A DNA stretch of 64,000 bases from Solirubrobacteraceae bacterium (GTDB lineage: Bacteria; Actinomycetota; Thermoleophilia; Solirubrobacterales; Solirubrobacteraceae): contig JADGPL010000002.1 in assembly GCA_017882455.1 (NCBI GenBank), forward strand, positions 62,001 to 126,000. Reading direction: 5' to 3'. The translations under genes and the position numbers were made by a program. Below, in pieces: positions 1 to 64,000 of the stretch. The notes beneath the pieces are model-generated. The model ran no database searches. It saw nothing but the letters and a program-made list of their open reading frames with translations, and was not told where the DNA came from. Positions within the stretch are counted from its first letter, which is position 1. Every line of letters begins with the position of its first letter.

Positions 1-150
1 CTTCTGCTCGTCGGAGTCTGCGACGGCGCGCTCCGCACCGTCCCGCTGCATTCGTTCGCGGAGGTCGAGCAGCAGCACGCCCGCGCGGTTGACCTCGCCC
101 TTCGTGAACCGCGGCGCTGTCGGGGAAGAGGCTGAGCGATGCGCGGCCAC
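1..150 (-). CDS. Partial small protein, possible toxin or RelA/SpoT-like N-terminus
   Basis: An open minus-strand frame begins at GTG 148-150 and runs off the left edge, leaving 50 residues. It begins 18 bases after the stop of the small HTH gene at 169-420, on the same strand, so the two look like one transcript. The segment FTKGEVNRAGVLLLDLRER resembles the start of some small RelA/SpoT-domain proteins, but that is a weak resemblance over about 20 residues. The HTH-first, partner-second arrangement is typical of toxin-antitoxin or element-borne regulatory pairs. The frame is supported; the function is not. Confidence 0.4.
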   Translation of the reverse strand, partial: MAAHRSASSPTAPRFTKGEVNRAGVLLLDLRERMQRDGAERAVADSDEQK

Positions 151-168
151 GGCAGGGTGGCAGCCGAT

Positions 169-420
169 TCAACGCCCGAGCCGCGAGAGCGCAACGGCCG
201 CGACCCAGTTCGGCGCGGGGGTCCCATCCTTGAGCACCTGCCACTCTGGCGGCAGCGGCAGCATCGGGTACATCTCGTCGCGCACCTCGTTCATAGCACC
301 GGCATCGACTATGTGTTGGCCGTGCGCCGTCTCCGCCCGCAGCCGGCCCTCACGAATCCAGCGACGCACGGTGCCTGGGCTTCTTCCCACGCGCTGCGCG
401 GCCTCTACAACACTGATCAT
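169..420 (-). CDS. Small helix-turn-helix (excisionase/MerR-type) DNA-binding protein
   Basis: This 83-residue protein carries an N-terminal winged-HTH of the excisionase/MerR class. Residues 1-27 read as a helix, a turn and a recognition helix (AAQRVGRSPGTVRRWIREGR). The C-terminal half is acidic and Trp/Pro-rich (LPLPPEWQVLKDGTPAPNW), as in antitoxins and phage or plasmid excision factors. It is followed 18 bases later by the truncated gene at 1-150. Its place inside accessory DNA that ends at a tRNA fragment fits either an antitoxin or an element-control role. The HTH fold is clear; the biological role is inferred. Confidence 0.65.
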   Translation of the reverse strand: MISVVEAAQRVGRSPGTVRRWIREGRLRAETAHGQHIVDAGAMNEVRDEMYPMLPLPPEWQVLKDGTPAPNWVAAVALSRLGR

Positions 421-480
421 CGGGCCATGCTACGCCCGTCGCCCGACGTAGCCGTCTACTCGCGGACCCAGGCCCTCCGT

Positions 481-768
481 CTACTGGCGCCGGTCAGCCC
501 GAGTCTCACGCCGACGGACCCTCGCTCTGAGGAAGGGCGAGATCGGCACGGCCATCGCGAGCAGACCGACAACCAGCAGTGCGATGCCAACGCCGTGCGC
601 AGCACCACTGCCCATGATGAGCAGCACGACCCCGACGGGTGCGAGCAAGCTGGCGAGAACCGTGTAGCTCCAAGCGAAGACACGCTCCCCCCTGGTCAGC
701 ACCCGCCGGCATTCCTCTCGACCGCGGCTGAGGCCGCTCCTGATGTTGCCGAGGCGCATCACACGCAC
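481..768 (-). CDS. Small two-helix membrane protein
   Basis: This frame encodes 95 residues with two hydrophobic stretches, about residues 33-52 and 58-77. A short loop separates them, and an Arg-rich tail (RARVRRRETRADRR) should stay in the cytoplasm. I recognise no family. It lies between the HTH gene and the 3' end of the group II intron, about 60 bases from its own stop to that gene's start, all on the minus strand. Its composition is membrane-like rather than an antisense shadow, since no better frame covers the stretch. It is probably cargo of the accessory region. Confidence 0.5.
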   Translation of the reverse strand: MRVMRLGNIRSGLSRGREECRRVLTRGERVFAWSYTVLASLLAPVGVVLLIMGSGAAHGVGIALLVVGLLAMAVPISPFLRARVRRRETRADRRQ

Positions 769-872
769 ATCGTAATCTCGTCGCTGTCAACTGTTGACGC
801 TCGATCGAAATTGGCAGTCATGCCACTATCGCGTCGCGGTAGGGACCGCCGTTGCTGGCGGCCCCCCGCGCA

Positions 873-905
873 GATCCCAGCGTGCGGGACTACCGCACTG
901 GGCTC
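873..905 (-). ncRNA. Group II intron domain V
   Basis: On the minus strand the RNA folds as a 33-base hairpin. The lower arms GAGCCCAG and CTGGGATC carry the AGC catalytic triad, a CG bulge follows, and the upper stem GTGCGG/CCGCAC is closed by a short loop. This is the domain V pattern of bacterial group II introns. The maturase stop codon (890-892) falls inside this hairpin, so the ORF reads into the ribozyme core. Confidence 0.7.
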
Positions 906-2383
906 TTGCCTTGGATTTTGGCGTCAAAGCGGGCGTCGGGCCAGGGGTGCAGGATGCGCACGGTGGGTAGCCATCGGGCAGCGAGGCGCGTCATCCGCTC
1001 CCAGGTCATCCTGGAGCGCTGGCTGCGACGCCGAAGCACTCCGAGCCAGCGCCGGATGATCTGCTGGCGGAAGGCGTTTAGCGCCTCGCTGTTGTCGGGC
1101 ACCGCGTAGTAGTTGCAGTGCCCCCGCAGGACGCTGGCGAGCCAGCGTCCCTGCTCAGGGATGGGCAGGTGCCGCCGCCGTATGAGCTCGGTCTTGACCT
1201 CGCGCAGCTTGGCTCGCACCCGCTTGGAGTCGGTGATGCGCTTAAGCTTGAAGCGCCCTTTCTTGGTCTTCGCGCAGATGTGCGTGAAGCCGAGGAAGGA
1301 GAACGTCTCAGGCTTGCCAAGGCCCCGCGTCTGCCGGTCCTGGGCGGCGAACCGTCCGAACTCGATCAGCCGCGTCTTCTCGGCATTCAGCTCCAGGGAG
1401 AACTCCGCCAGTCTTCGGCGAAGCTCCGCCTGGAACCGTTCGGCGTCATCCCGATGCTCAAAGCCCACCACGCAGTCGTCCGCGAAACGCGTGATGACCA
1501 CGTCACCATGCGCGTGCCGAGACCTCCACTGGTGAGCCCACAGGTCGAAGACATAGTGCAGGTAGACGTTCGCCAGGAGCGTCGAAACCGATGCCCCCTG
1601 CGGAGTACCCTGCCCAGTCTGCGACCAGTTCCCATCCTCGATGACCCCCGCCCTCAACCATTTCTGGATCAGGCGAAGGACCCGTTTGTCCGCGATCCGG
1701 TGCCCGAGCAACCTTTCCAGCCACGAGTGATCGAGGCTGGAAAAGTAGTCGCGGATATCCACATCGAGCACCCAGTTCACCCTCCTGCGCGTGATCCCGA
1801 CCGCGAGCGCGTCCAGCGCATCATGCTGGCTGCGACCAGGCCGAAACCCGTAGGAGAAACCAAGGAAGTCGCACTCGTAGATCGCGTTCAGCACCTCGAC
1901 CAGCGCCCGTTGGACAATCTTGTCCTCCAACGCGGCGACCCCAAGCGCACGCTGGCGCCCATCGGCCTTCGGTATGAACGTCCTGCGAGACGGCTTCGCC
2001 CGATATGCGCCCCTATGCAGGCGTGCGTGCAGATCCTGGAGGTTGCCCTCCAGATCCCGCCCGTACTCCTTCCACGTCACGCCGTCCACCCCCGTGGCGG
2101 CCCTTGGGTTCAACGCCCGGTAGGCCACCCGCAAGCGATCGACATCGACATGGTGCAAGAGCGCGGTAAACCGCGCTTGCCTGTCCTTCTGCGCTGCCTG
2201 ACGCACACGATCCAGCCCACTTGACACGCCCTGCCCGGCACAGTGTCCGGGACGTGTTGCGCTGACCGTGTTCTCCTTGGCCGATCCCCTTTCCTCCACC
2301 GCCTCCGCCGCCCCGCCTTGGGCATTGTTCAGCAGCTTCTCAGGTACTACAGGACCGTCCGACTGCCCACCATCGTGCATCAC
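890..2383 (-). CDS. ltrA: Group II intron reverse transcriptase/maturase
   Basis: This 497-residue intron-encoded protein splices its intron as a maturase and copies it into DNA as a reverse transcriptase. The order is: RT blocks including TFIPKADGRQRALGVAALED (residues 135-154), the first catalytic Asp in VLDVDI (205-210), QGTPQGA (258-264), and the active-site FADD (300-303) in place of the commoner YADD. The thumb/domain X follows to about residue 480. There is no C-terminal HNH (En) domain, so insertion would rely on target nicks made by other means. The RT core is intact and the protein could be active. Its start is uncertain; the first 60 residues look non-conserved. Confidence 0.92.
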   Translation of the reverse strand: MMHDGGQSDGPVVPEKLLNNAQGGAAEAVEERGSAKENTVSATRPGHCAGQGVSSGLDRVRQAAQKDRQARFTALLHHVDVDRLRVAYRALNPRAATGVDGVTWKEYGRDLEGNLQDLHARLHRGAYRAKPSRRTFIPKADGRQRALGVAALEDKIVQRALVEVLNAIYECDFLGFSYGFRPGRSQHDALDALAVGITRRRVNWVLDVDIRDYFSSLDHSWLERLLGHRIADKRVLRLIQKWLRAGVIEDGNWSQTGQGTPQGASVSTLLANVYLHYVFDLWAHQWRSRHAHGDVVITRFADDCVVGFEHRDDAERFQAELRRRLAEFSLELNAEKTRLIEFGRFAAQDRQTRGLGKPETFSFLGFTHICAKTKKGRFKLKRITDSKRVRAKLREVKTELIRRRHLPIPEQGRWLASVLRGHCNYYAVPDNSEALNAFRQQIIRRWLGVLRRRSQRSRMTWERMTRLAARWLPTVRILHPWPDARFDAKIQGKSPVR

Positions 2384-2892
2384 GGGATTACGGCCTCAGC
2401 CTTCCCCGCACGACCCGCGACCCGCCGATACGCCACCCCGCGATCCCCAAGGGGCGGGGCATCATCAACGAGCACGGGTGAGAATGGGCTCTCCCGGTTC
2501 TCGAACATGGAGAGATCGCACGCATGCACAGGTTCTCTGACCCCGCGGGGTCCACCGACGGCTCGCGAAAACGCCGCCAGCAGTGTTGCCTTCCGACGTT
2601 TGGGACCGCGTCGGCACCCCAGATCAGGACATTTCGGGGCTCAATAGCCCGCCTGCGTGCACCCCTGTCCAACGCTTCGCTGCGCCCTCGCGGAACGCCA
2701 ACGCATGGCTCGGGGCCACCGTGATTCGCTAGATCTTCGATGTACGAACCTTCCATTCGCTTCTCCATGCCGGTTTATCCCGGCGCTTTCCCCAAACCGC
2801 CCGCAACTCGCGCTGATCCAACCACAGCCGCCACGTTACCCCGCGATCCCAGTCCCCACGCGGGATTACGTCCACAGCGCGACTTCCCTCCC

Positions 2893-2939
2893 CTCGCCTC
2901 CGGAGCGAGAGGTCGCAAGTTCGAATCTTGCCGGGCGCG
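2893..2939 (+). pseudogene. 3' fragment of tRNA-Arg(CCG), probable attachment site of an integrated element
   Basis: The stretch has the 3' half of a tRNA. The anticodon stem is ctcgc/gcgag (2893-2897 with 2905-2909), and the 7-base loop has anticodon CCG at 2900-2902. Next come a short variable loop, a T-arm gcaag-ttcgaat-cttgc (2915-2931), then the acceptor 3' strand cgggcgc and a discriminator G. The expected 5' half (GCGCCCG plus D-arm) is absent immediately upstream, where intron DNA begins. An anticodon-loop-to-3'-end fragment is what tyrosine integrases leave at the far end of an element inserted in a tRNA gene, so the element should lie to the left. No integrase is visible in the window. 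Confidence 0.7.
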
Positions 2940-2960
2940 CTCTCCTTGTTCGGAACTCGC

Positions 2961-4178
2961 CTACGCCTCCACAGCAGCCGTCCGCGCGAACTCCGCCTGG
3001 CGCCACGGCAAGCGCCGCTGCAGCGCCGGTCGCTCGACGATTCGCCAGAGCAGGTCGGCGGCGATCAGGGTGGTGGCCGTGTCGAGCACGAGCAGCAGCA
3101 CGAACGTGACAGTGACCCCGTGAGTGCCGATGTGTGGCAGCAGGTGTCCCATCGGCGTGAGATGAATGAGGTAGATCCCATAGGAGCGCTCGCCCAGCCA
3201 GCGCATCACCGGGTTGTCCAGCACGCGCCAGCAGCCGCCGTTCGTCCACTGCAGGATCAGAGGCGCCGCCAAGAGAGCGCCGCAGGCGAGGGTGACGAGC
3301 ACCAGGCGCGCTCCGAAATCGGAGCCGGGGAGCGAGACGAACACGGCGAACAGCGCCACGCAGAGGCCGAGGACGCCCCACGCGAGCGCCTTGCCGTGAC
3401 CTGAGTCGCGCAGACGCGGCGCGACGAACGGCTCGACCGCCGCCAGCGCGATCCCGGGTATGAACGCGAACAGGAACTCGGCGAGGTTGTAGGCGTTGTT
3501 CAGCGGGTTGCCCGCGCTGTGCTTGGCGAGCAGGCTGAGGACGTAGGCGGCGAGCAGGACCGCGAGGACGACCGCGAGGCGCGATCGTGGCCTTTCCAGG
3601 ATGCGCGCGCCGGCGGCCAGCGCGAGGAGCGAGGCGAGCGGTATCGCCACGTAGAAGGCCGCCTCGATGTCGAGCGTCCAGGCCTGGCGCATCACTTCGG
3701 CGGCTGCGTTCCAGTGATAGTTCTGCGCGAACCCGTAGGTGGCGAGCAGCCCGCCGACGCCCGACGGGCCGGCCACGTGGTCCCACACCACGAAGACGGT
3801 CGTCACCACCCAGAACGCCGGGATGATCCGCAGCGCGCGGTTGCGTGCGTAGCGTGAGATCGAGGGCCGCGGCGTGCCGAGCGTGAACGCCGCAAGGAAG
3901 GTGCGCGTGAGCAGATAGCCCGACAGCGCGAAGAAGATGAAGACCCCGAAGCGCATTGCGATGAACTCCGGTGCCAGGCGCCCGAAGATCGGGCTGAAGC
4001 TGTGCGGGCTATCGCTGCCGAGCACGAAGCCGGGAGTGTGCTTGAACAGCATCGTTTCGACCGCCGCATGAAAGACGAGCACGAACATCGCCGCTACGCC
4101 CCGCAGCGCATCGCCTGCCGTGAACCGCCGCGGCACCGCGTCGCTGACCGTCCTTGGCAGCTCGTCGGCGCGGTTCAT
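2961..4178 (-). CDS. Membrane acyltransferase, acyltransferase-3 (OafA/YrhL) family
   Basis: This 405-residue polytopic protein has about ten membrane helices and the acyltransferase-3 signature, an R-X10-H motif at R26 and H37 (DALRGVAAMFVLVFHAAVE). Members move acyl groups, usually acetyl, from the cytoplasm to sugars of surface polysaccharide, lipids or secondary metabolites. The acceptor cannot be read from sequence. It is the first ordinary chromosomal gene after the tRNA fragment and stands alone, with 112 bases to the next gene. Its stop lies about 20 bases from the tRNA remnant, so its terminator region was probably replaced when the element inserted. Confidence 0.85.
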   Translation of the reverse strand: MNRADELPRTVSDAVPRRFTAGDALRGVAAMFVLVFHAAVETMLFKHTPGFVLGSDSPHSFSPIFGRLAPEFIAMRFGVFIFFALSGYLLTRTFLAAFTLGTPRPSISRYARNRALRIIPAFWVVTTVFVVWDHVAGPSGVGGLLATYGFAQNYHWNAAAEVMRQAWTLDIEAAFYVAIPLASLLALAAGARILERPRSRLAVVLAVLLAAYVLSLLAKHSAGNPLNNAYNLAEFLFAFIPGIALAAVEPFVAPRLRDSGHGKALAWGVLGLCVALFAVFVSLPGSDFGARLVLVTLACGALLAAPLILQWTNGGCWRVLDNPVMRWLGERSYGIYLIHLTPMGHLLPHIGTHGVTVTFVLLLVLDTATTLIAADLLWRIVERPALQRRLPWRQAEFARTAAVEA

Positions 4179-4290
4179 CTCTAGGGATTGGGCAGACAGA
4201 GCCCAAGAGGCTACCTACCACCAAATGCATTCGAAAGGTCCCAACATGGTGGTGTTGCTCGACGTCAACGTGCGTCCCGCCTGCTCCGTC

Positions 4291-4704
4291 TCAGTCGTTC
4301 CACCACACGTCCTCCTCCCGCGCCGCCACCTCCTCGATCTGCTCGAGCGTCAGGTCGGTCCGGCGGTCCTCCACCATCGCCTGCAGCGCCTGGGCGATGG
4401 TGGGCGCCCAGACCGGCCTCGCAACGGCGATCCGCCCGGGCTCCTCGTCGAACTGCTCCCATTCCAGCTCGACGAGGGGCGTGCGCGAGGGCGGTGCATC
4501 GTCTGGGACCGGAGCGCCCCAGCCGTACAGGTTGATGTGAACCTGCCACCCGTACGGGCACAGCTCGCCCATCACCGCCAGGGCCTGCCACTCGTCGTCT
4601 ACGCGCTTGGAGCGCCGATAGCGCCGCCGCAGGTAGAAGCCGATCAGCACAGCCGCCGCGGCCATCGCTGCGATCAGAAGCACCACGGAGAGTGTCATGC
4701 GCAC
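4291..4704 (-). CDS. Single-pass membrane protein of unknown function
   Basis: This 137-residue protein starts with one membrane helix (about residues 4-24) followed by a basic stop-transfer patch (LRRRYRRSKR). The rest is a soluble acidic domain rich in Trp (YGWQVHINLYGWGAPVP, VWWND at the C-terminus). The helix-plus-basic-patch layout puts the soluble domain in the cytoplasm. I do not recognise the family. It is monocistronic, between the acyltransferase and a divergent small membrane gene. Confidence 0.65.
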   Translation of the reverse strand: MRMTLSVVLLIAAMAAAAVLIGFYLRRRYRRSKRVDDEWQALAVMGELCPYGWQVHINLYGWGAPVPDDAPPSRTPLVELEWEQFDEEPGRIAVARPVWAPTIAQALQAMVEDRRTDLTLEQIEEVAAREEDVWWND

Positions 4705-4892
4705 CCAGCGGATGGCTGCCGCCTCCCTGCACCCCGCTGGCGATCACCGTCGCCCGGCCCTCTGCGCACGTGGCACACAGCTCGATCCGCCCGATCCGGC
4801 CCGAGGAAGCAGATGCCACCCGCTCGCTCTCATCGCCCATACAACAGCAGCCACTCCGTGCGGCCTTCCAGCAGCCATCAGTCGATGTCCTC

Positions 4893-4898
4893 TACTGT
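4893..4898 (+). promoter_or_regulatory. -10 box (TACTGT) of a leaderless transcript
   Basis: TACTGT lies 7 bases before GTG 4906. This is the spacing expected when transcription begins at the start codon, and it decides the start chosen for the next gene. Confidence 0.5.
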
Positions 4899-4905
4899 GG
4901 CGCGC

Positions 4906-5178
4906 GTGAGCCGCGTGATGCGCTGGAGCTGGCCGCGGGGCTTCCCGCTCGTCCAGTTCCCCAACCCCCCGCTCGCGGCCGCCCTGCTCGCCAGCATCAC
5001 CGCCCAGGCGACGCGCGGAGGCGTGCATCGGGCGCTCACCGCGCTCTTCTACTCGGCCCTCAGCGTGTGGGCATACGAGGAGGCGCGCCACGGAGTCAAT
5101 TGGTTCAGGCGGCTGCTGGGCCTGGGCTTCGCGGTCTACATCGTTCTCAGCCTCGCAGGCGCCCTGAGGCGCACCTAA
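4906..5178 (+). CDS. Small conserved membrane protein
   Basis: This is a 90-residue protein with start GTG 4906, chosen for the -10 box 7 bases upstream; ATG 4885 and ATG 4918 are also in frame. It has the block FPLVQFPNPPLAAALLAS, a hydrophobic helix, then ALTALFYSALSVWAYEEARH and GVNWFRRLLGLGF, giving two or three membrane helices. I have an impression of similar small proteins in other actinobacteria, without a known function. A second small secreted or membrane gene follows 40 bases later with its own -10 box. Confidence 0.65.
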   Translation: MSRVMRWSWPRGFPLVQFPNPPLAAALLASITAQATRGGVHRALTALFYSALSVWAYEEARHGVNWFRRLLGLGFAVYIVLSLAGALRRT

Positions 5179-5203
5179 CCCTCTCGGCTCACCGGTCGGG
5201 GAG

Positions 5204-5209
5204 TAGAGT
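5204..5209 (+). promoter_or_regulatory. -10 box (TAGAGT) before the copper-block genes
   Basis: TAGAGT ends 9 bases before GTG 5219, consistent with a leaderless or nearly leaderless transcript starting the 5219-8940 gene run. Confidence 0.45.
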
Positions 5210-5218
5210 CTGGCGACC

Positions 5219-5461
5219 GTGCTGCACGCAATCCTGTGCCTGATGCCGACTCTGGTGCTGGCGAGCGCGCTGCTTGCGCGGCGCTACCCGGGCGCGCGCA
5301 CGCTGGTCGCGTTGCGCACGAAGCGCCAGATCCGCTGGCCGCGCCCGCGCTCATCGACGCCCGCGCGGCGTCGGGTCGTGATCGTGGCCGCCCACGGCGG
5401 CCAGCTGATCGGTCGTTCGCTGGCGGTCAGACCTCCGCCGGCGCTCAGCACGGCGAGTTAG
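5219..5461 (+). CDS. Small protein with N-terminal hydrophobic segment
   Basis: This 80-residue protein begins at GTG 5219. It has a hydrophobic N-terminus (LHAILCLMPTLVLASALLAR) that could be a signal anchor, then an Arg-rich region and a second hydrophobic stretch (RRVVIVAAHGGQLIGRSLAV). It leads the run of copper-associated genes, 108 bases before the next start. No family is recognised. Its place suggests an accessory in the same transcript. Confidence 0.5.
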   Translation: MLHAILCLMPTLVLASALLARRYPGARTLVALRTKRQIRWPRPRSSTPARRRVVIVAAHGGQLIGRSLAVRPPPALSTAS

Positions 5462-5568
5462 CCACCCCGGTCCGCGCTCACGTCGCGGAACCCCGCTCGC
5501 CGGACACGGCCGGCCGCGGCGGCCACATGCCGTCCGCGGTGCTCAACGCATCCATCCGAGGAGCCGCA

Positions 5569-6327
5569 ATGGTCCGTCGTCTCATCATCACCGCGCTCGG
5601 CGCGCTCGCGCTGGCGCTCACCGCAGGCGCCACAGCGCAGGGCGCCACCCAGAGTCCCACCGCCGAGAGCGAGAACCCGATCAACGATCAGGGCTCCAGC
5701 TACCACTTCCGCTCTCAGATCACCGCCGTACAACCACAGGTGGCCGGGGTCAGCGTGCAGGTGCTCGAGTTCGCCGACCGCCTGCAGCTGAGCAACCACA
5801 GCGGCCGGGACGTGACCGTGTACGGCTACCAGGGCGAACCCTACGCGCGAGTGCTGGCCGACGGAACCGTCGAGCTCAACACGCGCTCGCCCGCTTACTA
5901 CCTCAACCAGAACTTCTACGGCAACGTCAAGGTGCCGGCCTCGGCCTCGCCGACCGCTTCGCCCCACTGGGTGGTGGTCGATCGCACCGGGCAACTCGAA
6001 TGGCACGACCACCGCATCCACTGGATGTCGCCCGCGCTGCCGCCGCAGGTCAAGAACACGGCCAAGCGCACCAAGATCTTCGACTGGCAGGTCCCGATCG
6101 AAGTCGGCACCCGCAGGGGAGCGATCGGCGGCGAGCTGTTCTGGACGCCGGAGAGCGGCTCGAAGACCCCCACCGGCGCGATCGTCGCGTTCGTGGTCAT
6201 CGTCGCTGCGGCTCTGTTGTTCGTACTTTTCGTTCGGCGCCGCCGCGCGCGCCGCCCGCCAGCCGGCAGAGACCACGACGCGGGAGCCGCAGCGCCGCCG
6301 GACTCCTCACCCGGAGAAGCCTGGTAG
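5569..6327 (+). CDS. Secreted, C-terminally anchored protein of the CopC/YcnI locus
   Basis: This is a 252-residue protein with start ATG 5569, preceded by GAGGAG about 7 bases upstream. It has a signal peptide (residues 1-24, MVRRLIITALGALALALTAG), a roughly 180-residue extracytoplasmic domain, one C-terminal membrane helix (about 205-225) and an Arg-rich cytoplasmic tail. The domain includes SPAYYLNQNFYG, HWVVVDRTGQLEWHDHRIHW and MSPALPPQV. The clustered His residues in EWHDHRIHW could bind metal. It ends 5 bases before the CopC-CopD fusion, so the two are co-translated. The family is not firmly recognised; a role in copper handling is inferred from context. Confidence 0.75.
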   Translation: MVRRLIITALGALALALTAGATAQGATQSPTAESENPINDQGSSYHFRSQITAVQPQVAGVSVQVLEFADRLQLSNHSGRDVTVYGYQGEPYARVLADGTVELNTRSPAYYLNQNFYGNVKVPASASPTASPHWVVVDRTGQLEWHDHRIHWMSPALPPQVKNTAKRTKIFDWQVPIEVGTRRGAIGGELFWTPESGSKTPTGAIVAFVVIVAAALLFVLFVRRRRARRPPAGRDHDAGAAAPPDSSPGEAW

Positions 6328-6332
6328 CCGGC

Positions 6333-8147
6333 ATGGGCCAGCGCCGCAACCGAGTCCGCAGGCATCCAGGGGGGCTGCGCGGCCTGACGGTCGTGCTCGC
6401 CGTGGCGCTGCTCGCAGCGCTCGCCGGCGCGCCCGCCGCATCCGCCCACGCGCAGCTGCTCGGCAGCTCGCCCGCCTCCGGCTCCACCGTCCCGACGGAG
6501 CCCAGGGAGGTGATCTTCAAGTTCGACCAGGCCGTCGGGGGAACGCTCGGCGCCGTGCGGGTGTTCAACACCAAGGGAGAAGAGGTGGACGACGTCGACC
6601 TCTCACACCCCGAAGGCCACCAGCGCTGGCTGGGCGTCGGGCTGAAGCCAAACCTCCCCGACGGCACCTACACCGCCACCTACAGGGCGATCTCGGCCGA
6701 CACGCACATCGTCTACGGCGGACTGGTGTTCAACCTCGGCCACGCCGGCCCCCGACCCAAGTTCACCGTCGCGGGCCTCATCGCCCGCAACGAGACCGGT
6801 CGCGTCACCAGGCTCGCCTTCGGCGTCGTGCGCGCCCTGGACTATCTCTCGATCGCGCTGCTGCTCGGCGGCCTCGCATTCCTCGTGATCGCGTGGGTCC
6901 CAGCACGCTCGGCCGTCGCGGGCGATGAGCGCTGGCCGGCCGCCGCGAACGCCTTCGCCACGCGCGTGAGCATGCTGCTCGGAGGCGCGGCGATCCTCGG
7001 GATGCTCGTGAGCGTGCTCGGCGTGGCGCTCCAAGGCGCGACGGCCGCCGGCGTCTCGCTGTGGTCCTCGTTGACGGGCACAGTCATCCAGAACACGCTC
7101 GAAAGCCGCTTCGGGGAGGTCTGGGGCCTGCGCGCGCTCGACTGGGTGGCGCTCGCCGGACTACTGGCCGCTGCGCGCAGGAGCGCCCGCTGGCCGCCGC
7201 CCACGTGGATCGCCGCGGGGTTCGGTCTCGGCGCGGCCTATCTCGCCATCACCCCCGCCCTGGCCGGTCACGCGAGCATCGAGAGCCCCGTCGGCGTGTT
7301 CCTCCCCTCCGATGTCCTGCACGTGCTCGCGGCCAGCGTGTGGGTGGGTGGCATCGCCTTCCTGCTGCTCGCGCTGCCCGCCGCCACACGCCGCCTGCAC
7401 GGCCCCGAGCGCAGCCGCCTGCTGCTCGCCGTGCTCTCGCGCTTCTCGCCGCTGGCGCTCACCGCCGTACTCGTCATCGCCGCCACAGGCGTGGTGCAGG
7501 CCTACATCGACGTGCGCAGCCTCCATGCGCTGCTGCACAGCACCTATGGCACCCTGATCCTGGTCAAGACCGCGCTCCTGGGCGCGCTGATCGTGCTCGG
7601 GTGGGTCAACCGCTCGCGTGTGATCCCCGCGCTGAGGCGGGTCACGGCCGCGGGCGAGCCGCCGGCGGGCACCGGCGTGCTGGCACGACGCACGCTGCGC
7701 GGCGAGCTTGTCGCGATGGCGTGCGTCCTCGGCGTGACCGCCGCGCTCATCAGCTACGCCCCGCCCGTCGACCTCGCCGCCAGCCCCTTCTCCGCCGCGG
7801 GCGCCGTGGCAGCCAACGGCACCTTCTCGATCGACACCTCCCTCGGCCCGGCCGAGCTCGAGATGAGCGTTGAACCGGCGCGCGTGGGCCCCAACACGAT
7901 CCACGTCTACCTGTTCGATGCCAGGACCGGCGCGCAGTTCACGGCCACCAAGGAACTCACCGTCACTGCCTCGCTTCCCGCGAAGGCCATCGGGCCGCTG
8001 CCCCTGCAGGCCAGGATCTCCGGCCCCGGTCACTACACGCTGGCCGCGGCCGAGCTCTCGCCCGGCGGGACCTGGTCGATCACCCTCCTCGACCGCGTCT
8101 CCGAATTCGAGGAGTACACACGCACAGTCAAGGTCCCGATCAATTGA
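6333..8147 (+). CDS. CopC-CopD fusion copper transport protein
   Basis: This 604-residue protein joins a periplasmic CopC domain to a polytopic CopD domain, as in YcnJ of Bacillus. The signal peptide is cleaved at ASA-H, which would make His39 the first residue of the mature protein. With the D-x-H pair in SADTHIVYGG this gives the usual CopC Cu(II) site. The CopD part has about eight helices, followed by a C-terminal extracytoplasmic domain of about 130 residues (from ANGTFSIDTS) resembling the YtkA-like fold. The family takes up copper, often for cytochrome oxidase. It lies 5 bases after an anchored exported protein and 73 before ycnI, so one operon is likely. Confidence 0.9.
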   Translation: MGQRRNRVRRHPGGLRGLTVVLAVALLAALAGAPAASAHAQLLGSSPASGSTVPTEPREVIFKFDQAVGGTLGAVRVFNTKGEEVDDVDLSHPEGHQRWLGVGLKPNLPDGTYTATYRAISADTHIVYGGLVFNLGHAGPRPKFTVAGLIARNETGRVTRLAFGVVRALDYLSIALLLGGLAFLVIAWVPARSAVAGDERWPAAANAFATRVSMLLGGAAILGMLVSVLGVALQGATAAGVSLWSSLTGTVIQNTLESRFGEVWGLRALDWVALAGLLAAARRSARWPPPTWIAAGFGLGAAYLAITPALAGHASIESPVGVFLPSDVLHVLAASVWVGGIAFLLLALPAATRRLHGPERSRLLLAVLSRFSPLALTAVLVIAATGVVQAYIDVRSLHALLHSTYGTLILVKTALLGALIVLGWVNRSRVIPALRRVTAAGEPPAGTGVLARRTLRGELVAMACVLGVTAALISYAPPVDLAASPFSAAGAVAANGTFSIDTSLGPAELEMSVEPARVGPNTIHVYLFDARTGAQFTATKELTVTASLPAKAIGPLPLQARISGPGHYTLAAAELSPGGTWSITLLDRVSEFEEYTRTVKVPIN

Positions 8148-8220
8148 GCGCGCACCGGATCACACCGCGTGGCGCTCTGCACCGCCCAAACCGCCACCGA
8201 CACGAGAGGAGCACCGAGCC

Positions 8221-8940
8221 ATGAAACCCGGCAAGCTCACAGCACTGATCGTCGCCACCGTGCTGATCGCGCCCGCGGGCGCCGAGGCGCACGTCAGCCT
8301 CCATCCGAACACGATTCCCGCCGGCGCGTTCGCGACCCTCGACGTTCGCGTCCCAGGCGAGCGCGAAGGCGCCCATGTGAAGAAGGTCGACACGCTGCTG
8401 CCCCCCGGGTTCACGAGCGTCGACTATGAAAACGTGTCTGGGTGGAGCACACGGGTGATCGAAGCCAAGCTCGCGAGCCCGCTCAAGGAAGACGGTGAAA
8501 CGATCGACACCGAGGTCTCCCAGGTCGTGTGGACGTGGCAGGGACCGGCCGGGCGCGTCGGCAACGGACAGTTCATCGACTTCCCGCTGTCGGTCGCGAT
8601 CCCCAGCCAGGCCGCCGGACGAGCGCTCGAATTCAAGACCGTCCAGACCTACAGCGACGGCACGGTCGTGCACTGGATCGACCCCTCCCTGAGCGCCGAA
8701 CATCCCTCGCCGCGGATCAACGTCACGGTCAAGGGCGGGGCGATCGAGGACGTGGCGGGCAAGGAGGCCGGCCCTGAGCCGGGAGCGGGCGCGGCCAGCG
8801 CCTCCACCGCACCCGCCCGATCCTCGAGCACCGGCGCCAGCCAGGGACTGGCGATCGCGGCGCTTGTAATCGGCGCGCTCGCTCTCGCGGCAGCTCTCAC
8901 GGCCCTCTACCGCGGGTCGGCGCGGTCGAGGTTCCAGTGA
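8221..8940 (+). CDS. ycnI: YcnI family (DUF1775) copper-binding membrane-anchored protein
   Basis: This 239-residue protein has a signal peptide ending AEA-H, so His24 (HVSLHPNTIPAG) is the mature N-terminus. Bacillus YcnI binds Cu(II) there through a single-histidine brace with a Trp. The DUF1775 domain runs to about residue 180, with several Trp candidates (VVWTWQGP, HWID). A Ser/Ala linker and a C-terminal membrane helix follow. The ribosome site is AGAGGAG upstream of ATG 8221. Pairing with CopC-CopD is the usual arrangement, and the proteins probably pass copper between them. Its 3' end overlaps the convergent gene by 34 bases. Confidence 0.9.
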   Translation: MKPGKLTALIVATVLIAPAGAEAHVSLHPNTIPAGAFATLDVRVPGEREGAHVKKVDTLLPPGFTSVDYENVSGWSTRVIEAKLASPLKEDGETIDTEVSQVVWTWQGPAGRVGNGQFIDFPLSVAIPSQAAGRALEFKTVQTYSDGTVVHWIDPSLSAEHPSPRINVTVKGGAIEDVAGKEAGPEPGAGAASASTAPARSSSTGASQGLAIAALVIGALALAAALTALYRGSARSRFQ

Positions 8941-9554
8941 CGTGAGGTAGAGCAGCGCCACAGCCACGGCTCCTCGTCTGCGACCTGCGCCCGCGGAGTG
9001 ATGAAGAAGCGCGTGATCGTGCGCTGGCCGCCCTCGTGGTCGCCGTAGAGGATGTCCACGGTTACGCCCTTGCCCGCCTCGATCGCGCTCTTCAACGGCT
9101 CGTGGAGCGGATCGCTCGGGTCGCGTACCGCCGCCTGCCAGAAGCTCACGTCGCCCGCCGGCACGTACAGGTCGCGCTGAAGGCGGCGAAAGTCCGAGAG
9201 CGCAGAGTGTCGCTCCGCGGTTTGCCGGCCCGTCCAGATGTGCCAGCCGTGCAGCACAGCCAGGCCGGAGGCCACGTTGCGCAGCGGGATCGCGAGATAG
9301 ACCTTCTCGGCGATGACCTGCGCGGCCGCGAGCCCGTCGCGCAGATGCACCCAGTGATCGTCCACGAAGCCGACCTTCTGGGGCGGGTCCTGCGGGCGCG
9401 CGTTGAAGAGCACCGGGCGCAGCCCCACCTTCAACGCCTGCTCTGAGACCCGCGCCGCACGGTTGGCTGAGCGCGTCGAGGAGAACGTCGCCACGGCGAG
9501 GATCAGCGTTCCTCCGGCGGTCGCGAGCGAGGCGATCGTGCTCGTGTCGGCCAT
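8907..9554 (-). CDS. Membrane-anchored protein of unknown function
   Basis: This 215-residue protein has an N-terminal membrane helix (STIASLATAGGTLILAVATF) followed by a likely short coiled stretch (SANRAARVSEQAL). A soluble domain contains LRPVLFNARPQDPP, HGWHIWTGRQ and DILYGDHEGGQRTITRF. The layout matches conserved single-pass proteins found in many actinobacteria, with no known function. It converges with ycnI and overlaps it by 34 bases. It ends the minus-strand run with the channel-like gene 11 bases upstream. Confidence 0.7.
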   Translation of the reverse strand: MADTSTIASLATAGGTLILAVATFSSTRSANRAARVSEQALKVGLRPVLFNARPQDPPQKVGFVDDHWVHLRDGLAAAQVIAEKVYLAIPLRNVASGLAVLHGWHIWTGRQTAERHSALSDFRRLQRDLYVPAGDVSFWQAAVRDPSDPLHEPLKSAIEAGKGVTVDILYGDHEGGQRTITRFFITPRAQVADEEPWLWRCSTSRHWNLDRADPR

Positions 9555-9565
9555 GCTCGCCCAGG

Positions 9566-10714
9566 CTAGCCGACGTTCGGAGCGCCCAGGCCGCGCACGA
9601 GCGTCTCGGAGGCGATCTTGTGGGCGTCGCAGATGCGCCCGAGATGCAGGAGAGAGTCGGTCTCGGCCGCGACCTCCCCGTCGCCCAGTCGCAGCACCAG
9701 CGGCGTGCCCGGGGCGAGGTCGCTGGCGGCGAGACCGACCGCCACGTTGACCAGGTCGGCAGAGGTCACCGCGGCGACCACCGCGCAGCGGCGGATGCCG
9801 AGGCGCTCGAGCGTCTCGCGGTCATCGCCGCGCCCGATCGCCACCGGGATCCCGGCCGCGCGCGCGAGCCGCACGCATGGCGCATCCGGGTCCTGCTCGA
9901 CCCCCAGCACGGCAACGCCGCGCCGGCGCAGGTCCTGCGCGAGGCGGAAGCCCACCTGGCCGAAGCCGACCAACAGGACATGGTGGCGAGCCGGCGCCGC
10001 GCGCGCTCCCAGCAACGTGGTCAGCCGCGGGCGGCTGAGGCGGCGCACGAGCGCGGCAGTGAACACGGCCACGAGCAGCAGCGCGGCCAGCGTGTCGAGC
10101 GCCGAGAGCGCCTTGAACCACGCCGCGCCCGAGGCGGCGCCGGGCGCGCCCGCGACCGTGGCCACCGAGCGGGTGCTGAAGTAGAGCGCGTCGACCACGC
10201 CCTCGTGCAGGGCGATCATCGAGATCGCTCCCTCGAGTATCAGCGCGAGCAGCAGGCCGGCGCCGGCGCGCACGAGCAGCCGCAGCGCGTCATCGACGAG
10301 ACGTATGCCGTGGCGGCGCCGTGCAGCGGATGACCCGGCAGCGGCGGCGACGCAGTGCTCGGCGAGATCTTCAGCTACCAGTTCCGCGGGCGAGAGCACG
10401 TGGACGGCCGGTACCACGTGCTGGAGCTCGCGCGTGATCGTGCGGTCGAACATCGTCACCCACAACGGGATGTCGGGCCTCAGGTGGGCGCTCAGCAGCG
10501 TCAAGCGCAGCGCGAGCACGTCGTCGCGCGTCACGACCGCCACCGCGTCCCAGCGCCGCCGGCGCAGGATCTTGGCGAGCTCGCTGTCGCTCAGGCCCGC
10601 GGCTGCCTCGGCGGGGATGTCGTTCTGATCCAGCCGCCGCATCAGCGCCGCGGCCAGGCCTCCCGCTTCACCGATCACGAGCACGGCGTGGCCGGTCGAG
10701 GAGGCATCGTGCAC
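9566..10714 (-). CDS. Kch/TrkA-like protein with two RCK domains and a degenerate pore
   Basis: This 382-residue protein starts at GTG 10714. It has an N-terminal Rossmann-like RCK domain (HAVLVIGEAGGLAAALMRR), then two membrane helices flanking a pore-like loop. A second, well-conserved RCK-N domain follows (HHVLLVGFGQVGFRLAQDL, with the GxGxxG nucleotide motif) and runs to the C-terminus. The plan is that of RCK-gated potassium channels. However, the loop reads YFSTRSVATVAGAPG where a TVGYGD-type selectivity filter is expected, so K+ selectivity is doubtful. It may be a nucleotide-sensing membrane protein or a non-selective channel. A TATAAT-like GATAGT lies about 6 bases before the start. 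Confidence 0.75.
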   Translation of the reverse strand: MHDASSTGHAVLVIGEAGGLAAALMRRLDQNDIPAEAAAGLSDSELAKILRRRRWDAVAVVTRDDVLALRLTLLSAHLRPDIPLWVTMFDRTITRELQHVVPAVHVLSPAELVAEDLAEHCVAAAAGSSAARRRHGIRLVDDALRLLVRAGAGLLLALILEGAISMIALHEGVVDALYFSTRSVATVAGAPGAASGAAWFKALSALDTLAALLLVAVFTAALVRRLSRPRLTTLLGARAAPARHHVLLVGFGQVGFRLAQDLRRRGVAVLGVEQDPDAPCVRLARAAGIPVAIGRGDDRETLERLGIRRCAVVAAVTSADLVNVAVGLAASDLAPGTPLVLRLGDGEVAAETDSLLHLGRICDAHKIASETLVRGLGAPNVG

Positions 10715-10926
10715 ATGCGCACTATCCCAGGTCCCAGCAGGGCCGTGCGCTGGGATTCAGCGGCGTCCGGGGGCTCCTGAGGGGTCTTGGAGGCGCGACC
10801 ATAGCGGGGTAGGACACGCCAGCCAGCCTGCAGGAGTGGCGCGCTCGCGAGAGCTCGGTCGAGCCGGCCTTCGCGCGCGAGGGCTGAGAGCCCACAATCG
10901 ACCGCCGCCCTCGCTTCTGGCGGGGC

Positions 10927-11364
10927 CTACACCTCGAGATAGCGCAGCATGATGCGCCCGATGACGATCACGTCGCCGTTGGACAGATCCGCCTGCTGGA
11001 TGCGCCGCCCGTTCACGAACGTGCCGTTGGAGCTGCGATCGTCGAGCACCCGTGCGCCGGACGGGCGCGGGACGAGGATCGCATGGCGCCGCGAGACAGA
11101 GCTCTCGTCAAGGTGCAGGTCCGCGGAGAGTCCACGGCCGATGTGGATCGCCTCGCTGCCGAGCGGGATGAGCAGCGTTCGATCTGGCCCCTGCACCTGG
11201 ATGTAGCGACCCGGAGCGACAGGGTCGGTGAGCGCGGCCTCATGGCGCACACGCTCGTCCAGGCAGGCCGTCGGATCGAACCGCTCGGTGAGCCCGTCGG
11301 CAACCGGACGGATGAGGGTCTGTGAGGTCATACGAGTAGCAAACAGCATGCTAATCAGCCCCAC
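10927..11364 (-). CDS. FHA-domain protein
   Basis: This is a roughly 145-residue protein whose C-terminal 95 residues form an FHA domain, which binds phosphothreonine peptides. The motifs are in order: IHIGRGLSADLHLDESSVSR, then RRH, then LDDRSSNGTFVNGRRI. The GR, SxxH and NG residues needed for phosphopeptide contact are all present. The N-terminal part is short and variable, and several in-frame starts exist between 11364 and 11320. No kinase gene is nearby. The 212 bases downstream to 10715 hold no gene or clear terminator that I can see. Confidence 0.85.
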   Translation of the reverse strand: MGLISMLFATRMTSQTLIRPVADGLTERFDPTACLDERVRHEAALTDPVAPGRYIQVQGPDRTLLIPLGSEAIHIGRGLSADLHLDESSVSRRHAILVPRPSGARVLDDRSSNGTFVNGRRIQQADLSNGDVIVIGRIMLRYLEV

Positions 11365-11449
11365 CTCAACACTCGTGAAGAAATGACGAAATGACGAAAA
11401 TGGACGGCTAGTCGAACCTTTGCCGGTCGGCCGCGGGGGGCGAAACCGG

Positions 11450-11644
11450 CTAGGCGAGGCCCTGCTCGGGAGCTCTCGCGGCGGCCTTCTTGTCCGGGGC
11501 CCTTCCGGCGGCCTTCTTGCGCGCCATGCGCTTCGTGCTCCACCAGCCCCAGCCGCCCACGCCCACGACCGGCACGACGTAGAGCATCGAGATGTACCAA
11601 TGCGTCAGGCAGGCAAGCGGTGCCATCAGCACAGAACCTATCAC
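11450..11644 (-). CDS. Small single-pass membrane protein with basic tail
   Basis: This 64-residue protein has a hydrophobic segment (about residues 16-36, ISMLYVVPVVGVGGWGWW) and a Lys/Arg/Ala-rich tail (ARKKAAGRAPDKKAAARAPE) that would lie in the cytoplasm. The tail could bind nucleic acid or membrane surfaces. It follows the polytopic membrane gene at 11670 by 25 bases on the same strand and is probably co-transcribed. No family is recognised. Confidence 0.5.
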   Translation of the reverse strand: MIGSVLMAPLACLTHWYISMLYVVPVVGVGGWGWWSTKRMARKKAAGRAPDKKAAARAPEQGLA

Positions 11645-11669
11645 CCGCCCGGGCGCCGCTGCGGCCGGC

Positions 11670-13097
11670 TCAGGTCCCCACCGAGGAGAGCAGCCACAGG
11701 CCGAAGCTCGTGAAGGCCACCATCACGGCCAGCATCCAGTACTGGCTGCGCACCGCCTCTTCGGCGTCGCGGTAGAGCACCAGGGCGCGATCGTGCGCGA
11801 GGGCGAGACCGCCGACGTGCCCGGCGACGAGCGCCGCGACCTGCACGTACCAGATGCCTGCGTAGGAGATCACGTGGTAGTCGATCTGATAACCGGCGGT
11901 CCCGAACAGATTCGATCCATCCCCCAGCGGGTCTGAGATCAGATAGCCCATCGCCTGGCTCTGCCACAGCAGCAGCGAGAAGTAGTGGGCGAGCACATAA
12001 GCGAAGGCGATCGGCACGAGCGTGTGAGCGAAGCTTCGCCACAGCTCCCCGGTGTCGTAGCGCTCGCTCACGCTGCCCACGCCGAGAACCCCCAGGCGGT
12101 AGACGGCGATGATCAACAGGATGCAGAGCACCAGCCCGACCGAGTAGGCCAGCTCCTGGGCAGGGATAGAGGAGAGGCCGAGATCGGCGAACAGGCTCTG
12201 TACGCTCGACTCGTTGTTGCGCCAGATCCCGCCGTTTGAGAAGCCATCGAAGGTCGTGGTGCCGATGAGCGTGCAGATCAACACGACCGTCCCCGGGCGG
12301 ATGCGAAGAGTCGTGACCCCGCTCAGCGGTCGGCGTAGCTGCAGCGCGCCGTCCTCGCTGCGCACGAGTGGCGAGAGCTTGGAGAGCAGGTTGAAGTAGA
12401 CGCCGAAGGCGTCGGCCGCCCCGCCCCACTCCTCAACGCCGAACAGGACCATTCCGGCGAGCATCACCGCGAAGTAGCCGAGCGACAGCGCCGCGAGTGT
12501 GGAGGGGTTGTCCCGTTCCACGTACACGAGCTCCAACCAGGCGAAGCCCACGATGCCGGCCACCGCGGGCCAGTTCCCCAGACGCTCGGGGTAGGACAGC
12601 AGCGGACCCCCGCCCGCCGCGCCGCGAGCGCGCAGGATCAGCGCCTCCAGCACGCGTCCGCACGTGCGCCACGGGCTCAACGCCCTGAAGAGGTCGCCGA
12701 AGAGCACGCTCGCGAGGGGGATGCCGACCCAGAAGATCACGTAGACGAAGGTGACCGAGAAGTTGGCATTGGCCACCTGGGCGCCCGCGAATCCGCTGTA
12801 GAGCACCACCACGAACAGGAGCAGCCCGAGGAGGCCGGCGAGCCACTCGAGCACACGCGGCAGCTGCAGCAGCCGCCGGCGATGCTCCTGCTGGAGCTGC
12901 GGAGCCCGCCACAACGTGGAGAGCGCCACAAACGAGACGACCAAGACGATCGCAGCGGTCCAGCTGAACAGCCACACGGGGATCGGCAGGTCGGCCTTGC
13001 CCACGATCCCGTGCGCGTCCGCGCTCGCGGGCAGCGCGAGCGCCACGGTGCCCGCTGCCCCGGTCGAGGCTGCAAGCATGCGACGGGGGGCTCTCAT
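11670..13097 (-). CDS. Polytopic membrane protein, 'fenitrothion hydrolase'-like family
   Basis: This 475-residue protein has a possible signal sequence and about ten to eleven membrane helices. It resembles proteins that databases label 'fenitrothion hydrolase'. That label comes from one organophosphate-degrading strain and says little about the native role. Conserved-looking patches are SPWRTCGRVL, FGVEEWGGAADAFGVYFNLL and TTTFDGFSNGGIWR. It sits head-to-head with ctaG (73 bases apart) and near CopC-CopD/YcnI. A role in membrane copper or respiratory-enzyme maturation is possible but unproven. Confidence 0.75.
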   Translation of the reverse strand: MRAPRRMLAASTGAAGTVALALPASADAHGIVGKADLPIPVWLFSWTAAIVLVVSFVALSTLWRAPQLQQEHRRRLLQLPRVLEWLAGLLGLLLFVVVLYSGFAGAQVANANFSVTFVYVIFWVGIPLASVLFGDLFRALSPWRTCGRVLEALILRARGAAGGGPLLSYPERLGNWPAVAGIVGFAWLELVYVERDNPSTLAALSLGYFAVMLAGMVLFGVEEWGGAADAFGVYFNLLSKLSPLVRSEDGALQLRRPLSGVTTLRIRPGTVVLICTLIGTTTFDGFSNGGIWRNNESSVQSLFADLGLSSIPAQELAYSVGLVLCILLIIAVYRLGVLGVGSVSERYDTGELWRSFAHTLVPIAFAYVLAHYFSLLLWQSQAMGYLISDPLGDGSNLFGTAGYQIDYHVISYAGIWYVQVAALVAGHVGGLALAHDRALVLYRDAEEAVRSQYWMLAVMVAFTSFGLWLLSSVGT

Positions 13098-13155
13098 GGC
13101 TCGCGCAGTCTATGGAAGCGGTTGCCTCGCCTCCGCCGATCGCGGTCTGCTCGCG

Positions 13156-13161
13156 TAACCT
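13156..13161 (+). promoter_or_regulatory. -10 box (TAACCT) of ctaG, leaderless spacing
   Basis: TAACCT ends 9 bases before ATG 13171, with no Shine-Dalgarno between them. Confidence 0.45.
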
Positions 13162-13170
13162 GAACGGGAA

Positions 13171-14079
13171 ATGCTCCCTCTGCCGCTCGCCGTCTCCGCG
13201 AACCTCGAGGCCGCCCTGCAACTCGGCCCGCTCGCGCTCCTCGGTCTGCTCTATGCCCGCCGCGCGCGCACCCTGGCGATCGACGGCCACCCGGTGCCCG
13301 GTTGGCGCCAGGCGTGCTTCTACGGGGGCTTCGTGCTGATCGCCGCCGCCCTCACCTCGCTCGGGGGCGCAAGCCAGGAACTGCTCTACGTGCACATGAT
13401 CGAGCACCTGCTGCTCGGCGACATCGCAGCCCTGCTGATCGTGCTCGGGCTCACCGGCCCGCTGCTCGCCCCGATCCTGCGCATCGGCTTCTTCGACCGC
13501 CTACGCGCTCTCTCGCATCCCGCGATCGCCTTCCCGCTGTGGGCCCTCGACCTGTACGTCTGGCATCTGCCCGCGCTCTACCAGGCGGCTCTGCGCCACT
13601 CGAGCGTGCACGCCCTCGAGCACGTATTGTTCCTCGGCCTCGGGGTCAACATGTGGATGTGCCTGTTCGGCCCGCTGCCCAAGCCGTCGTGGTTCGGCAA
13701 CCTCGGCAAGCTCCTCTACATCGTGGCCGTGCGCCTCACCGGCACGGTGCTGGGCAACATCTTCCTGTGGTCGGGCACCGTCTTCTACCCCTTCTACCTG
13801 CACGGAGACGCCGTCTACCACATCTCCCCCCTGGCCGATCAGAACCTGGCGGGGGCGATCATGATGGTCGAGGAGTCGATCCTCACGCTGGGCCTGTTCT
13901 GCTGGCTGTTCCTGCGCACCGCCCGCGAGGGCGAGGAGCGCCAGGACCTGCTCGACTTCGCCCACGCACAGGGCCTCGAGCTGACCGAGGCGCGCGCCGC
14001 GCGGGCTGTGGCCGCCGGTCGCGGCGATGAGCTGCGACGGCGCCTGGAGGGACACGCCGAGGCGGCCGAGCGCCTTTAG
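13171..14079 (+). CDS. ctaG: CtaG family cytochrome oxidase assembly protein
   Basis: This 302-residue protein matches the caa3-type CtaG family (distinct from Cox11), which helps assemble or load copper into cytochrome c oxidase. It has seven or more helices. Histidine motifs include YVHMIEHLLLGDIAALL, LDLYVWHLPALYQAAL and HALEHVLFLGLGVNMW, which may bind metal. The C-terminal 50 residues are a charged helix. Copper-uptake genes (CopC-CopD, YcnI) lie 5 kb to the left, which fits a respiratory copper supply route. A likely leaderless small Cys-containing protein follows 24 bases later. Confidence 0.88.
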   Translation: MLPLPLAVSANLEAALQLGPLALLGLLYARRARTLAIDGHPVPGWRQACFYGGFVLIAAALTSLGGASQELLYVHMIEHLLLGDIAALLIVLGLTGPLLAPILRIGFFDRLRALSHPAIAFPLWALDLYVWHLPALYQAALRHSSVHALEHVLFLGLGVNMWMCLFGPLPKPSWFGNLGKLLYIVAVRLTGTVLGNIFLWSGTVFYPFYLHGDAVYHISPLADQNLAGAIMMVEESILTLGLFCWLFLRTAREGEERQDLLDFAHAQGLELTEARAARAVAAGRGDELRRRLEGHAEAAERL

Positions 14080-14089
14080 GAAGCAGCGA

Positions 14090-14095
14090 TATCCT
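14090..14095 (+). promoter_or_regulatory. -10 box (TATCCT), leaderless spacing
   Basis: TATCCT ends 7 bases before ATG 14103, so the small gene downstream may have its own start site as well as read-through from ctaG. Confidence 0.5.
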
Positions 14096-14102
14096 GCGCC
14101 GC

Positions 14103-14321
14103 ATGTGCGCAGGCTGTGCAATGGCCGCGGCCTCCGCCGCCACGGGCTTCAGGACCTGGATGCAGACCCACCACTTCGGCTGGCTGACGCCGCGGCGGAT
14201 GCGCTCGCTGACGATCGGCGCGATGTGCGCGGCGGGACTGGTCTCCACCGTCGGGATGAGCGGCTCGAGCGCTCCGGCCGCACGAGCGTCGACGCCTCCG
14301 GCTCACACCGGGGCGCCCTGA
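14103..14321 (+). CDS. Small Cys-rich-start membrane protein
   Basis: This 72-residue protein begins MCAGCAMAAASAATGFRTW, with a CxxC pair at residues 2-5. A basic stretch (TPRRMRSL), one hydrophobic helix (TIGAMCAAGLVSTVGM) and a Pro/Ala/Ser tail follow. The N-terminal CxxC could bind metal, which suits its place just after ctaG. No family or function is known to me. Its start is supported by the -10 box 7 bases upstream. Confidence 0.6.
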   Translation: MCAGCAMAAASAATGFRTWMQTHHFGWLTPRRMRSLTIGAMCAAGLVSTVGMSGSSAPAARASTPPAHTGAP

Positions 14322-14327
14322 GCGACC

Positions 14328-14603
14328 CTAGCCTCCGGCGACGGCGGGCAGGATCGTCAGCTCCGCTCCGTCCTTGACGGGTGTCTGCAGCCCGTCCAGG
14401 AAGCGGATGTCTTCGCCGGCGAGATAGACGTTGACGAAGCGCCGCAGCGAGCCGTCGTCGTCGGAGATCCGCGCGCGGAGCTCCTCGAAGCGCTCGAACA
14501 GCCCGTCGAGGACCTCCTGCACGGTCGCGCCGTCAAGGACCGTCTCGGCCTCGCCGCCGGAGGCCGAGCGCAGCTGCGTGGGGATCTTCACCACGACCGA
14601 CAT
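14328..14603 (-). CDS. CysO-like sulfur carrier protein (ThiS/MoaD ubiquitin-like fold)
   Basis: This 91-residue beta-grasp protein ends in a bare diglycine, ILPAVAGG, so it needs no processing before adenylation and thiocarboxylation. The body (VKIPTQLRSASGG, LRRFVNVYLAGEDIRFLDGL) looks closely like Mycobacterium CysO, which carries sulfide as a C-terminal thiocarboxylate to the PLP enzyme CysM. Here the partner is a threonine-synthase-like PLP enzyme: its stop TAG abuts this ATG (TAGATG), so the two are translationally coupled. The activating E1-like enzyme and a Mec-type protease are not in the window. The carrier fold is very likely; the substrate enzyme is inferred from context. Confidence 0.85.
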   Translation of the reverse strand: MSVVVKIPTQLRSASGGEAETVLDGATVQEVLDGLFERFEELRARISDDDGSLRRFVNVYLAGEDIRFLDGLQTPVKDGAELTILPAVAGG

Positions 14604-15866
14604 CTAGACGCTCACCGGGCGGCTGACGCCGGCCTCGAAGGCCTCGACCGTCGGAGCGATCGTGCGCGTCTCGAAGCTGCCGCGCACCGCGTCGAGTGTC
14701 TTCAGGCCCTCGCCGGTGATAACGAGCACCACACGCTCGTCGGGGTCGATCTCCCCGCGCGCCGCCAGCTTGGCCAGGACGGCTGTCGTCACGCCGCCGG
14801 CCGTCTCGGTGAACACCCCGGTGGTTTCGGCGAGCAGCTTGATGCCGGCGCGGATCTCATCGTCGCTGACCGCGTCCACGCCGCCACCCGTGCGGCGCGC
14901 CAGATCGAGCGCGTAGGGCCCGTCGGCGGGGTTGCCGATCGCCAGCGACTTGGCGATCGTGCTCGGCTTGACCGGGCGGCAGACATCGTGGCCGGCCGCG
15001 TAGGCGCTGGCTACCGGCGAGCAGCCCTCGGCCTGAGCGCCGTTCATGCTCGGCAGATCGCCCTCGAGCAGCCCCAGCTCGAGCCATTCCTCGAAGCCCC
15101 GGGCGATCTTGGTGAAGAGCGAGCCCGAGGCGATCGGCACGATGCAGCGGTCGGGCAGCTCCCAGCCGAGCTGCTCTGCGATCTCGAACGCGAGCGTCTT
15201 GGATCCCTCGGCGTAGTAGGGGCGCAGGTTGATGTTCACGAACGCCCACTCGCGCTCCGCGCACAGCTCCGTGCAGAGGCGGTTGACGTCGTCGTAGCTG
15301 CCGTCCACGCCAACGAGGTTGGTGCCATAGATGCCGGTGGCGAGGACCTTCTGCTCCTCGAGGTCGGCCGGGATGAAGACGTAGGAGTCCATGCCCAGGG
15401 CGGCGCCGTGGGCGGCCACCGAGTTGGCGAGGTTGCCGGTGGAGGCGCACGCGATCGTCTCGAAGCCGAGCTCACGGGCCCGCGTCACGGCCACCGAGAC
15501 GACCCGATCCTTGAAGGAGTGGGTCGGGTTGGCGGCGTCGTTCTTGACCCACACCTCGCGCAGGCCGAGCCGCTCCGCCAGGCGATCGGCGCGGATCAGC
15601 GGCGTGCAGCCCGCCGGCAGCCCGACGCGCGAAGCCAGGCGCCCGGACGGGCCGGGAGGCCCACCGGCGAGCGGCAGGAAGTCGGCGTAGCGCCAGATGT
15701 TCTGCGGCCCGCCCTGGATGCGGCGGCGCAGCTCGCCGAGGTCGCGGCTGGTGCGGCTGTGGTCGTAGACGACCTCCAGCGGCCCGAAGCACTGCTCGCA
15801 CACGTAGAGCGCCTCGAGCGGATACTCCGCCTTGCACTCCTTGCACTGAAGATGACTGACAGCCAT
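14604..15866 (-). CDS. thrC: Threonine-synthase-like PLP enzyme under SAM riboswitch control
   Basis: This 420-residue fold-type II PLP enzyme resembles threonine synthase, which turns O-phosphohomoserine into threonine. It has an N-terminal zinc ribbon (Cys 8, 11, 23, 26) and the PLP lysine K119 in NPTHSFKDRVV. A phosphate-site loop CASTGNLANSVAAHGA follows, with a C-terminal Gly-rich end (VLVITGEGLKTLD). The leader carries a SAM-I riboswitch, and the next gene is a CysO-like sulfur carrier with zero spacing. A SAM 'off' switch suits methionine synthesis rather than threonine. The enzyme may therefore make homocysteine from O-phosphohomoserine and carrier thiocarboxylate. ThrC homology is firm; that alternative is inference. 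Confidence 0.88.
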   Translation of the reverse strand: MAVSHLQCKECKAEYPLEALYVCEQCFGPLEVVYDHSRTSRDLGELRRRIQGGPQNIWRYADFLPLAGGPPGPSGRLASRVGLPAGCTPLIRADRLAERLGLREVWVKNDAANPTHSFKDRVVSVAVTRARELGFETIACASTGNLANSVAAHGAALGMDSYVFIPADLEEQKVLATGIYGTNLVGVDGSYDDVNRLCTELCAEREWAFVNINLRPYYAEGSKTLAFEIAEQLGWELPDRCIVPIASGSLFTKIARGFEEWLELGLLEGDLPSMNGAQAEGCSPVASAYAAGHDVCRPVKPSTIAKSLAIGNPADGPYALDLARRTGGGVDAVSDDEIRAGIKLLAETTGVFTETAGGVTTAVLAKLAARGEIDPDERVVLVITGEGLKTLDAVRGSFETRTIAPTVEAFEAGVSRPVSV

Positions 15867-15900
15867 TTGGGCTCCTTCGCTATGTTCTTCGCCTTGTCAC

Positions 15901-15930
15901 GTGTGGCGAAGAGCGCGAAGCCCGCCACAC
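15901..15930 (-). promoter_or_regulatory. Expression-platform hairpin of the SAM riboswitch
   Basis: The RNA arms GTGTGGCG (15930-15923) and CGCCACAC (15908-15901) pair perfectly over 8 bp. The 5' arm shares 4 bases (15927-15930) with the 3' strand of aptamer P1, so the two cannot form together. When this hairpin is open, CTTCGCC (15911-15905) can pair with GGCGAAG (15893-15887). CTTCGC can instead pair with the Shine-Dalgarno region GCGAAGGAG (15880-15872). No U-tract follows, so control is probably at translation rather than by termination. Confidence 0.6.
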
Positions 15931-16019
15931 ATCACCTGGAATTGGCACCTTCCCGCCTGTGACTTGGCGGTGGTTGCCGGGGTTTCGCAGGGCCAGGCCC
16001 TCCACCCCTCTGGATGTGT
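15927..16019 (-). promoter_or_regulatory. SAM-I (S-box) riboswitch aptamer
   Basis: On the minus strand the leader contains the S-box core in order: AGAGGGGTGGAGGG, CTGGCCC, TGCGAAACCCCGGCAACC, a variable P3-like stem ACCGCC/GGCGG, then GGTGCCAATTCCAGG. The closing helix P1 pairs ACACATC (16019-16013) with GATGTGT (15933-15927). These are the conserved positions that form the SAM pocket. S-box switches normally shut off gene expression when S-adenosylmethionine is plentiful. It lies 61 bases upstream of the threonine-synthase-like start. Confidence 0.93.
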
Positions 16020-16120
16020 ACTGCTTGTGTGCGGCAGTCTAGCAACCGCATCGGGCTCCGGCAAGTCGATCATCGGCTGGTCCGCGGTAACTCGGGTGCG
16101 GCCGCGGTGTAGGCCACGCT

Positions 16121-17137
16121 GTGAGCACCCCCACACGCGAGCGCCAGAGCCACGACGAGGCGCAGGAGCAGCAGACCGGCCAACAGGACGCCCCCTTCCG
16201 CTTCGCCGATCCCGTGCGCAAGCGGCGCATGCTGATCATCGTCAACCCGTACGCCACGACCGTCTCCGACCGGCTGCGCCACCTCGTCGTCTATGCGCTG
16301 CAGGGCCGCTTCGAGGTGGACGCCGTGGACACCGAGGCCCGCGGTCACGCCAGCGAGCTCTGCCGCGAGGCCGCCCACGAGGGCTATGACGTCGTCGTCG
16401 CCTTCGGGGGCGATGGCACCGTCAACGAAGCGGCCAACGGATTGCTGGGCTCCCCCACGCCGCTGTGCTGCCTGCCCGGCGGCTCGGCCAACGTGTTCGG
16501 CAAGATGCTCGGCATCCCCGGCGACGTCGTCGACGCCACCGAGCACCTGCTGGCGATGGCTGATGACTGGCGCCCGCGCAAGGTCGACCTGGGGGTGGTC
16601 AACGGTCGCTGCTTCACCTTCGCCTCCGGCCTCGGCCTCGACGCGAGCGTGGTCGAGCGCGTCGACGCCAACCCCCACCTGAAGGCCCGCCTCGGCGCCT
16701 GGTACTTCACGTGGGTGGCGGTCCGGACCTACGTGCGCCGCTACGTGGTGCGCCCGCCCCGACTCGAGGTCGACGCCGGCGGGCAGACCTTCACGGGCGT
16801 CACCGCGATCGTCCAGAACGGCTCCCCCTTCACCTACTTCCAGGACCGTCCGGTCGAGATCGCCGACGGAGCGGCGCTCGACTCGGGCCTGCTCGCCGGG
16901 GGCGTCCTGCACCGCGCCACGCTCGTCTCGATGCCGTTCATCGCCTGGCGCGCCCTCTCGCCGCGCGCCCGCGTGGCCGGGCATCGACAGGTCAGCGGCC
17001 TGCGTGAGATCAGCGAGATGACCGTGCGCAGCGCCGATGAGCGGCTGCTGCCGCTGCAGGTCGACGGCGACTACCTCGGCGAGGTCGCCGAGGCGCGCTA
17101 CTCGATTCTCCCCGAAGCGCTCAACGTCGTCTCCTGA
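16121..17137 (+). CDS. Diacylglycerol/sphingosine kinase-family lipid kinase (YegS/DagK-like)
   Basis: This 338-residue protein starts at GTG 16121. It has the NAD-kinase-like lipid kinase fold: IIVNPYATTVSDRLR at the start of the domain, and the nucleotide loop VVAFGGDGTVNEAANGLLGS. A second motif LPGGSANVFGKMLGIP follows, with a C-terminal beta domain ending PLQVDGDYLGE. Family members phosphorylate diacylglycerol or related lipids at the inner membrane face, feeding phosphatidic acid back to phospholipid synthesis. It diverges from the SAM-riboswitch unit and stands alone. Confidence 0.88.
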   Translation: MSTPTRERQSHDEAQEQQTGQQDAPFRFADPVRKRRMLIIVNPYATTVSDRLRHLVVYALQGRFEVDAVDTEARGHASELCREAAHEGYDVVVAFGGDGTVNEAANGLLGSPTPLCCLPGGSANVFGKMLGIPGDVVDATEHLLAMADDWRPRKVDLGVVNGRCFTFASGLGLDASVVERVDANPHLKARLGAWYFTWVAVRTYVRRYVVRPPRLEVDAGGQTFTGVTAIVQNGSPFTYFQDRPVEIADGAALDSGLLAGGVLHRATLVSMPFIAWRALSPRARVAGHRQVSGLREISEMTVRSADERLLPLQVDGDYLGEVAEARYSILPEALNVVS

Positions 17138-17181
17138 GCCGCGCTGGCCCCCGGAGCGCTCGGCGCCCAAGGACAGGCCTC

Positions 17182-17448
17182 CTAATAGACGAAGGCGGCC
17201 AGCGCGCGGGCGATGTCGGCGGCCTGAAGCGGACCGAATCGAAGCGTCCATGCACCGTCGAGCTCCTGGCGGAAGGCGTGCGGCACCCCGTCGCGTTCCA
17301 GCTCGGCTCGGTGCTGCTGGGCGCGCTGGTAGCCGGTGGCGCCCTGGAAGGTGGCGTCGAGCCCGTAGCGCCCGTCATCCACCGGCCAGATCGTGAGCCG
17401 GTCGGGGACCGGGCCCGCGCGGGTGGGCAGCAGTGCGTCGTCGGTCAC
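17182..17448 (-). CDS. Small conserved protein of unknown function
   Basis: This 88-residue soluble protein contains DRLTIWPVDDGRYGLDATF, a helical middle (QRAQQHRAELERDGVPHAF) and the tail WTLRFGPLQAADIARALAAF. The alternation of beta and alpha suggests a compact small domain. It lies 45 bases downstream of relA on the same strand and may be the last gene of that transcript. I do not recognise a family. Confidence 0.6.
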   Translation of the reverse strand: MTDDALLPTRAGPVPDRLTIWPVDDGRYGLDATFQGATGYQRAQQHRAELERDGVPHAFRQELDGAWTLRFGPLQAADIARALAAFVY

Positions 17449-17493
17449 GGTGAGTGCGCTCGGATGTGCTCGACGCCGCGGACGTGCGGCCGC

Positions 17494-19875
17494 TCAGGCG
17501 GCGCTTGCCCCGGGCGTGACGCGGTAGGCGTCGAAGACCGAGTCGATGTTGCGCAGGCGCGTGATCGCGCCCTTGAGCGTGTGGGTGTCGGCCACCTCGA
17601 CCACGAAGCGGTTCTTGACCATCGGCCCCATCGACAGGCAGCGCGCTTCCATGATGTTGGCGCCCGACTCCGAGAAGACCCGTGAGAGGTCCTCGAGCAG
17701 ACGGTGGCGATCCCATGCGTCGATCTGGATCTCCACGACGAATCCGGTCGACTGATCGCCCTCCCAGCCCACGTTGGCGAAGCGCTCCGGGCTCTTCTGG
17801 AGCTGGGCCGCGTTGGGGCAGTCGGCGCGGTGGATCGTGATGCCGCGTCCGAGGGATATGTAGCCGAGGATCTCATCCCCGGGCACGGGCCGACAGCACT
17901 TGGCCAGGCGCAGCATCACGTCCTCGACGCCTTCCACCCTGATCCCGTACTGCCCCGAGGACTTGGTCGGCCGGCGCCTGGCGCGCCCAACGCGCAGCAG
18001 ATCCGCCGCCGAGTCCTCGCCGTCGGCGGACTCTCCCTGCTTCAGGCGCTGGAGCACCTTGCCCACGACCAGCTTCGGCGAGACCTTGGCGGCGCCGAGA
18101 GCGATGTAGAAGTCATCGGCCTTGCGGTAGCCCACCTCGCGGATCACGTCCGCCAACAGCGCCGAGCCGGTGATCTTCTGCGCGGGCAGCCCCTGTTTGC
18201 GCAGGTGCTCCTGGAGCAGCTCGCGGCCGGTGTGCTCGGTGTCCTGGCGCGACTCGGCCTTGAACCAGGCCTTGATCTTGTTGCGCGCGCGGGTCGTCTT
18301 GACCATCGCCAGCCAGTCGCGCGAGGGACCGCGCTCGCGCTTGGCCGTGAGGATCTCAACGATGTCGCCGGAGCGCAGCTCGTAGTGCAGGGGCACGATT
18401 TTGCCGTTGACGCGCGCGCCAACGCAGCGGTGGCCGATCTCCGTGTGGACCTCGTAGGCGAAGTCCAGCGGCGTGGCTCCCGCCGCCAGCGACTTCACTT
18501 CGCCCTTGGGCGTGAAGACGTAGACCTCCTCCTCGAAGAGGTCCGTGCGCAGCGTCTCCATGAACTCGCGCGGGTCCGAGAGCTCTTTCTGCCAGTCGAG
18601 CATCGAGCGCAGCCACTTGAGCTTGCCCTCCTCGCCCGCGCCCCAGCGCCCGCCGTCGTCGCCGCTGCCGGGCGGGGGCTGCTTGTAGAGCCAGTGGGCC
18701 GCAACCCCGAACTCCGCCATCTCGTGCATCTCCTGCGTGCGGATCTGTATCTCCAGCGGCCTGCCCTCGGGACCGATCACGGTCGTGTGCAGAGACTGGT
18801 ACATGTTGAACTTGGGCATCGCGATGAAGTCCTTGAAGCGGCCGGGCAGCGGCTTCCACAGCGAGTGGATCACGCCGACGGTGCCGTAGCAGTCCTTGAC
18901 CGAGTCCACGATCACGCGCATCGCGGTGAGGTCGTAGATCTCGTTGAACTCGCGACCCTTCTTGGTCATCTTCGAGTAGATCGAGTAGAAGTGCTTGGCG
19001 CGGCCCGCGATCTCGGCCTCGATTCCCACTTGCGCCAGCTCGCTGCGCAGGTAGTCGCCCGCCTCGCTGACGTAGTGCTCGCGTTCCTCGCGCTGCTGAG
19101 CCACGAGGCCCTTGATCTCCTGATACTTGCGCGGGTGAAGCGTCGCGAACGCGAGATCCTCGAGCTCCCACTTGATCGCGTGGATCCCCAGCCGGTGCGC
19201 CAGCGGCGCATATATCTCGATCGTCTCGCGCGCCTTCTCGAGCTGCTTCTGCTTGGGCATCGCCTCGATCGTGCGCATGTTGTGCAGGCGGTCGGCCAGC
19301 TTGATCAGGATGACCCGCACGTCGGTGGCCATCGCCACCATCATCTTGCGGTAGTTGTTGGCCTGGGCCTCGTCGCGAGACTGGAAGGTGATGCCCGTCA
19401 GCTTGGTGACGCCGTCGACGATCGCGGCGATCTCATCGCCGAAGCGCTCGCGCACCTCCTCGATCGATGCCGAGGTGTCCTCGACGGTGTCGTGCAGCAG
19501 CGCCGCGCACAGCGTCTCCGTGTCCAGGCGCATGCCCGCGCAGATGCGCGCCACGCCCACGGGATGCACGATGAAGTCCTCGCCCGACTTGCGCCGCTGG
19601 GCGGCGTGGTGCTCGCAGGCGAACACGAATGCGTCCTGCACGCGGGCGCGGTCGATCTCCACGGTCGAATCGGCGGCGTGCTCGGAGACGATCGCGAACA
19701 GGTCGCTCAGCATCCGTCGCTCGGAGGCATTGAGCGTGAGCGCCTGCGCCTCCCCTCCCCTCCTGGGCGGGGCGCTCGGCGTGTGCGCCTCGTGCAGGAG
19801 CTGAGCCTCCTGCGGCGCGGACGCACCGGGTGCCTCTGTCAGCTGTGGGCTCTTGGGGTCTTCGGCGAGGGCCAT
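17494..19875 (-). CDS. relA: Bifunctional (p)ppGpp synthetase/hydrolase
   Basis: This is a 793-residue long-form Rel enzyme that makes and degrades the alarmone (p)ppGpp. Domains in order are: HD hydrolase with the HDTVEDT motif (about residues 128-134), synthetase (IYDLTAMRVIVDSVKDCYGT, then FKDFIAMPKFNMYQSLHTTV), TGS (VYVFTPKGEVKSL), a helical and zinc-finger region (LAKCCRPVPGDEILGY), and a C-terminal ACT domain (FVVEIQIDAWDRHRLLEDL). Hydrolase and synthetase residues both look intact. ATG 19875 is preferred over TTG 19881 because a TAACCT -10 box ends 6 bases before it. recJ lies 69 bases upstream on the same strand. Confidence 0.96.
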   Translation of the reverse strand: MALAEDPKSPQLTEAPGASAPQEAQLLHEAHTPSAPPRRGGEAQALTLNASERRMLSDLFAIVSEHAADSTVEIDRARVQDAFVFACEHHAAQRRKSGEDFIVHPVGVARICAGMRLDTETLCAALLHDTVEDTSASIEEVRERFGDEIAAIVDGVTKLTGITFQSRDEAQANNYRKMMVAMATDVRVILIKLADRLHNMRTIEAMPKQKQLEKARETIEIYAPLAHRLGIHAIKWELEDLAFATLHPRKYQEIKGLVAQQREEREHYVSEAGDYLRSELAQVGIEAEIAGRAKHFYSIYSKMTKKGREFNEIYDLTAMRVIVDSVKDCYGTVGVIHSLWKPLPGRFKDFIAMPKFNMYQSLHTTVIGPEGRPLEIQIRTQEMHEMAEFGVAAHWLYKQPPPGSGDDGGRWGAGEEGKLKWLRSMLDWQKELSDPREFMETLRTDLFEEEVYVFTPKGEVKSLAAGATPLDFAYEVHTEIGHRCVGARVNGKIVPLHYELRSGDIVEILTAKRERGPSRDWLAMVKTTRARNKIKAWFKAESRQDTEHTGRELLQEHLRKQGLPAQKITGSALLADVIREVGYRKADDFYIALGAAKVSPKLVVGKVLQRLKQGESADGEDSAADLLRVGRARRRPTKSSGQYGIRVEGVEDVMLRLAKCCRPVPGDEILGYISLGRGITIHRADCPNAAQLQKSPERFANVGWEGDQSTGFVVEIQIDAWDRHRLLEDLSRVFSESGANIMEARCLSMGPMVKNRFVVEVADTHTLKGAITRLRNIDSVFDAYRVTPGASAA

Positions 19876-19881
19876 GATCAA

Positions 19882-19887
19882 AGGTTA
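19882..19887 (-). promoter_or_regulatory. -10 box (TAACCT) of relA, leaderless spacing
   Basis: On the minus strand TAACCT is followed by 6 bases and then ATG 19875. relA can therefore be transcribed from its own promoter inside the recJ-relA gap. Confidence 0.5.
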
Positions 19888-19944
19888 GGGGACCGACCGC
19901 CGGTATTGAAGCGGCTGATCGAGGCTGCGCTGCTCGAGCGGGCC

Positions 19945-21696
19945 CTAGAAGAGCACCATCTCCCCGGATTCCCGTGACTCGTCCAGATCATCCTGCCTGT
20001 GCGCCGATATCGCCTCGGGCGCCGGCGCGGCGCGACGCAGCACCAGACGCGGCTCGACGGCTCCGTTCCACTCATTGACCTCGAGCGTGAAGGTGGCCTG
20101 CGCCGGCGCTCCCTCCTCGACCGGCAGCCGGCCGCCGTTGCCGAACGCCACCGCTCGTGCGCGCACACCGCGCGACTCGACCGTGAAGCGCACGTGCTTG
20201 CCTTCGCCCATCGGCCGCGCATCGGCGAACACGGCGTCGGCCAGCATCAGCGAGACCCCGGGGTTGCCCCGTCCGAACGGAGCGAGGCTTCTCAGCTCCT
20301 CCGCGAGCTCCATGCCGACCTCCTCTCCCGCCACGAGCGCGTCGACGCGCTCGATCGGCACGAGCTCCTCGGACGCGAGCACCGCCTCGGCGTGGGCGGC
20401 CAGCGCCGTCGCGAAGGCGGCGACGCGACCGCGCTCGATCTCCAGGCCCGCGGCGGCGCGATGACCTCCATAGCGGAGCAGGTGCGAGCTGCAGGCCGTC
20501 AGGCCCGCGAGCAGGTCGAAGGCTTCGACGCTGCGCCCAGACGCCTTCCCGGTATCGCCGTCCAGCGCGACCATGACCACTGGGCGCCCGCTGCGCTCGA
20601 CCATCCGCGAGGCCACGATCCCGATCACACCCGCATGCCACCCCTCGCCCGCGAGCACGTAGGCCGGGAGCTCTCCAAGCTCATCCATCTGGGCTTCGGC
20701 CTGGAAGCGAATGGCCATCTCGACCTTGCGGCGCTCGCTGTTGGCCGCGTCGAGCTCGGCCGCGACCTGCGCCGCACGCACGCGATCCCCGGTGAGGACC
20801 AGCTCCAGGCCGGCGTCGGCCCGGTACAGCCTCCCCGCGGCGTTCAGCCGCGGCGCGAGCGCGAACGCGACGGAGCGCTCGTCGACCTTCGCCGGATCCA
20901 CACGGGCGACCGCCATCAGCGCGCGCAGGCCGGGCTTGTCCGTTCCCGCCAGCGCCCGCAGCCCCCGGCGCACGAGCGTCCGGTTCTCGCCGAGCAGCGG
21001 CACCACGTCGGCGACGGTCGCAAGCGCGACCAGGTCGAGATCGCCGCGCAGCCCGGCCGGGTCGCGCCCGGCGGCAGCGTACACCGCCTGCGCGAGCTTG
21101 TAGGCGACGGCCGTGGCGCACAACTCCGCGCAGGGGTAGCCGCACAACGCCGGATGCACGATCGGAGCGTCCGGCAGCTCGCCGTCGGCACGAGGGGCGT
21201 GGTGGTCGGTGACGATCACCCGCATCCCCAGCTCGCAGGCAAGCGCCACCTCGGCGACGGCCGTGATCGCGCAGTCGACCGTGATCAGAAGCACTGTGCC
21301 GCGCGCCGCGAGCATGCGCACCGTCGCCGCCGCCAGGCCGTAGCCGTCGCTCGCGCGGTCGGGCAGGTAGGTGTCCACGTCGCCACCGAGGGCGCGCAGC
21401 GCGCGCGCCAGCACAGCCGTGGAACAGATGCCGTCGACGTCGTAGTCGCCATGGATCGTGATGCGCTCGCCCGTTCGCAGATGCGCGAGGATCGACTCCA
21501 CGGCCCGCTCGATGCCCGCGAACGCCGACGGCGGATGCTCCTCGGCGGCCGCCAGGAAGGCCCGTGCCCGCTCGGGCTCGCCGAGGCCGCGGCGCACGAG
21601 CACCTGCGCGAGCGCGCCGCTCACACCCAGCTCGCGCCGCAGCTCGGCGACGCTCGCCGGCGGGCAGTCCGATATCTCGAAGCGGCATTCGCTCAC
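19945..21696 (-). CDS. recJ: Single-stranded-DNA 5'-3' exonuclease RecJ
   Basis: This 583-residue member of the DHH phosphoesterase family has the manganese-binding motifs ERITIHGDYDVDGICSTAVL (motif I) and VTDHHAPRADGELPDA (motif III). The DHHA1 part includes RYGGHRAAAGLEIE, and a C-terminal OB-like domain ends with RLVLRR. RecJ degrades 5' single strands in recombination and base-excision or mismatch repair. It is in a minus-strand run with secDF and ruvCAB upstream and relA downstream. Length and motifs are normal for the family. Confidence 0.94.
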   Translation of the reverse strand: MSECRFEISDCPPASVAELRRELGVSGALAQVLVRRGLGEPERARAFLAAAEEHPPSAFAGIERAVESILAHLRTGERITIHGDYDVDGICSTAVLARALRALGGDVDTYLPDRASDGYGLAAATVRMLAARGTVLLITVDCAITAVAEVALACELGMRVIVTDHHAPRADGELPDAPIVHPALCGYPCAELCATAVAYKLAQAVYAAAGRDPAGLRGDLDLVALATVADVVPLLGENRTLVRRGLRALAGTDKPGLRALMAVARVDPAKVDERSVAFALAPRLNAAGRLYRADAGLELVLTGDRVRAAQVAAELDAANSERRKVEMAIRFQAEAQMDELGELPAYVLAGEGWHAGVIGIVASRMVERSGRPVVMVALDGDTGKASGRSVEAFDLLAGLTACSSHLLRYGGHRAAAGLEIERGRVAAFATALAAHAEAVLASEELVPIERVDALVAGEEVGMELAEELRSLAPFGRGNPGVSLMLADAVFADARPMGEGKHVRFTVESRGVRARAVAFGNGGRLPVEEGAPAQATFTLEVNEWNGAVEPRLVLRRAAPAPEAISAHRQDDLDESRESGEMVLF

Positions 21697-21852
21697 CAGC
21701 CGAGACTACGGGCAGGGCTAGACAGAACGCGTGAGCCCAACGCCCGTTCGCGATCGAGCGGGAAGCGCTCGAGGCGAGCTGCGAAGGAGAGGCGCGCAGA
21801 GTGGCGCCTCTCCCAGCGCGTCCTCGCTACTTGTCTTTTTCGGCGTAGATCT

Positions 21853-22140
21853 TCAACTTGGCCGGGTTCTCCGTTCGCGGCGCATGCCCTCTGCGTACAC
21901 CGCCGCCATGCCGATGAGCGCGCCCGGCACGGCGTAGAGGACGACCCCGATGTTGGTCGCTTTTTCGCCTGGTACCTGCAGAGCCGAGGACTTGACGCTG
22001 TAGATGATCAGCCCGATCACGATCGATCCCACCAGCGAGCCGACGAAGGCGCCCACGATCCCGCCCCAGAAGCGGTCGGGCAGAAAGATCGTGAAGTGCC
22101 AGATCGCGAGTCCCATCATCACCCAGCCGAGCATTCCCAT
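21853..22140 (-). CDS. Small membrane protein, GlsB/YeaQ-like
   Basis: This 95-residue protein has three hydrophobic stretches. A Gly-rich middle (GGIVGAFVGSLVGSIVIGLI) recalls the GlsB/YeaQ/YmgE transglycosylase-associated family. The tail is basic (MRRERRTRPS). Its ATG overlaps the secDF stop by one base (TGATG), so translation is coupled. The family usually consists of stress-linked inner-membrane proteins of unknown activity. Family assignment is tentative. Confidence 0.65.
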   Translation of the reverse strand: MGMLGWVMMGLAIWHFTIFLPDRFWGGIVGAFVGSLVGSIVIGLIIYSVKSSALQVPGEKATNIGVVLYAVPGALIGMAAVYAEGMRRERRTRPS

Positions 22141-25112
22141 CAGCGAGCCCTCCCGTGACGTTTGTTGCGCGGCCGGCGGCTCTTGCGCGGCTTGGGGTCT
22201 TCCTTGAGCACGAGGTCCTCGGGCGAGAGATCGGCGGCGGGATCGCGCTCGGGCGCGGGGGGCGGCTCGTCGGTCGCCACGCTCGCACGCCCGCGGCGGG
22301 CGGCTTTCGCGCCCGCGGGCTTGCCCTCCACGTCAAGGTCGCGGATCAGCTCCTGGAACTCGTCGCGTGAGAGCTGCTCACCGGGCTTCTCGGGGGCGAT
22401 CAGGCTACCGCGCCGCGTTTTGCGGCGTTTGGTCTCGGTCGGCTCGACGTCCTCGGGCGCGCCACCAGCGGTGGTGGCGTAGGCGGGAACGGCACCCAGT
22501 TCGCGCACGATCCGCGCCCGCCTCGTGCGGTAGGTGCCCTCGCGCTCCTTCCAGTGGGTGAGCACCGGCGAGGCGATGAAGATCGAGGAGTAGGCGCCCG
22601 AGGCGATCCCGATCAGCAGCGCGAAGGCGAAGTCCTTGAGCGTTTCCCCGCCGAACAGCAGCAGCGCGGCGACGGGCAGCAGCGTGCAGAAGCTCGTGGC
22701 CAGCGAACGGGTCAGCACCTCGGACATCGAGCGGTTGACGATCTGCGAGAAGGCCGCGCGAGGCATGCGCGGCACGTTCTCGCGCACACGATCGAACACG
22801 ATGATGGTGTCGTAGAGCGAGTACCCCAGGATCGTCAGCAGAGCGGCGACCGTGGCCGTCGTGACTTCCCTCCCCGTCAGCGAATAGACCCCTGCCGTTA
22901 TCAGCAGGTCGTGCATCAGCGCGATCAGCACCGGGACGGCGTACTTCCACTCGAAGCGCAGCGCGATGTAGATCGAGATCACCAGCAGCGAGGCGATGAT
23001 CGCGATCACGGCGCTGTTGGCCACGGTTTTCCCGAACGTGGGGCCGATCGAGGTCGAGGAGAAGTTCTTGGTGCCGAACTTGGATTCGAGCAGCGAGTGG
23101 ACCTTCGAGACCGTTCCCGGCCTCAGCGTCTTGGTCGATATCTGATACCCGGTGCCACCGATGCTTTTGTTGACGAACTTCTGGACCTGGGCGTTGCCGT
23201 AGCCGGCGGCCTTCATCGCCGAGGCCACCTGGTTCTCGCTTACCGGTTTGACGAACGCCGTCTGGATGCGCGTTCCGGACTTGAAGTCGATGCCGAAGTT
23301 CAGGCCGCTGCCGCCGATCGCCAGCGCGCCGATCGCAAGGATCGTGCCCGACAGCGAGAAGAACCACTTGGAGGCACCCATGAAGTCGAACGTCCAGCCG
23401 CGCCCGTGGCGCTCGGCGCCGAGGGCGGCGGGATGGGAGACGAGTTTCGAGCGGCCCATCGCGCCGAGCGCCGCCTGCGTGGCCAGCACCGCGGTGAACA
23501 GCGAGACGAGCGTGCCGATGCCCAGCGTGAAGGCGAACCCCTTGACTTCGGCGGTGGCCAGCGCGAACAGGATGAAGGCGGTCATGAACGTGACCACGTT
23601 GGCGTCCACGATCGCAGCGAAGCCGCGCTTGTAGCCCGTGGCTATGCCTGAGATGACCGATCTCCCCCCGCGGATCTCCTCCTTGACGCGCTCGAAGATC
23701 ACGATGTTGGCGTCCGCGGCCACCCCGATCGTGAGGATCAGCCCGGCGATCCCCGGGAGCGTGAGCGTGATCGGGATCAGCTTGATCAGCGCGAAGAAGT
23801 AGATGCCGTAGATGACCAGGCCGCCGACCGCGATCGCGCCGAGCACGCGGTAGAAGAGCAGCAGGAACAGGCAGACGACCGCAAAGCCCGCGAGGCCCGC
23901 GATCAGGCCCTGGTTGAGCGCCGTTTTTCCGAGCGTCGCGGAGACCTGCGAGTTGGAGATCAGTTCGAGCTTGATCGGCAGCGCGCCGGACTGCAGCTCC
24001 TGGGCCAGTTCCTGGGCCGAGGAGATCGTGAACCCGCCCGAGATCTGCGATCCGGTCGAGGCGTCGATGCCTTCGGGGTACTTGGTGTAGTCGATCGAGG
24101 GGGTCGTGATCAGCTGCCCGTCGAGCACCACCGCGAAGTGCTGCTGGGCCGCTTCCTTGCCGACGCCCGGGAGCTGGGCTTCCTGGCCGCGCTCGGCGAT
24201 TTTCTTGGTGACCCCTTCGAAGACCTTCTTGCCGTGCGAGGTGAACCCGAAGGTCACGTTCGGCGCGCCGGTGCCGCCGGCGCCTTCGTCGAAGCCCTGC
24301 TGGGGGTTGGTCACGTCCGAGCCGTTCAGCACCGGATCGTCGTTGAGGACGTAGTAGCTGTTGGGGCTTTTGTTGGTGACCTTGCCCGAGGCGCTTTCCA
24401 CCGCTCGCGCCTGCGCCAGCACGGTGCCCGGGTTGACGCGGACCGCCTCGGTCTTGGCGCCCGCCGGGACCTTGTAGTCGGCGTAGAGGTTCTTCTTGCT
24501 TTCCTCGGGGCCGCGCAGCACCTTTTCGTGCGCGGGTTCGAGCAGGTACCAGGTGCCGTAGATGCAGCCTTCGATCTGCTGAGGGGTGCAGCCGTGCTCC
24601 CAGGTGGTGTCGCTCGGGCGCAGGATCGGGGCGCGTTTGGCCGCCCGCAGCACCGCCTGGTACTCCCCGAGCCCGAACTGCGAGGCGCCCGCCTGGGCAC
24701 CGCCTGTGACCGTCGATTCACCCGGCTGAGCCGGCGTGCCGGCGGGGCCGATCACGTTGGGCTCCCAGTCATAGAAGTACAGCTGCGCGGTTTTCCCGAC
24801 CTCCTGTTCGGCGCGTTGGGAGTTGCTCACGTTGGGAAGGGCCACGTCGATTTCCCGTTCGCCGGAGCGCTGGATTTCCGGCTGGGACACGCCCAGCTGA
24901 TCGACGCGCTTGCGCATGATGTCGATCGCGCGGTTCAGCGATTCGGTGTCCACTTTGGACTGGGCGGTGGGCTTGCCCTGGTAGACCAGCTCGACGCCGC
25001 CCTTCAGATCCAGCCCGAGGCGGGTCTTTTTGGTTGCGATCACCGCGAGCGAGCCGGCGATCAGGCCGGCGACGATCAGCAGGATCAGGAAGTTGCGGCG
25101 ACGGTCGTGCAT
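22140..25112 (-). CDS. secDF: Fused protein-export subunit SecDF
   Basis: This 990-residue single chain carries SecD then SecF, which use the proton gradient to pull proteins through SecYEG. SecD begins with a membrane helix and TRLGLDLKGGVELVYQG, then the large extracytoplasmic P1 domain. The helical bundle contains LPGIAGLILTIGVAADANIV. SecF starts near residue 575 (WTFDFMGASKWFFSLSG) with LNFGIDFKSGTRIQ and its own six-helix part. A charged cytoplasmic tail of about 130 residues follows, rich in Lys/Arg/Glu (TETKRRKTRRG, RKSRRPRNKRHGRAR). No separate secF, and no yajC, lies next to it. Confidence 0.94.
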   Translation of the reverse strand: MHDRRRNFLILLIVAGLIAGSLAVIATKKTRLGLDLKGGVELVYQGKPTAQSKVDTESLNRAIDIMRKRVDQLGVSQPEIQRSGEREIDVALPNVSNSQRAEQEVGKTAQLYFYDWEPNVIGPAGTPAQPGESTVTGGAQAGASQFGLGEYQAVLRAAKRAPILRPSDTTWEHGCTPQQIEGCIYGTWYLLEPAHEKVLRGPEESKKNLYADYKVPAGAKTEAVRVNPGTVLAQARAVESASGKVTNKSPNSYYVLNDDPVLNGSDVTNPQQGFDEGAGGTGAPNVTFGFTSHGKKVFEGVTKKIAERGQEAQLPGVGKEAAQQHFAVVLDGQLITTPSIDYTKYPEGIDASTGSQISGGFTISSAQELAQELQSGALPIKLELISNSQVSATLGKTALNQGLIAGLAGFAVVCLFLLLFYRVLGAIAVGGLVIYGIYFFALIKLIPITLTLPGIAGLILTIGVAADANIVIFERVKEEIRGGRSVISGIATGYKRGFAAIVDANVVTFMTAFILFALATAEVKGFAFTLGIGTLVSLFTAVLATQAALGAMGRSKLVSHPAALGAERHGRGWTFDFMGASKWFFSLSGTILAIGALAIGGSGLNFGIDFKSGTRIQTAFVKPVSENQVASAMKAAGYGNAQVQKFVNKSIGGTGYQISTKTLRPGTVSKVHSLLESKFGTKNFSSTSIGPTFGKTVANSAVIAIIASLLVISIYIALRFEWKYAVPVLIALMHDLLITAGVYSLTGREVTTATVAALLTILGYSLYDTIIVFDRVRENVPRMPRAAFSQIVNRSMSEVLTRSLATSFCTLLPVAALLLFGGETLKDFAFALLIGIASGAYSSIFIASPVLTHWKEREGTYRTRRARIVRELGAVPAYATTAGGAPEDVEPTETKRRKTRRGSLIAPEKPGEQLSRDEFQELIRDLDVEGKPAGAKAARRGRASVATDEPPPAPERDPAADLSPEDLVLKEDPKPRKSRRPRNKRHGRAR

Positions 25113-25124
25113 GCTCAGAGCAGA

Positions 25125-25574
25125 CTACTTGTCGGGGGTCAGCACGAGCAACAGCCCGCCATCGTCGTCGTAGGCCGGAAACATGTCGGCTTTGGCCGCG
25201 GCCGCCACGTCGCGTTCGCCCGCGACCTCCACCGCCACCCCCAGCGCGCGCACCCCCCACTCCAGCACCGTGGCCACCGGGTCATCGCCGCCGGAGAAGC
25301 TCAGACCGAGGACCTGCTCGACGCGCTGGCCGATGACCTCTTCCTCCTCCAGGCCCGTGAAGGCGAAGGAGTTCTTGCCGCAGCCGACCACGCGACCCTC
25401 GCCGTCGCAGACGAAGAAGGCCGCATCGGGTGCCGGGTAGTAGTCGTCGAGGAGTTCGAACAGGAAGGCGAAGCCGCACTTCGTGCAGCCCTTGCGCTGG
25501 CGCGTGAAGCCGAGGTTGCGGTCGAGCTCGCTGGTGCGATGACCGCAGTTTGGGCAGATGAAGGGATGGGCCAT
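25125..25574 (-). CDS. Zinc-ribbon plus PAS-like domain protein
   Basis: This 149-residue protein (start ATG 25574) opens with a zinc ribbon, CPNCGHRTSELDRN then GCTKCGF, two CxxC pairs. A PAS-like sensor fold follows (PDAAFFVCDGEGRVVGCGKN, then SFAFTGLEEEEVIGQRVEQV). Such a pairing suggests redox, metal or ligand sensing, or a scaffold, but no output domain is attached. It stands between ruvB and secDF, where actinobacteria usually keep yajC. Its stop lies 12 bases before secDF, so it is co-transcribed. Confidence 0.75.
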   Translation of the reverse strand: MAHPFICPNCGHRTSELDRNLGFTRQRKGCTKCGFAFLFELLDDYYPAPDAAFFVCDGEGRVVGCGKNSFAFTGLEEEEVIGQRVEQVLGLSFSGGDDPVATVLEWGVRALGVAVEVAGERDVAAAAKADMFPAYDDDGGLLLVLTPDK

Positions 25575-25657
25575 GATGTTTCTACACACAGACTACGCAA
25601 GCCAAGAGCACGAGGCCCCCGCCCGTGTGACCGTCCCGAAAAGGGCCGTCGTGAGGC

Positions 25658-26722
25658 TCAGAAGAGCGGCTGCCCGACCGGCGCCGGGGCCTCGAGGCCG
25701 AGATGCTCGTAGGCGGCCGGGGTCGCCGCGCGCCCCCGGGGCGTGCGCTTGATCAGCCCCTCCTGCAGCAGATAGGGCTCGTATACGTCCTCGATCGTGT
25801 CCTGCTCCTCCCCCACCGCCACCGCCAGCGTCGAGAGGCCGACGGGCCCACCGGCGAACTTCGAGCAGATCGTCTCGAGGATCCTGCGGTCGAGGCGATC
25901 CAGGCCACGCTCGTCGACCTCGAGCAGCTCGAGGGCCGCGTGCGCGGCGGCAGCTGTGACCACGCCCTCCATGCGCACCTCGGCGAAATCGCGCGCGCGC
26001 TTGAGCAGGCGGTTGGCCACGCGCGGGGTGCCGCGGCTGCGTGCCGCGATCGCCAGCGCCCCGTCCTCCTCCAAGCCGATCTCAAGGATTCTCGCCGAGC
26101 GGCGCACGATCACCGCGAGCTCGGCTGTCGAGTAGGGCTCCAGGCGGGCCTGGATGCCGAAGCGGTCGCGCAGAGGCGTCGTCAACAACCCGGTCCTGGT
26201 CGTGGCTCCGACGAGCGTGAACGGCGGAAGGTCGAGCGTCACCACGCGCGCGCCGGCCCCCTGTCCGACCGTTATCGGCAGGCGGTGGTCCTCCATCGCC
26301 GGGTAGAAGGTCTCCTCCAGCGTGCGCGCCAGGCGGTGGATCTCATCGACGAAGAAGACGCTGCGCGGCTCCAGGGCGGTCAGGAACGCGGCGATGTCAC
26401 CCTTGCGCTCGAGCGCCGGACCGGCAGTCTGCACGAACGGCACTTCGAGCTCCGCCGCCACGATCTGGGCGAGTGAGGTCTTGCCGAGCCCCGGAGGCCC
26501 GGCGAGCAGCAGGTGGTCGAGTGCCTCGCCGCGGGCGCTGCACGCCTCGATCGCCACCGCGAGCTGCTGGCGCAGGCTCTCCTGGCCGACGAACTCCTCC
26601 AGCCGGCGGGGGCGCAGCGAGCGGTCGAGCTCGTCCTCGGCGACCAGGTAGGGCGTCTGGATGCGGGCAGCGCTCTCGCCTGCCTGCGCCCCGACGAGGG
26701 GTGTGCCCTTGAGGGTGCTCAT
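25658..26722 (-). CDS. ruvB: Holliday junction DNA helicase RuvB
   Basis: This 354-residue AAA+ motor drives branch migration with RuvA. It has Walker [16 protein letters not shown], Walker [10 protein letters not shown], sensor 1 [11 protein letters not shown], and the arginine finger region in [16 protein letters not shown]. The C-terminal winged helix has [18 protein letters not shown]. The gene follows ruvA by 5 bases, keeping the normal ruvC-ruvA-ruvB order. Confidence 0.97.
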
Positions 26723-26727
26723 CGCCT

Positions 26728-27327
26728 CTAGGAGCCCGCCCGCGCCAGCCGCAGCGCCTGACCGAGCAGATCCTCGGCGCTGTCTCCCTCTGCGCCGCAG
26801 AGCAGCTCGTCGGCCTCCTCGGGCCCGTAGCCGAGCTCGAGCAGGCCTTCGCGGGCCAGCGCGCGTGGATGGGCCGGTTCGCCGCGGCGCGCCACGATCG
26901 GGGTGCGTCCGCCTGCATCCTCCTGAACGCCGACCTTCTCACGCAGCTCCACGATGATGCGTTCGGCGGTGCGCTTGCCGATCCCGGGAACGGCCTGAAA
27001 GCGCGCGGAGTCGCCCGCGGCCAGCGCGCCGATCAGCTCGCGCGGCGAGCCCGCCGAGAGCACGGCCAGCGCCACCTTGGGGCCGACCGCCTGCACGGAC
27101 AGCAGCATCAGGAAGAGGTCGCGCTCCTGCTCGGAGTGAAAGCCGTACAGCGCGAGCGCGTCGTCGCGGACGATCAGATGGCTGTGCAGCGTGACCTCCT
27201 CGCCGACGGCCGGCACGTGGCGCAGCGTCTCGCCGGACACGGCCAGGCGGTAGCCGACGTTGGCGCACAGCACGACCACGTGGTCGGCGCGGCGCACCGC
27301 CACCTCGCCGCGCAGCAGCGCGATCAT
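26728..27327 (-). CDS. ruvA: Holliday junction DNA helicase RuvA
   Basis: This 199-residue protein (start ATG 27327) has an N-terminal OB domain ([20 protein letters not shown]) and two helix-hairpin-helix motifs in the middle ([14 protein letters not shown], and [16 protein letters not shown]). The C-terminal domain that docks on RuvB contains [15 protein letters not shown]. It binds the four-way junction as a tetramer. Its start overlaps the ruvC stop by 4 bases. Confidence 0.96.
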
Positions 27328-27848
27328 GCGCCCACCCGCGCAAGCGCGCTCGCCAGCGGCGCGCAGTTGGCGTGGCAGATGGCCACCGCGAGCGCGTCGG
27401 CCGCGTGGTCGGGGCGCGGCTCCTCGGCGAGGCCGAGCAGCACCTGGACCATGCGCGAGACCTGGTCCTTCTGCGCGCGCCCGCTGCCGCAGACCGCGCC
27501 CTTGACCTGCTGTGGCGTGTAGCTCGCGCACGGCACGCCGCGCTGTCCCGCGGCGAGCATCACCACGCCGCGGGCCTGTCCCACGGCGAAGGCCGTGCGC
27601 ACGTTCTGGCCGAAGTAGAGCTGCTCCAGGGCCACCGCGTCGGGTGCGTGCTCCTCGAGCAGGCCCTCGATCGCCGTGTGGATGTCGGTGAGACGGCGCT
27701 CCTGGGCGAGCTCGGCCATCGTCTCTATCACGCCGCCGTCGAGCGCGACCAAACGCCCGCCCCTGCGAGCCACCACGCCGTAGCCCGTGTTGGCCAAGCC
27801 GGGATCTATGCCGAGGACGATCACGGCCTGTGATTCTGCGCCCGCCAC
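27324..27848 (-). CDS. ruvC: Holliday junction resolvase RuvC
   Basis: This is a 174-residue RNase H-fold endonuclease that cuts four-way junctions. Acidic catalytic residues are in VLGIDPGLANTGYG, VALEQLYFGQN and DHAADALAVAICH. It heads the ruvC-ruvA-ruvB run, with a 4-base overlap into ruvA. The upstream 97 bases separate it from the divergent adenylate cyclase gene. Start codons nearer VIVLGIDPG are possible; the family usually starts there. Confidence 0.95.
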   Translation of the reverse strand: MAGAESQAVIVLGIDPGLANTGYGVVARRGGRLVALDGGVIETMAELAQERRLTDIHTAIEGLLEEHAPDAVALEQLYFGQNVRTAFAVGQARGVVMLAAGQRGVPCASYTPQQVKGAVCGSGRAQKDQVSRMVQVLLGLAEEPRPDHAADALAVAICHANCAPLASALARVGA

Positions 27849-27934
27849 CGGACGCCTGCCTGCCCGTGCCCTTCAAGGTGCCTGAGCCCATTGCGCGCCT
27901 GCGCCTTTCGCGTGCCTGCGCCCGTCGGGGCAGC

Positions 27935-27940
27935 TACGCT
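27935..27940 (+). promoter_or_regulatory. -10 box (TACGCT) of the adenylate cyclase, leaderless spacing
   Basis: TACGCT ends 5 bases before GTG 27946 and 8 before ATG 27949. The 8-base spacing matches other genes in the window and favours ATG 27949. Confidence 0.45.
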
Positions 27941-27948
27941 GCGCCGTG

Positions 27949-29070
27949 ATGGGCGGCGAGCAGATCGACTTCGAGGCCGAGGGGTTGCTCGACGGGCTTC
28001 AGGGCTCGGCCCGGGCCGAGCGTCTGGCGCTGCTGGAGGAGCTCGCCGGCGAAGGCGTGCCACTGGCCGAGCTGCGCCGCACCACCGCCACCGGCACAGT
28101 CGTCCTCCTGCCCGCCGATCGCGTGATCGTGGGCAACGAGCGATACACCGCGGCCGAGGTATCAGAGCTCAGCGGCGTCGAGCTCGACTTCCTCGTGGCG
28201 GCCCGTCACGCTATGGGCCTGCCGATCCCCGAGCCCGACGAGGCCCTCTATACGGAGGCCGAGCTGGAGTCCGCCAACCGGATCCTGGTGGCCCGTGAAG
28301 CGGGCATCGCGGGCGATGACATCCTCGATCTGCTGCGGGTGCTCAGCCGCGGTCTCTCCCAGGCAGCCGAGACCCTGCGGGCGTTCCCCTTGAAACTGAT
28401 CCTCGAGCCGGGGATGAGCGAGCGCGACCTGGCCAGCCGCTACGGCCAGGCGACCGCCCAGCTCTACCCGCTGGTCAACCCGATGGTCAGCAACGTTCTG
28501 GCCCTGCACCTGCGCCACGGCACGCAGACGGAGGTGATCAGCGAGATGGAGCGCAGCGGCGGGCGCCTGCCGGGCGCGCGCGAGGTGGCGATCAGCTTCG
28601 CCGACCTGGTGGGCTTCACGCGCCTCGGCGAGGAAGTGCCGGCGGACGAGCTCGGTCGCCTCGCGGGCCGCCTGGACGCGCTCGCGACCAATGCAGCCGA
28701 GCCGCCGGTGCGGCTGGTGAAGACGATCGGCGACGCTGTCATGCTCGCCTCGCCCGAGCCCGAGCCGCTGCTGGAGGCGACGCTGCGGCTGATCGACGCG
28801 GCCGAGGCCGAGGGTGAGGACTTCCCGCAGCTGCGCGCCGGGGCGGCGCTCGGCGACGCGCTGCCGCGCGCGGGCGACTGGTTCGGGCGGCCGGTGAACC
28901 TCGCGAGCCGCATCACCTCGATCGCGCGCCCGAGCTCACTGCTGGCCGAGCGCGGCCTGCGCGAGTCCACCGGCGAGGCCTACAGCTTCTCCTTCGCCGG
29001 CGAGCGGCGCCTGCGCGGGATCCGCCAGCCCGTGGCGCTCTACCGCACGCGCCGGCTCCCGCCGGCCTGA
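27949..29070 (+). CDS. Class III adenylate cyclase with N-terminal regulatory domain (Rv1264-like)
   Basis: This 373-residue cytosolic enzyme should make cyclic AMP. The N-terminal 200 residues are a helical regulatory domain of the kind that makes mycobacterial Rv1264 acid-sensitive. The catalytic domain has the first metal Asp in ISFADLVGFTRLGEE, then VKTIGDAVML with substrate Lys and second metal Asp. The transition-state Asn/Arg are in VNLASRIT. All the usual catalytic positions are present, so it should be active. It diverges from ruvC and interrupts a minus-strand housekeeping block, with its own -10 box. Confidence 0.88.
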   Translation: MGGEQIDFEAEGLLDGLQGSARAERLALLEELAGEGVPLAELRRTTATGTVVLLPADRVIVGNERYTAAEVSELSGVELDFLVAARHAMGLPIPEPDEALYTEAELESANRILVAREAGIAGDDILDLLRVLSRGLSQAAETLRAFPLKLILEPGMSERDLASRYGQATAQLYPLVNPMVSNVLALHLRHGTQTEVISEMERSGGRLPGAREVAISFADLVGFTRLGEEVPADELGRLAGRLDALATNAAEPPVRLVKTIGDAVMLASPEPEPLLEATLRLIDAAEAEGEDFPQLRAGAALGDALPRAGDWFGRPVNLASRITSIARPSSLLAERGLRESTGEAYSFSFAGERRLRGIRQPVALYRTRRLPPA

Positions 29071-29120
29071 ACGGGCGGCACGTGAGGCGGGGGAGCGCCA
29101 TGGCTCTGCGCGGAGCGGCC

Positions 29121-29903
29121 TCAGGCGCTGTGCATCGCACCGCTCAGCGAGGGCCCCTCGTCCTCGTGCTCCCACAGCCGCCACGGCGCCGCGCCCGAGG
29201 CCCACAGGTCGTTGAGCGCGACGGCGTCCTTGTAGGTGTCCATGCACTCCCAGAAGCCCTGGTGGCGATGCGCGCGCAGCTCGCCCTCGGCGGCCAGGCG
29301 CTCGAGCGGGGCGCGCTCGAGCACGCTGTCGGGCGCGAGGTAGTCGAACACCCCGGTCCCGAAGCAGAAGAACCCGCCGTTGATCCAGTGATCGGAGCGC
29401 GGCTTCTCGCGAAAGCCCGTCACGCGGCCGTCCGACTCGAGCTCGGTCACGCCGAACTGCAGCTCGGGGCGCACCACGGTCATCGTGGCCAGCGCGCCGT
29501 GCTCGGCGTGGAATGACAGCAGCGCGTCGAGGTCGATGTCGGCCACGCCGTCGGCGTAGGTGGCGCAGAAGAGCTCCTCTCCCGCGAGCCTCGGCTCGAG
29601 CTGCTTGATCCGTCCTCCCGTCTGGGTCTCGAGGCCGGTGTCCACGCACTCCACGCTCACGCCCTGCGGCCATATGTCCTCGGCGGCGAAGTGCTCGATC
29701 ATCTCGCCCTTGTAGCCCGTGGCCAGAAGGAAGCGCTCGAAGCCGTGGGCGGCGTACAGCTGGATCACATGCCACACGATCGGGCGCCCGCCGATCTCCA
29801 CCAGCGGCTTGGGCATCTCCTGGGTGCGCTCCTGCAGCCGGGTGCCGCGCCCGCCGCAGAGGATCGCGACGGCCGGACGGGGCGAGCGGCTATCCCGCGA
29901 CAC
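29121..29903 (-). CDS. Sugar nucleotidyltransferase, glucose-1-phosphate cytidylyltransferase-like
   Basis: This 260-residue protein begins with the nucleotide loop VAILCGGRGTRLQERTQEMP, followed by KPLVEIGGRPIVWHVI, as in RfbF-type enzymes that make CDP-glucose for deoxysugars. FCATYADGVADIDLDALL carries the metal Asp. FREKPRSDHWINGGFFCF and FWECMDTYKD complete the family pattern. No other CDP-sugar gene is present, so the product sugar is unknown. It overlaps yebC by 14 bases and was probably dropped into the conserved yebC-ruv interval. Confidence 0.85.
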   Translation of the reverse strand: MSRDSRSPRPAVAILCGGRGTRLQERTQEMPKPLVEIGGRPIVWHVIQLYAAHGFERFLLATGYKGEMIEHFAAEDIWPQGVSVECVDTGLETQTGGRIKQLEPRLAGEELFCATYADGVADIDLDALLSFHAEHGALATMTVVRPELQFGVTELESDGRVTGFREKPRSDHWINGGFFCFGTGVFDYLAPDSVLERAPLERLAAEGELRAHRHQGFWECMDTYKDAVALNDLWASGAAPWRLWEHEDEGPSLSGAMHSA

Positions 29904-30636
29904 GTTCCAGGACGTCGGCCGAGACGTCGAAGTTGGCGTGCACGTCGCTGACGTCGTCGCTCTCTTCGAGCGACTCGATCAGTCGCATCAGCTTGCCCGC
30001 CTGAGTCTCGTCGATCGGCACCACGCTCGAGGGGCGGTAGGACATCTCGGCGCTCTCCATCTCGATGCCGGCCTGCTCGAGTGCCGTGCGCACGGCCGTG
30101 AAGTCGCTCGGCTCGGTGACCACCTCGAAGACCCCTTCGTCGGTGGAGATGTCCTCGGCGCCGGCCTCCACCGCGACCATCAGCTCGTCTTCGGAGTAGC
30201 GCTCGGCGTCGATCACGATCGTGCCCTTCTTGTCGAACAGGTAGGCGACCGAGCCCGGCTCGCCGAGGCTGCCCCCGTGCTTGGAGAACGCATGCCTGAC
30301 GTCCGCGCTCGTACGATTGCGATTCTCGGTCAACGCCTCGATCAGCACCGCCACACCGCCCGGGCCATAGCCCTCGTAGAGGACGCTCTCGATCGCGTCG
30401 GCCTCGCCTCCGTCGCCGGTGCCCTTGGCGATCGCCCGCTCGATGTTGTCCTTGGGCATCGAGGCTTCCTTGGCCTTGCGGATGGCCAGATCCAGCGCCG
30501 GGTTGCCCACGGGGTCGCCGCCGTCGCGCGCGGCCACCGTGATCCCGCGGGTCAGCTTGGAGAACTGCGCGCCCCTGCGCGAGTCCACGATCGCCTTCTT
30601 GTGCTTGATGCTCGCCCACTTGGAGTGCCCTGACAT
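29890..30636 (-). CDS. yebC: YebC/PmpR family protein
   Basis: This is a 248-residue protein whose start ATG 30636 gives the canonical MSGHSKWASIKHKKA. Motifs GAQFSKLTRGITVAAR, MPKDNIERAIAKGTG and YEGYGPGGVAVLIEALTENR follow. The family has been described both as transcription factors and, more recently, as translation factors that relieve ribosome stalling at proline stretches. It sits between pdxST and ruvCAB, as in many actinobacteria. A TAGACT -10 box lies 7 bases before the ATG. Confidence 0.96.
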   Translation of the reverse strand: MSGHSKWASIKHKKAIVDSRRGAQFSKLTRGITVAARDGGDPVGNPALDLAIRKAKEASMPKDNIERAIAKGTGDGGEADAIESVLYEGYGPGGVAVLIEALTENRNRTSADVRHAFSKHGGSLGEPGSVAYLFDKKGTIVIDAERYSEDELMVAVEAGAEDISTDEGVFEVVTEPSDFTAVRTALEQAGIEMESAEMSYRPSSVVPIDETQAGKLMRLIESLEESDDVSDVHANFDVSADVLERVAG

Positions 30637-30643
30637 ATCTCCA

Positions 30644-30649
30644 AGTCTA
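30644..30649 (-). promoter_or_regulatory. -10 box (TAGACT) of yebC
   Basis: On the minus strand TAGACT is followed by 7 bases (TGGAGAT) and ATG 30636. A GGAG within this gap could act only if transcription starts further upstream. Confidence 0.4.
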
Positions 30650-30741
30650 CGAATCGGACGGGGTGGGAAGCGCGCCGGGCCGCCGGGGCGGCGCGTGCGC
30701 GCACGGGCGCCTGTGCCGTCTGGCACTAGGATGCCGACGAC

Positions 30742-30813
30742 ATGCCACCGTCGCTCTCCCTCGAGCTCTCGATGCGCCGCGGCCGCGAGGTCGAGGCGCC
30801 GATCCGCTCGTGA
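30742..30813 (+). CDS. Possible 23-residue leader ORF coupled to the MBL gene
   Basis: A TAGGAT -10-like box (30727-30732) lies 9 bases before ATG 30742, which opens a 23-codon frame (MPPSLSLELSMRRGREVEAP...). Its TGA overlaps the GTG start of the next gene (GTGA at 30810-30813). The spacing makes a leaderless leader peptide whose translation feeds ribosomes into the metallo-beta-lactamase-fold gene. No conservation evidence is available here, so it is only a candidate. Confidence 0.3.
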   Translation: MPPSLSLELSMRRGREVEAPIRS

Positions 30814-31844
30814 GCGTCGAGGAGGGGACCCAGGAGCGCGAGGAGAGGGAGTCGCTGGCGCTGGCGGCAGCGGCGGGCATCCATCGCCTCGCGATACCGA
30901 CCCCGTTCATGGTGGGGCGGGTGAACGCCTACCTGATCGAGGACTCCCCGCTGACGCTGGTGGACTCCGGCCCCAACTCGGCCAAGGCGCTGGACGAGCT
31001 CGAGCAGGGGCTGGCCGCGCTCGGGCATTCGATCGAGGACATCGAGCTGCTGGTGATCAGCCACCAGCACATGGATCACTTCGGCCTGGCCTCGATTCTC
31101 GCCCGTCGCTCGGGTGCCGAGGTCGCGGCGCTCGGCGCGCTCGCACCGTTCCTCGCGCGCTTCGGCGGCGAGAACGACCTCGAAGACCGCTTCGCCGAGC
31201 GCACCATGCTGCGTCACGGCATCCCACCGGAAATCGTCACGGCGCTGCGCGCAGTCTCAGCGGGCTTCCGCGCCTGGGGCGCCGCCGTGGAGGTCACCAG
31301 GCCGCTGGACGACGGCGGCGAGATCGCGATGCGCGATCGCACGCTGCGTGTGCTTCACCGCCCCGGGCACAGTCCCTCGGACACCGTCTTCCTGGACGAG
31401 CAGCGCGGGATCATGCTGGCGGCCGATCACCTGATCGCGCACATCTCCTCCAACCCGCTGCTCGCGCGCCCGCTCGAGGCCGAGGGCGACTACACCGGTC
31501 CCCGCCCGCAGGCGCTCGTCACCTACATGGCCTCGCTCGAGAAGACGCGCGCGATGGAGCTCGAGCTCGTGCTCCCCGGACATGGCCGGCCGATCACAGA
31601 CCACGCGGCGCTGATCGAGGAGCGCTTTCGCCTGCACAGCCGCCGCGCCGAGAAGATCAACCGCCTGATCGCCGCCCAGCCGCGGAGCGCCCACGAGATC
31701 GCCCAGGAGCTGTGGGGCAACGTGGCTGTGACCCAGGCCTATCTGACGCTCTCCGAGGTCCTCGGCCACGTGGACCTGCTGCTGCGCGACGGGCTCGTGG
31801 TCGAAGCCGAGGAGGACGGGGTCGTCCGCTTCCAGTCGGCCTAG
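30810..31844 (+). CDS. Metallo-beta-lactamase-fold hydrolase
   Basis: This 344-residue protein starts at GTG 30810. The MBL fold has an N-terminal strand IHRLAIPTPFMVGRVNAYLI, the metal motif ISHQHMDHFG, a further His in VLHRPGHSPSDTVFL, the Asp in LAADHLIAHI and the last His in ELVLPGHGRPITDH. That is the full two-metal set. A C-terminal winged-helix-like part follows (KINRLIAAQPRSAHEIAQEL), as in LACTB2-like or RNA-processing and thioester relatives. The substrate is unknown. It diverges from yebC and converges on the pdx operon with a 9-base gap. Confidence 0.82.
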   Translation: MSVEEGTQEREERESLALAAAAGIHRLAIPTPFMVGRVNAYLIEDSPLTLVDSGPNSAKALDELEQGLAALGHSIEDIELLVISHQHMDHFGLASILARRSGAEVAALGALAPFLARFGGENDLEDRFAERTMLRHGIPPEIVTALRAVSAGFRAWGAAVEVTRPLDDGGEIAMRDRTLRVLHRPGHSPSDTVFLDEQRGIMLAADHLIAHISSNPLLARPLEAEGDYTGPRPQALVTYMASLEKTRAMELELVLPGHGRPITDHAALIEERFRLHSRRAEKINRLIAAQPRSAHEIAQELWGNVAVTQAYLTLSEVLGHVDLLLRDGLVVEAEEDGVVRFQSA

Positions 31845-31853
31845 CTGAGGTTC

Positions 31854-32147
31854 CTAGCCGCGCTCGATCTCACCCAGGTGCCCGACGTTGGCGCGGTCCT
31901 CCGCCTCCTCGCTGGGCTCGCCCGCGAACCAGGCGTCGAGGATCTCCGACAGCTGCGCCTCCCAGGTGGCACGCAGGCAGAGCGCGACCACGTCGCGAGC
32001 CACGGCCTCGGAGGACCAGGCCCAGCCGCTCTGCTCATCCTCGGCGAGCACACCGTGGGGGGTCGCCTCGAACCCGCGGCGGCCCAGCTCCACCAGCAGC
32101 AGGGGGGCGATGCCGACGGCTTCGTCGGCACACACCGCCACGCGCAT
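31854..32147 (-). CDS. Shortened RpiB/LacAB-like protein lacking the active-site segment
   Basis: This is a 97-residue protein translationally coupled to pdxT by an ATGA overlap. Its N-terminal part (MRVAVCADEAVGIAPLLLVE) and C-terminal part (SEILDAWFAGEPSEEAEDRA) resemble the ends of ribose-5-phosphate isomerase B-type proteins of about 150 residues. The middle segment with the catalytic CGTG-like loop is missing, as if about 50 codons were deleted in frame between EAVARDV and VALCLRATWE. It is unlikely to be a working isomerase. Because PdxS uses ribose 5-phosphate, a non-catalytic role in that complex can be imagined but not shown. Confidence 0.6.
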   Translation of the reverse strand: MRVAVCADEAVGIAPLLLVELGRRGFEATPHGVLAEDEQSGWAWSSEAVARDVVALCLRATWEAQLSEILDAWFAGEPSEEAEDRANVGHLGEIERG

Positions 32148-32761
32148 CAGCGACGCTCGCTCGCCGCGCTCGCGCGCGCGTGCTCCACCGACTCGAGGAA
32201 CAGCCGGTGCAGGCGCTCGTCGTCGCTCAGCTCCGCGTGGAAGGCGACTGCGAGCATCTCGCCTTGGCGCGCGGCCACGGGATGACCCTCGACCTCGCCG
32301 AGGATCTCCACCCCGGGCCCGTGCTCGGCGATCCAGGGGGCGCGGATGAAGATGCCCCTGATGGGCGGGCCGTCGATTCCCCTGAAGGCCACATCGGCCT
32401 CGAAGCTCCTGATCTGCCTGCCGAAGGCGTTGCGCTCGGCGCGCATGTCCATCAGCCCGAGATGCTCGGAGTCGAGCATGATCAGCCCCGCGCACGACCC
32501 CAGGATCGGGGTCCCCGCCCGCGCGAGCGCACGCAGCGGCCCGGCCAGCCCCTCGCGCTCGATGCCGAGCGTCATCGTGGTGGACTCTCCCCCGGGCACC
32601 ACCAACCCGTCGAGCCCCTCCAGATCGCCAGCAACGCGCACCTGGCGCGTACGCGCGCCAAGGCGGTGCAGCATCCGCTCGTGCGCCTCGAAGCCGCCCT
32701 GCAGCGCCAAGACGCCCACCACCGGCTTCGCCGGCGGTGCCGACGGCCCAGCACCGGCCAT
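32147..32761 (-). CDS. pdxT: Pyridoxal 5'-phosphate synthase glutaminase subunit PdxT
   Basis: This 204-residue class I-like glutaminase frees ammonia from glutamine for PdxS. It has VVGVLALQGGFEAHERML, the oxyanion segment LVVPGGESTTM, the catalytic Cys in ILGSCAGLIML, and the His-x-Glu in AVAFHAELSDD. It follows pdxS by 11 bases and overlaps the RpiB-like gene by ATGA. The N-terminal ten residues before VVGVLAL are probably non-conserved. Confidence 0.95.
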   Translation of the reverse strand: MAGAGPSAPPAKPVVGVLALQGGFEAHERMLHRLGARTRQVRVAGDLEGLDGLVVPGGESTTMTLGIEREGLAGPLRALARAGTPILGSCAGLIMLDSEHLGLMDMRAERNAFGRQIRSFEADVAFRGIDGPPIRGIFIRAPWIAEHGPGVEILGEVEGHPVAARQGEMLAVAFHAELSDDERLHRLFLESVEHARASAASERR

Positions 32762-32772
32762 CGAATGCGCCG

Positions 32773-33657
32773 CTACCAACCGCGCTGGGCGAGCAGCTGC
32801 TCGCCCTCGAGCTTCGAGCTCTCGAGGCTCTCCATCGCCGGTCCGAGCCCGCGCGAGGCCTCGGCGACGCGCTTGGCGTCCTGCCAGTGGGTGGTGGCCT
32901 CGACGATGGCTCGCGCGCGAGTGGGCGGATCGTCCGACTTGAAGATGCCCGAGCCCACGAACACGCCTTCGGCACCCAGGGCCATCATCAGCGCGGCGTC
33001 TGCCGGGGTGGCGATGCCGCCGGCGCAGAAGAGCACGACCGGCAGGCGCCCCTCGCGGGCGACGTCGCGCACGATGTCCAGTGGCGCTGCGATCTGCTTG
33101 GCAGCCGTGGCGATCTCGCCGGCCTCGAGCATCGTCAGGCGCCGGATCTCGCCGGTGATCTGGCGCATGTGACGGACGGCCTCCACGATGTCGCCTGTTC
33201 CGGCCTCGCCCTTGGAGCGGATCATGGCAGCCCCCTCGCCGATCCGCCGCAGCGCCTCGCCGAGGTTGGTGGCGCCGCACACGAACGGCACCTTGAAGTC
33301 CCACTTGTCGATGTGGTTGGCCTCGTCGGCCGGCGTCAGCACCTCGGACTCATCGACGTAGTCCACCTCCAGCGCGGCCAGCACGCGCGCCTCCATGAAG
33401 TGCCCGATGCGCGCCTTGGCCATCACCGGGATGGACACGGCCTCCTGGATGCCCGCGATCATCTCCGGGTCGGACATGCGCGCCACGCCACCGTCGCGAC
33501 GGATGTCCGCGGGCACGCGCTCGAGCGCCATCACGGCCGCAGCGCCCGCGTCCTCGGCGACCTTGGCCTGCTCCGGGGTGACCACGTCCATTATCACGCC
33601 GCCCTTGAGCATCTCGGCCAGGCCCGCCTTGACCCTGAATGTCGCCTCGTCGCGCAT
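32773..33657 (-). CDS. pdxS: Pyridoxal 5'-phosphate synthase subunit PdxS
   Basis: This 294-residue TIM-barrel lyase joins ribose 5-phosphate, glyceraldehyde 3-phosphate and ammonia into vitamin B6 phosphate. Characteristic segments are [51 protein letters not shown] and [20 protein letters not shown], and the C-terminal [14 protein letters not shown]. It heads the pdxS-pdxT-RpiB-like operon. The window has several PLP enzymes (ThrC-like, aminotransferase) that would use its product. Confidence 0.97.
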
Positions 33658-33780
33658 CGGGTCCTAGTTTGACAGGCGCTCGCCACGGACGAGGATGAAG
33701 CTGGCGATCCCCTTCGTGCCCCGCGTATAACCATGGTGATACGGAGCCGTCGCCTCGGCCTTGCCACCACCGGCGCCCGA

Positions 33781-33786
33781 TAGCCT
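33781..33786 (+). promoter_or_regulatory. -10 box (TAGCCT), leaderless spacing
   Basis: TAGCCT ends 6 bases before GTG 33793, supporting that start over GTG 33787. Confidence 0.45.
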
Positions 33787-33792
33787 GTGCTC

Positions 33793-33993
33793 GTGAGCGA
33801 TCCCCGCCAGGCCGCATCGCCGGCCACCCAGCGCCTCGTGCTGGCCGGCCTGATCGTGCTCTACGGCGTGTACGTGATCGCGGCCGGGACGGGAGGCCTG
33901 CTCGTGCTGCCAGTCGGCGCCTTCCTGCTGCTCGCCGCCGGCGCCCTCGGTTGGAGATGGCGGGCGGGCCGAGACGAGAAGCAGACCGGCTAG
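33793..33993 (+). CDS. Small two-helix membrane protein
   Basis: This 66-residue protein has two adjacent hydrophobic segments (RLVLAGLIVLYGVYVIAAG and LLVLPVGAFLLLAAGALGW) and a basic tail (RWRAGRDEKQTG). It diverges from pdxS and converges on the RpiR-family gene 24 bases away. I recognise no family. Codon pattern and the upstream -10 box make it a real gene rather than chance. Confidence 0.55.
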   Translation: MSDPRQAASPATQRLVLAGLIVLYGVYVIAAGTGGLLVLPVGAFLLLAAGALGWRWRAGRDEKQTG

Positions 33994-34017
33994 GAAACGC
34001 ACCGCATGCGGCGAGGA

Positions 34018-34923
34018 CTACTTCAGCCTGAAGGCCTTGATGCGATCGTCGTACTGCGCGGTGTCCTGCGCGTACACGCCGTAGGCGAGCGCCTGGATGA
34101 CGCTGAGCAGGGCCGCGTGCGAGCGCACGTAGGCGGGACTGTTGGATGAGTAGTAGAGCTTGATCTGGGCGAGCTTCGCCACCTCTGAGAGGGTCGCGTC
34201 GGTGATCGCCGCCGTGTGTGCCTGGCGGTGGCGGGCGAGCTTCATCGCGCGCACCACCAGCGGGTGCGGGCGACCGGCCGAGAGCCCGATCACGAGCGTG
34301 CTGGGGTCGATGCGACCGAGGCGGCTGAGCGCCTCCTGGGAGGGGCTCGCCACCACATCCACGCGCAGGTCCAGCAGCATCAGCAGGTGGCGCAGGTAGC
34401 TGGCGAAGAAGGCCATCTGGTCGGTGCCCGCCACCAGCACCTTGTCGGCCGAGACGATCGCCTCGATCAGCGCCTCCACCGAGCTGCGCGAGACCTTGCG
34501 GGCTGTCTCCTCCACGTTGAGGTGATCGGCCGCCAGCGCCGCCTCGAACTCGTTCTGGTCGAGCGAGAAGAGCGGTGTGGAGCTCGAGCCAGCGGCTGCC
34601 CCCTCCTTCGCCGCCTTGGCGTTCACGCGCCTGTATTCCTCGCGCGCCGCAGCCTGCAGCTCGGGAAAGCCCTCGAAGCCGAGCGCCTGTGAGAAACGAA
34701 CCACGGTCGAGCTCGAGGTGTTGGCGCGGCGCGCCAGCTCCTCGGCGGTCTGGAAGGCCGCCTCGTCGAGGTGGTCCACGATGTACTGCGCCACGTCCTT
34801 CTGCGAGCGCGAGCACTCGTCGAAGCGGGCCTGTATGTACTTGGACAGGCTCTGGTGCTCACTCGTGCCGTTCGCGGGCGCGGTCGGGCGCTCGGGCGTC
34901 TTGGTGGCGGCGGCACGTTTCAT
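34018..34923 (-). CDS. MurR/RpiR family transcriptional regulator
   Basis: This 301-residue protein (start ATG 34923) has an N-terminal HTH of the RpiR class (DVAQYIVDHLDEAAFQTAEE, then TSSSTVVRFSQALGFEGFPE) and a C-terminal SIS domain (VLVAGTDQMAFFASYL, LVIGLSAGRPHPLVVR). The SIS domain usually binds a phosphosugar that controls DNA binding. No sugar-catabolic genes are adjacent except the pdxS operon and the RpiB remnant, so its target is open. The gene is monocistronic. Confidence 0.9.
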   Translation of the reverse strand: MKRAAATKTPERPTAPANGTSEHQSLSKYIQARFDECSRSQKDVAQYIVDHLDEAAFQTAEELARRANTSSSTVVRFSQALGFEGFPELQAAAREEYRRVNAKAAKEGAAAGSSSTPLFSLDQNEFEAALAADHLNVEETARKVSRSSVEALIEAIVSADKVLVAGTDQMAFFASYLRHLLMLLDLRVDVVASPSQEALSRLGRIDPSTLVIGLSAGRPHPLVVRAMKLARHRQAHTAAITDATLSEVAKLAQIKLYYSSNSPAYVRSHAALLSVIQALAYGVYAQDTAQYDDRIKAFRLK

Positions 34924-35128
34924 CGGCGCTTCTGTTCGACGTGAGGGCCTCTCACTCCTCCCCACCGTGGTCACGATCGCCCTGTGATCCGTCCGGCCGC
35001 GGCGCGCGTAGATAGGCTCAGCCCATGCAGAGCGCACCATCGATCCCATCCCCGAACGGCTCCCTCGGCGCTCGTGTGCGCGCCATCGCGATGGGCTCCC
35101 CCACGGCGATGGGTTTCCAGGTGCGAGC

Positions 35129-36394
35129 GTGAGGATCGCGATCGTCGGCGCCGGGGTCTCGGGCCTCGTGGCCGCGCACCTGCTTCACCCTCAGCATGAG
35201 ATCGTGCTGTATGAGGCATCCGAGTATGCCGGCGGGCACACCAACACGATCCGGGTAGAGACCGAACATGGAGTGCACCAGGTGGACACCGGGTTCATCG
35301 TGATGAACGACCGCAACTACCCCAACTTCACCCGCCTGCTCAGGCGTCTTGGCGTGGCCACCCAGCCCACCCACATGAGCTTCTCGGTGAAGGGCGAGGA
35401 GGAGGACTTCGAGTACTGCGGCACCCCCCGCGGGCTCTTCTGCCAGCCGCGCAACCTCGTGAGCGTTCGCTTCCAGCGGATGATCGTGGACCTGCTGCGC
35501 TTCAACCGCTCTCTGCGCGCGATGCTCGCCGGCGAGACTCACGGCGATGGTGAAGCCGCCCAGGACGAGTCGCTCGGGGACTTCCTCGCCCGCGGCCACT
35601 TCTCGCGCGCGTTCGTGGAGCGTCTGATCGTGCCTCAGGTGTCGGCCGTGTGGTCGGCCGATCCCCGCTCGATGCACAGCTTCCCCGTGCGCTTCATGGC
35701 CGAGTTCTTCGCCAACCACGGCATGCTCGGCTTCCGCGACCGTCCGCGCTGGGCCACCGTGGCCAGCGGCTCGGCGCGCTACGTGGATGCGTTGAGCGCG
35801 CCCTTTCGCGAGCGCATCCGCCTGAACGCGCCCGTGCACGCGATCGCCCGCCGCGAGGACCACGTGGAGATCGAGAGCCGCGGCGCCGAGCGCGAGCGCT
35901 ACGACCAGGTGGTGATCGCCGCCCACTCTGACCAGGCCCTTGCGATGCTCACGGACCCGAGCGCCCGCGAGGTAGAGCTGCTCGGCGCGATTCCCTACCA
36001 GCGCAACGAGGCCGTGCTTCACACCGACAGCGCGCTGCTGCCGCGGAGGCGCAGCGCACGGGCGGCCTGGAACTTTCACCTGCTGCGCGAGCCCAAGGCC
36101 GTGAGCACTGTCACCTACTACATGAATCAGCTCCAGCGCCTGCGCGCCGACCGCGACTTCTGCGTCACGCTCAATCGCAGCGAGGCCATCGACCCCGAGA
36201 AGGTGATCCGCACGATCCACTACGCCCACCCCGTGTACACGCCCGCGGGCGTCGCCGCCCAGGCAGAGCACGCGAGCATCTCGGGCCTGCACTCCCGCAC
36301 CCACTACTGCGGCGCCTACTGGGGCTGGGGCTTTCACGAGGACGGGGTGCAGAGCGCCCTGCGCGCATGCGCGCCCTTCGGGGTGACGCTGTGA
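35129..36394 (+). CDS. FAD-dependent amine-oxidase-like oxidoreductase of a fatty-acid modification operon
   Basis: This 421-residue flavoprotein begins at GTG 35129 with the dinucleotide fold MRIAIVGAGVSGLVAAHLL and the acidic end of the second strand (VLYEASEYAGGHTNT). The C-terminus has SGLHSRTHYCGAYWGWGFH, typical of the FAD proteins paired with cyclopropane synthases. It overlaps the DUF1365 gene by 4 bases (GTGA). The three-gene set FAD protein-DUF1365-Cfa recurs in many bacteria. The flavoprotein probably oxidises or reduces an acyl chain methylated by the third gene, but the exact reaction is not established here. Confidence 0.85.
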   Translation: MRIAIVGAGVSGLVAAHLLHPQHEIVLYEASEYAGGHTNTIRVETEHGVHQVDTGFIVMNDRNYPNFTRLLRRLGVATQPTHMSFSVKGEEEDFEYCGTPRGLFCQPRNLVSVRFQRMIVDLLRFNRSLRAMLAGETHGDGEAAQDESLGDFLARGHFSRAFVERLIVPQVSAVWSADPRSMHSFPVRFMAEFFANHGMLGFRDRPRWATVASGSARYVDALSAPFRERIRLNAPVHAIARREDHVEIESRGAERERYDQVVIAAHSDQALAMLTDPSAREVELLGAIPYQRNEAVLHTDSALLPRRRSARAAWNFHLLREPKAVSTVTYYMNQLQRLRADRDFCVTLNRSEAIDPEKVIRTIHYAHPVYTPAGVAAQAEHASISGLHSRTHYCGAYWGWGFHEDGVQSALRACAPFGVTL

Positions 36395-37182
36395 GGAGCT
36401 GCCTGTATGAGGGATCTGTGCGACACCGCCGCCGCGCGCAGGTGGACGACGAGTTTCACTATCCCCTGTTCATGGCCTACCTCGACCTCGACGAGCTTCC
36501 GGAGCTCTTCGACGGGCGCTGGCTGTGGTCGGCGCGTCGCCCCGCCGTGGCCCGGTTTCGTCGCTCTGACTATCTCGGGAACCCGGCAATACCGCTGTCC
36601 GAGGCCGTGCGTGCGCTCGTGCGCGAGCGCACCGGCGTCGCCCTCGACGGGCCCATCCGCCTGCTCACCAACCTGCGTTACTTCGGCCACTGCTTCAACC
36701 CCGTGAGCTTCTACTACTGCTTCGAGCCCTCCGGCGAGCACGTCCGCGCGGTCGTCGCCGAGGTCACCAACACGCCGTGGGGCGAGCGCCACTCCTACGT
36801 GATGCCCGTTGGTGTGACGGCAGACCGCGGCAGCGTGGCGCTGATGGAGGGCCGCTTCGCCAAGGAGCTGCACGTCTCGCCGTTGATGGGCATGGACCAC
36901 GTCTACGACTGGCGCCTCACCGAGCCCTCGCAGCGGCTGTCCGTTCACATCGAGTCACATCGCTCGAGCGGCGAGAGCGTCTTCGACGCCACCCTGGCCC
37001 TGAGACGGCGGGAGCTGAGCCGCCCGGAGATGGCCCGCGCCCTCGCCCGCTATCCGTTGCTGACGATGCGGATCATGGCCCGCATCTACGGCCACGCCCT
37101 GCGGCTGCGCCTGCGCGGCGCCAGCTACTTCCCGCATCCGGAGCGCACGGGCCAGCCCGAGCACGGGGCGCTGTCCTCATGA
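36391..37182 (+). CDS. DUF1365 protein
   Basis: This 263-residue protein starts at GTG 36391, overlapping the previous stop. DUF1365 motifs include SCLYEGSVRHRRRAQVDDEF, LLTNLRYFGHCFNPVSFYYC, VTNTPWGERHSYVM and FAKELHVSPLMGMDHVYDW. Its function is unknown. It consistently sits between a FAD oxidoreductase and a cyclopropane-fatty-acid-synthase-like methyltransferase and is thought to act in the same lipid modification. It overlaps cfa by 4 bases (ATGA), so the three proteins are made together. Confidence 0.92.
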   Translation: MRSCLYEGSVRHRRRAQVDDEFHYPLFMAYLDLDELPELFDGRWLWSARRPAVARFRRSDYLGNPAIPLSEAVRALVRERTGVALDGPIRLLTNLRYFGHCFNPVSFYYCFEPSGEHVRAVVAEVTNTPWGERHSYVMPVGVTADRGSVALMEGRFAKELHVSPLMGMDHVYDWRLTEPSQRLSVHIESHRSSGESVFDATLALRRRELSRPEMARALARYPLLTMRIMARIYGHALRLRLRGASYFPHPERTGQPEHGALSS

Positions 37183-38528
37183 GCACCGTCGAGATCACCT
37201 CCAAGGGCCCCCCGACGTCGGACACGCCGACGCCGGAGGCGAAGGCGACGGGCGGCAACCCAGCGGACCGACTCGCGCGCGCCCGCGCGCACGCGCGAGT
37301 CGGTCCGTTCGAGAACCCCATCGACGGCCTGGCACGGGCGATCGTGCTGCGGGTGCTCGCGCGGATGAAAGGCGGCGAGCTCGAGCTCATCGAGGACGAC
37401 TGCATCCTGTGCTTCGGCGCGCTCGAGGCCGAGCGCCCGCTGCGCGCTGTCGTGCGGGTGCGATCGCCGCGCTTCTACCGCCACATGCTGCGCGGCAGCC
37501 TCGGCCTCGCCGAGGGCTACATGCAGGGGGTTTGGGACTGTGAAGACCTCGTCTCGCTCACGCGCCTGGCAGCGCTCAACGTCGGCTTCCTCGACGCGCT
37601 GCGCCGGCGCCTGGCGCCCGTGCTGATCCCCGTGCAGCGCTGGCTGCGCTTCCTCGCGCGCAACACGCCAGTGCGCTCGCGCAAGCGCATCGAAGCCCAC
37701 TACGACCTCGGCAACGAGCTCTTCTCGCTGTTCCTGGACCCCACGATGATGTACTCCTGCGCCGTCTTCGAGGAGCCCGGAGCCACGCTCGAGGAGGCCT
37801 CGGTGGCGAAGCTCGAGCGCGTTTGCGCCAAGCTCGACCTCGGCCCCTCCGACCACGTGCTGGAGATCGGCACCGGCTGGGGCGGCTTCGCCATGCACGC
37901 CGCCGGGCGCTATGGCTGCAGGGTCACCACCACCACGATCTCGCGCGAACAGCACGCCTACGCCACCCGTCGCGTGCGCGAGGAGGGCCTTCAGGACCAC
38001 GTGACCGTCCTGCTGCAGGACTATCGGGAGCTCAGCGGCAGCTACGACAAGCTCGTCTCGATCGAGATGATCGAGGCGGTCGGCTGGCAGTACTTCCCCA
38101 CCTTCTTTCGCCGCTGCTCCGAGCTGCTCGCCCCCGACGGCGCGATGCTGCTGCAGGCGATCACGATCGAGGACCGCGCCTATGAGGTCGAGAAGGCGGG
38201 CAAGAGCTTCATCAACACCCACATCTTCCCCGGCGGCTGCCTGCCTTCGCTGGAGGTGATCTCGCGCTCGGTGGCACGGGTGACCGACCTGCGCCAGGTC
38301 CACCTGGAGGACATCACGGCCCACTACGCCACAACCCTCGAGCGCTGGCGCGAGCGCTTCCTGGCCGCCGGCGAGCGCCTGTCCGCCCTCGGCTACGACG
38401 AGCGCTTCCGCCGCCTGTGGGAGCTCTACTTCAGCTACTGCGAGGGCGGCTTTCACGAGCGGCGCATCCAGGACATCCAGCTGCTGCTGGCCAAGCCCGG
38501 CTATCGCTCAGAGCCACCGTCGCTGTAG
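37179..38528 (+). CDS. cfa: Cyclopropane-fatty-acyl-phospholipid synthase family methyltransferase
   Basis: This 449-residue SAM-dependent enzyme transfers a methylene or methyl to unsaturated chains of membrane phospholipids. The SAM site is DHVLEIGTGWGGFAMHAAG. The family segments IEAHYDLGNELFSLFLDPTM and MMYSCAVFEEPG, and MIEAVGWQYFPTFFRRCSEL further on, are present. The N-terminal 55 residues are a low-complexity Pro/Ala/Arg extension that contains a perfect 16-bp inverted repeat in the DNA (37264-37307). Product could be cyclopropane, methyl-branched or furan precursors; context with FAD and DUF1365 genes favours a multi-step modification. Confidence 0.93.
   Translation: MSTVEITSKGPPTSDTPTPEAKATGGNPADRLARARAHARVGPFENPIDGLARAIVLRVLARMKGGELELIEDDCILCFGALEAERPLRAVVRVRSPRFYRHMLRGSLGLAEGYMQGVWDCEDLVSLTRLAALNVGFLDALRRRLAPVLIPVQRWLRFLARNTPVRSRKRIEAHYDLGNELFSLFLDPTMMYSCAVFEEPGATLEEASVAKLERVCAKLDLGPSDHVLEIGTGWGGFAMHAAGRYGCRVTTTTISREQHAYATRRVREEGLQDHVTVLLQDYRELSGSYDKLVSIEMIEAVGWQYFPTFFRRCSELLAPDGAMLLQAITIEDRAYEVEKAGKSFINTHIFPGGCLPSLEVISRSVARVTDLRQVHLEDITAHYATTLERWRERFLAAGERLSALGYDERFRRLWELYFSYCEGGFHERRIQDIQLLLAKPGYRSEPPSL
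37264..37307. repeat. Perfect 16-bp inverted repeat inside the start of cfa
   Basis: Arms cggaccgactcgcgcg (37264-37279) and its exact complement (37292-37307) flank a 12-base loop. The repeat is GC-rich and would form a very stable mRNA hairpin about 85 bases after the start codon. Confidence 0.85.
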
Positions 38529-38531
38529 GGT
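38526..38531 (+). promoter_or_regulatory. -10 box (TAGGGT) overlapping the cfa stop codon
   Basis: The cfa stop TAG forms the first half of TAGGGT, which ends 8 bases before ATG 38540. The acyl-CoA dehydrogenase can thus be transcribed on its own as well as from the operon. Confidence 0.45.
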
Positions 38532-38539
38532 CCGCGGCC

Positions 38540-39700
<1,161 letters not shown>

Positions 39701-39706
<6 letters not shown>

Positions 39707-41683
39707 CGTCTTGGCCAGCTCGACGAAGTAGTCGAGCGAGGCCGGGTTGGCCAGCGAGTCAACGCTCGCGGCCTTGCTCGGGTCGGCTCCCATCAGGATC
39801 CGCTTGACGGGCACCTCGAGCACCTTGCCGGAGAGCGTGCGCGGGACCTCCTGGATCTGGCGGATCTCGTTGGGGACGTGGCGCGGCGAGCAGTCCTCGC
39901 GAATGCGGCGCTTGATCCGCGCGGCCAGCTCGTCGTCCAGGACGACGCCGTCGCGCAGCGTGACGAACAGGATCATCGAAAGCTCGCCGTCGGCCCGGGG
40001 CACGTCGACCACGAGCGCGTCCAGGACCTCCTCGACCGCGGCGGCCGCGCGGTAGATCTCGCTGGTGCCCATGCGCACGCCCTGGCGGTTGATCGTGGAG
40101 TCAGAGCGCCCGTAGATGACGGCGCCGCCACGCGGGGTGATGCGGATCCAGTCGCCGTGGCGCCACACGCCGGGAAACATCGAGAAGTAGCTCTCGCGCA
40201 GGCGCTCTCCGTCGGGGTCATCCCAGAAGTAGATCGGCATCGAGGGCATCGGCTCGGTGATCACGAGCTCGCCCACCTCGTCGATCACGCTGCGTCCCTG
40301 CTCGTCCCAGGCCTCCACGGCGCAGCCGAGCATGCGCGCCTGCAGTTCACCTTCGTACACCGGCAGCAGCGGACAGCCGCCGACGAAGGCCGTGCACACG
40401 TCGGTGCCGCCGCTGGTGGAGAACAGCCAGATGTCCGAGCCGACCTCCGCATAGACCCAGCGAAAGCTCTCGGGCGCCAGCGGCGAGCCGGTCGATCCGA
40501 TCGCGCGCAGAGCACCCAGGTCGTAGTCGCGCGCAGGCCTCACCCCCGCCTTCTCGGTGCTCGCGAGCAGCCCTGCGCTCACGCCCATGCAGGTGATCCG
40601 CGCGCGCTCCGCGAGCTCCCACAGGGCGCCGAGGTCGGGGTGGCCGGGGCTGCCGTCGTAGAGGACGATCGCCGCGTCCGAGTGCAGGCAGCCGATCAGG
40701 AAGTTCCACATCATCCAGCCGGTGGTCGTGAACCAGAACATGCGATCGCCACGGCGCAGGTCGAGGTGCAGGCGGCTCTTCTTGAGCTGCTCGACGAGGA
40801 TCCCGCCCTGGCTCTGCACGATCGCCTTGGGCAGCCCCGTGGTGCCCGAGGAGTAGAGCACCCAAAGCGGGTGATCGAAGGGGAGCTGCTCGAAGCGCAG
40901 CTCCTGCCCCTGGCCGCGTTCGAGCAGCTCGCTCCAGGCAAGGGCGTCCGGAGCCACGGCGGCCGGGTCCACCTCGGGCGAGAGATAGGGCAGCACGACC
41001 ACGTGCTCGACCGTGGGCAGCTCGGCGAGGATTCCCCTGACGACCGCCGTGCGATCGAAGTCCTTGCCCCCGTGGCGGTAGCCATCGACGGTCAGCAGCA
41101 CCTTGGGCTCGATCTGGGCGAAGCGGTCGATCACGCTGCGGGCGCCGAACTCGGGAGCGGCGCTGGACCAGACCGCGCCGATGCTCGACACGGCCAGGAA
41201 GGCGATCACGGTCTCGAGGATGTTGGGCATGTAGGCGACCACCCGGTCGCCCGGCACGACCCCGAGGGCGCGCAGGCCCCCGGCGGCCTCGGCCACGCAG
41301 ATGCTGAGCTCACCCCACGTGAGCTCGCGCAGCGGGCGCAGCTCGGAGGTGTGCACGATCGCGACCGCTTGCGGGTCCCTGTCGGCCAGCAGGACGTTCT
41401 CGGCGTAGTTGAGCTCGGCTCCCTCGAACCAGCTCGTGCCGGGCATCTCGTGCGAGGCGAGCACGCGCTCGTAGGGCTTTGAGGCGCGAACGCCGCAGAA
41501 CTCCCAGATGTCGGCCCAGAAATCCTCGAGCTCGGCGACCGACCACTGCCACAGCTCGGAGTAGTCGGCGAAGCGGCGCCCGTGGCGCTCGCCCGCCCAG
41601 TCCATGAAGCGCGTCAGCTCCGTGCTCCGGCGCATCTCCTCCGAGGGTTCCCACAGGGGCTGATGCTCGATGACGCTGGACAT
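39701..41683 (-). CDS. Acetoacetyl-CoA synthetase
   Basis: This 660-residue ANL-superfamily ligase activates acetoacetate to its CoA thioester with ATP. N-terminal features (RFMDWAGERHGRRFADYSEL, LWQWSVAELEDFWADIWEF) are typical of acetoacetate-CoA ligases. The nucleotide loop is YSSGTTGLPKAIVQSQGG. IRITPRGGAVIYGRSDSTIN and the C-terminal lysine motif LSGKVLEVPVKRILMG complete it. Together with the neighbouring acyl-CoA dehydrogenase this suggests ketone-body or short-chain acid use. Its start lies only 19 bases from the divergent aminotransferase start. Confidence 0.92.
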
Positions 41684-41688
41684 GCGGC

Positions 41689-41695
41689 TATTCTC
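41689..41695. promoter_or_regulatory. Overlapping divergent -10 boxes
   Basis: On the plus strand TATTCT (41689-41694) ends 8 bases before GTG 41703. On the minus strand GAGAAT (41695-41690) ends 6 bases before ATG 41683. The two boxes share five base pairs, so only one polymerase can open the site at a time. Confidence 0.5.
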
Positions 41696-41702
41696 GCGCT
41701 TC

Positions 41703-42782
41703 GTGAGCCTGTCCGCGCTGCGAGCCGAGTTTCCCGTGCTGGAGCGCGCGGCCTACCTGAACGCCGGCACCGACGGGCCGCTGCCCGCGGCCGCCACGCG
41801 CGCGGCCGCCGCCGAGCTCGAGCGCGAGCTGCTCGAGGGCCGCTCGGTTGCCCACTTCGAACGCCGCACCGAGCTCACAGACGCGCTGCGGACGGCCTAC
41901 GCCGCGCTCCTCGGCTGTGACACGGCCGACCTCGCGCTGACCACGTGCACGACCGAGGGCATCGCGCAGACGATCGGTGGGTTGGAGCTCGCCCGCGGCG
42001 ATGAGATCCTGACGAGCGACGAGGAGCACCCGGGCCTGTTGGGGGCGCTCGCGGCCGCGAGCGAGCTGCACGGCGTGGAGATACGTGAAGCGCCGCTGGG
42101 CGAGCTGGCCGAAGCGGTGGGCTCGCGCACGAGGCTCGTGGCCTGCTCGCACGTGGGCTGGATGAGCGGGTCCTTCGCGCCGGCGGAGCTGGCCGAGCTC
42201 GAGGTGCCTGTCCTGCTCGACGGCGCCCAGGGCGTGGGCGCGGTGCCGGTGGACGTGCACGCGCTCGGCTGCGACGCCTACGCGGGCGCCGGTCAGAAGT
42301 GGCTGTGCGGTCCTGACGGCACGGGCATGCTCTATGTGACGCCAGGGCTGCGCGAGCGCCTGAGCGTCTCCAGGCGCGGCTACGGCAACCTCGCCGACCC
42401 CTCCGCCGGCGTCGAGGCCTCGCTGCACGAGGATGCGCGCCGCTTCGACACGCTTGCGCTGAACGCCGAGACGGTCGCGGCGGCACTGGCGGCGGCCGAG
42501 GTGCTGGGCGAGGCCGGATGGGCCGCCGTGCACGAGCGCGCCATCGCCCTGGCCGCGAGCCTCGCCGAGCAGCTGGCGCAGCTGGAGGGTCGCGAGCCTG
42601 CCCCACGTGGGCCGAGCACGCTCGTGTCGTTCGCCAGCGAGGACCCCGAGGGCGAGCGCGTGCGACTGGCTGAGGCCGGGGTGATCCTGCGTAACATTCC
42701 CGATCGCCCCTGGCTGCGAGCGTCGGTCGGGGCATGGAACGACGAGAACGACCTCGATCGCCTCCTGACGACGCTCACCTGA
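41703..42782 (+). CDS. Class V aminotransferase-family PLP enzyme
   Basis: This 359-residue fold-type I enzyme is related to cysteine desulfurases and isopenicillin-N epimerases. The N-terminus is LRAEFPVLERAAYLNAGTDG. A phosphate-binding region is LALTTCTTEGIAQTIGGLEL, the Asp that holds the PLP ring lies in VPVLLDGAQGVGAVPVDV, and the PLP lysine is in AGAGQKWLCGPDGTGML. No catalytic Cys loop typical of a desulfurase is obvious. GTG 41703 is chosen from the -10 box; an upstream ATG would overlap the divergent gene. The next gene starts 27 bases later. Confidence 0.85.
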   Translation: MSLSALRAEFPVLERAAYLNAGTDGPLPAAATRAAAAELERELLEGRSVAHFERRTELTDALRTAYAALLGCDTADLALTTCTTEGIAQTIGGLELARGDEILTSDEEHPGLLGALAAASELHGVEIREAPLGELAEAVGSRTRLVACSHVGWMSGSFAPAELAELEVPVLLDGAQGVGAVPVDVHALGCDAYAGAGQKWLCGPDGTGMLYVTPGLRERLSVSRRGYGNLADPSAGVEASLHEDARRFDTLALNAETVAAALAAAEVLGEAGWAAVHERAIALAASLAEQLAQLEGREPAPRGPSTLVSFASEDPEGERVRLAEAGVILRNIPDRPWLRASVGAWNDENDLDRLLTTLT

Positions 42783-42809
42783 CGACCGTCTCCGGGAGCC
42801 GCCGACCAG

Positions 42810-44945
42810 ATGAACTCCGCGCCGCAGACCGCCACGCCGCAGGCGGCGCCCGGGGCGCTCGATGCCCCTGCTCGCGGAGGGAGGGGCGGCGCGCGGCTGT
42901 GGGCAGGTGCCAACGTGCGCCACGCGGGCCTCGTGGCGGTGGTGGCACTGTCGGCCGTGTTGAACACCAACCGCCTCAGCCAGAACGGCTGGGCCAACAT
43001 CTTCTACTCGGCCGGCGACCAGTCGATGCTGCGCTCGCTGCACAACTTCCTGTTCGTCTCCTTCGACCCCGGCGGGCTGATCTCGGTCGACAAGCCGCCG
43101 CTGGCGCTGTGGCTGCAGACGGCGAGCGCCAAGGTCTTCGGGTTCACGCCGCTGAGCCTGCTGCTGCCCGAGGCGATCGCCGGGGTGCTGGCGGTGGCCG
43201 CTCTCTATCTCATCCTGGCCCGCCGCCTGGGCGCGCTCGCGGCCTTCGCGGGAGCGCTCGCGATGGCCGTGTTCCCCTCGTTCGTGGCCGTCTCGCGCGA
43301 GAACGGCGTGGACGTGCTGCTGATCCTGCTGCTGGTGCTCGCCTGCGGGGCGGGCCTGCGCGCGAGCGAAACAGGGCGCTGGCGCACCCTGATCTGGTGC
43401 GGCGTGCTCGTGGGCCTGGCCTTCAACACCAAGACGCTCGCCGCCTTCCTCGTCGTCCCGGGCATCGCGCTGGGATATCTCGTGTGCGCCCCCGGCTCGC
43501 TGCACCGCCGCGCCGCGCAGCTGCTCGTGACCGCCCTGGCGATGGTGGTCGTATCGAGCGCGTGGCTGGCATTCGTCGAACTCACGCCCGCCTCCAAGCG
43601 CCCCTACGTGGGCAGCTCGACCAACAACTCCGAGCTCGGCCTGACATTCGAATACAACGGCTTCGGGCGCGTGGAAGGGCAGGCCGGCGGTCCCAACTCG
43701 GTGGTCGTGAAGCCAGGCGCCCGTGTGCCCCTCCCCCACCACGCGAGCACCGCCAAGCCCAAGCCCAAGACGCCGGCGGCCAAACCGCCCGCGCCCAAAC
43801 CGGCGTCGTCGAAGTCGAGCTCGACCTCGCGTCGGGCCAAGTACCCGATCCCATTTGGCGGCCCGCCGGGCCCGCTGCGGCTGTTCGGGACCGGGCTGGG
43901 CGACCAGGCCGCCTGGATGCTCCCGTTCGCGCTGTTCGGGCTGCTGGCGGTGGCGCTGCTCGCCTGGGTCGATCGCCGGCGGACGGACGCGAGCGAAGGC
44001 GCGCATGGGGACGCGAACGTGACGCCAGAGCCGGAGAGGGGATCCGCGCCCACGAGCGAGCTCGGGCGGCGCGACCCGCGCCTGGCGAGCGCGATCGTGC
44101 TCGGCGGATGGTTCCTCGTCGAGGTGGTCGTGCTGAGCATGTCCAAGGGGATCGTCCACCCCTACTACGTCTCGGCGCTGGCGCCCGGAACGGGAGCGAT
44201 GGCGGGAGCGGGGGTGGTCGCGCTGCTGGCGCTCGCGCGCGGTCCGCGGCGGCTGTGGGCGCTCGCGCTCGCGCCGTGCGCGGTCGCGGCGACGGTGGCG
44301 GCGCAGCTCGTGCTGATGCACCGCGAGCACTACATGCTGTGGTTCACCCCGCTGCTGATCGGCGGGGCCGCCGTGGGCCTCGGCGGGCTCGTCGCGCTTC
44401 AGCGCCTGGCGCTGCCGGCGCTCGCGCTGATCTTCGTCGTGCTGCTCATCGCTCCCACCGGCTATGCAGCCTCGACCTGGCTCGCGCCGGTGGAGGGCAC
44501 CTTCCCAGTGGCCGGCCCCACGCAGACGGCGGGCTCGCAGAACGGCTTCGGCGTGAGCGACCGCGACCTGGAGGTCTACCGGGCGCTTGGCACCTATGCG
44601 AGCGCCCACCGTCCGGGGACGCGCTGGGCGGTGCTGACCGTGGCCTCGGACACGGCCGCGCCGCTCATGCTGATGGGGTTCAAGGCGGGCGCGGTGGGCG
44701 GCTACAGCGGCACCGATCCCGCGCTCGACGGCCCCGGCCTCGCGCGCTACGTGGCCCGGGGGCAGGCCCGCTGGGTGCTGCTCGGCGGCGAGTACTCAAC
44801 CCGCGGCGGCAACCTCGCCACCAGGGCCGTGCTGCGAGCGTGCACGCAGATCAAGCCGTCGGTGTGGCACAGCCCGACCGGCTACCCGTACGGTCTCACG
44901 CTGTTCGACTGCGCGGGACACGAACGCGCGCTCGCCGCTGCTTAG
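42810..44945 (+). CDS. GT39-type membrane glycosyltransferase (ArnT/YkcB-like)
   Basis: This 711-residue GT-C enzyme has about 11 helices. It probably transfers a sugar from a polyprenyl-phosphate carrier to a target on the outer face of the membrane. Family signs are LNTNRLSQNGWANIFYSAGD and the motif GGLISVDKPPLALWLQTASA. A Lys/Pro/Ala-rich low-complexity stretch (KPKPKTPAAKPPAPKPASSK) at residues 311-346 forms a loop between helices. A second charged linker lies near residue 395. The C-terminal 120 residues are soluble and extracytoplasmic. The donor and acceptor are unknown. It converges on ppx with a 4-base overlap. Confidence 0.88.
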   Translation: MNSAPQTATPQAAPGALDAPARGGRGGARLWAGANVRHAGLVAVVALSAVLNTNRLSQNGWANIFYSAGDQSMLRSLHNFLFVSFDPGGLISVDKPPLALWLQTASAKVFGFTPLSLLLPEAIAGVLAVAALYLILARRLGALAAFAGALAMAVFPSFVAVSRENGVDVLLILLLVLACGAGLRASETGRWRTLIWCGVLVGLAFNTKTLAAFLVVPGIALGYLVCAPGSLHRRAAQLLVTALAMVVVSSAWLAFVELTPASKRPYVGSSTNNSELGLTFEYNGFGRVEGQAGGPNSVVVKPGARVPLPHHASTAKPKPKTPAAKPPAPKPASSKSSSTSRRAKYPIPFGGPPGPLRLFGTGLGDQAAWMLPFALFGLLAVALLAWVDRRRTDASEGAHGDANVTPEPERGSAPTSELGRRDPRLASAIVLGGWFLVEVVVLSMSKGIVHPYYVSALAPGTGAMAGAGVVALLALARGPRRLWALALAPCAVAATVAAQLVLMHREHYMLWFTPLLIGGAAVGLGGLVALQRLALPALALIFVVLLIAPTGYAASTWLAPVEGTFPVAGPTQTAGSQNGFGVSDRDLEVYRALGTYASAHRPGTRWAVLTVASDTAAPLMLMGFKAGAVGGYSGTDPALDGPGLARYVARGQARWVLLGGEYSTRGGNLATRAVLRACTQIKPSVWHSPTGYPYGLTLFDCAGHERALAAA

Positions 44946-46477
44946 GCCGCGACGGAGAGCTGGCGGTGAAAGGCACGCGCGAACAGCTCGCGCTCGCGCC
45001 CGGCCGCCCAGCGGGGGACGGCCGACTCGCCCTCGGCGATCAGCGTCAGCTCGACCGTGCCGTTGCTGAGCTCGATCGTGGTGCGTCGCACGAGCTGATC
45101 GCGCGAGCGCTCGAGGTCCTCGGCGAGGCGCAGCAGCGCGGCACAGCGGTCCAGCCGAGCCGCGTCGCCCTCGCCGAACAGGGGCGCCATCGGCCCGGGC
45201 GCGGGCATGCCCTTGCGGTGATAGCGCGCCGACTGGGCGATGATGGCCGTCTCCACCGGCGTGAAGCCGGCCAGGCCGCTGTTGAGGATCAGGTAGCGGG
45301 AGTGCTTGTGGTGGTCGTCGTAGTCGATCGACATGCCGACGTCGTGGAGCATGCAGGCCGCCCACAGGAGCTCGCGCTCGCGCGGATCGCCCTCGTGCAG
45401 GCCCAGCCGCGCGAGCTCGTCGAACATTCCCAGCGCGAGCTTCGCCACGTGGCGGGTGTGCTCGAGGTCCACCCTGTACTGGGCGGCCATGTTCATGACG
45501 CTGGCGCGGCGCACGTCCTCGAACAGGGGCGGGTCCCGATCGGCCAGCAGGCGCTCGAAGAAGACCCCCTCGCGCAGCCCCGCCTCGGTTGTCTCGAGGG
45601 CCTCGAAGCCTCCCGCCAGCAGCACGCCCTGCACGACCACGGCGCCGGCGAGGATCAGATCGGCGCGCGCCGGCTTGATGCCCGGAACGCTCGCCCGCTC
45701 GGAGGCCGGGAGCGAGGCGAGCCGCTCGACGAGCTCATCCAGGGCGCCGGCCTCGATCACCATTCCCTGCACGCCGTTGGATGGCAGGCCGGCGGCGCGC
45801 TGGGCGGCGGCGGCGAGGTTTCGCACCGTTCCGCCGATCCCGACCAGCCGCGTGCCCTCGCGTCCCGCCGCCTTGGCGAGCCAGTCCGCCTGGGAGAGCT
45901 CGGCGGCGACATGCTCCCTGAGCTCCTCCAGCTGCTTGCGCTTGGCCGGTCCGTTGGGCGGCAGGAAGCGCTCGCTCATCAGGACCGTGCCCAGCCGCCA
46001 CGAGCCCGACTGCTGCGCCAGGCGCTCGCCCACGCGAACGAGCTGCATCGAGCCGCCGCCGAGGTCGAGCACACAGCCGTCGGCGAGAGTGGTCGAGTTG
46101 ACGGCCGCCAGATAGCCGTAGCGGGCCTCTTCCTCGCGGCTGAGCACCCTGATCCGGCCGCCGAAGCACTCGCGGGCGCGCTCCAGGAAGCCCTCGGCGT
46201 TCTCGGCGTCGCGGATCGCGCTCGTGGCCACCGCGTCTACAGCGTCCTCCTGGAGGTTGCTCGCGCGGCAGAAGTGGGCGAAGACGTCGAGCGTGGCCAA
46301 TGCGCGGCGCATCGGCTTCTCGCCGAGGCTGCCTGTCGCGAGCAGCCCCTCGCCGATGCGGACCGGCTCGTAGATCTCGTCGGTGCGCCTCCACCAGCCA
46401 TCGCCGGCCACGAACACGACCAGGCGGAAGGAGTTGGAGCCGAGATCGATCACGGCCAGCCGCTCGTTTGGCTGCAT
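44942..46477 (-). CDS. ppx: Exopolyphosphatase / pppGpp phosphatase (Ppx/GppA)
   Basis: This is a 511-residue member of the actin-like ATPase superfamily with RLAVIDLGSNSFRLVVFVAG (phosphate 1), VLDLGGGSMQLVRVG (phosphate 2) and the acidic VDAVATSAIRDAENAEGFLE. The C-terminal 180 residues are an HD-like domain (WAACMLHDVGMSIDYDDHHK) as in full-length Ppx/GppA. It hydrolyses polyphosphate or converts pppGpp to ppGpp, and so links to RelA in this window. ATG 46477 gives a normal N-terminus. It overlaps the convergent glycosyltransferase by 4 bases. Confidence 0.93.
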   Translation of the reverse strand: MQPNERLAVIDLGSNSFRLVVFVAGDGWWRRTDEIYEPVRIGEGLLATGSLGEKPMRRALATLDVFAHFCRASNLQEDAVDAVATSAIRDAENAEGFLERARECFGGRIRVLSREEEARYGYLAAVNSTTLADGCVLDLGGGSMQLVRVGERLAQQSGSWRLGTVLMSERFLPPNGPAKRKQLEELREHVAAELSQADWLAKAAGREGTRLVGIGGTVRNLAAAAQRAAGLPSNGVQGMVIEAGALDELVERLASLPASERASVPGIKPARADLILAGAVVVQGVLLAGGFEALETTEAGLREGVFFERLLADRDPPLFEDVRRASVMNMAAQYRVDLEHTRHVAKLALGMFDELARLGLHEGDPRERELLWAACMLHDVGMSIDYDDHHKHSRYLILNSGLAGFTPVETAIIAQSARYHRKGMPAPGPMAPLFGEGDAARLDRCAALLRLAEDLERSRDQLVRRTTIELSNGTVELTLIAEGESAVPRWAAGRERELFARAFHRQLSVAA

Positions 46478-46554
46478 CTCTTGAGCGTATTGGCCGCGGC
46501 GGAGGGCTCCGCCAGGATCAGTGAGAGTCCCTGACCCCACGCCCGGGGTGCTGC

Positions 46555-47877
46555 TCAGGGCAAACGGCGGGGAGTGCTGCGCCGCGCCGCGCGCAACGTA
46601 CGCTCGGCGTCGACGAGCGCCTGCTCGGCGCTTTCGGTGTGGGCGTCGATGAGCGTGTAGCCGATCGTGGCGCTGGGATGCAGCACGTCGTCTCCGACAT
46701 CGATCGTGCAGGCGGGTATCACGCGCTCCATGCCTTCAGCCACGACCGCGATGCCCTCCTCGTCGACGTGGGGCAGGAGCACCGCGAACTCGTCGCCGCC
46801 CAGCCGCGCGATCAGGTCCGTTTCCCTGAGCCTGCGGGTGAGGGCGCGCGCGACCGCGGCCAGGGTCTCATCGCCTGCCCTCTCGCCATGGAGGTCGTTG
46901 ATATGGGTGAAGTTGTCGAGATCGAGGATCATCAGCCCGGCGACCTCGCCGTAGCGCTGTGCCCGCGCCACCTGGAGCTTGAGGTCGTGCTCGAAGAGCC
47001 TGCGGTTGCGCAGCCCCGTGAGCTCGTCGTGATCTGCGAGGTGCAGCAGATGCTCCTCGAGGTCCTTGCGCTCGGATACGTCCTGGAGCTGGGCGATGTA
47101 GTGAAGCGGCGCCCCGTGCTCGTCGCGCACGAGCGACATCGACACGATCGCCGAGACGGTCTCGCCGGCCGCGTCGAAGTAGCGCTTCTCGATCTGGAAG
47201 GCCGGGATCTCGCCGGCGAGCAGCCGACGGCGCTGCTCGCGATCGTTGAAGGCGTCGTCGGGATGGATGATCCCGTCGAAGCGCTTGCCGATCAGCTCAT
47301 CTGAGGTGTAGCCGGTGATCTCGCACAGGGCGCGGTTGACCAGCAGCCAGCGTCCGTCGCGGTCGAGCAGGCCGCTTCCGACGGGCGCGCGCTCGAAGAC
47401 CTCCTCGAAGCCGGCGCTCGGGTGCCTGCCGGCGAGCAGGTCGGCCTGCCTGCGCGCGGTGATGTCCAACACCATGGCCACGCCGCCGGCGACGACCTGC
47501 GCGTCGGGCCGCCCGTCGGGACCGTTGAGGCGCAGCGGGCCCGCGTCGACCATCAGGCAGTGGCGCTGTTCGTCGGTCCAGAGCTCGCGCGTGCGCGTCT
47601 CGCCCTCCAGGGCAGAGCGGAAGAGGGGCTCCACGACGCTCCACACCTCGGCCGGGAAGGCTCCGGCGACGAACTGGCCCTCGCCGTAGGCCGACGGTTT
47701 GCCCATGCGCTCGAAGGCCTGTCCGGCGGTGACGAGGAACCTGAGATCTCTGTCGAAGACGAAGATCAGCGCCTCGGGCAGCTCGCGCATGGCAGCAACC
47801 GCCGCGTAGTCGGCAGCGGTGCCGAGGACGTCCAGGACGTCCTCGGTCGTGAAGGGCTGGTCTGGCGAAGCCGGCAC
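46555..47877 (-). CDS. Diguanylate cyclase with PAS sensor domains
   Basis: This 440-residue protein makes the second messenger c-di-GMP. Two PAS-like domains occupy the N-terminal half; the second is clear (ERAPVGSGLLDRDGRWLLVN, then FQIEKRYFDAAGETVSAIVS). The GGDEF domain has NRRLFEHDLKLQVARAQRYG and the intact active site LARLGGDEFAVLL. The inhibitory RxxD site (RETD) lies five residues ahead, so product feedback is likely. No membrane segment is visible, so it senses a cytoplasmic signal. It is monocistronic. Confidence 0.93.
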   Translation of the reverse strand: MPASPDQPFTTEDVLDVLGTAADYAAVAAMRELPEALIFVFDRDLRFLVTAGQAFERMGKPSAYGEGQFVAGAFPAEVWSVVEPLFRSALEGETRTRELWTDEQRHCLMVDAGPLRLNGPDGRPDAQVVAGGVAMVLDITARRQADLLAGRHPSAGFEEVFERAPVGSGLLDRDGRWLLVNRALCEITGYTSDELIGKRFDGIIHPDDAFNDREQRRRLLAGEIPAFQIEKRYFDAAGETVSAIVSMSLVRDEHGAPLHYIAQLQDVSERKDLEEHLLHLADHDELTGLRNRRLFEHDLKLQVARAQRYGEVAGLMILDLDNFTHINDLHGERAGDETLAAVARALTRRLRETDLIARLGGDEFAVLLPHVDEEGIAVVAEGMERVIPACTIDVGDDVLHPSATIGYTLIDAHTESAEQALVDAERTLRAARRSTPRRLP

Positions 47878-47933
47878 ATGTCAAGCATCGGCCGATATGG
47901 CCATCCACTTGACCCCGCGCCAGCGCGCAGCGC

Positions 47934-49400
47934 TCAGCTGGCGATCGCGACGGTAGGCGACTGTCCGATCGTGGCGCCGGCGTGGTCGAGCGCCCGCACG
48001 GCCACATAGCTGCCTGCGCCCGCCGCGCGCATCGCGCTCTCGAAGCCCTGCTTGCGCACGCACGCTGCTGGCTGGAGCCGGGCCGGCTCGACCCCGGCGA
48101 GCAGCTGCCATGCGTGGACGTCGGTGGCGCCGTTCCAGCTCGCGTAGACCGTGCGCTCGCGCCCGTGCCCGGACAGGGCGATCGCAGGCTCCTCGGCGGG
48201 CCGGGCCTTCCAGGGCAGGCGAAAGGCGCGGTATGACTGATAGCTGTGACCGAGCGTGGCGTCGAAGAGCATGCGCCCGGAGTGGTGGAACTCGGAGACG
48301 TGCGGCGCTTCGCCCCACCCCACGAACACGTTGCCGTTGGGGAGCGGCTGCACGCTCCCCTGAGAGCCGGTGAGGATCTTCGGATGGGTGTACTGGCGCA
48401 GCAGCGTGGCGGTCATGACCTGCTCGTCGACTTCGAGGATCAGGCCGCGCGAGAGCGGCTCGACGGCCGGGGTGGCGCCGTTGTCGAAGACCGTGAGCGT
48501 CCCGTCAGGCTGGCGACGAGCGTCGTGCTGCCAGGCGAAGGCGCTGCCGGGGCCCATCGCGAAGTCGCTGCGCTTGCCCCCCAGCCGCCAGAGGATGGCG
48601 CCGCTGCGATCGAGCTTGTAGACGGTGTGGGTGCTGCGCGCGGAGACCAGGAGGCTGCCGTCGCCATCGAGGCCGACGGAGTTGACGTGGAAGAAGTCCC
48701 AGTCTGCGCCCACCGGCGAGTAGGACTCCTCCAGGGCGATGTGCTCGAGGCTGTGCCACTCGAGCAGCACGCGACCGCTGGCGAGGTCGATCTCCTGGAA
48801 GACAGCGTCCTGGATCGTGCCCTTGGGCGAGCCGCCGACGCTCGAGAGGTCGGCGTCTTCGACCACGTAGCTGGTGAGCAGCGCGGTGTCCTCGGGGGTG
48901 ATCACGAACTCGTGCAGGTCCCCGTGCAGCCCCCTCGCGGCCTGCACGCGGCGGACGGTGCGGTAGCGGGCGTCGGCGATCACGTATTCGCCCACCCCGT
49001 GGCCGAGCTCGATGCTTCCCTCCCACCAGGTCAGCACCGGGCTGCCGCGGTAGCTCTGCACGCGGAAGTTGGTGGTGACCTTGCCCGCCAGCGGGTTCTC
49101 CCAGATCGGCTCGCCGCGATTGTCCACGATCACCGCGCCGGCCTGAGCGTCAGGCGCGTTGTAGGGAGCGATGAAGATCGGGTCGCTCGAGACGCCCGGC
49201 TCGCTGCGGTTGACCGTGAGAGCGGGGATGCGCAGGTCGGGTCGGGTGCGCCACCTGGGCGCGGTGGGCGGACCCGGGGCGTGCGAGGCCAGCGCCCGCG
49301 TGGTGATCTCACCGAGAGCGCCAGTGAGCGTCAGCCCGGCGACGCCCAGGCCGGCCGAGCGGAGCAGCTGCCTGCGCGTCAGGGTCGTGGTGAGTGGCAT
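47934..49400 (-). CDS. Exported arylsulfotransferase-like beta-propeller protein
   Basis: This 488-residue protein starts with a Tat-type signal (LTRRQLLRSAGLGVAGLTLT). The rest matches the arylsulfotransferase family: FIAPYNAPDAQAGAVIVDNR, GEPIWENPLAG, HEFVITPEDTALLTSY, ILWRLGGKRSDFAMG and VFVGWGEAPHVSEF, with repeated beta-propeller strands. Active-site His candidates are in RGLHGDLHEF and WQHDARR. Known members move sulfate between phenols in the periplasm, but many actinobacterial homologues are untested. It stands alone. Confidence 0.85.
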   Translation of the reverse strand: MPLTTTLTRRQLLRSAGLGVAGLTLTGALGEITTRALASHAPGPPTAPRWRTRPDLRIPALTVNRSEPGVSSDPIFIAPYNAPDAQAGAVIVDNRGEPIWENPLAGKVTTNFRVQSYRGSPVLTWWEGSIELGHGVGEYVIADARYRTVRRVQAARGLHGDLHEFVITPEDTALLTSYVVEDADLSSVGGSPKGTIQDAVFQEIDLASGRVLLEWHSLEHIALEESYSPVGADWDFFHVNSVGLDGDGSLLVSARSTHTVYKLDRSGAILWRLGGKRSDFAMGPGSAFAWQHDARRQPDGTLTVFDNGATPAVEPLSRGLILEVDEQVMTATLLRQYTHPKILTGSQGSVQPLPNGNVFVGWGEAPHVSEFHHSGRMLFDATLGHSYQSYRAFRLPWKARPAEEPAIALSGHGRERTVYASWNGATDVHAWQLLAGVEPARLQPAACVRKQGFESAMRAAGAGSYVAVRALDHAGATIGQSPTVAIAS

Positions 49401-49531
49401 CTCTGCCTACCAGCAAAGCGCGCCTCTGCAAAGAGAGCCTCAAGTCAAATGAAGAAAGCTGCCAGGGTCGGCGCCAGTCGAAGGCCGGGCGCTGCGGTGG
49501 TCGCCGGGCGCCGCGGCGACCACCAGGGCGC

Positions 49532-49723
49532 TCACGCCTTGACGTTCAGGGTTCCGGGGACCGTAACCGCGCTCGCTTTGGCGGCGGGCGACGTGCCGGC
49601 CTTGTCAGCGTCGCCGTCGTGATCGGCCGCGCCCAGAGCCTCGCCGGACTCCGGCTTGGCGGTGCTCGCGACCGGCTGGTGAACCGTGACAGGGCTCGCG
49701 CCCCCGACTGGATTGATGCTCAT
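49532..49723 (-). CDS. Small acidic protein of unknown function
   Basis: This is a 63-residue protein beginning MSINPVGGASPVTVHQPVAS, with an acidic central block GAADHDGDADKAG and the end VTVPGTLNVKA. There are no signal or membrane segments. The DHDGDAD run resembles a calcium-binding-loop-like stretch, though it is too short for an EF hand. A GGAAGGAG-like ribosome site precedes the ATG. Similar low-complexity small proteins with DHDGD occur in other bacteria without a known role. Confidence 0.5.
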   Translation of the reverse strand: MSINPVGGASPVTVHQPVASTAKPESGEALGAADHDGDADKAGTSPAAKASAVTVPGTLNVKA

Positions 49724-49859
49724 GCTGCTCCTTCCCTCGATGGGTTGCGCTCTGATCATCGGCGTGGCCCCGCCGAGCTGAACAGGATTGAGCGTCTTCT
49801 CACGAACGGCTCGGTCCGTCGGAGCGCTTGGACCAGGCGTGCAGCGATCGGTAGAGCGA

Positions 49860-49865
49860 TAACGT
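49860..49865 (+). promoter_or_regulatory. -10 box (TAACGT), leaderless spacing
   Basis: TAACGT ends 9 bases before ATG 49875. Confidence 0.4.
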
Positions 49866-49874
49866 GTCGGCGCC

Positions 49875-50255
49875 ATGGGCACGCCAGCGCGATCCGGCCC
49901 GAGCCTCGCCGAGGCGCGCGCCTGGCTCGCGCAGGGACAGAGGCGCCTCTATGCGGCGGGGGTCGCGGCAGCGATCATCGCGGTCGCGATCGTCGTCTTC
50001 CTTCCCTCCGGCAGCCCGGTGTCGATCGGCCGGATGCAGGAACTGATCGACACCGCCTACAGCACCACGGGGACGCACTGCGCCGCGGCGGCGCACGGTC
50101 GGGATCTCTGCCACCTGAAGGCAGAAAGATGTGAGGGCACGCTGCTCGTTGCCCCGACGAGCAGCGGTCACTTCACGGTCGTGAGCTCGACGCCCGAACA
50201 GCTCGACTCCTCCAGGTGCGACAAGAGCGAAGAAGGCATCGGCGGGTTCGAATGA
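49875..50255 (+). CDS. Small membrane-anchored protein with extracytoplasmic Cys pairs
   Basis: This 126-residue protein has one membrane helix (about residues 27-44, AAGVAAAIIAVAIVVFLPSG) and a roughly 80-residue outer domain. That domain has four Cys (THCAAA, DLCHL, ERCEG, SRCDK), enough for two disulfides. No family is recognised. It begins with a likely leaderless start and converges on the hydrolase-like gene at 50294. Confidence 0.6.
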   Translation: MGTPARSGPSLAEARAWLAQGQRRLYAAGVAAAIIAVAIVVFLPSGSPVSIGRMQELIDTAYSTTGTHCAAAAHGRDLCHLKAERCEGTLLVAPTSSGHFTVVSSTPEQLDSSRCDKSEEGIGGFE

Positions 50256-50293
50256 CGGCCTTCGCGAAGGCTCGGTAGCGCGGGCTGGCCGAG

Positions 50294-51151
50294 CTACTGC
50301 GGCGTGGCGAGGAGCGCCCGCCGCAGGATCTTGTCCAGGGCGCCGTTTTCGCGCAGCGAGCGGGCGATCATGTGTCCGCCGTGCCCGAAGCGATAGAGAC
50401 GCACCCCCTCCACGCCCCTGAGACGCTCGGCGTGGGCGCGGTCGCGGCCGGGGCCGGTGTTGGGACGGGTGTTGTTGTGGGAGAAGTAGATCTCGTAGGA
50501 GGTCTCCGCGGTCTCCCCGCTGCGGGCGCGCGGCAGCGCGTAGCGAAGATCGGTCCAGTTCGCGTCGAGCACTCCCGCCGCCTGCAGCTCCGCGAGCTCC
50601 CCGTCCCAGCGGTGGTCCCCGATCGCGGCGATGGTGGCGGGGTCGATGACCGTCTGCGGCCCGAAGCTCAGCGCCTTCTCTGCGCCGAGCAGGGCTCCGA
50701 ACACGAGCGCCGCGTAGCCGCCGGCCGAGGACCCCACGGTGATCAACCGATCGACCTCGTGCTGGGCGATCAGCTCTTTCAGCGAGTCGGCCGCGGCGGT
50801 GATCGTCTCGCCGTGGCCTTCGATGCCCTTGTGGTACCAGGCACGGCGCAGGTCGCGCACGAACAGGCGTTTCGAGGGGATCTCGCGCGTGACCGCGAAG
50901 AACTCGAACGGCGGCATGCCCATGTCCCGGTGCATGCCGCCGAAGGCGACCAGCAGCGTGCGCGAGTCGCTGTCCATGTCGATGCTCAAGGGCACGTCGG
51001 GATCTTCAAGGCCCCTGCGAAAGCCGCCTTCGAGCAGGTGCTTGCGGGTGCGCCTGACGGTCTGCTTCACGAGCCGGGCGCGACGTCGCAGGCGCTTGAC
51101 GGCGGCTCGCGGCGGCCTTGCCCCCGCGGTCGGTCCGACGCCAGCAGCCAT
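50294..51151 (-). CDS. Alpha/beta-hydrolase-like protein
   Basis: This is a 285-residue protein (start ATG 51151) with a basic N-terminus and an alpha/beta-hydrolase core. The strand LLVAFGGMHRDMGMPPFEFF is followed by the nucleophile elbow TVGSSAGGYAALVFGA (GxSxGG) and a late His in RFGHGGHMIARSL. An Asp for the triad may be in WTDLRYALP. The layout resembles small hydrolases linked with surface-polysaccharide genes, but no such genes are adjacent. Substrate unknown. The basic start (RLRRRARLVKQTVRRTRKHL) may contact membrane or nucleic acid. Confidence 0.7.
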   Translation of the reverse strand: MAAGVGPTAGARPPRAAVKRLRRRARLVKQTVRRTRKHLLEGGFRRGLEDPDVPLSIDMDSDSRTLLVAFGGMHRDMGMPPFEFFAVTREIPSKRLFVRDLRRAWYHKGIEGHGETITAAADSLKELIAQHEVDRLITVGSSAGGYAALVFGALLGAEKALSFGPQTVIDPATIAAIGDHRWDGELAELQAAGVLDANWTDLRYALPRARSGETAETSYEIYFSHNNTRPNTGPGRDRAHAERLRGVEGVRLYRFGHGGHMIARSLRENGALDKILRRALLATPQ

Positions 51152-51212
51152 TACCGGAACTGTACAGGCAAGCTCCGCCCGCACAAGCCCTACGTCGGGG
51201 CGCCAGCCACGA

Positions 51213-52406
51213 TCATGCGGCCTGCTTGTAGACGGTCACGACGGCGGCGCCGCCGAGGCCGATGTTGTGCTGCAGTGCGACCTCGGCGCCCTCGACCTGG
51301 CGGGCGTCGGCCGTGCCGCGCAGCTGCCAGACGAGCTCCGAGCACTGCGCCAGGCCGGTCGCGCCGAGCGGGTGGCCCTTGGAGATCAGGCCCCCCGAGG
51401 GATTGACGACGGGCCCTTCACCGCCGTAGGTGGTGGCCTGGGCGTCGACGAGCTTGTGGCCCTCGCCCTCGCCGGCAAGACCGAGCGCCTCGTAGGTGAT
51501 CAGCTCGTTGGCGCTGAAGCAGTCGTGGAGCTCCACCACGTCCACTTCCTCGATCCCCGTCTGGGCCTCATCCAGCGCACGCTCGGCTGCCGTCCTTGTC
51601 ATGTCGGCGCCGACGATCACGATCGAGGACTTCGACTCGAAGGTGCTCGACAGGTCGGTCACCATTGCCTGGCCGGCGATCTCGATGGCCTGGTCGCCCA
51701 GGCCATGAGCTTCGACGAATCGCTCGCTTGCGACGATCGCGGCGGCGCTGCCGTCGGATGTGGGCGAGCACTGCAGCTTTGTCAGTGGCGCATATATCTC
51801 CTTGGCGTCCTTGATGTCCTGCAGCGAGTACTCGTCCTGGAACTGCGCAAAGGGGTTGTTGACGGAGTGCTTGTGATTCTTCCAACCGATCCAGGCGTAG
51901 TGCTCGGGAGTCGAGCCGTATCTCTCCATGTGCTCGCGTCCAGCCATCCCGAACATCTGCGGGGCAAACGGCGCGGACTCCCACTCCCGCAGCTCCCCGA
52001 GCGCAGCCACGTGACGGTCCATCGGATTGGTGCGATCTGTGAACTTGGCGCCCAGCGACCCCATCTCCATCTTCTCGAAGCCGAGGGCGAGCGCGCAGTC
52101 GACGAGCCCGCCCTTGACGGCCTGGCGGGCGAGATACAGGGCGCTCGAGCCAGTCGAGCAGTTGTTGTTGACGTTGACCACCGGGATGCCGGTGAGCCCA
52201 AGCCCATACAGGGCTCGCTGACCGGCAGTGGAGTCGCCGTAGCAGTACGCCGCGAAGGCCTGCTCGATCGCCTCGTAGGGAATCCCGGCATCGGCGAGCG
52301 CCAGCTCGCCCGCCTGCTTGGCCCAGTCGGGGTAATCGCCGTCCTTGCTACCGGGCTTCTCGAATCGCGTCATGCCGACGCCGATGACATATGTGCGGTT
52401 GCTCAT
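51213..52406 (-). CDS. SCP-x-type thiolase / acetyl-CoA acyltransferase-like protein
   Basis: This 397-residue thiolase-fold protein has the nucleophile Cys in [17 protein letters not shown], and the [18 protein letters not shown] motif of sterol-carrier-type thiolases near the C-terminus. [20 protein letters not shown] carries the late His. Such enzymes cleave beta-ketoacyl-CoA in steroid or branched-chain degradation, often together with an OB-fold DUF35 protein, which is not in the window. A TetR gene diverges from it, and the shared gap holds a 9-bp-arm operator next to the gene's -10 box, so it is probably induced by an acyl-CoA or related ligand. Confidence 0.9.
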
Positions 52407-52503
52407 GAGCGTGCCTTTCGTGCTCGTGGTCAGGATGCGCTCACGCGGCCGTGATGGCGCCCCGCCTCGGCGGCGGGCTGCGGGTCGTGCTCACCATCTC
52501 GGT

Positions 52504-52532
52504 ACTATACAAACCGAGCGCTTGCTCGGTTT
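52504..52532. promoter_or_regulatory. TetR operator and thiolase promoter
   Basis: AAACCGAGC (52511-52519) and GCTCGGTTT (52524-52532) form a perfect 9-bp inverted repeat with a 4-base centre. On the minus strand TATAGT (52509-52504) is the likely -10 box of the thiolase and abuts the repeat. The operator therefore overlaps the -35 to -10 spacer, where a bound repressor would block transcription. Confidence 0.75.
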
Positions 52533-52577
52533 AGTTGGGAACCGGCCTCAATCGAGCTCCGAGGACCAGCGACCGCG

Positions 52578-53252
52578 ATGCCACGAACCGACTCGCCCAA
52601 GCCCACTCCCACAGCGCCACTCACCCCGAGACGCACCCAACAGGAACGCCGCGACGAGACTCGGGCGAAGCTCCTCGACGCGACGATCGAGAGCCTGGTC
52701 GAGGTCGGATACTCGGCGACTACGATACGGCTCGTCGCCGAACGCGCAGGTGTGTCATCTGGCGCGCAGAGCCACCATTTCCCCCGCCGGGTCGATCTCG
52801 TCAGTGCCGCGATCGAAGAGCTCGCGAAGCGGCGCATAGCCGAGTTCGGCGAACGTCTCACCATCCTCCCCACCGACGAGACGAAGCGCTCCGAAGTGCT
52901 GCTCGACCTTCTCTGGGCCGACTTCTCGAGCAGCCTGTTCACAGTCTTCGTAAAGGTCTGGGTCGCCGCCGCCGACGATCCCCAGCTCCACGAGCGCCTC
53001 GTTCCTGTCGAGCGCGAGCTCGCCCGCAGCATCGGAGAGGTTGTGCACGAGGCCGCGGGAGATCTCGTCGGCGCGCCCAGCTGGGAGCATCGACTGCGGG
53101 TGGTGCTCAACGCCATACGCGGGCTCGCTCTGACGGAGAGCTTTGAGCCACGCAATCGCCGCGGGCGAGATCCCTGGCCGGAGCTACGCGCGGCGCTGCT
53201 GGAGTTGCTTGGTGCGGCGGGCACGTCGCCCGGCGGGAGCCGCCGTCGCTGA
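52578..53252 (+). CDS. TetR/AcrR family regulator
   Basis: This 224-residue repressor has an N-terminal HTH (RAKLLDATIESLVEVGYSAT, then TIRLVAERAGVSSGAQSHHF) and an all-helical ligand domain. It is divergent from the thiolase gene at 51213-52406 and 46 bases after the inverted repeat at 52511-52532, its likely binding site. Local regulation of the thiolase, and of itself, is the simplest reading. The ligand is probably an acyl-CoA or steroid intermediate, by analogy only. Confidence 0.92.
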   Translation: MPRTDSPKPTPTAPLTPRRTQQERRDETRAKLLDATIESLVEVGYSATTIRLVAERAGVSSGAQSHHFPRRVDLVSAAIEELAKRRIAEFGERLTILPTDETKRSEVLLDLLWADFSSSLFTVFVKVWVAAADDPQLHERLVPVERELARSIGEVVHEAAGDLVGAPSWEHRLRVVLNAIRGLALTESFEPRNRRGRDPWPELRAALLELLGAAGTSPGGSRRR

Positions 53253-53271
53253 GCCTCGATGCCGCTGGCGT

Positions 53272-53559
53272 TCAACTCGCCAGTAGGCGTCGCAACAAGG
53301 ACCGCTTCTGCTGCGTCCCCGGCAGCTTGGCCGACGTGTCATCCGAGGCGGGATGCGATGGAGCTGCTGAGGTCCGCCGACGGGGACGGCCGTACTCCCC
53401 GTGATGCAACTGGTGGCAGGAATGGCAGAGAACGACCAGGTCGGTGACGAGCTCCGCGCCGCGGCGCTCATAGGTGCGGTGATGCACCTCAAGGCCGTCG
53501 GTGTGCGTCACGTCCAGCGAACAGGAGCTACCGGCGCGCAGCAGTCCCGCGACCCCTGC
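53272..53559 (-). pseudogene. HNH endonuclease remnant
   Basis: The frame carries a good HNH core, DGLEVHHRTYERRGAELVTD followed by LVVLCHSCHQLHHGEYG. What precedes it (AGSSCSLDVTH) has only one Cys where the family has a CxxC pair. Further upstream, the open frame runs into A/T-richer, non-coding-looking DNA with a short tandem (tgcaaac repeated near 53565). The C-terminus is a basic linker. I read it as a 5'-truncated or decayed HNH gene, probably a mobile-element trace. The 239 bases from 53560 to 53798 hold no gene I can support. Confidence 0.55.
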
Positions 53560-53798
53560 AAACTGCAAACTGCAAGCCTGAATAGTTCCCGCATTTTGCG
53601 AGTTTTTGCCTGCCCTTTGGTGCAAGCGCTCTTGACCGTGGAGGCTCGGCTTTTTACGGTCGCTGCCAAGGACCGTCGTCCGCTGCGGGGCTGCTCCAAA
53701 CGGGTTGTCTGCCGCTCTGCCTCGGGCGTTGGCTCGCACGCTTGATGCTGCCGACTGGGTCACCCAGTCGCGCTAAATACTTCTTTCCAGGGGGAAAA

Positions 53799-56312
53799 GT
53801 GCCTTCACATCGCCGTTACTTTCTGATTCGGCTGCTGCTTGCGTGCGCGGCCATCTGTATTTCGTGTGGATTGTTCGTGGGGCAGGCATCGGCCGCAGCC
53901 CCGCCGTGTGCCGATCTCGAGATCCAGAGCATCGTCGTCTCTCCCACCAATCCGGTACAGGGACAGCCCGCGAACATCGAAGTCGTCGTCTACAACGCCG
54001 GCACGTGCACAGCGGGCGGGTTCGTGACGCAGTTCAGAACGTCCGTCAGCTCTCCGACGGGCCCGTCCGAATCGATCCCCAGCCTCAATCCCGGTGAATC
54101 GCGGGCGTTGAACCTGCCGTTCGTGTTCACCGCCTCGGGCAACTACGAGGCCGTCGTCCAAGTCGACACCGGCAACGCGGTGTCTGAGACGAACGAGGCA
54201 AACAACCTCGAAATCCAGCCGATCACGGTGCTGCCACCGGGCATCAACCTCGTCCTTGAAAACTTCTCCGTCTCCCCGGTGGTGTCCAACCCCACGAACT
54301 CGGTCGTCCAGGGCCGGGCTGCGATCGCGAGCATCACGGTGACGAACACCGGCAACGTGCCGGCGGGCCCATTCGTGGTCCAGTGGACGCCCTACGTGCT
54401 CGCCAAACCGCTGACGAAGTCCGTGAGCGGCCTCGCTCCGGGCGCGTCGACGACGGTGACGATGGAATACACCTTCCCGTTCGCGACCACGGTCACCGGA
54501 ACCGCCACCGCGGACTCGACCAAACAGGTCAAAGAGACCGACGAGCTCGACAACTCCAAGACCTTGAAAACGGTGGTCGAGCCGCCGCTGCCCAACCTCA
54601 AGGTGGCGCCGGGGGGCGTCCACGTCCAGCCGGCGCCCGCGGGCGGCGTCTCGACGATGGAAGTCGAAATCGAAAACAACGGCAACAACCCAGCCGGCGA
54701 CTTCGTCGTCACGTGGAGCCCGGGGCCCTTCATCGCCGCGCAGTCCCAGCAGGTCAACGGGCTCGGGGAGGGCGCACGGACCACGGTCGCCTTCAGCAAC
54801 CTCTACGCCTTCGCGGGCAACTACGAAGGCACCGTCACGCTCGACAGCACCCACGTGATCCCAGAGGTCAACGAGAGCGACAACACCGCCCCCACCACAG
54901 AGGCAGTGCCCGCCGCGACGGTCGACCTCACGATCACCGAAATGAACATCCGCCCCGAAGAAGAACAGTGCTGCGGCAACGACAGGGAGTGCTGCGACCT
55001 CAGGGCCAACTATTCGGCCTCCACCGTGACGCAGGGCGTCCCCAACACCGTCACCGTCACCGTGGAGAACCTCGGCAACAGCCCATCCGGCAGCTTCGTC
55101 ACGAGCTGGAACCCGAGCTCGCTCGGGATCATCGTGCCGGGGAACCAGACGCTTACGCAGTCGACCGGCCCGCTCGGCCCGGGAGAATCACGCGAAATCA
55201 CGTTCTCCTTCACCTACCCGAAGCCAGGCAACTTCCGCAGCATCGGCTTCGCAGACGCCTTCAACAACGTGAAAGAGACGAACGAGGCAAACAACCAGAA
55301 GATCCTCAACGTCACAGTCGCGCCCGCCCACATCGCGCTGGACTTCGCGACCCCGATCACCTTCTCCCCCGCACAACCCGTCGTGGGCGAGAAAGCAACA
55401 GCCAGCTACACCGTCCGCAACGACGGGCCGATCGCCTCCGAAGCGTTCGCCGTCCAACTGACACCCCAGCAGGAAGGCTTCACACAGACCCAGTTCATCG
55501 CCGGACTCAACCCCGGCGAAGAACACACCTTCACGTTCCCGGTGACCTACACCAAAAAGGGCCAGTTCACCGCCACCGCCGCGATCGACCCCTTCAACCA
55601 AGTCGTCAAGACAAACACACCCGACGAAGAGACCGAAACAGTCACCGTCGTGCCGAAATCGGCGCATCTATCGCTCCAACTCAGTGCCGTGGAAGATCTG
55701 GCGAACCCCGGTGGCTGGCAGGAATGGCAGGTAATCGTGCTCGCCTACCAGCCAGGCGCCGGCTGCACCATCACCGCGACGATAAACGGGAAAAAATTCC
55801 CGCAGGAAATCAAGAACGTGACCTGCGCTGACACGGGAAATACCCTGCGCAAACCGTTCTTCAACCCGGGCAACAAGCGGACGACCAACGCAACGGTCGA
55901 CCTGTCGCTGGAAGAAAACACACCCTTGGTGGCAGCCACGCTCGCTGTGAACATTTGCCAAGGGACACCCGTCGTCGGGGGGTGCGGGCTCGCAGGCCTT
56001 GAGTTCGGGTTCCCCGGAGTGAGCACACTGATTGAGCCGCGGACGGAATACCTGCACCCCTCCAGTGGCGAAAAGATGGAGGAAGGCAAAGGCTGCGAAG
56101 AAGGAAAACTCAAGGAAGGCCACTGCTACAACGCCTTCTACAAAGTCTCGCTCCTGGGCCATGTGGGTGCGGCTGCCATCAAACAGGAACCCTCGCCGCA
56201 GGCGACGAGCGCCATCGCGCAGGCCTCTACAGAACTCGGGCAACTGAGCAGCTCCGCGCAAGCATCGGGCGGATCCAAAGTCAGCATCACCACCAGTACG
56301 GTCGGCCCCTAG
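53799..56312 (+). CDS. Exported protein with five CARDB repeats
   Basis: This 837-residue protein has start GTG 53799 with GGGGGA just before it. A signal peptide (FLIRLLLACAAICISCGLFV) is followed by five CARDB-type beta-sandwich repeats of about 110 residues. Each begins with a 'linked to the protein surface' strand such as CADLEIQSIVVSPTNPVQGQ and has an NNG/TG turn before the next strand. Repeat four contains a dense Cys cluster EEEQCCGNDRECCDLRA, near residue 390. The last 190 residues are a different, unrecognised domain with three more Cys pairs. CARDB proteins act as extracellular adhesion or binding scaffolds. Confidence 0.85.
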   Translation: MPSHRRYFLIRLLLACAAICISCGLFVGQASAAAPPCADLEIQSIVVSPTNPVQGQPANIEVVVYNAGTCTAGGFVTQFRTSVSSPTGPSESIPSLNPGESRALNLPFVFTASGNYEAVVQVDTGNAVSETNEANNLEIQPITVLPPGINLVLENFSVSPVVSNPTNSVVQGRAAIASITVTNTGNVPAGPFVVQWTPYVLAKPLTKSVSGLAPGASTTVTMEYTFPFATTVTGTATADSTKQVKETDELDNSKTLKTVVEPPLPNLKVAPGGVHVQPAPAGGVSTMEVEIENNGNNPAGDFVVTWSPGPFIAAQSQQVNGLGEGARTTVAFSNLYAFAGNYEGTVTLDSTHVIPEVNESDNTAPTTEAVPAATVDLTITEMNIRPEEEQCCGNDRECCDLRANYSASTVTQGVPNTVTVTVENLGNSPSGSFVTSWNPSSLGIIVPGNQTLTQSTGPLGPGESREITFSFTYPKPGNFRSIGFADAFNNVKETNEANNQKILNVTVAPAHIALDFATPITFSPAQPVVGEKATASYTVRNDGPIASEAFAVQLTPQQEGFTQTQFIAGLNPGEEHTFTFPVTYTKKGQFTATAAIDPFNQVVKTNTPDEETETVTVVPKSAHLSLQLSAVEDLANPGGWQEWQVIVLAYQPGAGCTITATINGKKFPQEIKNVTCADTGNTLRKPFFNPGNKRTTNATVDLSLEENTPLVAATLAVNICQGTPVVGGCGLAGLEFGFPGVSTLIEPRTEYLHPSSGEKMEEGKGCEEGKLKEGHCYNAFYKVSLLGHVGAAAIKQEPSPQATSAIAQASTELGQLSSSAQASGGSKVSITTSTVGP

Positions 56313-56322
56313 TGGGGATCCT

Positions 56323-56363
56323 CCCACCGACCCGAAGGCGCGACATGCCTCCGGGTCGGTGGG
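56323..56363 (+). terminator. Strong hairpin terminator after the CARDB gene
   Basis: cccaccgacccg (56323-56334) and cgggtcggtggg (56352-56363) pair perfectly over 12 bp with a 17-base loop. There is no T-run, which is usual for strong GC-rich actinobacterial terminators. It separates the CARDB gene from the DUF1254 gene, whose start is 29 bases later. Confidence 0.65.
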
Positions 56364-56391
56364 GCGATGTTGGGCGAGCGCCATAGGGACA

Positions 56392-57906
56392 ATGCGCCAG
56401 AGATTTCGCCGGCATCTCCGAGCAGGCTCCGTCGCACTCGCTCTGATTGCCGTGATAGCTGCCATCGGCGCGCCTGGGGCGCACGCCGAAGAATTCGAAC
56501 AGGAACGCCAGCGGGCGTTGGCACTCGGCCTGCAGGCCTATGAGTACGGGCAGCCGCTGCTCGACACCGAACGTATCTACAGGACCGCCACGAGCGTCAC
56601 AGTCCCCGACCACCTTGGAGACGCGCCGGTCAACCAGTTCTCGCACTTCCTCGAACTGGTGACCGAACGGCACGGGGTCGTCGCCCCCAACGTCGACACG
56701 CTCTACTCGACCGCCTGGCTGGACCTGACAGCCCAGCCGATCGTCCTGCACGTACCCGAAAGCGGCCGGTTCAACGTCGTGGAGCTGCTGTCCCCCTACA
56801 CCGAGGACTTCAGCAACATCGGCAGTGGCGCCTCGGGCCTGCTGCCACCGGGCGACTATGTGATCGCCGGCCCCACCCAGCTCGTCGGCCGGGAAACCAG
56901 CTCGGGGATGAAGGTCATCCATTCGCCCTATGCGCGCGTGTGGATCACCGCCCGCACGCTCGCGATGAGCCGTGAAGATCTCGCGAGCGCGCTCGCCGTG
57001 CAGGAATCGACCAAGCTCGTGCCCCTGAACAGATGGAGCTCGGAAGGGCTCGGGTACAAGCCGCCCCCGCCGGCGACGCTCATCACCTCGCCCTGGCCGT
57101 ACACGATCCCGGGTGCCGCCGGGGTCTTCCCACTCCTCTACTGGGCAGCGCTCGGCCGAGCGCTCAAGCAGTTTCCCCCACCGGCCGCCGACAAGCCGCT
57201 GCTCGAACAGCTAGCAACGATCGACATCGGACCCGGGCTGAGCCCGACGACCGCGAACATCAGCGAAGGCACCCTCGTCGGGCTCATCGAAGCCGTGAGC
57301 CTCGGCCCGGACCAGGTCACAGGGGATGTCGAAGCCCAGCTCAAAGCGGGCTTCGCTGCCCACAACGGATGGCTGGTCGGCGACCTCGGCAACTACTCCA
57401 CGAACTACGGGTTGCGCGCCGTCACGGACCGGCTCGGCGTCGGCGCGCTCACCCCCAACGTCTCTGTCTACATGGCCGCGCTCACCGATCGGACGGGCGC
57501 GGAACTCAATGGCGGCGTGACCCGCTTCCTCGCACACTTCCCCGCCGGCGACTTCCCCGTCCCCGTACAGGGCGCCTGGTCGATCACGATGTACAAGTCG
57601 AACGGCCGCTTCGTGGAGAACACCCTCAACCGCTTCGCGCTCGGCGACCGCTCCAACCTTCACTTCAACCCCGACGGCTCACTCGACCTCTATCTCCAGA
57701 CCACCCAGCCGAGCAGCGAAACGCAGCGCGAAAACTGGCTGCCGGCTCCGATCGGCGGCTTCCAACTGGTGATGCGCCTCTACGGACTCAGCGAAAAAGC
57801 CATTCCAAGCATCCTCCAAGGCGGGGAAGGACCGTGGCAGCCGCCGACCGTGCAACGGTGCCTGCTGAGCGGCAAGACGGCCGCGGGCTGGGCCTGCGCC
57901 CGGTAG
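56392..57906 (+). CDS. Exported DUF1254/DUF1214 protein
   Basis: This 504-residue protein starts at ATG 56392 and has a signal peptide ending near GAHA (residues 10-33). DUF1254 follows (EYGQPLLDTERIYRTATSVT, APNVDTLYSTAWLDLTAQPI) and then DUF1214 (VQGAWSITMYKSNGRFVENT, FNPDGSLDLYLQTTQPSSET, ENWLPAPIGGFQLVMRLYG). The pair of domains is common in exported proteins of unknown activity. A two-Cys tail (RCLLSGKTAAGWACAR) could form a disulfide. It follows a hairpin terminator, so it probably has its own promoter. Confidence 0.9.
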   Translation: MRQRFRRHLRAGSVALALIAVIAAIGAPGAHAEEFEQERQRALALGLQAYEYGQPLLDTERIYRTATSVTVPDHLGDAPVNQFSHFLELVTERHGVVAPNVDTLYSTAWLDLTAQPIVLHVPESGRFNVVELLSPYTEDFSNIGSGASGLLPPGDYVIAGPTQLVGRETSSGMKVIHSPYARVWITARTLAMSREDLASALAVQESTKLVPLNRWSSEGLGYKPPPPATLITSPWPYTIPGAAGVFPLLYWAALGRALKQFPPPAADKPLLEQLATIDIGPGLSPTTANISEGTLVGLIEAVSLGPDQVTGDVEAQLKAGFAAHNGWLVGDLGNYSTNYGLRAVTDRLGVGALTPNVSVYMAALTDRTGAELNGGVTRFLAHFPAGDFPVPVQGAWSITMYKSNGRFVENTLNRFALGDRSNLHFNPDGSLDLYLQTTQPSSETQRENWLPAPIGGFQLVMRLYGLSEKAIPSILQGGEGPWQPPTVQRCLLSGKTAAGWACAR

Positions 57907-57936
57907 AGGACGCCACCCTCCGCCCGCGCCGCGGAA

Positions 57937-58305
57937 TCAGACTTTTTTCAGCGGGTGTGCGGTGAGGACTTCGACTCGTGAGCAGACATCCTTGATCTTC
58001 TTGAACGTCAAGGACGTCCCCGAGATCTTGAATTCGTAGATGCCGGCCGACGCGCAGCTTCCCGGGCCGTGCAGCGTGATCCTCGAGCCCGAGATCACGT
58101 AGGTTCCGTGGCCGATGAGCCCGTAGGGAGCATGCAGCACGAAGCGACCCGGACTGAAAACGATGTGGTAGGTGCCGTCCAGGCTCCCAGCTGTCTTCAC
58201 AGTGGTCACATACGTGCCCGACAACGTTCCCGAGGCTGCGGCGAGCGCCGCTGGAGTTGTTGCGAGGATGAGTGCTATCGCCGCGGCGCGGCGGACGTGT
58301 TTCAT
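57937..58305 (-). CDS. Small exported beta-rich protein
   Basis: This 122-residue protein (start ATG 58305) has a signal peptide (KHVRRAAAIALILATTPAAL) and a roughly 100-residue beta-rich domain: GTLSGTYVTTVKTAG, YHIVFSPGRFVLHAPYGLIG, TYVISGSRITLHGPGSCASA, FKISGTSLTFKKIKDVC. This looks like a small lipocalin-like or calycin barrel, with two Cys that could pair. Its ATG overlaps the stop of the carboxyltransferase gene (ATGA), so the two are co-translated although one is exported and the other cytosolic. Confidence 0.7.
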   Translation of the reverse strand: MKHVRRAAAIALILATTPAALAAASGTLSGTYVTTVKTAGSLDGTYHIVFSPGRFVLHAPYGLIGHGTYVISGSRITLHGPGSCASAGIYEFKISGTSLTFKKIKDVCSRVEVLTAHPLKKV

Positions 58306-59840
58306 GGCTGGACTCCCTCCGGGGTGATGATTGGACGATAGCTTCTCGTCAGTCCGTCCGCTCGCCACGGAGCCTGCCGGGTGGCTGCGAAGACGTCCTG
58401 CTCGGCATCCTCGGCCCCGACTCCCGCCTCTGCCCGCTCGACGCCGGGAGCGGCTCCACAGCCAAGTCGCAGCGCATGCACCACGCGCTCTCGTGTTTCG
58501 GCCGGTTCGATCACGGCATCGATCGCGCCGGAGCCGAGCGCGGCGTCGGGAGAGAGGCTCTCCTCTGCGTAGCTTCGAGCGAGCCGTTCGCGAAGATGCG
58601 TGCTCCGCATACCCAGCAGCCGCCTGCCGTGGATGATCTCGACGGCGGCATGCGGGCTCATGATGCCGATCTCGGCGCGCGGCCACGAGAATGACGCGTC
58701 GGCGCCGAGGTCCTTGGAGTTCATGGTGATGAAAGCGCCGCCGAACGCCTTGCGTAGGACCACCGTGACCCGCGGCGAGCGCGCGGCGGCGAACGCCCGT
58801 AGCAGCCCGGCCCCGTGGCTGATCACCCCGGCCGCCTCCTGCCGGCTCCCGGGCATGAAGCCCGGCGTGTCAACCAGGACGAGCATAGGAATGCGAAAGG
58901 CGTCGCAGGTGCATATGAACTTTCTCCCCTTCTGGGACGCCTCGACGTCGATGATCCCGCCGCGATGCCGAGGTTGGTTCGCGATCACGGCGACGGAATG
59001 TCCCTCCAGACGTGCGAAGCCGACAACCATGTTGCGCGCCCAGTGCTCTGAAACCTCCCGGAAACGACCTGCGTCGACCAACCGTCCGATCAGCTCCCGA
59101 ACGTCGTAGTAGTTGCGGCTGCTCGGCGGTAGGACGCCAGCCGGATCGCCCTCGGTGGGCGCCTCCGGTGGCGCGACCGGCGCGGACATCGACGTGTTCT
59201 GAGGCAGATAGCCGAGCAGCTCGCGCAACAGCCGCATCGCGTCGCGGTCGTCCGTGGCGACGAAGTCGCAGACGCCGTTGCGGGCATGCACCCGCGTGCC
59301 GCCAAGAGCAGATGCCGTCACCTCCTCGCCGAGCGCGCGCTTGACGATCCGCGGGCCGGTCAGGAACATCGACGCCTTCTCGGTCATGACCACGAAGTCG
59401 GTGAGCGCCGGCGAGTAGCAGCCGCCGCCGGCCGAGACGCCGGTGATCACCGAGATCTGGGGCGCGCGGCCCGACAGCGCCACGTTCTCGTAGAAGATTC
59501 GTCCGAAGCCTCCCAGTGCAGCGGCGCCCTCCTGGAGGCGCGCCCCAGCCGACTCGAGGAAGCCGACGAGGGGAACCCGCGCCTGACGGCTGTGCCGGAG
59601 GGCGCGCACGATCACCTCGGCCTCGGCGACGCCCACCGAGCCTGCGGCGACGGAGGAGTCCTGGGCGTAGCAGACGATGGTCCGTCCCCCGACCCGGCCC
59701 CACGCTGCGTGAACACCGACCTCGGGACCGGCGGACAGCGAAGCCGGCTCGAGCGGATGCAGGCTCCGCGGGTCACACAGCAACTCGAGCCGCTCTCGCG
59801 GTGACGGACGGTCCACTTGCAAAGACGACGACAAAAGCAA
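58302..59840 (-). CDS. Acyl-CoA carboxylase carboxyltransferase (beta) subunit
   Basis: This crotonase-fold carboxyltransferase is 512 residues from TTG 59840 or 504 from GTG 59816. It moves CO2 from biotin to acetyl- or propionyl-CoA to make malonyl- or methylmalonyl-CoA. Motifs are VGFLESAGARLQEGAAAL, ISVITGVSAGGGCYSPALTD, LVDTPGFMPGSRQEAAGVI and VVLRKAFGGAFITMNSKDL. The first and third are the oxyanion-forming segments of the two halves. The last 50 residues are an unusual Ala/Gly/Glu extension. No biotin carboxylase or biotin carrier gene is beside it. It diverges from the large synthase and could supply its extender units. Confidence 0.9.
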   Translation of the reverse strand: MLLSSSLQVDRPSPRERLELLCDPRSLHPLEPASLSAGPEVGVHAAWGRVGGRTIVCYAQDSSVAAGSVGVAEAEVIVRALRHSRQARVPLVGFLESAGARLQEGAAALGGFGRIFYENVALSGRAPQISVITGVSAGGGCYSPALTDFVVMTEKASMFLTGPRIVKRALGEEVTASALGGTRVHARNGVCDFVATDDRDAMRLLRELLGYLPQNTSMSAPVAPPEAPTEGDPAGVLPPSSRNYYDVRELIGRLVDAGRFREVSEHWARNMVVGFARLEGHSVAVIANQPRHRGGIIDVEASQKGRKFICTCDAFRIPMLVLVDTPGFMPGSRQEAAGVISHGAGLLRAFAAARSPRVTVVLRKAFGGAFITMNSKDLGADASFSWPRAEIGIMSPHAAVEIIHGRRLLGMRSTHLRERLARSYAEESLSPDAALGSGAIDAVIEPAETRERVVHALRLGCGAAPGVERAEAGVGAEDAEQDVFAATRQAPWRADGLTRSYRPIITPEGVQP

Positions 59841-60143
59841 GAGCGCCCCCGAGACGCAGAGAAGTGGCGGACATTGCTGCCCTGGCTCGAGGTGCCTGGT
59901 CCGTGGCGAAGGCCGCGCCCGGCGTCCTGATCCGAGGTAGCCAGGCTCAGGTTAGGGTCGCTCCCGACGTACGGTCAATGCGATTTGCACCTTTGGGCAA
60001 CATTCAGTTAGCTTGCTTGACCGACCTCTCTGCGTGGGCCAAAGTCCGCCGCAAAGTCCGCAATCGCGGATCTATGTTGAGCGCAAAATCCGAAGTTGAT
60101 GCCTCTCCAGGTGACGGAGAGGTCAAATCGGGGGGACGTCGGC
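59841..60143. promoter_or_regulatory. Divergent control region of the carboxyltransferase and the synthase
   Basis: These 303 bases are more A/T-rich than their surroundings and hold no gene. caaagtccgc occurs at 60040-60049 and 60052-60061, 12 bases apart, and a diverged copy caaaatccga at 60084-60093, suggesting sites for an activator. An inverted repeat cctctcc-N7-ggagagg covers 60102-60122. GGGGGGA at 60130-60136 is a likely ribosome site for TTG 60144. I do not see a convincing sigma-70-type -35/-10 pair. Confidence 0.5.
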
Positions 60144-63100
60144 TTGTTCGAATTCATCGTGATGTGCCCCACCGGCTCGCCAGACGCCGCGGTTCCCATC
60201 GCCGGCAGCCGCGCCGGCGCTCTGGGCGTCGTCAACCTCGAGCTCGCCGTTGACCTCGACGCCGGCCTCGCCCAGCTGCGCAGGCTATGCGCGCTGGGGC
60301 ACGGGCGCTGCGGCGCGCTCCTCGACGGTCAGGACACGCTCGAGGTCGTGATCGACGCTTCGCTGCAGGGCCTTGACACAGTCATGCTGGCGAACACACC
60401 GGTCGAGGAGTTGAGCCGGCTGGTGAAGCTTGCCCACGGGGCACAGCTGCGCGCATGCGTCGTGGCGACGCGGCTCGACGAGGCCCTCGCTGCGCAGGCC
60501 GCCGGCGCCGACGGGGTGATCGCGAAGGGCCACGAGGCCGGAGGGTGGATCGGCGAGGAAGGCTCGTTCGTGCTGTCGCAGCGCCTGCTCGCGACGCTTG
60601 CCACCCCCGTATTCATCCACGGAGGCATCGGGCTGCACACGGTCGCCGCCGCTTACGTATCCGGCGCCGCCGGCGCGGTACTAGACGCCCAGCTCCTGCT
60701 CGCTCGCGAGTCGCCCCTGCCCGACGGTCTCCGCAGAACGCTCTCGGGGATCGACGGAAGCGAGACCGCGACGCTCGGCACATCGCTGGGCGCGCCCTTC
60801 CGCGCCTACAGCCGGCCAGGGCTGCGCAGCCTCGAGTCGCTGAGCAGCGCCGAACAGGAGCTCGAGCCGAGCGCAGAAGCACGGGATGCGTGGCGCGCGA
60901 CCGTCAAGGCGCATGTAGCCGACAGCTCGACAGATGCCTCGGTCCTCCCGCTCGGACAGGATGCCGCGTTCGCCGCCGATCTGGCGCGACGGTTCGGCAA
61001 TGTCGCCGGGATCATCGACGGTCTGCGATCGGCGATCGCAGACGCCTGCGAGACACTCCAGCGAACCAACCCGCTGGCAGAGGGCGCCGGAGTCGCTCGA
61101 TCGCACCGCACCCGCTACCCGCTCGTACAGGGCCCGATGACGCGGGTGAGCGACCGCGCGGAGTTCGCGGCCGCGGTCGCAGAGGGTGGCGCGCTTCCGT
61201 TCCTCGCGCTCGCCCTGATGCGCGGCCCCGACGCCGAGGAGCTGTTGGCGCGCACCGCCGAGCTGCTCGGTGAGCGCTCATGGGGCGTGGGCGTGCTCGG
61301 CTTCGTTCCCGCAGAGCTGCGCGCAGAGCAGCTCGAGGTCGTGCGCAGGCACCGACCGCCGTTTGCGCTGATCGCCGGCGGGCGCCCCGACCAGGCGCGC
61401 GAGCTCGAAGCCGACGGGATCGCGACATATCTACACGTCCCCTCGCCACAGCTGCTGAAGCTCTACCTGAAGGACGGCGCTCGCCGGTTCGTGTTCGAGG
61501 GGCGCGAGTGCGGCGGCCACGTCGGACCACGCACGAGCTTCGTGTTGTGGGACTCGATGCTCCGTGTTCTGCTCGAGGAGCTACCCGAGGACGCCTCCGA
61601 CTGCCACGTGCTTCTCGCCGGGGGCATCCACGACGCCATGTCGGCCGCGATGGCCGCCGCGACGGCGGCGGCCGCGAGCGGGCGTGGAGCCCGGATCGGC
61701 GCGCTGATGGGAACGGCTTACCTGTTCACTCGCGAGGCGACCGAATCCGGAGCCATCACACCCCTGTTCCAGGAGGCGGCCGTCGCGGCGCTCGACACCG
61801 CCTTGCTCCAGAGTGGACCCGGCCACGCCACCCGCTGTCTGCCATCGCCGTTCGTGGAGCAGTTCGAGGCCGAGCGACGCAGCCTGCAGGCCGCGGGAAT
61901 CGACGCGGAGGAGCTCCGCGGCCGGCTGGAGCAACTGAACATCGGGCGGCTTCGAATCGCGGCGAAGGGGGTCGACCGGGTCGCCGATCAGGACGGGCTC
62001 ATCGCGGTCGCTGCTTCCGATCAATGGGAGCAGGGCATGTACATGATCGGCCAGATCGCGGCGCTGCGCGACGGCGTTACGACGGTCGCAGATCTGCACG
62101 ATGAGGTCTCACACGGGAGCAGCAGGCTGCTGAGCGAGCTTGCCGCGCCCGTGCCCACACCGGACCCGCCGCCGCCGCCACCCGCCGATGTGGCGATCGT
62201 GGGGCTCGGCTGCATCCTCCCGGGCGCGCCCGACGTGGCGAGGTTGTGGACGAACATCCTCGAGAAGGTCGACGCGATCAGCGAGGTGCCGGCGGAGCGC
62301 TGGGACTGGCGCCAGATGTATGACCCCGACAGGAGCACGCGCGACAAGGTGTATTCCCGGTGGGGTGGGTTCATCGACCCCGTGCCCCTCGATCCGATGG
62401 CGCTCGGGTTGCCACCCAAGTCGCTGGCGTCGATCGAGCCCTTCCAGCTGCTGGCCCTGCTCTGCGCGCAGGCGGCTCTGAAAGACGCCGGCTATGCGAC
62501 GCGGCCGTTCGACCGGGAGCGGACGTCGGTGATCCTCGGCGCGGGAGGCGGGGGAGCCGATACGTCGGTCGGCTACACAGTCCGCTCAGCGCTGCCCTCG
62601 CTGCTGGGCGACGCCCTCCCGGAGTTGCAAGAGCGGCTGTTCGAGCGACTCCCCGAGTGGACCGAGGACAGCTTCGCCGGCCTGCTCATGAACGTGGCCG
62701 CCGGACGGATCGCCAATCGGCTGGACTTCGGCGGCACGAACTACACCGTGGACGCGGCGTGCGCCTCCTCTCTCAGCGCGATCGGCCTCGCGGCGCGCGA
62801 GCTGCAGGTCGGGACCAGCGACATGGTGCTCGCAGGTGGCGTGGATGCAATCCAGAACCCGTTCGCCTACCTGTGCTTCTCCAAGACACAGGCGCTGTCG
62901 CCGACGGGCCGCTGCCGCCCATTCGACGCCAATGCGGACGGCATCGCGATCAGCGAGGGATTCGCGACGGTCGTGCTGAAGCGCTTGGCTGACGCCGAGC
63001 GCGACGGCGACCGCATCTATGCGGTGATACGCGGCGTCGGCGCGGCCAGCGACGGTCGTGACCGCAGCCTCACGGCGCCGCGCCCCGAGGGCCAGATGCG

Positions 63101-64000
63101 CGCCCTGCGGCGGGCGTACGCACAGGCCCGCTTCTCACCGGCAACCGTTGGGCTCGTGGAGGCGCACGGGACCGGCACCGTCGCCGGCGACGGTGCCGAG
63201 GTGAAGGCGCTCACCACCGTGTTTGCCGAGCACTCCGAGCAGCACCAGTGGTGTGCGATCGGATCGATCAAGTCGATGATCGGCCACACCAAGGCGACGG
63301 CCGGGGTGGCGGGCATAGTCAAGGCGGCACTGGCGCTGCACCATCGCGTCCTGCCCCCCACGATCGGCGTGAGCGAGCCGAACCCCAAGGCCGGATTCGC
63401 CGAAAGTCCCTTCTACGTGAACAGCGAGGCGCGTCCGTGGCTGACCGGGGCCGCGGAGCATCCGCGCCGTGCCGGGGTGAGCGCGTTCGGCTTCGGTGGG
63501 ACCGACTTCCACATCGTGCTCGAGGAGTACCAGGGCGCCTATCTCGCAGAGCCTGACGCCGCCATCTCCAGCTGGCCAGGCGAGCTGCTGCTGTGGCGCG
63601 GTTCTGGCTCGGAGGTGACGGCCGCACTCGATCAGCTCGCCGCGAGGCTGGCGGCCGGCGAGGAGCTGCGCTTCGAGGACATCGCCCACGAGTCGGCCCT
63701 CGCCTTCCGCGAGCGCCAGCACGGAGGACCTACCCTCGCGCTCGTCGTCGAGTCGCTCGAGGACCTGGGCGCGAAGATCGTACGGGCACGGGAGATCCTC
63801 GGTGCCGGCGAGCTTCGCCGCCACCAGCAGGATGGGATCTACTGGTCCGCACAGCCGCTGAGCACCGAGGGCAAGGTGGCGTTCCTGTTCCCTGGGCAGG
63901 GCTCGCAGACCCTCGACATGGGACGCGAGCTCGCGATGGCATTCCCCGAGGCGCTCGAGCAGTTCGAGCTCGCCGACCGGATACTCGCCGACTTCTACGA
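60144..64000 (+). CDS. Large PUFA/glycolipid-type polyketide synthase with two N-terminal nitronate-monooxygenase-like barrels (partial)
   Basis: This frame stays open to the window end (at least 1,285 residues). It opens with an NMO/2-nitropropane-dioxygenase-like TIM barrel (VPIAGSRAGALGVVNLEL, GHEAGGW at 129-135). A second such barrel starts near residue 323 (TRYPLVQGPMTRVSD) with ECGGHVG at 455-461. After a Pro-rich linker comes a ketosynthase from residue 683 (VAIVGLGCILPG). Its triad is Cys873 (DAACASS, the PUFA-type signature), His1008 (HGTGT) and His1048 (GHTKA). An acyltransferase begins at 1250 (PGQGSQ). TTG 60144 follows a GGGGGGA ribosome site; ATG 60099 is also in frame. The product is unknown. 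Confidence 0.88.
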   Translation, partial: MFEFIVMCPTGSPDAAVPIAGSRAGALGVVNLELAVDLDAGLAQLRRLCALGHGRCGALLDGQDTLEVVIDASLQGLDTVMLANTPVEELSRLVKLAHGAQLRACVVATRLDEALAAQAAGADGVIAKGHEAGGWIGEEGSFVLSQRLLATLATPVFIHGGIGLHTVAAAYVSGAAGAVLDAQLLLARESPLPDGLRRTLSGIDGSETATLGTSLGAPFRAYSRPGLRSLESLSSAEQELEPSAEARDAWRATVKAHVADSSTDASVLPLGQDAAFAADLARRFGNVAGIIDGLRSAIADACETLQRTNPLAEGAGVARSHRTRYPLVQGPMTRVSDRAEFAAAVAEGGALPFLALALMRGPDAEELLARTAELLGERSWGVGVLGFVPAELRAEQLEVVRRHRPPFALIAGGRPDQARELEADGIATYLHVPSPQLLKLYLKDGARRFVFEGRECGGHVGPRTSFVLWDSMLRVLLEELPEDASDCHVLLAGGIHDAMSAAMAAATAAAASGRGARIGALMGTAYLFTREATESGAITPLFQEAAVAALDTALLQSGPGHATRCLPSPFVEQFEAERRSLQAAGIDAEELRGRLEQLNIGRLRIAAKGVDRVADQDGLIAVAASDQWEQGMYMIGQIAALRDGVTTVADLHDEVSHGSSRLLSELAAPVPTPDPPPPPPADVAIVGLGCILPGAPDVARLWTNILEKVDAISEVPAERWDWRQMYDPDRSTRDKVYSRWGGFIDPVPLDPMALGLPPKSLASIEPFQLLALLCAQAALKDAGYATRPFDRERTSVILGAGGGGADTSVGYTVRSALPSLLGDALPELQERLFERLPEWTEDSFAGLLMNVAAGRIANRLDFGGTNYTVDAACASSLSAIGLAARELQVGTSDMVLAGGVDAIQNPFAYLCFSKTQALSPTGRCRPFDANADGIAISEGFATVVLKRLADAERDGDRIYAVIRGVGAASDGRDRSLTAPRPEGQMRALRRAYAQARFSPATVGLVEAHGTGTVAGDGAEVKALTTVFAEHSEQHQWCAIGSIKSMIGHTKATAGVAGIVKAALALHHRVLPPTIGVSEPNPKAGFAESPFYVNSEARPWLTGAAEHPRRAGVSAFGFGGTDFHIVLEEYQGAYLAEPDAAISSWPGELLLWRGSGSEVTAALDQLAARLAAGEELRFEDIAHESALAFRERQHGGPTLALVVESLEDLGAKIVRAREILGAGELRRHQQDGIYWSAQPLSTEGKVAFLFPGQGSQTLDMGRELAMAFPEALEQFELADRILADFY

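Follow-up and report, generated by a model that had tools for sequence, protein, structure and literature searches.

The synthase locus and its gene neighbourhood

The window, a stretch of 64,000 nucleotides (C2:62001-126000) from a genome of 3.3 Mb in 51 contigs, ends within the gene of a very large multidomain synthase. Since the window lies inside the longer contig C2, the reading frame cut at the window end (ORF1) could be completed, and a second synthase frame (ORF2) follows it. The features are given below in window numbering, also where they lie beyond the window.

58302-59840, minus strand: acyl-CoA carboxyltransferase beta-type subunit, divergent from ORF1 (PF01039, E=2.6e-133)
60144-64000, continuing past the window end to 68360, plus strand: ORF1, synthase subunit 1, barrel 1-barrel 2-KS-AT-ACP-KR-DH (Pfam and open frame)
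60144-61064, plus strand: barrel 1, FabK-like TIM barrel without the catalytic His (profile match to FabK 5gvh, alignment, AlphaFold2 model)
60525-60548, plus strand: barrel 1 motif KGHEAGGW, with W at the His position of FabK and barrel 2 (motif and alignment)
61101-62141, plus strand: barrel 2, predicted FabK-like enoyl reductase domain (profile match to FabK 5gvh, weak NCBIfam FabK match)
61497-61520, plus strand: barrel 2 motif EGRECGGH with the catalytic-type His (alignment)
62187-63521, plus strand: ketosynthase KS1 (PF00109/PF02801, tree)
62751-62771, plus strand: KS1 active-site motif DAACASS (motif search; the triad motifs EAHGTGT and IGHTK were also found)
63882-64000, plus strand: start of the AT domain, which continues past the window end and is followed by ACP, KR and DH (Pfam)
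68246-73321, beyond the window: ORF2, KS-AT-DH-PPTase (Pfam)
73619-75220, beyond the window: AP-superfamily phosphodiesterase, 3' of ORF2
about 75240-76088, beyond the window: alpha/beta hydrolase

The longest open frame of ORF1 runs from TTG 60096 to 68360 (2,754 aa). A second candidate start, TTG 60144, has GGGGGGACG upstream and fits the homologue alignments better, and on this reading of the sequence it is the likely start. The ORF2 frame, opening at 68246, overlaps the end of ORF1. Pfam places in ORF1 the nitronate monooxygenase (NMO) family PF03060 in three stretches, KS (E 6e-67), AT (2e-43), one PP-binding domain, KR and DH, and in ORF2 one KS, AT, one DH and PPTase; it finds no ACP in ORF2. 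The catalytic motifs expected of KS, AT, ACP, KR, DH and PPTase were all found in the two proteins by motif searches. The earlier note on this DNA had described tandem NMO-like barrels ahead of KS-AT in a protein cut by the window end, with a carboxyltransferase beta subunit diverging from it, and all of this holds. The rightward extension and domain annotation that it proposed place ACP, KR and DH in the continuation of ORF1 and give two synthase proteins with no modular PKS downstream. The motifs it had quoted were located at aa 145-151 (GHEAGGW), 471-475 (ECGGH) and 886-892 (DAACASS), the barrel 2 histidine being His475 as counted from TTG 60096. In the nearest homologue (locus L011, near 13700, genome G059) the synthase frame is broken between AT and ACP and resumes in another frame, which reflects either an assembly error or decay.

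Behind the alpha/beta hydrolase of the window locus lie SDR and glycosyltransferase genes. Among ten loci with sequence past ORF2, an AP-superfamily (PF01663) gene is present in seven and an alpha/beta hydrolase gene in eight, directly after or near ORF2, and the synthase form with two KS domains recurs with these two enzymes across phyla. SDR, glycosyltransferases and one unclassified protein family recur in subsets of loci, and a Streptomyces plasmid carries in a row the synthase, a second KS protein, ACP, alpha/beta hydrolase, glycosyltransferase and methyltransferase. Upstream neighbours likewise recur in subsets only: among 59 loci with more than 3 kb of upstream sequence, sulfatase-like genes were seen in 8, TPR genes in 11 and sulfotransferase genes in 5. 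The divergent carboxyltransferase, which stands near the synthase in two genomes of the same family only, possibly supplies extender units.

Identity and conservation of the tandem barrels

Profiles of both barrels matched FabK of T. maritima (5gvh), with E=1e-29 for barrel 1 and E=2e-21 for barrel 2, and the barrel 2 profile did not match PfaD even at E 10. With the NCBIfam models each barrel gave a weak match to FabK (71.7 bits for barrel 2, far under the FabK equivalog cut-off of 453), and neither matched PfaD. The AlphaFold2 model of the tandem barrels (pLDDT 93.7, pTM 0.94) retrieved FabK chains on top in Foldseek (TMt 0.84-0.88), with PfaD chains at 0.42-0.51. Because FabK is the best match by profile, NCBIfam and fold, the barrels are called FabK-like; judged from these sequence and model comparisons, they are FabK-like domains but not orthologous FabK, from which they also differ in their tandem fusion to a megasynthase and in the loss of the His from one copy. 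The PfaD type, to which they had been assigned before, was rejected on profiles, NCBIfam and fold, and also because the TIGR02814 PfaD model found nothing in the whole genome of the window, while a control genome passed the cut-off in the same search. In a tree of barrels only, barrel 1 and barrel 2 each form one clade on long stems, and the order in which they branch relative to FabK, NMO and PfaD is uncertain. The literature searched contained no account of FabK-like barrels in tandem in synthases of this kind.

When 84,980 species genomes were scanned, 340 relatives came up, and the best 80, picked by similarity to the whole tandem, were kept; they are spread over more than a dozen phyla, and together with three genomes of the same family they make up 83 aligned loci. 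Both barrels are present in all 83, and KS comes next wherever the contig extends far enough. Conservation in every locus excludes chance as the source of the tandem. The His of the GGH motif, for which a catalytic role has been proposed (PMC13311796, PMC9260719), is kept in barrel 2 in 83/83 loci and in barrel 1 in 0/83. The retrieval patterns were taken from the start of barrel 2 and the linker, so the His position of barrel 1 was not selected on. Barrel 1 has R (35/83), W (33/83) or F (5/83) at this position, and L, V, S, I, G, K, Q or A in the rest. The motif I Met is likewise kept in all 83 copies of barrel 2 and lost in barrel 1, and mean column identity is 70% for barrel 2 versus 46% for barrel 1; as far as the alignment tells, barrel 2 is the slower-evolving of the two. 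Barrel 1 nevertheless keeps its FMN-contact Glu and GG phosphate loop in 83/83, so that cofactor binding or some activity of its own may persist.

The active-site-like motifs attributed to both barrels in the earlier note are thus present, but the idea that they are equivalent and both active was rejected, because barrel 1 lacks His where barrel 2 and FabK have theirs. With its FabK fold and catalytic-type His, barrel 2 is likely an enoyl reductase (ER), as predicted from sequence, and barrel 1 is probably its non-catalytic partner. It is also conceivable, if unlikely, that barrel 1 works as an enzyme in its own right with another specificity, Arg or Trp having taken the place of His to serve a different reaction or substrate. 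The dominance of these two residues and the invariant FMN-type contacts (Glu and the glycine-rich loop) would fit such an enzyme, but the residue at the His position also takes nine other forms, the motif I Met is lost and the sequence of barrel 1 drifts faster. We regard it as very improbable that the barrels work as nitronate monooxygenases, with a nitro or another oxidised group as their target, and not as ERs. The Pfam label would be in line with this and the families are homologous, but FabK is the best match by profile and fold, the alignment shows GFVP in barrel 2 in place of the SFHF-type motif II His of NMO (motif as defined in PMC13311796), and Pfam finds no other enoyl reductase domain in ORF1 or ORF2. 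A reductase barrel with a non-catalytic partner remains our preferred reading of the pair.

Relation to PUFA synthases and to Type P

ORF1 scores 1168 bits on the TIGR02813 PfaA model (cut-off 1010). In the KS tree, KS1 groups with the Type P KSs in a single clade (100/99), which is sister to the KSs of PfaA and heterocyst-glycolipid type with a joint support of 96/93; the PfaA and PfaC reference labels in this tree rest on the gene neighbourhood of PfaD-model matches, and the Hgl-like label is provisional and rests on the genomic context in Fischerella. KS1 stands apart from the sampled trans-AT and modular KSs, the modular references being few. These results agree with the earlier description of a large type I synthase related to PUFA and heterocyst-glycolipid synthases, and the KS phylogeny that had been suggested keeps KS1 away from the ordinary cis-AT KSs among those sampled. 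The DAACASS signature reported for the KS is also common to PfaA and PfaC; it occurs in 21/26 KS1 sequences, and the other five (aligned separately) have DAACGSS or NAACASS with the Cys kept. The KS of ORF2 (KS2) forms a clade of its own (100/99), separate from PfaC, and the KS scan found no chain-length factor (CLF)-like second KS in ORF2. On these two grounds, identity of ORF2 with PfaC was rejected.

The tandem-barrel fusion had been presented as a departure from the norm, but it is not exceptional: it is what one normally finds in a large class to which the published Beijerinckia indica Type P cluster also belongs. In the synthase on pBIND02 of this species (WP_012382816.1), the two barrels (GHEAGGQ and ECGGH) come with KS, AT, two ACPs and KR; behind the synthase gene lie those of two type III PKSs and of a DH-PPTase protein. 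In the list of Shulse and Allen, this strain's cluster is entered under Type P along with Azotobacter ars (PMC3098273). Type P/ars systems make the alkyl chains of phenolic lipids, e.g. behenic acid (PMC3098273); those of Azotobacter ars are C22-26, ArsA is a C23-25 fatty acid synthase (PMC4824345), and its acyl-ACP passes to type III PKSs (PMC6274091). The window synthase shares with Type P the pair of a His-less and a His-bearing barrel ahead of KS-AT-ACP-KR, the placing of a DH and a PPTase on another protein and the KS clade, and relatives in Beijerinckia and Methylosinus show the same fusion and clade. It differs in its own KS-AT-DH-PPTase protein, the second KS-AT being absent from Type P, where the DH-PPTase protein lacks it, in the DH inside ORF1, and in AP-superfamily, hydrolase and glycosyltransferase neighbours instead of type III PKSs. 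The genes examined around the window locus include no type III PKS, and the head group can therefore not be the same as in ars. The likeness to Azotobacter vinelandii ars comes via the literature grouping with Beijerinckia, ArsA being known here by description alone. By analogy, the window synthase appears related to a known machine for bacterial cyst lipids, and from the likeness to the Beijerinckia system together with the ArsA literature, the best inference is that it reduces and saturates its chain.

A true PUFA synthase, which would make polyunsaturated fatty acids and use its ER in some cycles only, would be consistent with the PfaA score, the sister position of KS1 to PfaA and the two DH domains of ORF1 and ORF2 together. 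Like the bacterial PfaABCDE systems (Types A/B), the window synthase has a PfaA-type KS-AT-ACP-KR-DH core, but the separate PfaD ER, the PfaC with KS-CLF and two DH domains and the multiple tandem ACPs of those systems were not found: the ER is FabK-like and in cis, ORF2 has one KS and KS2 lies outside the PfaC clade, and ORF1 has one ACP, as do 31 of 43 full-length relatives. Moreover, Type P, the relative that is classed with a characterised system, is tied to the alkyl chains of phenolic lipids (PMC3098273), and a PUFA product seems to us improbable, though not negligibly so. We consider it extremely improbable that the window synthase is a single module in a modular polyketide assembly line of the ordinary kind. 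Relatives carry no annotation beyond 'type I polyketide synthase' or 'SDR family oxidoreductase', the first of which would suit such a module, but the locus has just two synthase proteins with one ACP and their own PPTase, and we rejected this reading on the position of KS1 outside the sampled trans-AT and modular KSs. We prefer a reducing synthase of the Type P kind. Two PUFA systems bear on the architecture. In Renibacterium, Aquimarina and Flavobacterium, fused pfaDA and pfaBC-PPTase genes (PMC13291983) likewise join an ER to PfaA and end the second protein with a PPTase, a likeness drawn from the paper's description and not from sequence. The thraustochytrid ER domains ERb and ERc are also an unequal pair of flavin barrels within a single synthase, where one depends on its counterpart (PMC13311796), but they are of PfaD type, split over two proteins and have the catalytic His in both. 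In one Singulisphaera genome (G102), a PfaA-like synthase that has a KS-CLF partner and a tandem-barrel synthase occur together, at C1:4553031 and C1:6958655.

Proposed pathway and distribution

From the observed domains, motifs, KS ancestry, conservation and gene order, we think it reasonably probable that ORF1 and ORF2 form an iterative reducing type I synthase of a secondary lipid (fatty acid/polyketide), related to ars/Type P, with barrel 2 as ER in cis and barrel 1 as a likely non-catalytic partner. The PPTase at the end of ORF2 would arm the single ACP of ORF1, the ATs would load malonyl units and the KS domains would extend the chain, with the KR and DH domains working on each beta-keto unit. 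Barrel 2 would bind FMN and, as a FabK-like FMN/NAD(P)H enoyl reductase, saturate the chain in every cycle in place of a separate PfaD, while barrel 1 most likely pairs with it in a pseudo-dimer, standing in for the second subunit of the FabK homodimer. Release or transfer of the chain would probably be carried out by the conserved downstream alpha/beta hydrolase, and decoration by the AP-superfamily enzyme, SDR and glycosyltransferases could yield a long-chain, largely saturated (glyco)lipid. Our literature search found no biochemistry on the two-KS form.

A wider proposal is offered more tentatively, as a possibility that we would not yet expect to hold: the two-KS synthase, AP-superfamily phosphodiesterase and alpha/beta hydrolase may constitute an unrecognised lipid pathway in more than a dozen phyla, with an internal live/dead FabK-like pseudo-dimer as ER and, as product, long-chain envelope lipids of a new class that bear phosphate, sulfate or sugar. 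Once the clade, its in-cis FabK-like reductase and the conserved gene set are recognised, they point towards a common pathway for long-chain lipids; the product of this pathway could be sought in the culturable carriers Micromonospora, Smaragdicoccus, Singulisphaera and Fischerella. The strict pairing of a live and a dead barrel would also make it possible to test cleanly why flavin enoyl reductases act as dimers.

Of 297 genomes sampled from the class of Smaragdicoccus, 42 had a match, some more than one, compared with 3 of 299 in the window's own class; five plasmids also carry relatives. Sulfatase-like and/or TPR genes stand just upstream in loci of cyanobacteria and proteobacteria (L045, L046, L064, L069, L070, L073, L077 and L085), and sulfotransferases in a few others. 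The unclassified family near the synthase occurs in several phyla (L006:519-2666, L160, L162, L163, L164 and L165), and the three members scanned had no Pfam match. The window's genome has a second AP-superfamily phosphodiesterase (PF01663) beyond the window, at 85240-86655 on the minus strand in window numbering, and a similar paralogue lies near the synthase in genome G060. Within the window, 53742-56312 encodes a possibly secreted protein that contains five CARDB repeats and whose N-terminus is hydrophobic.
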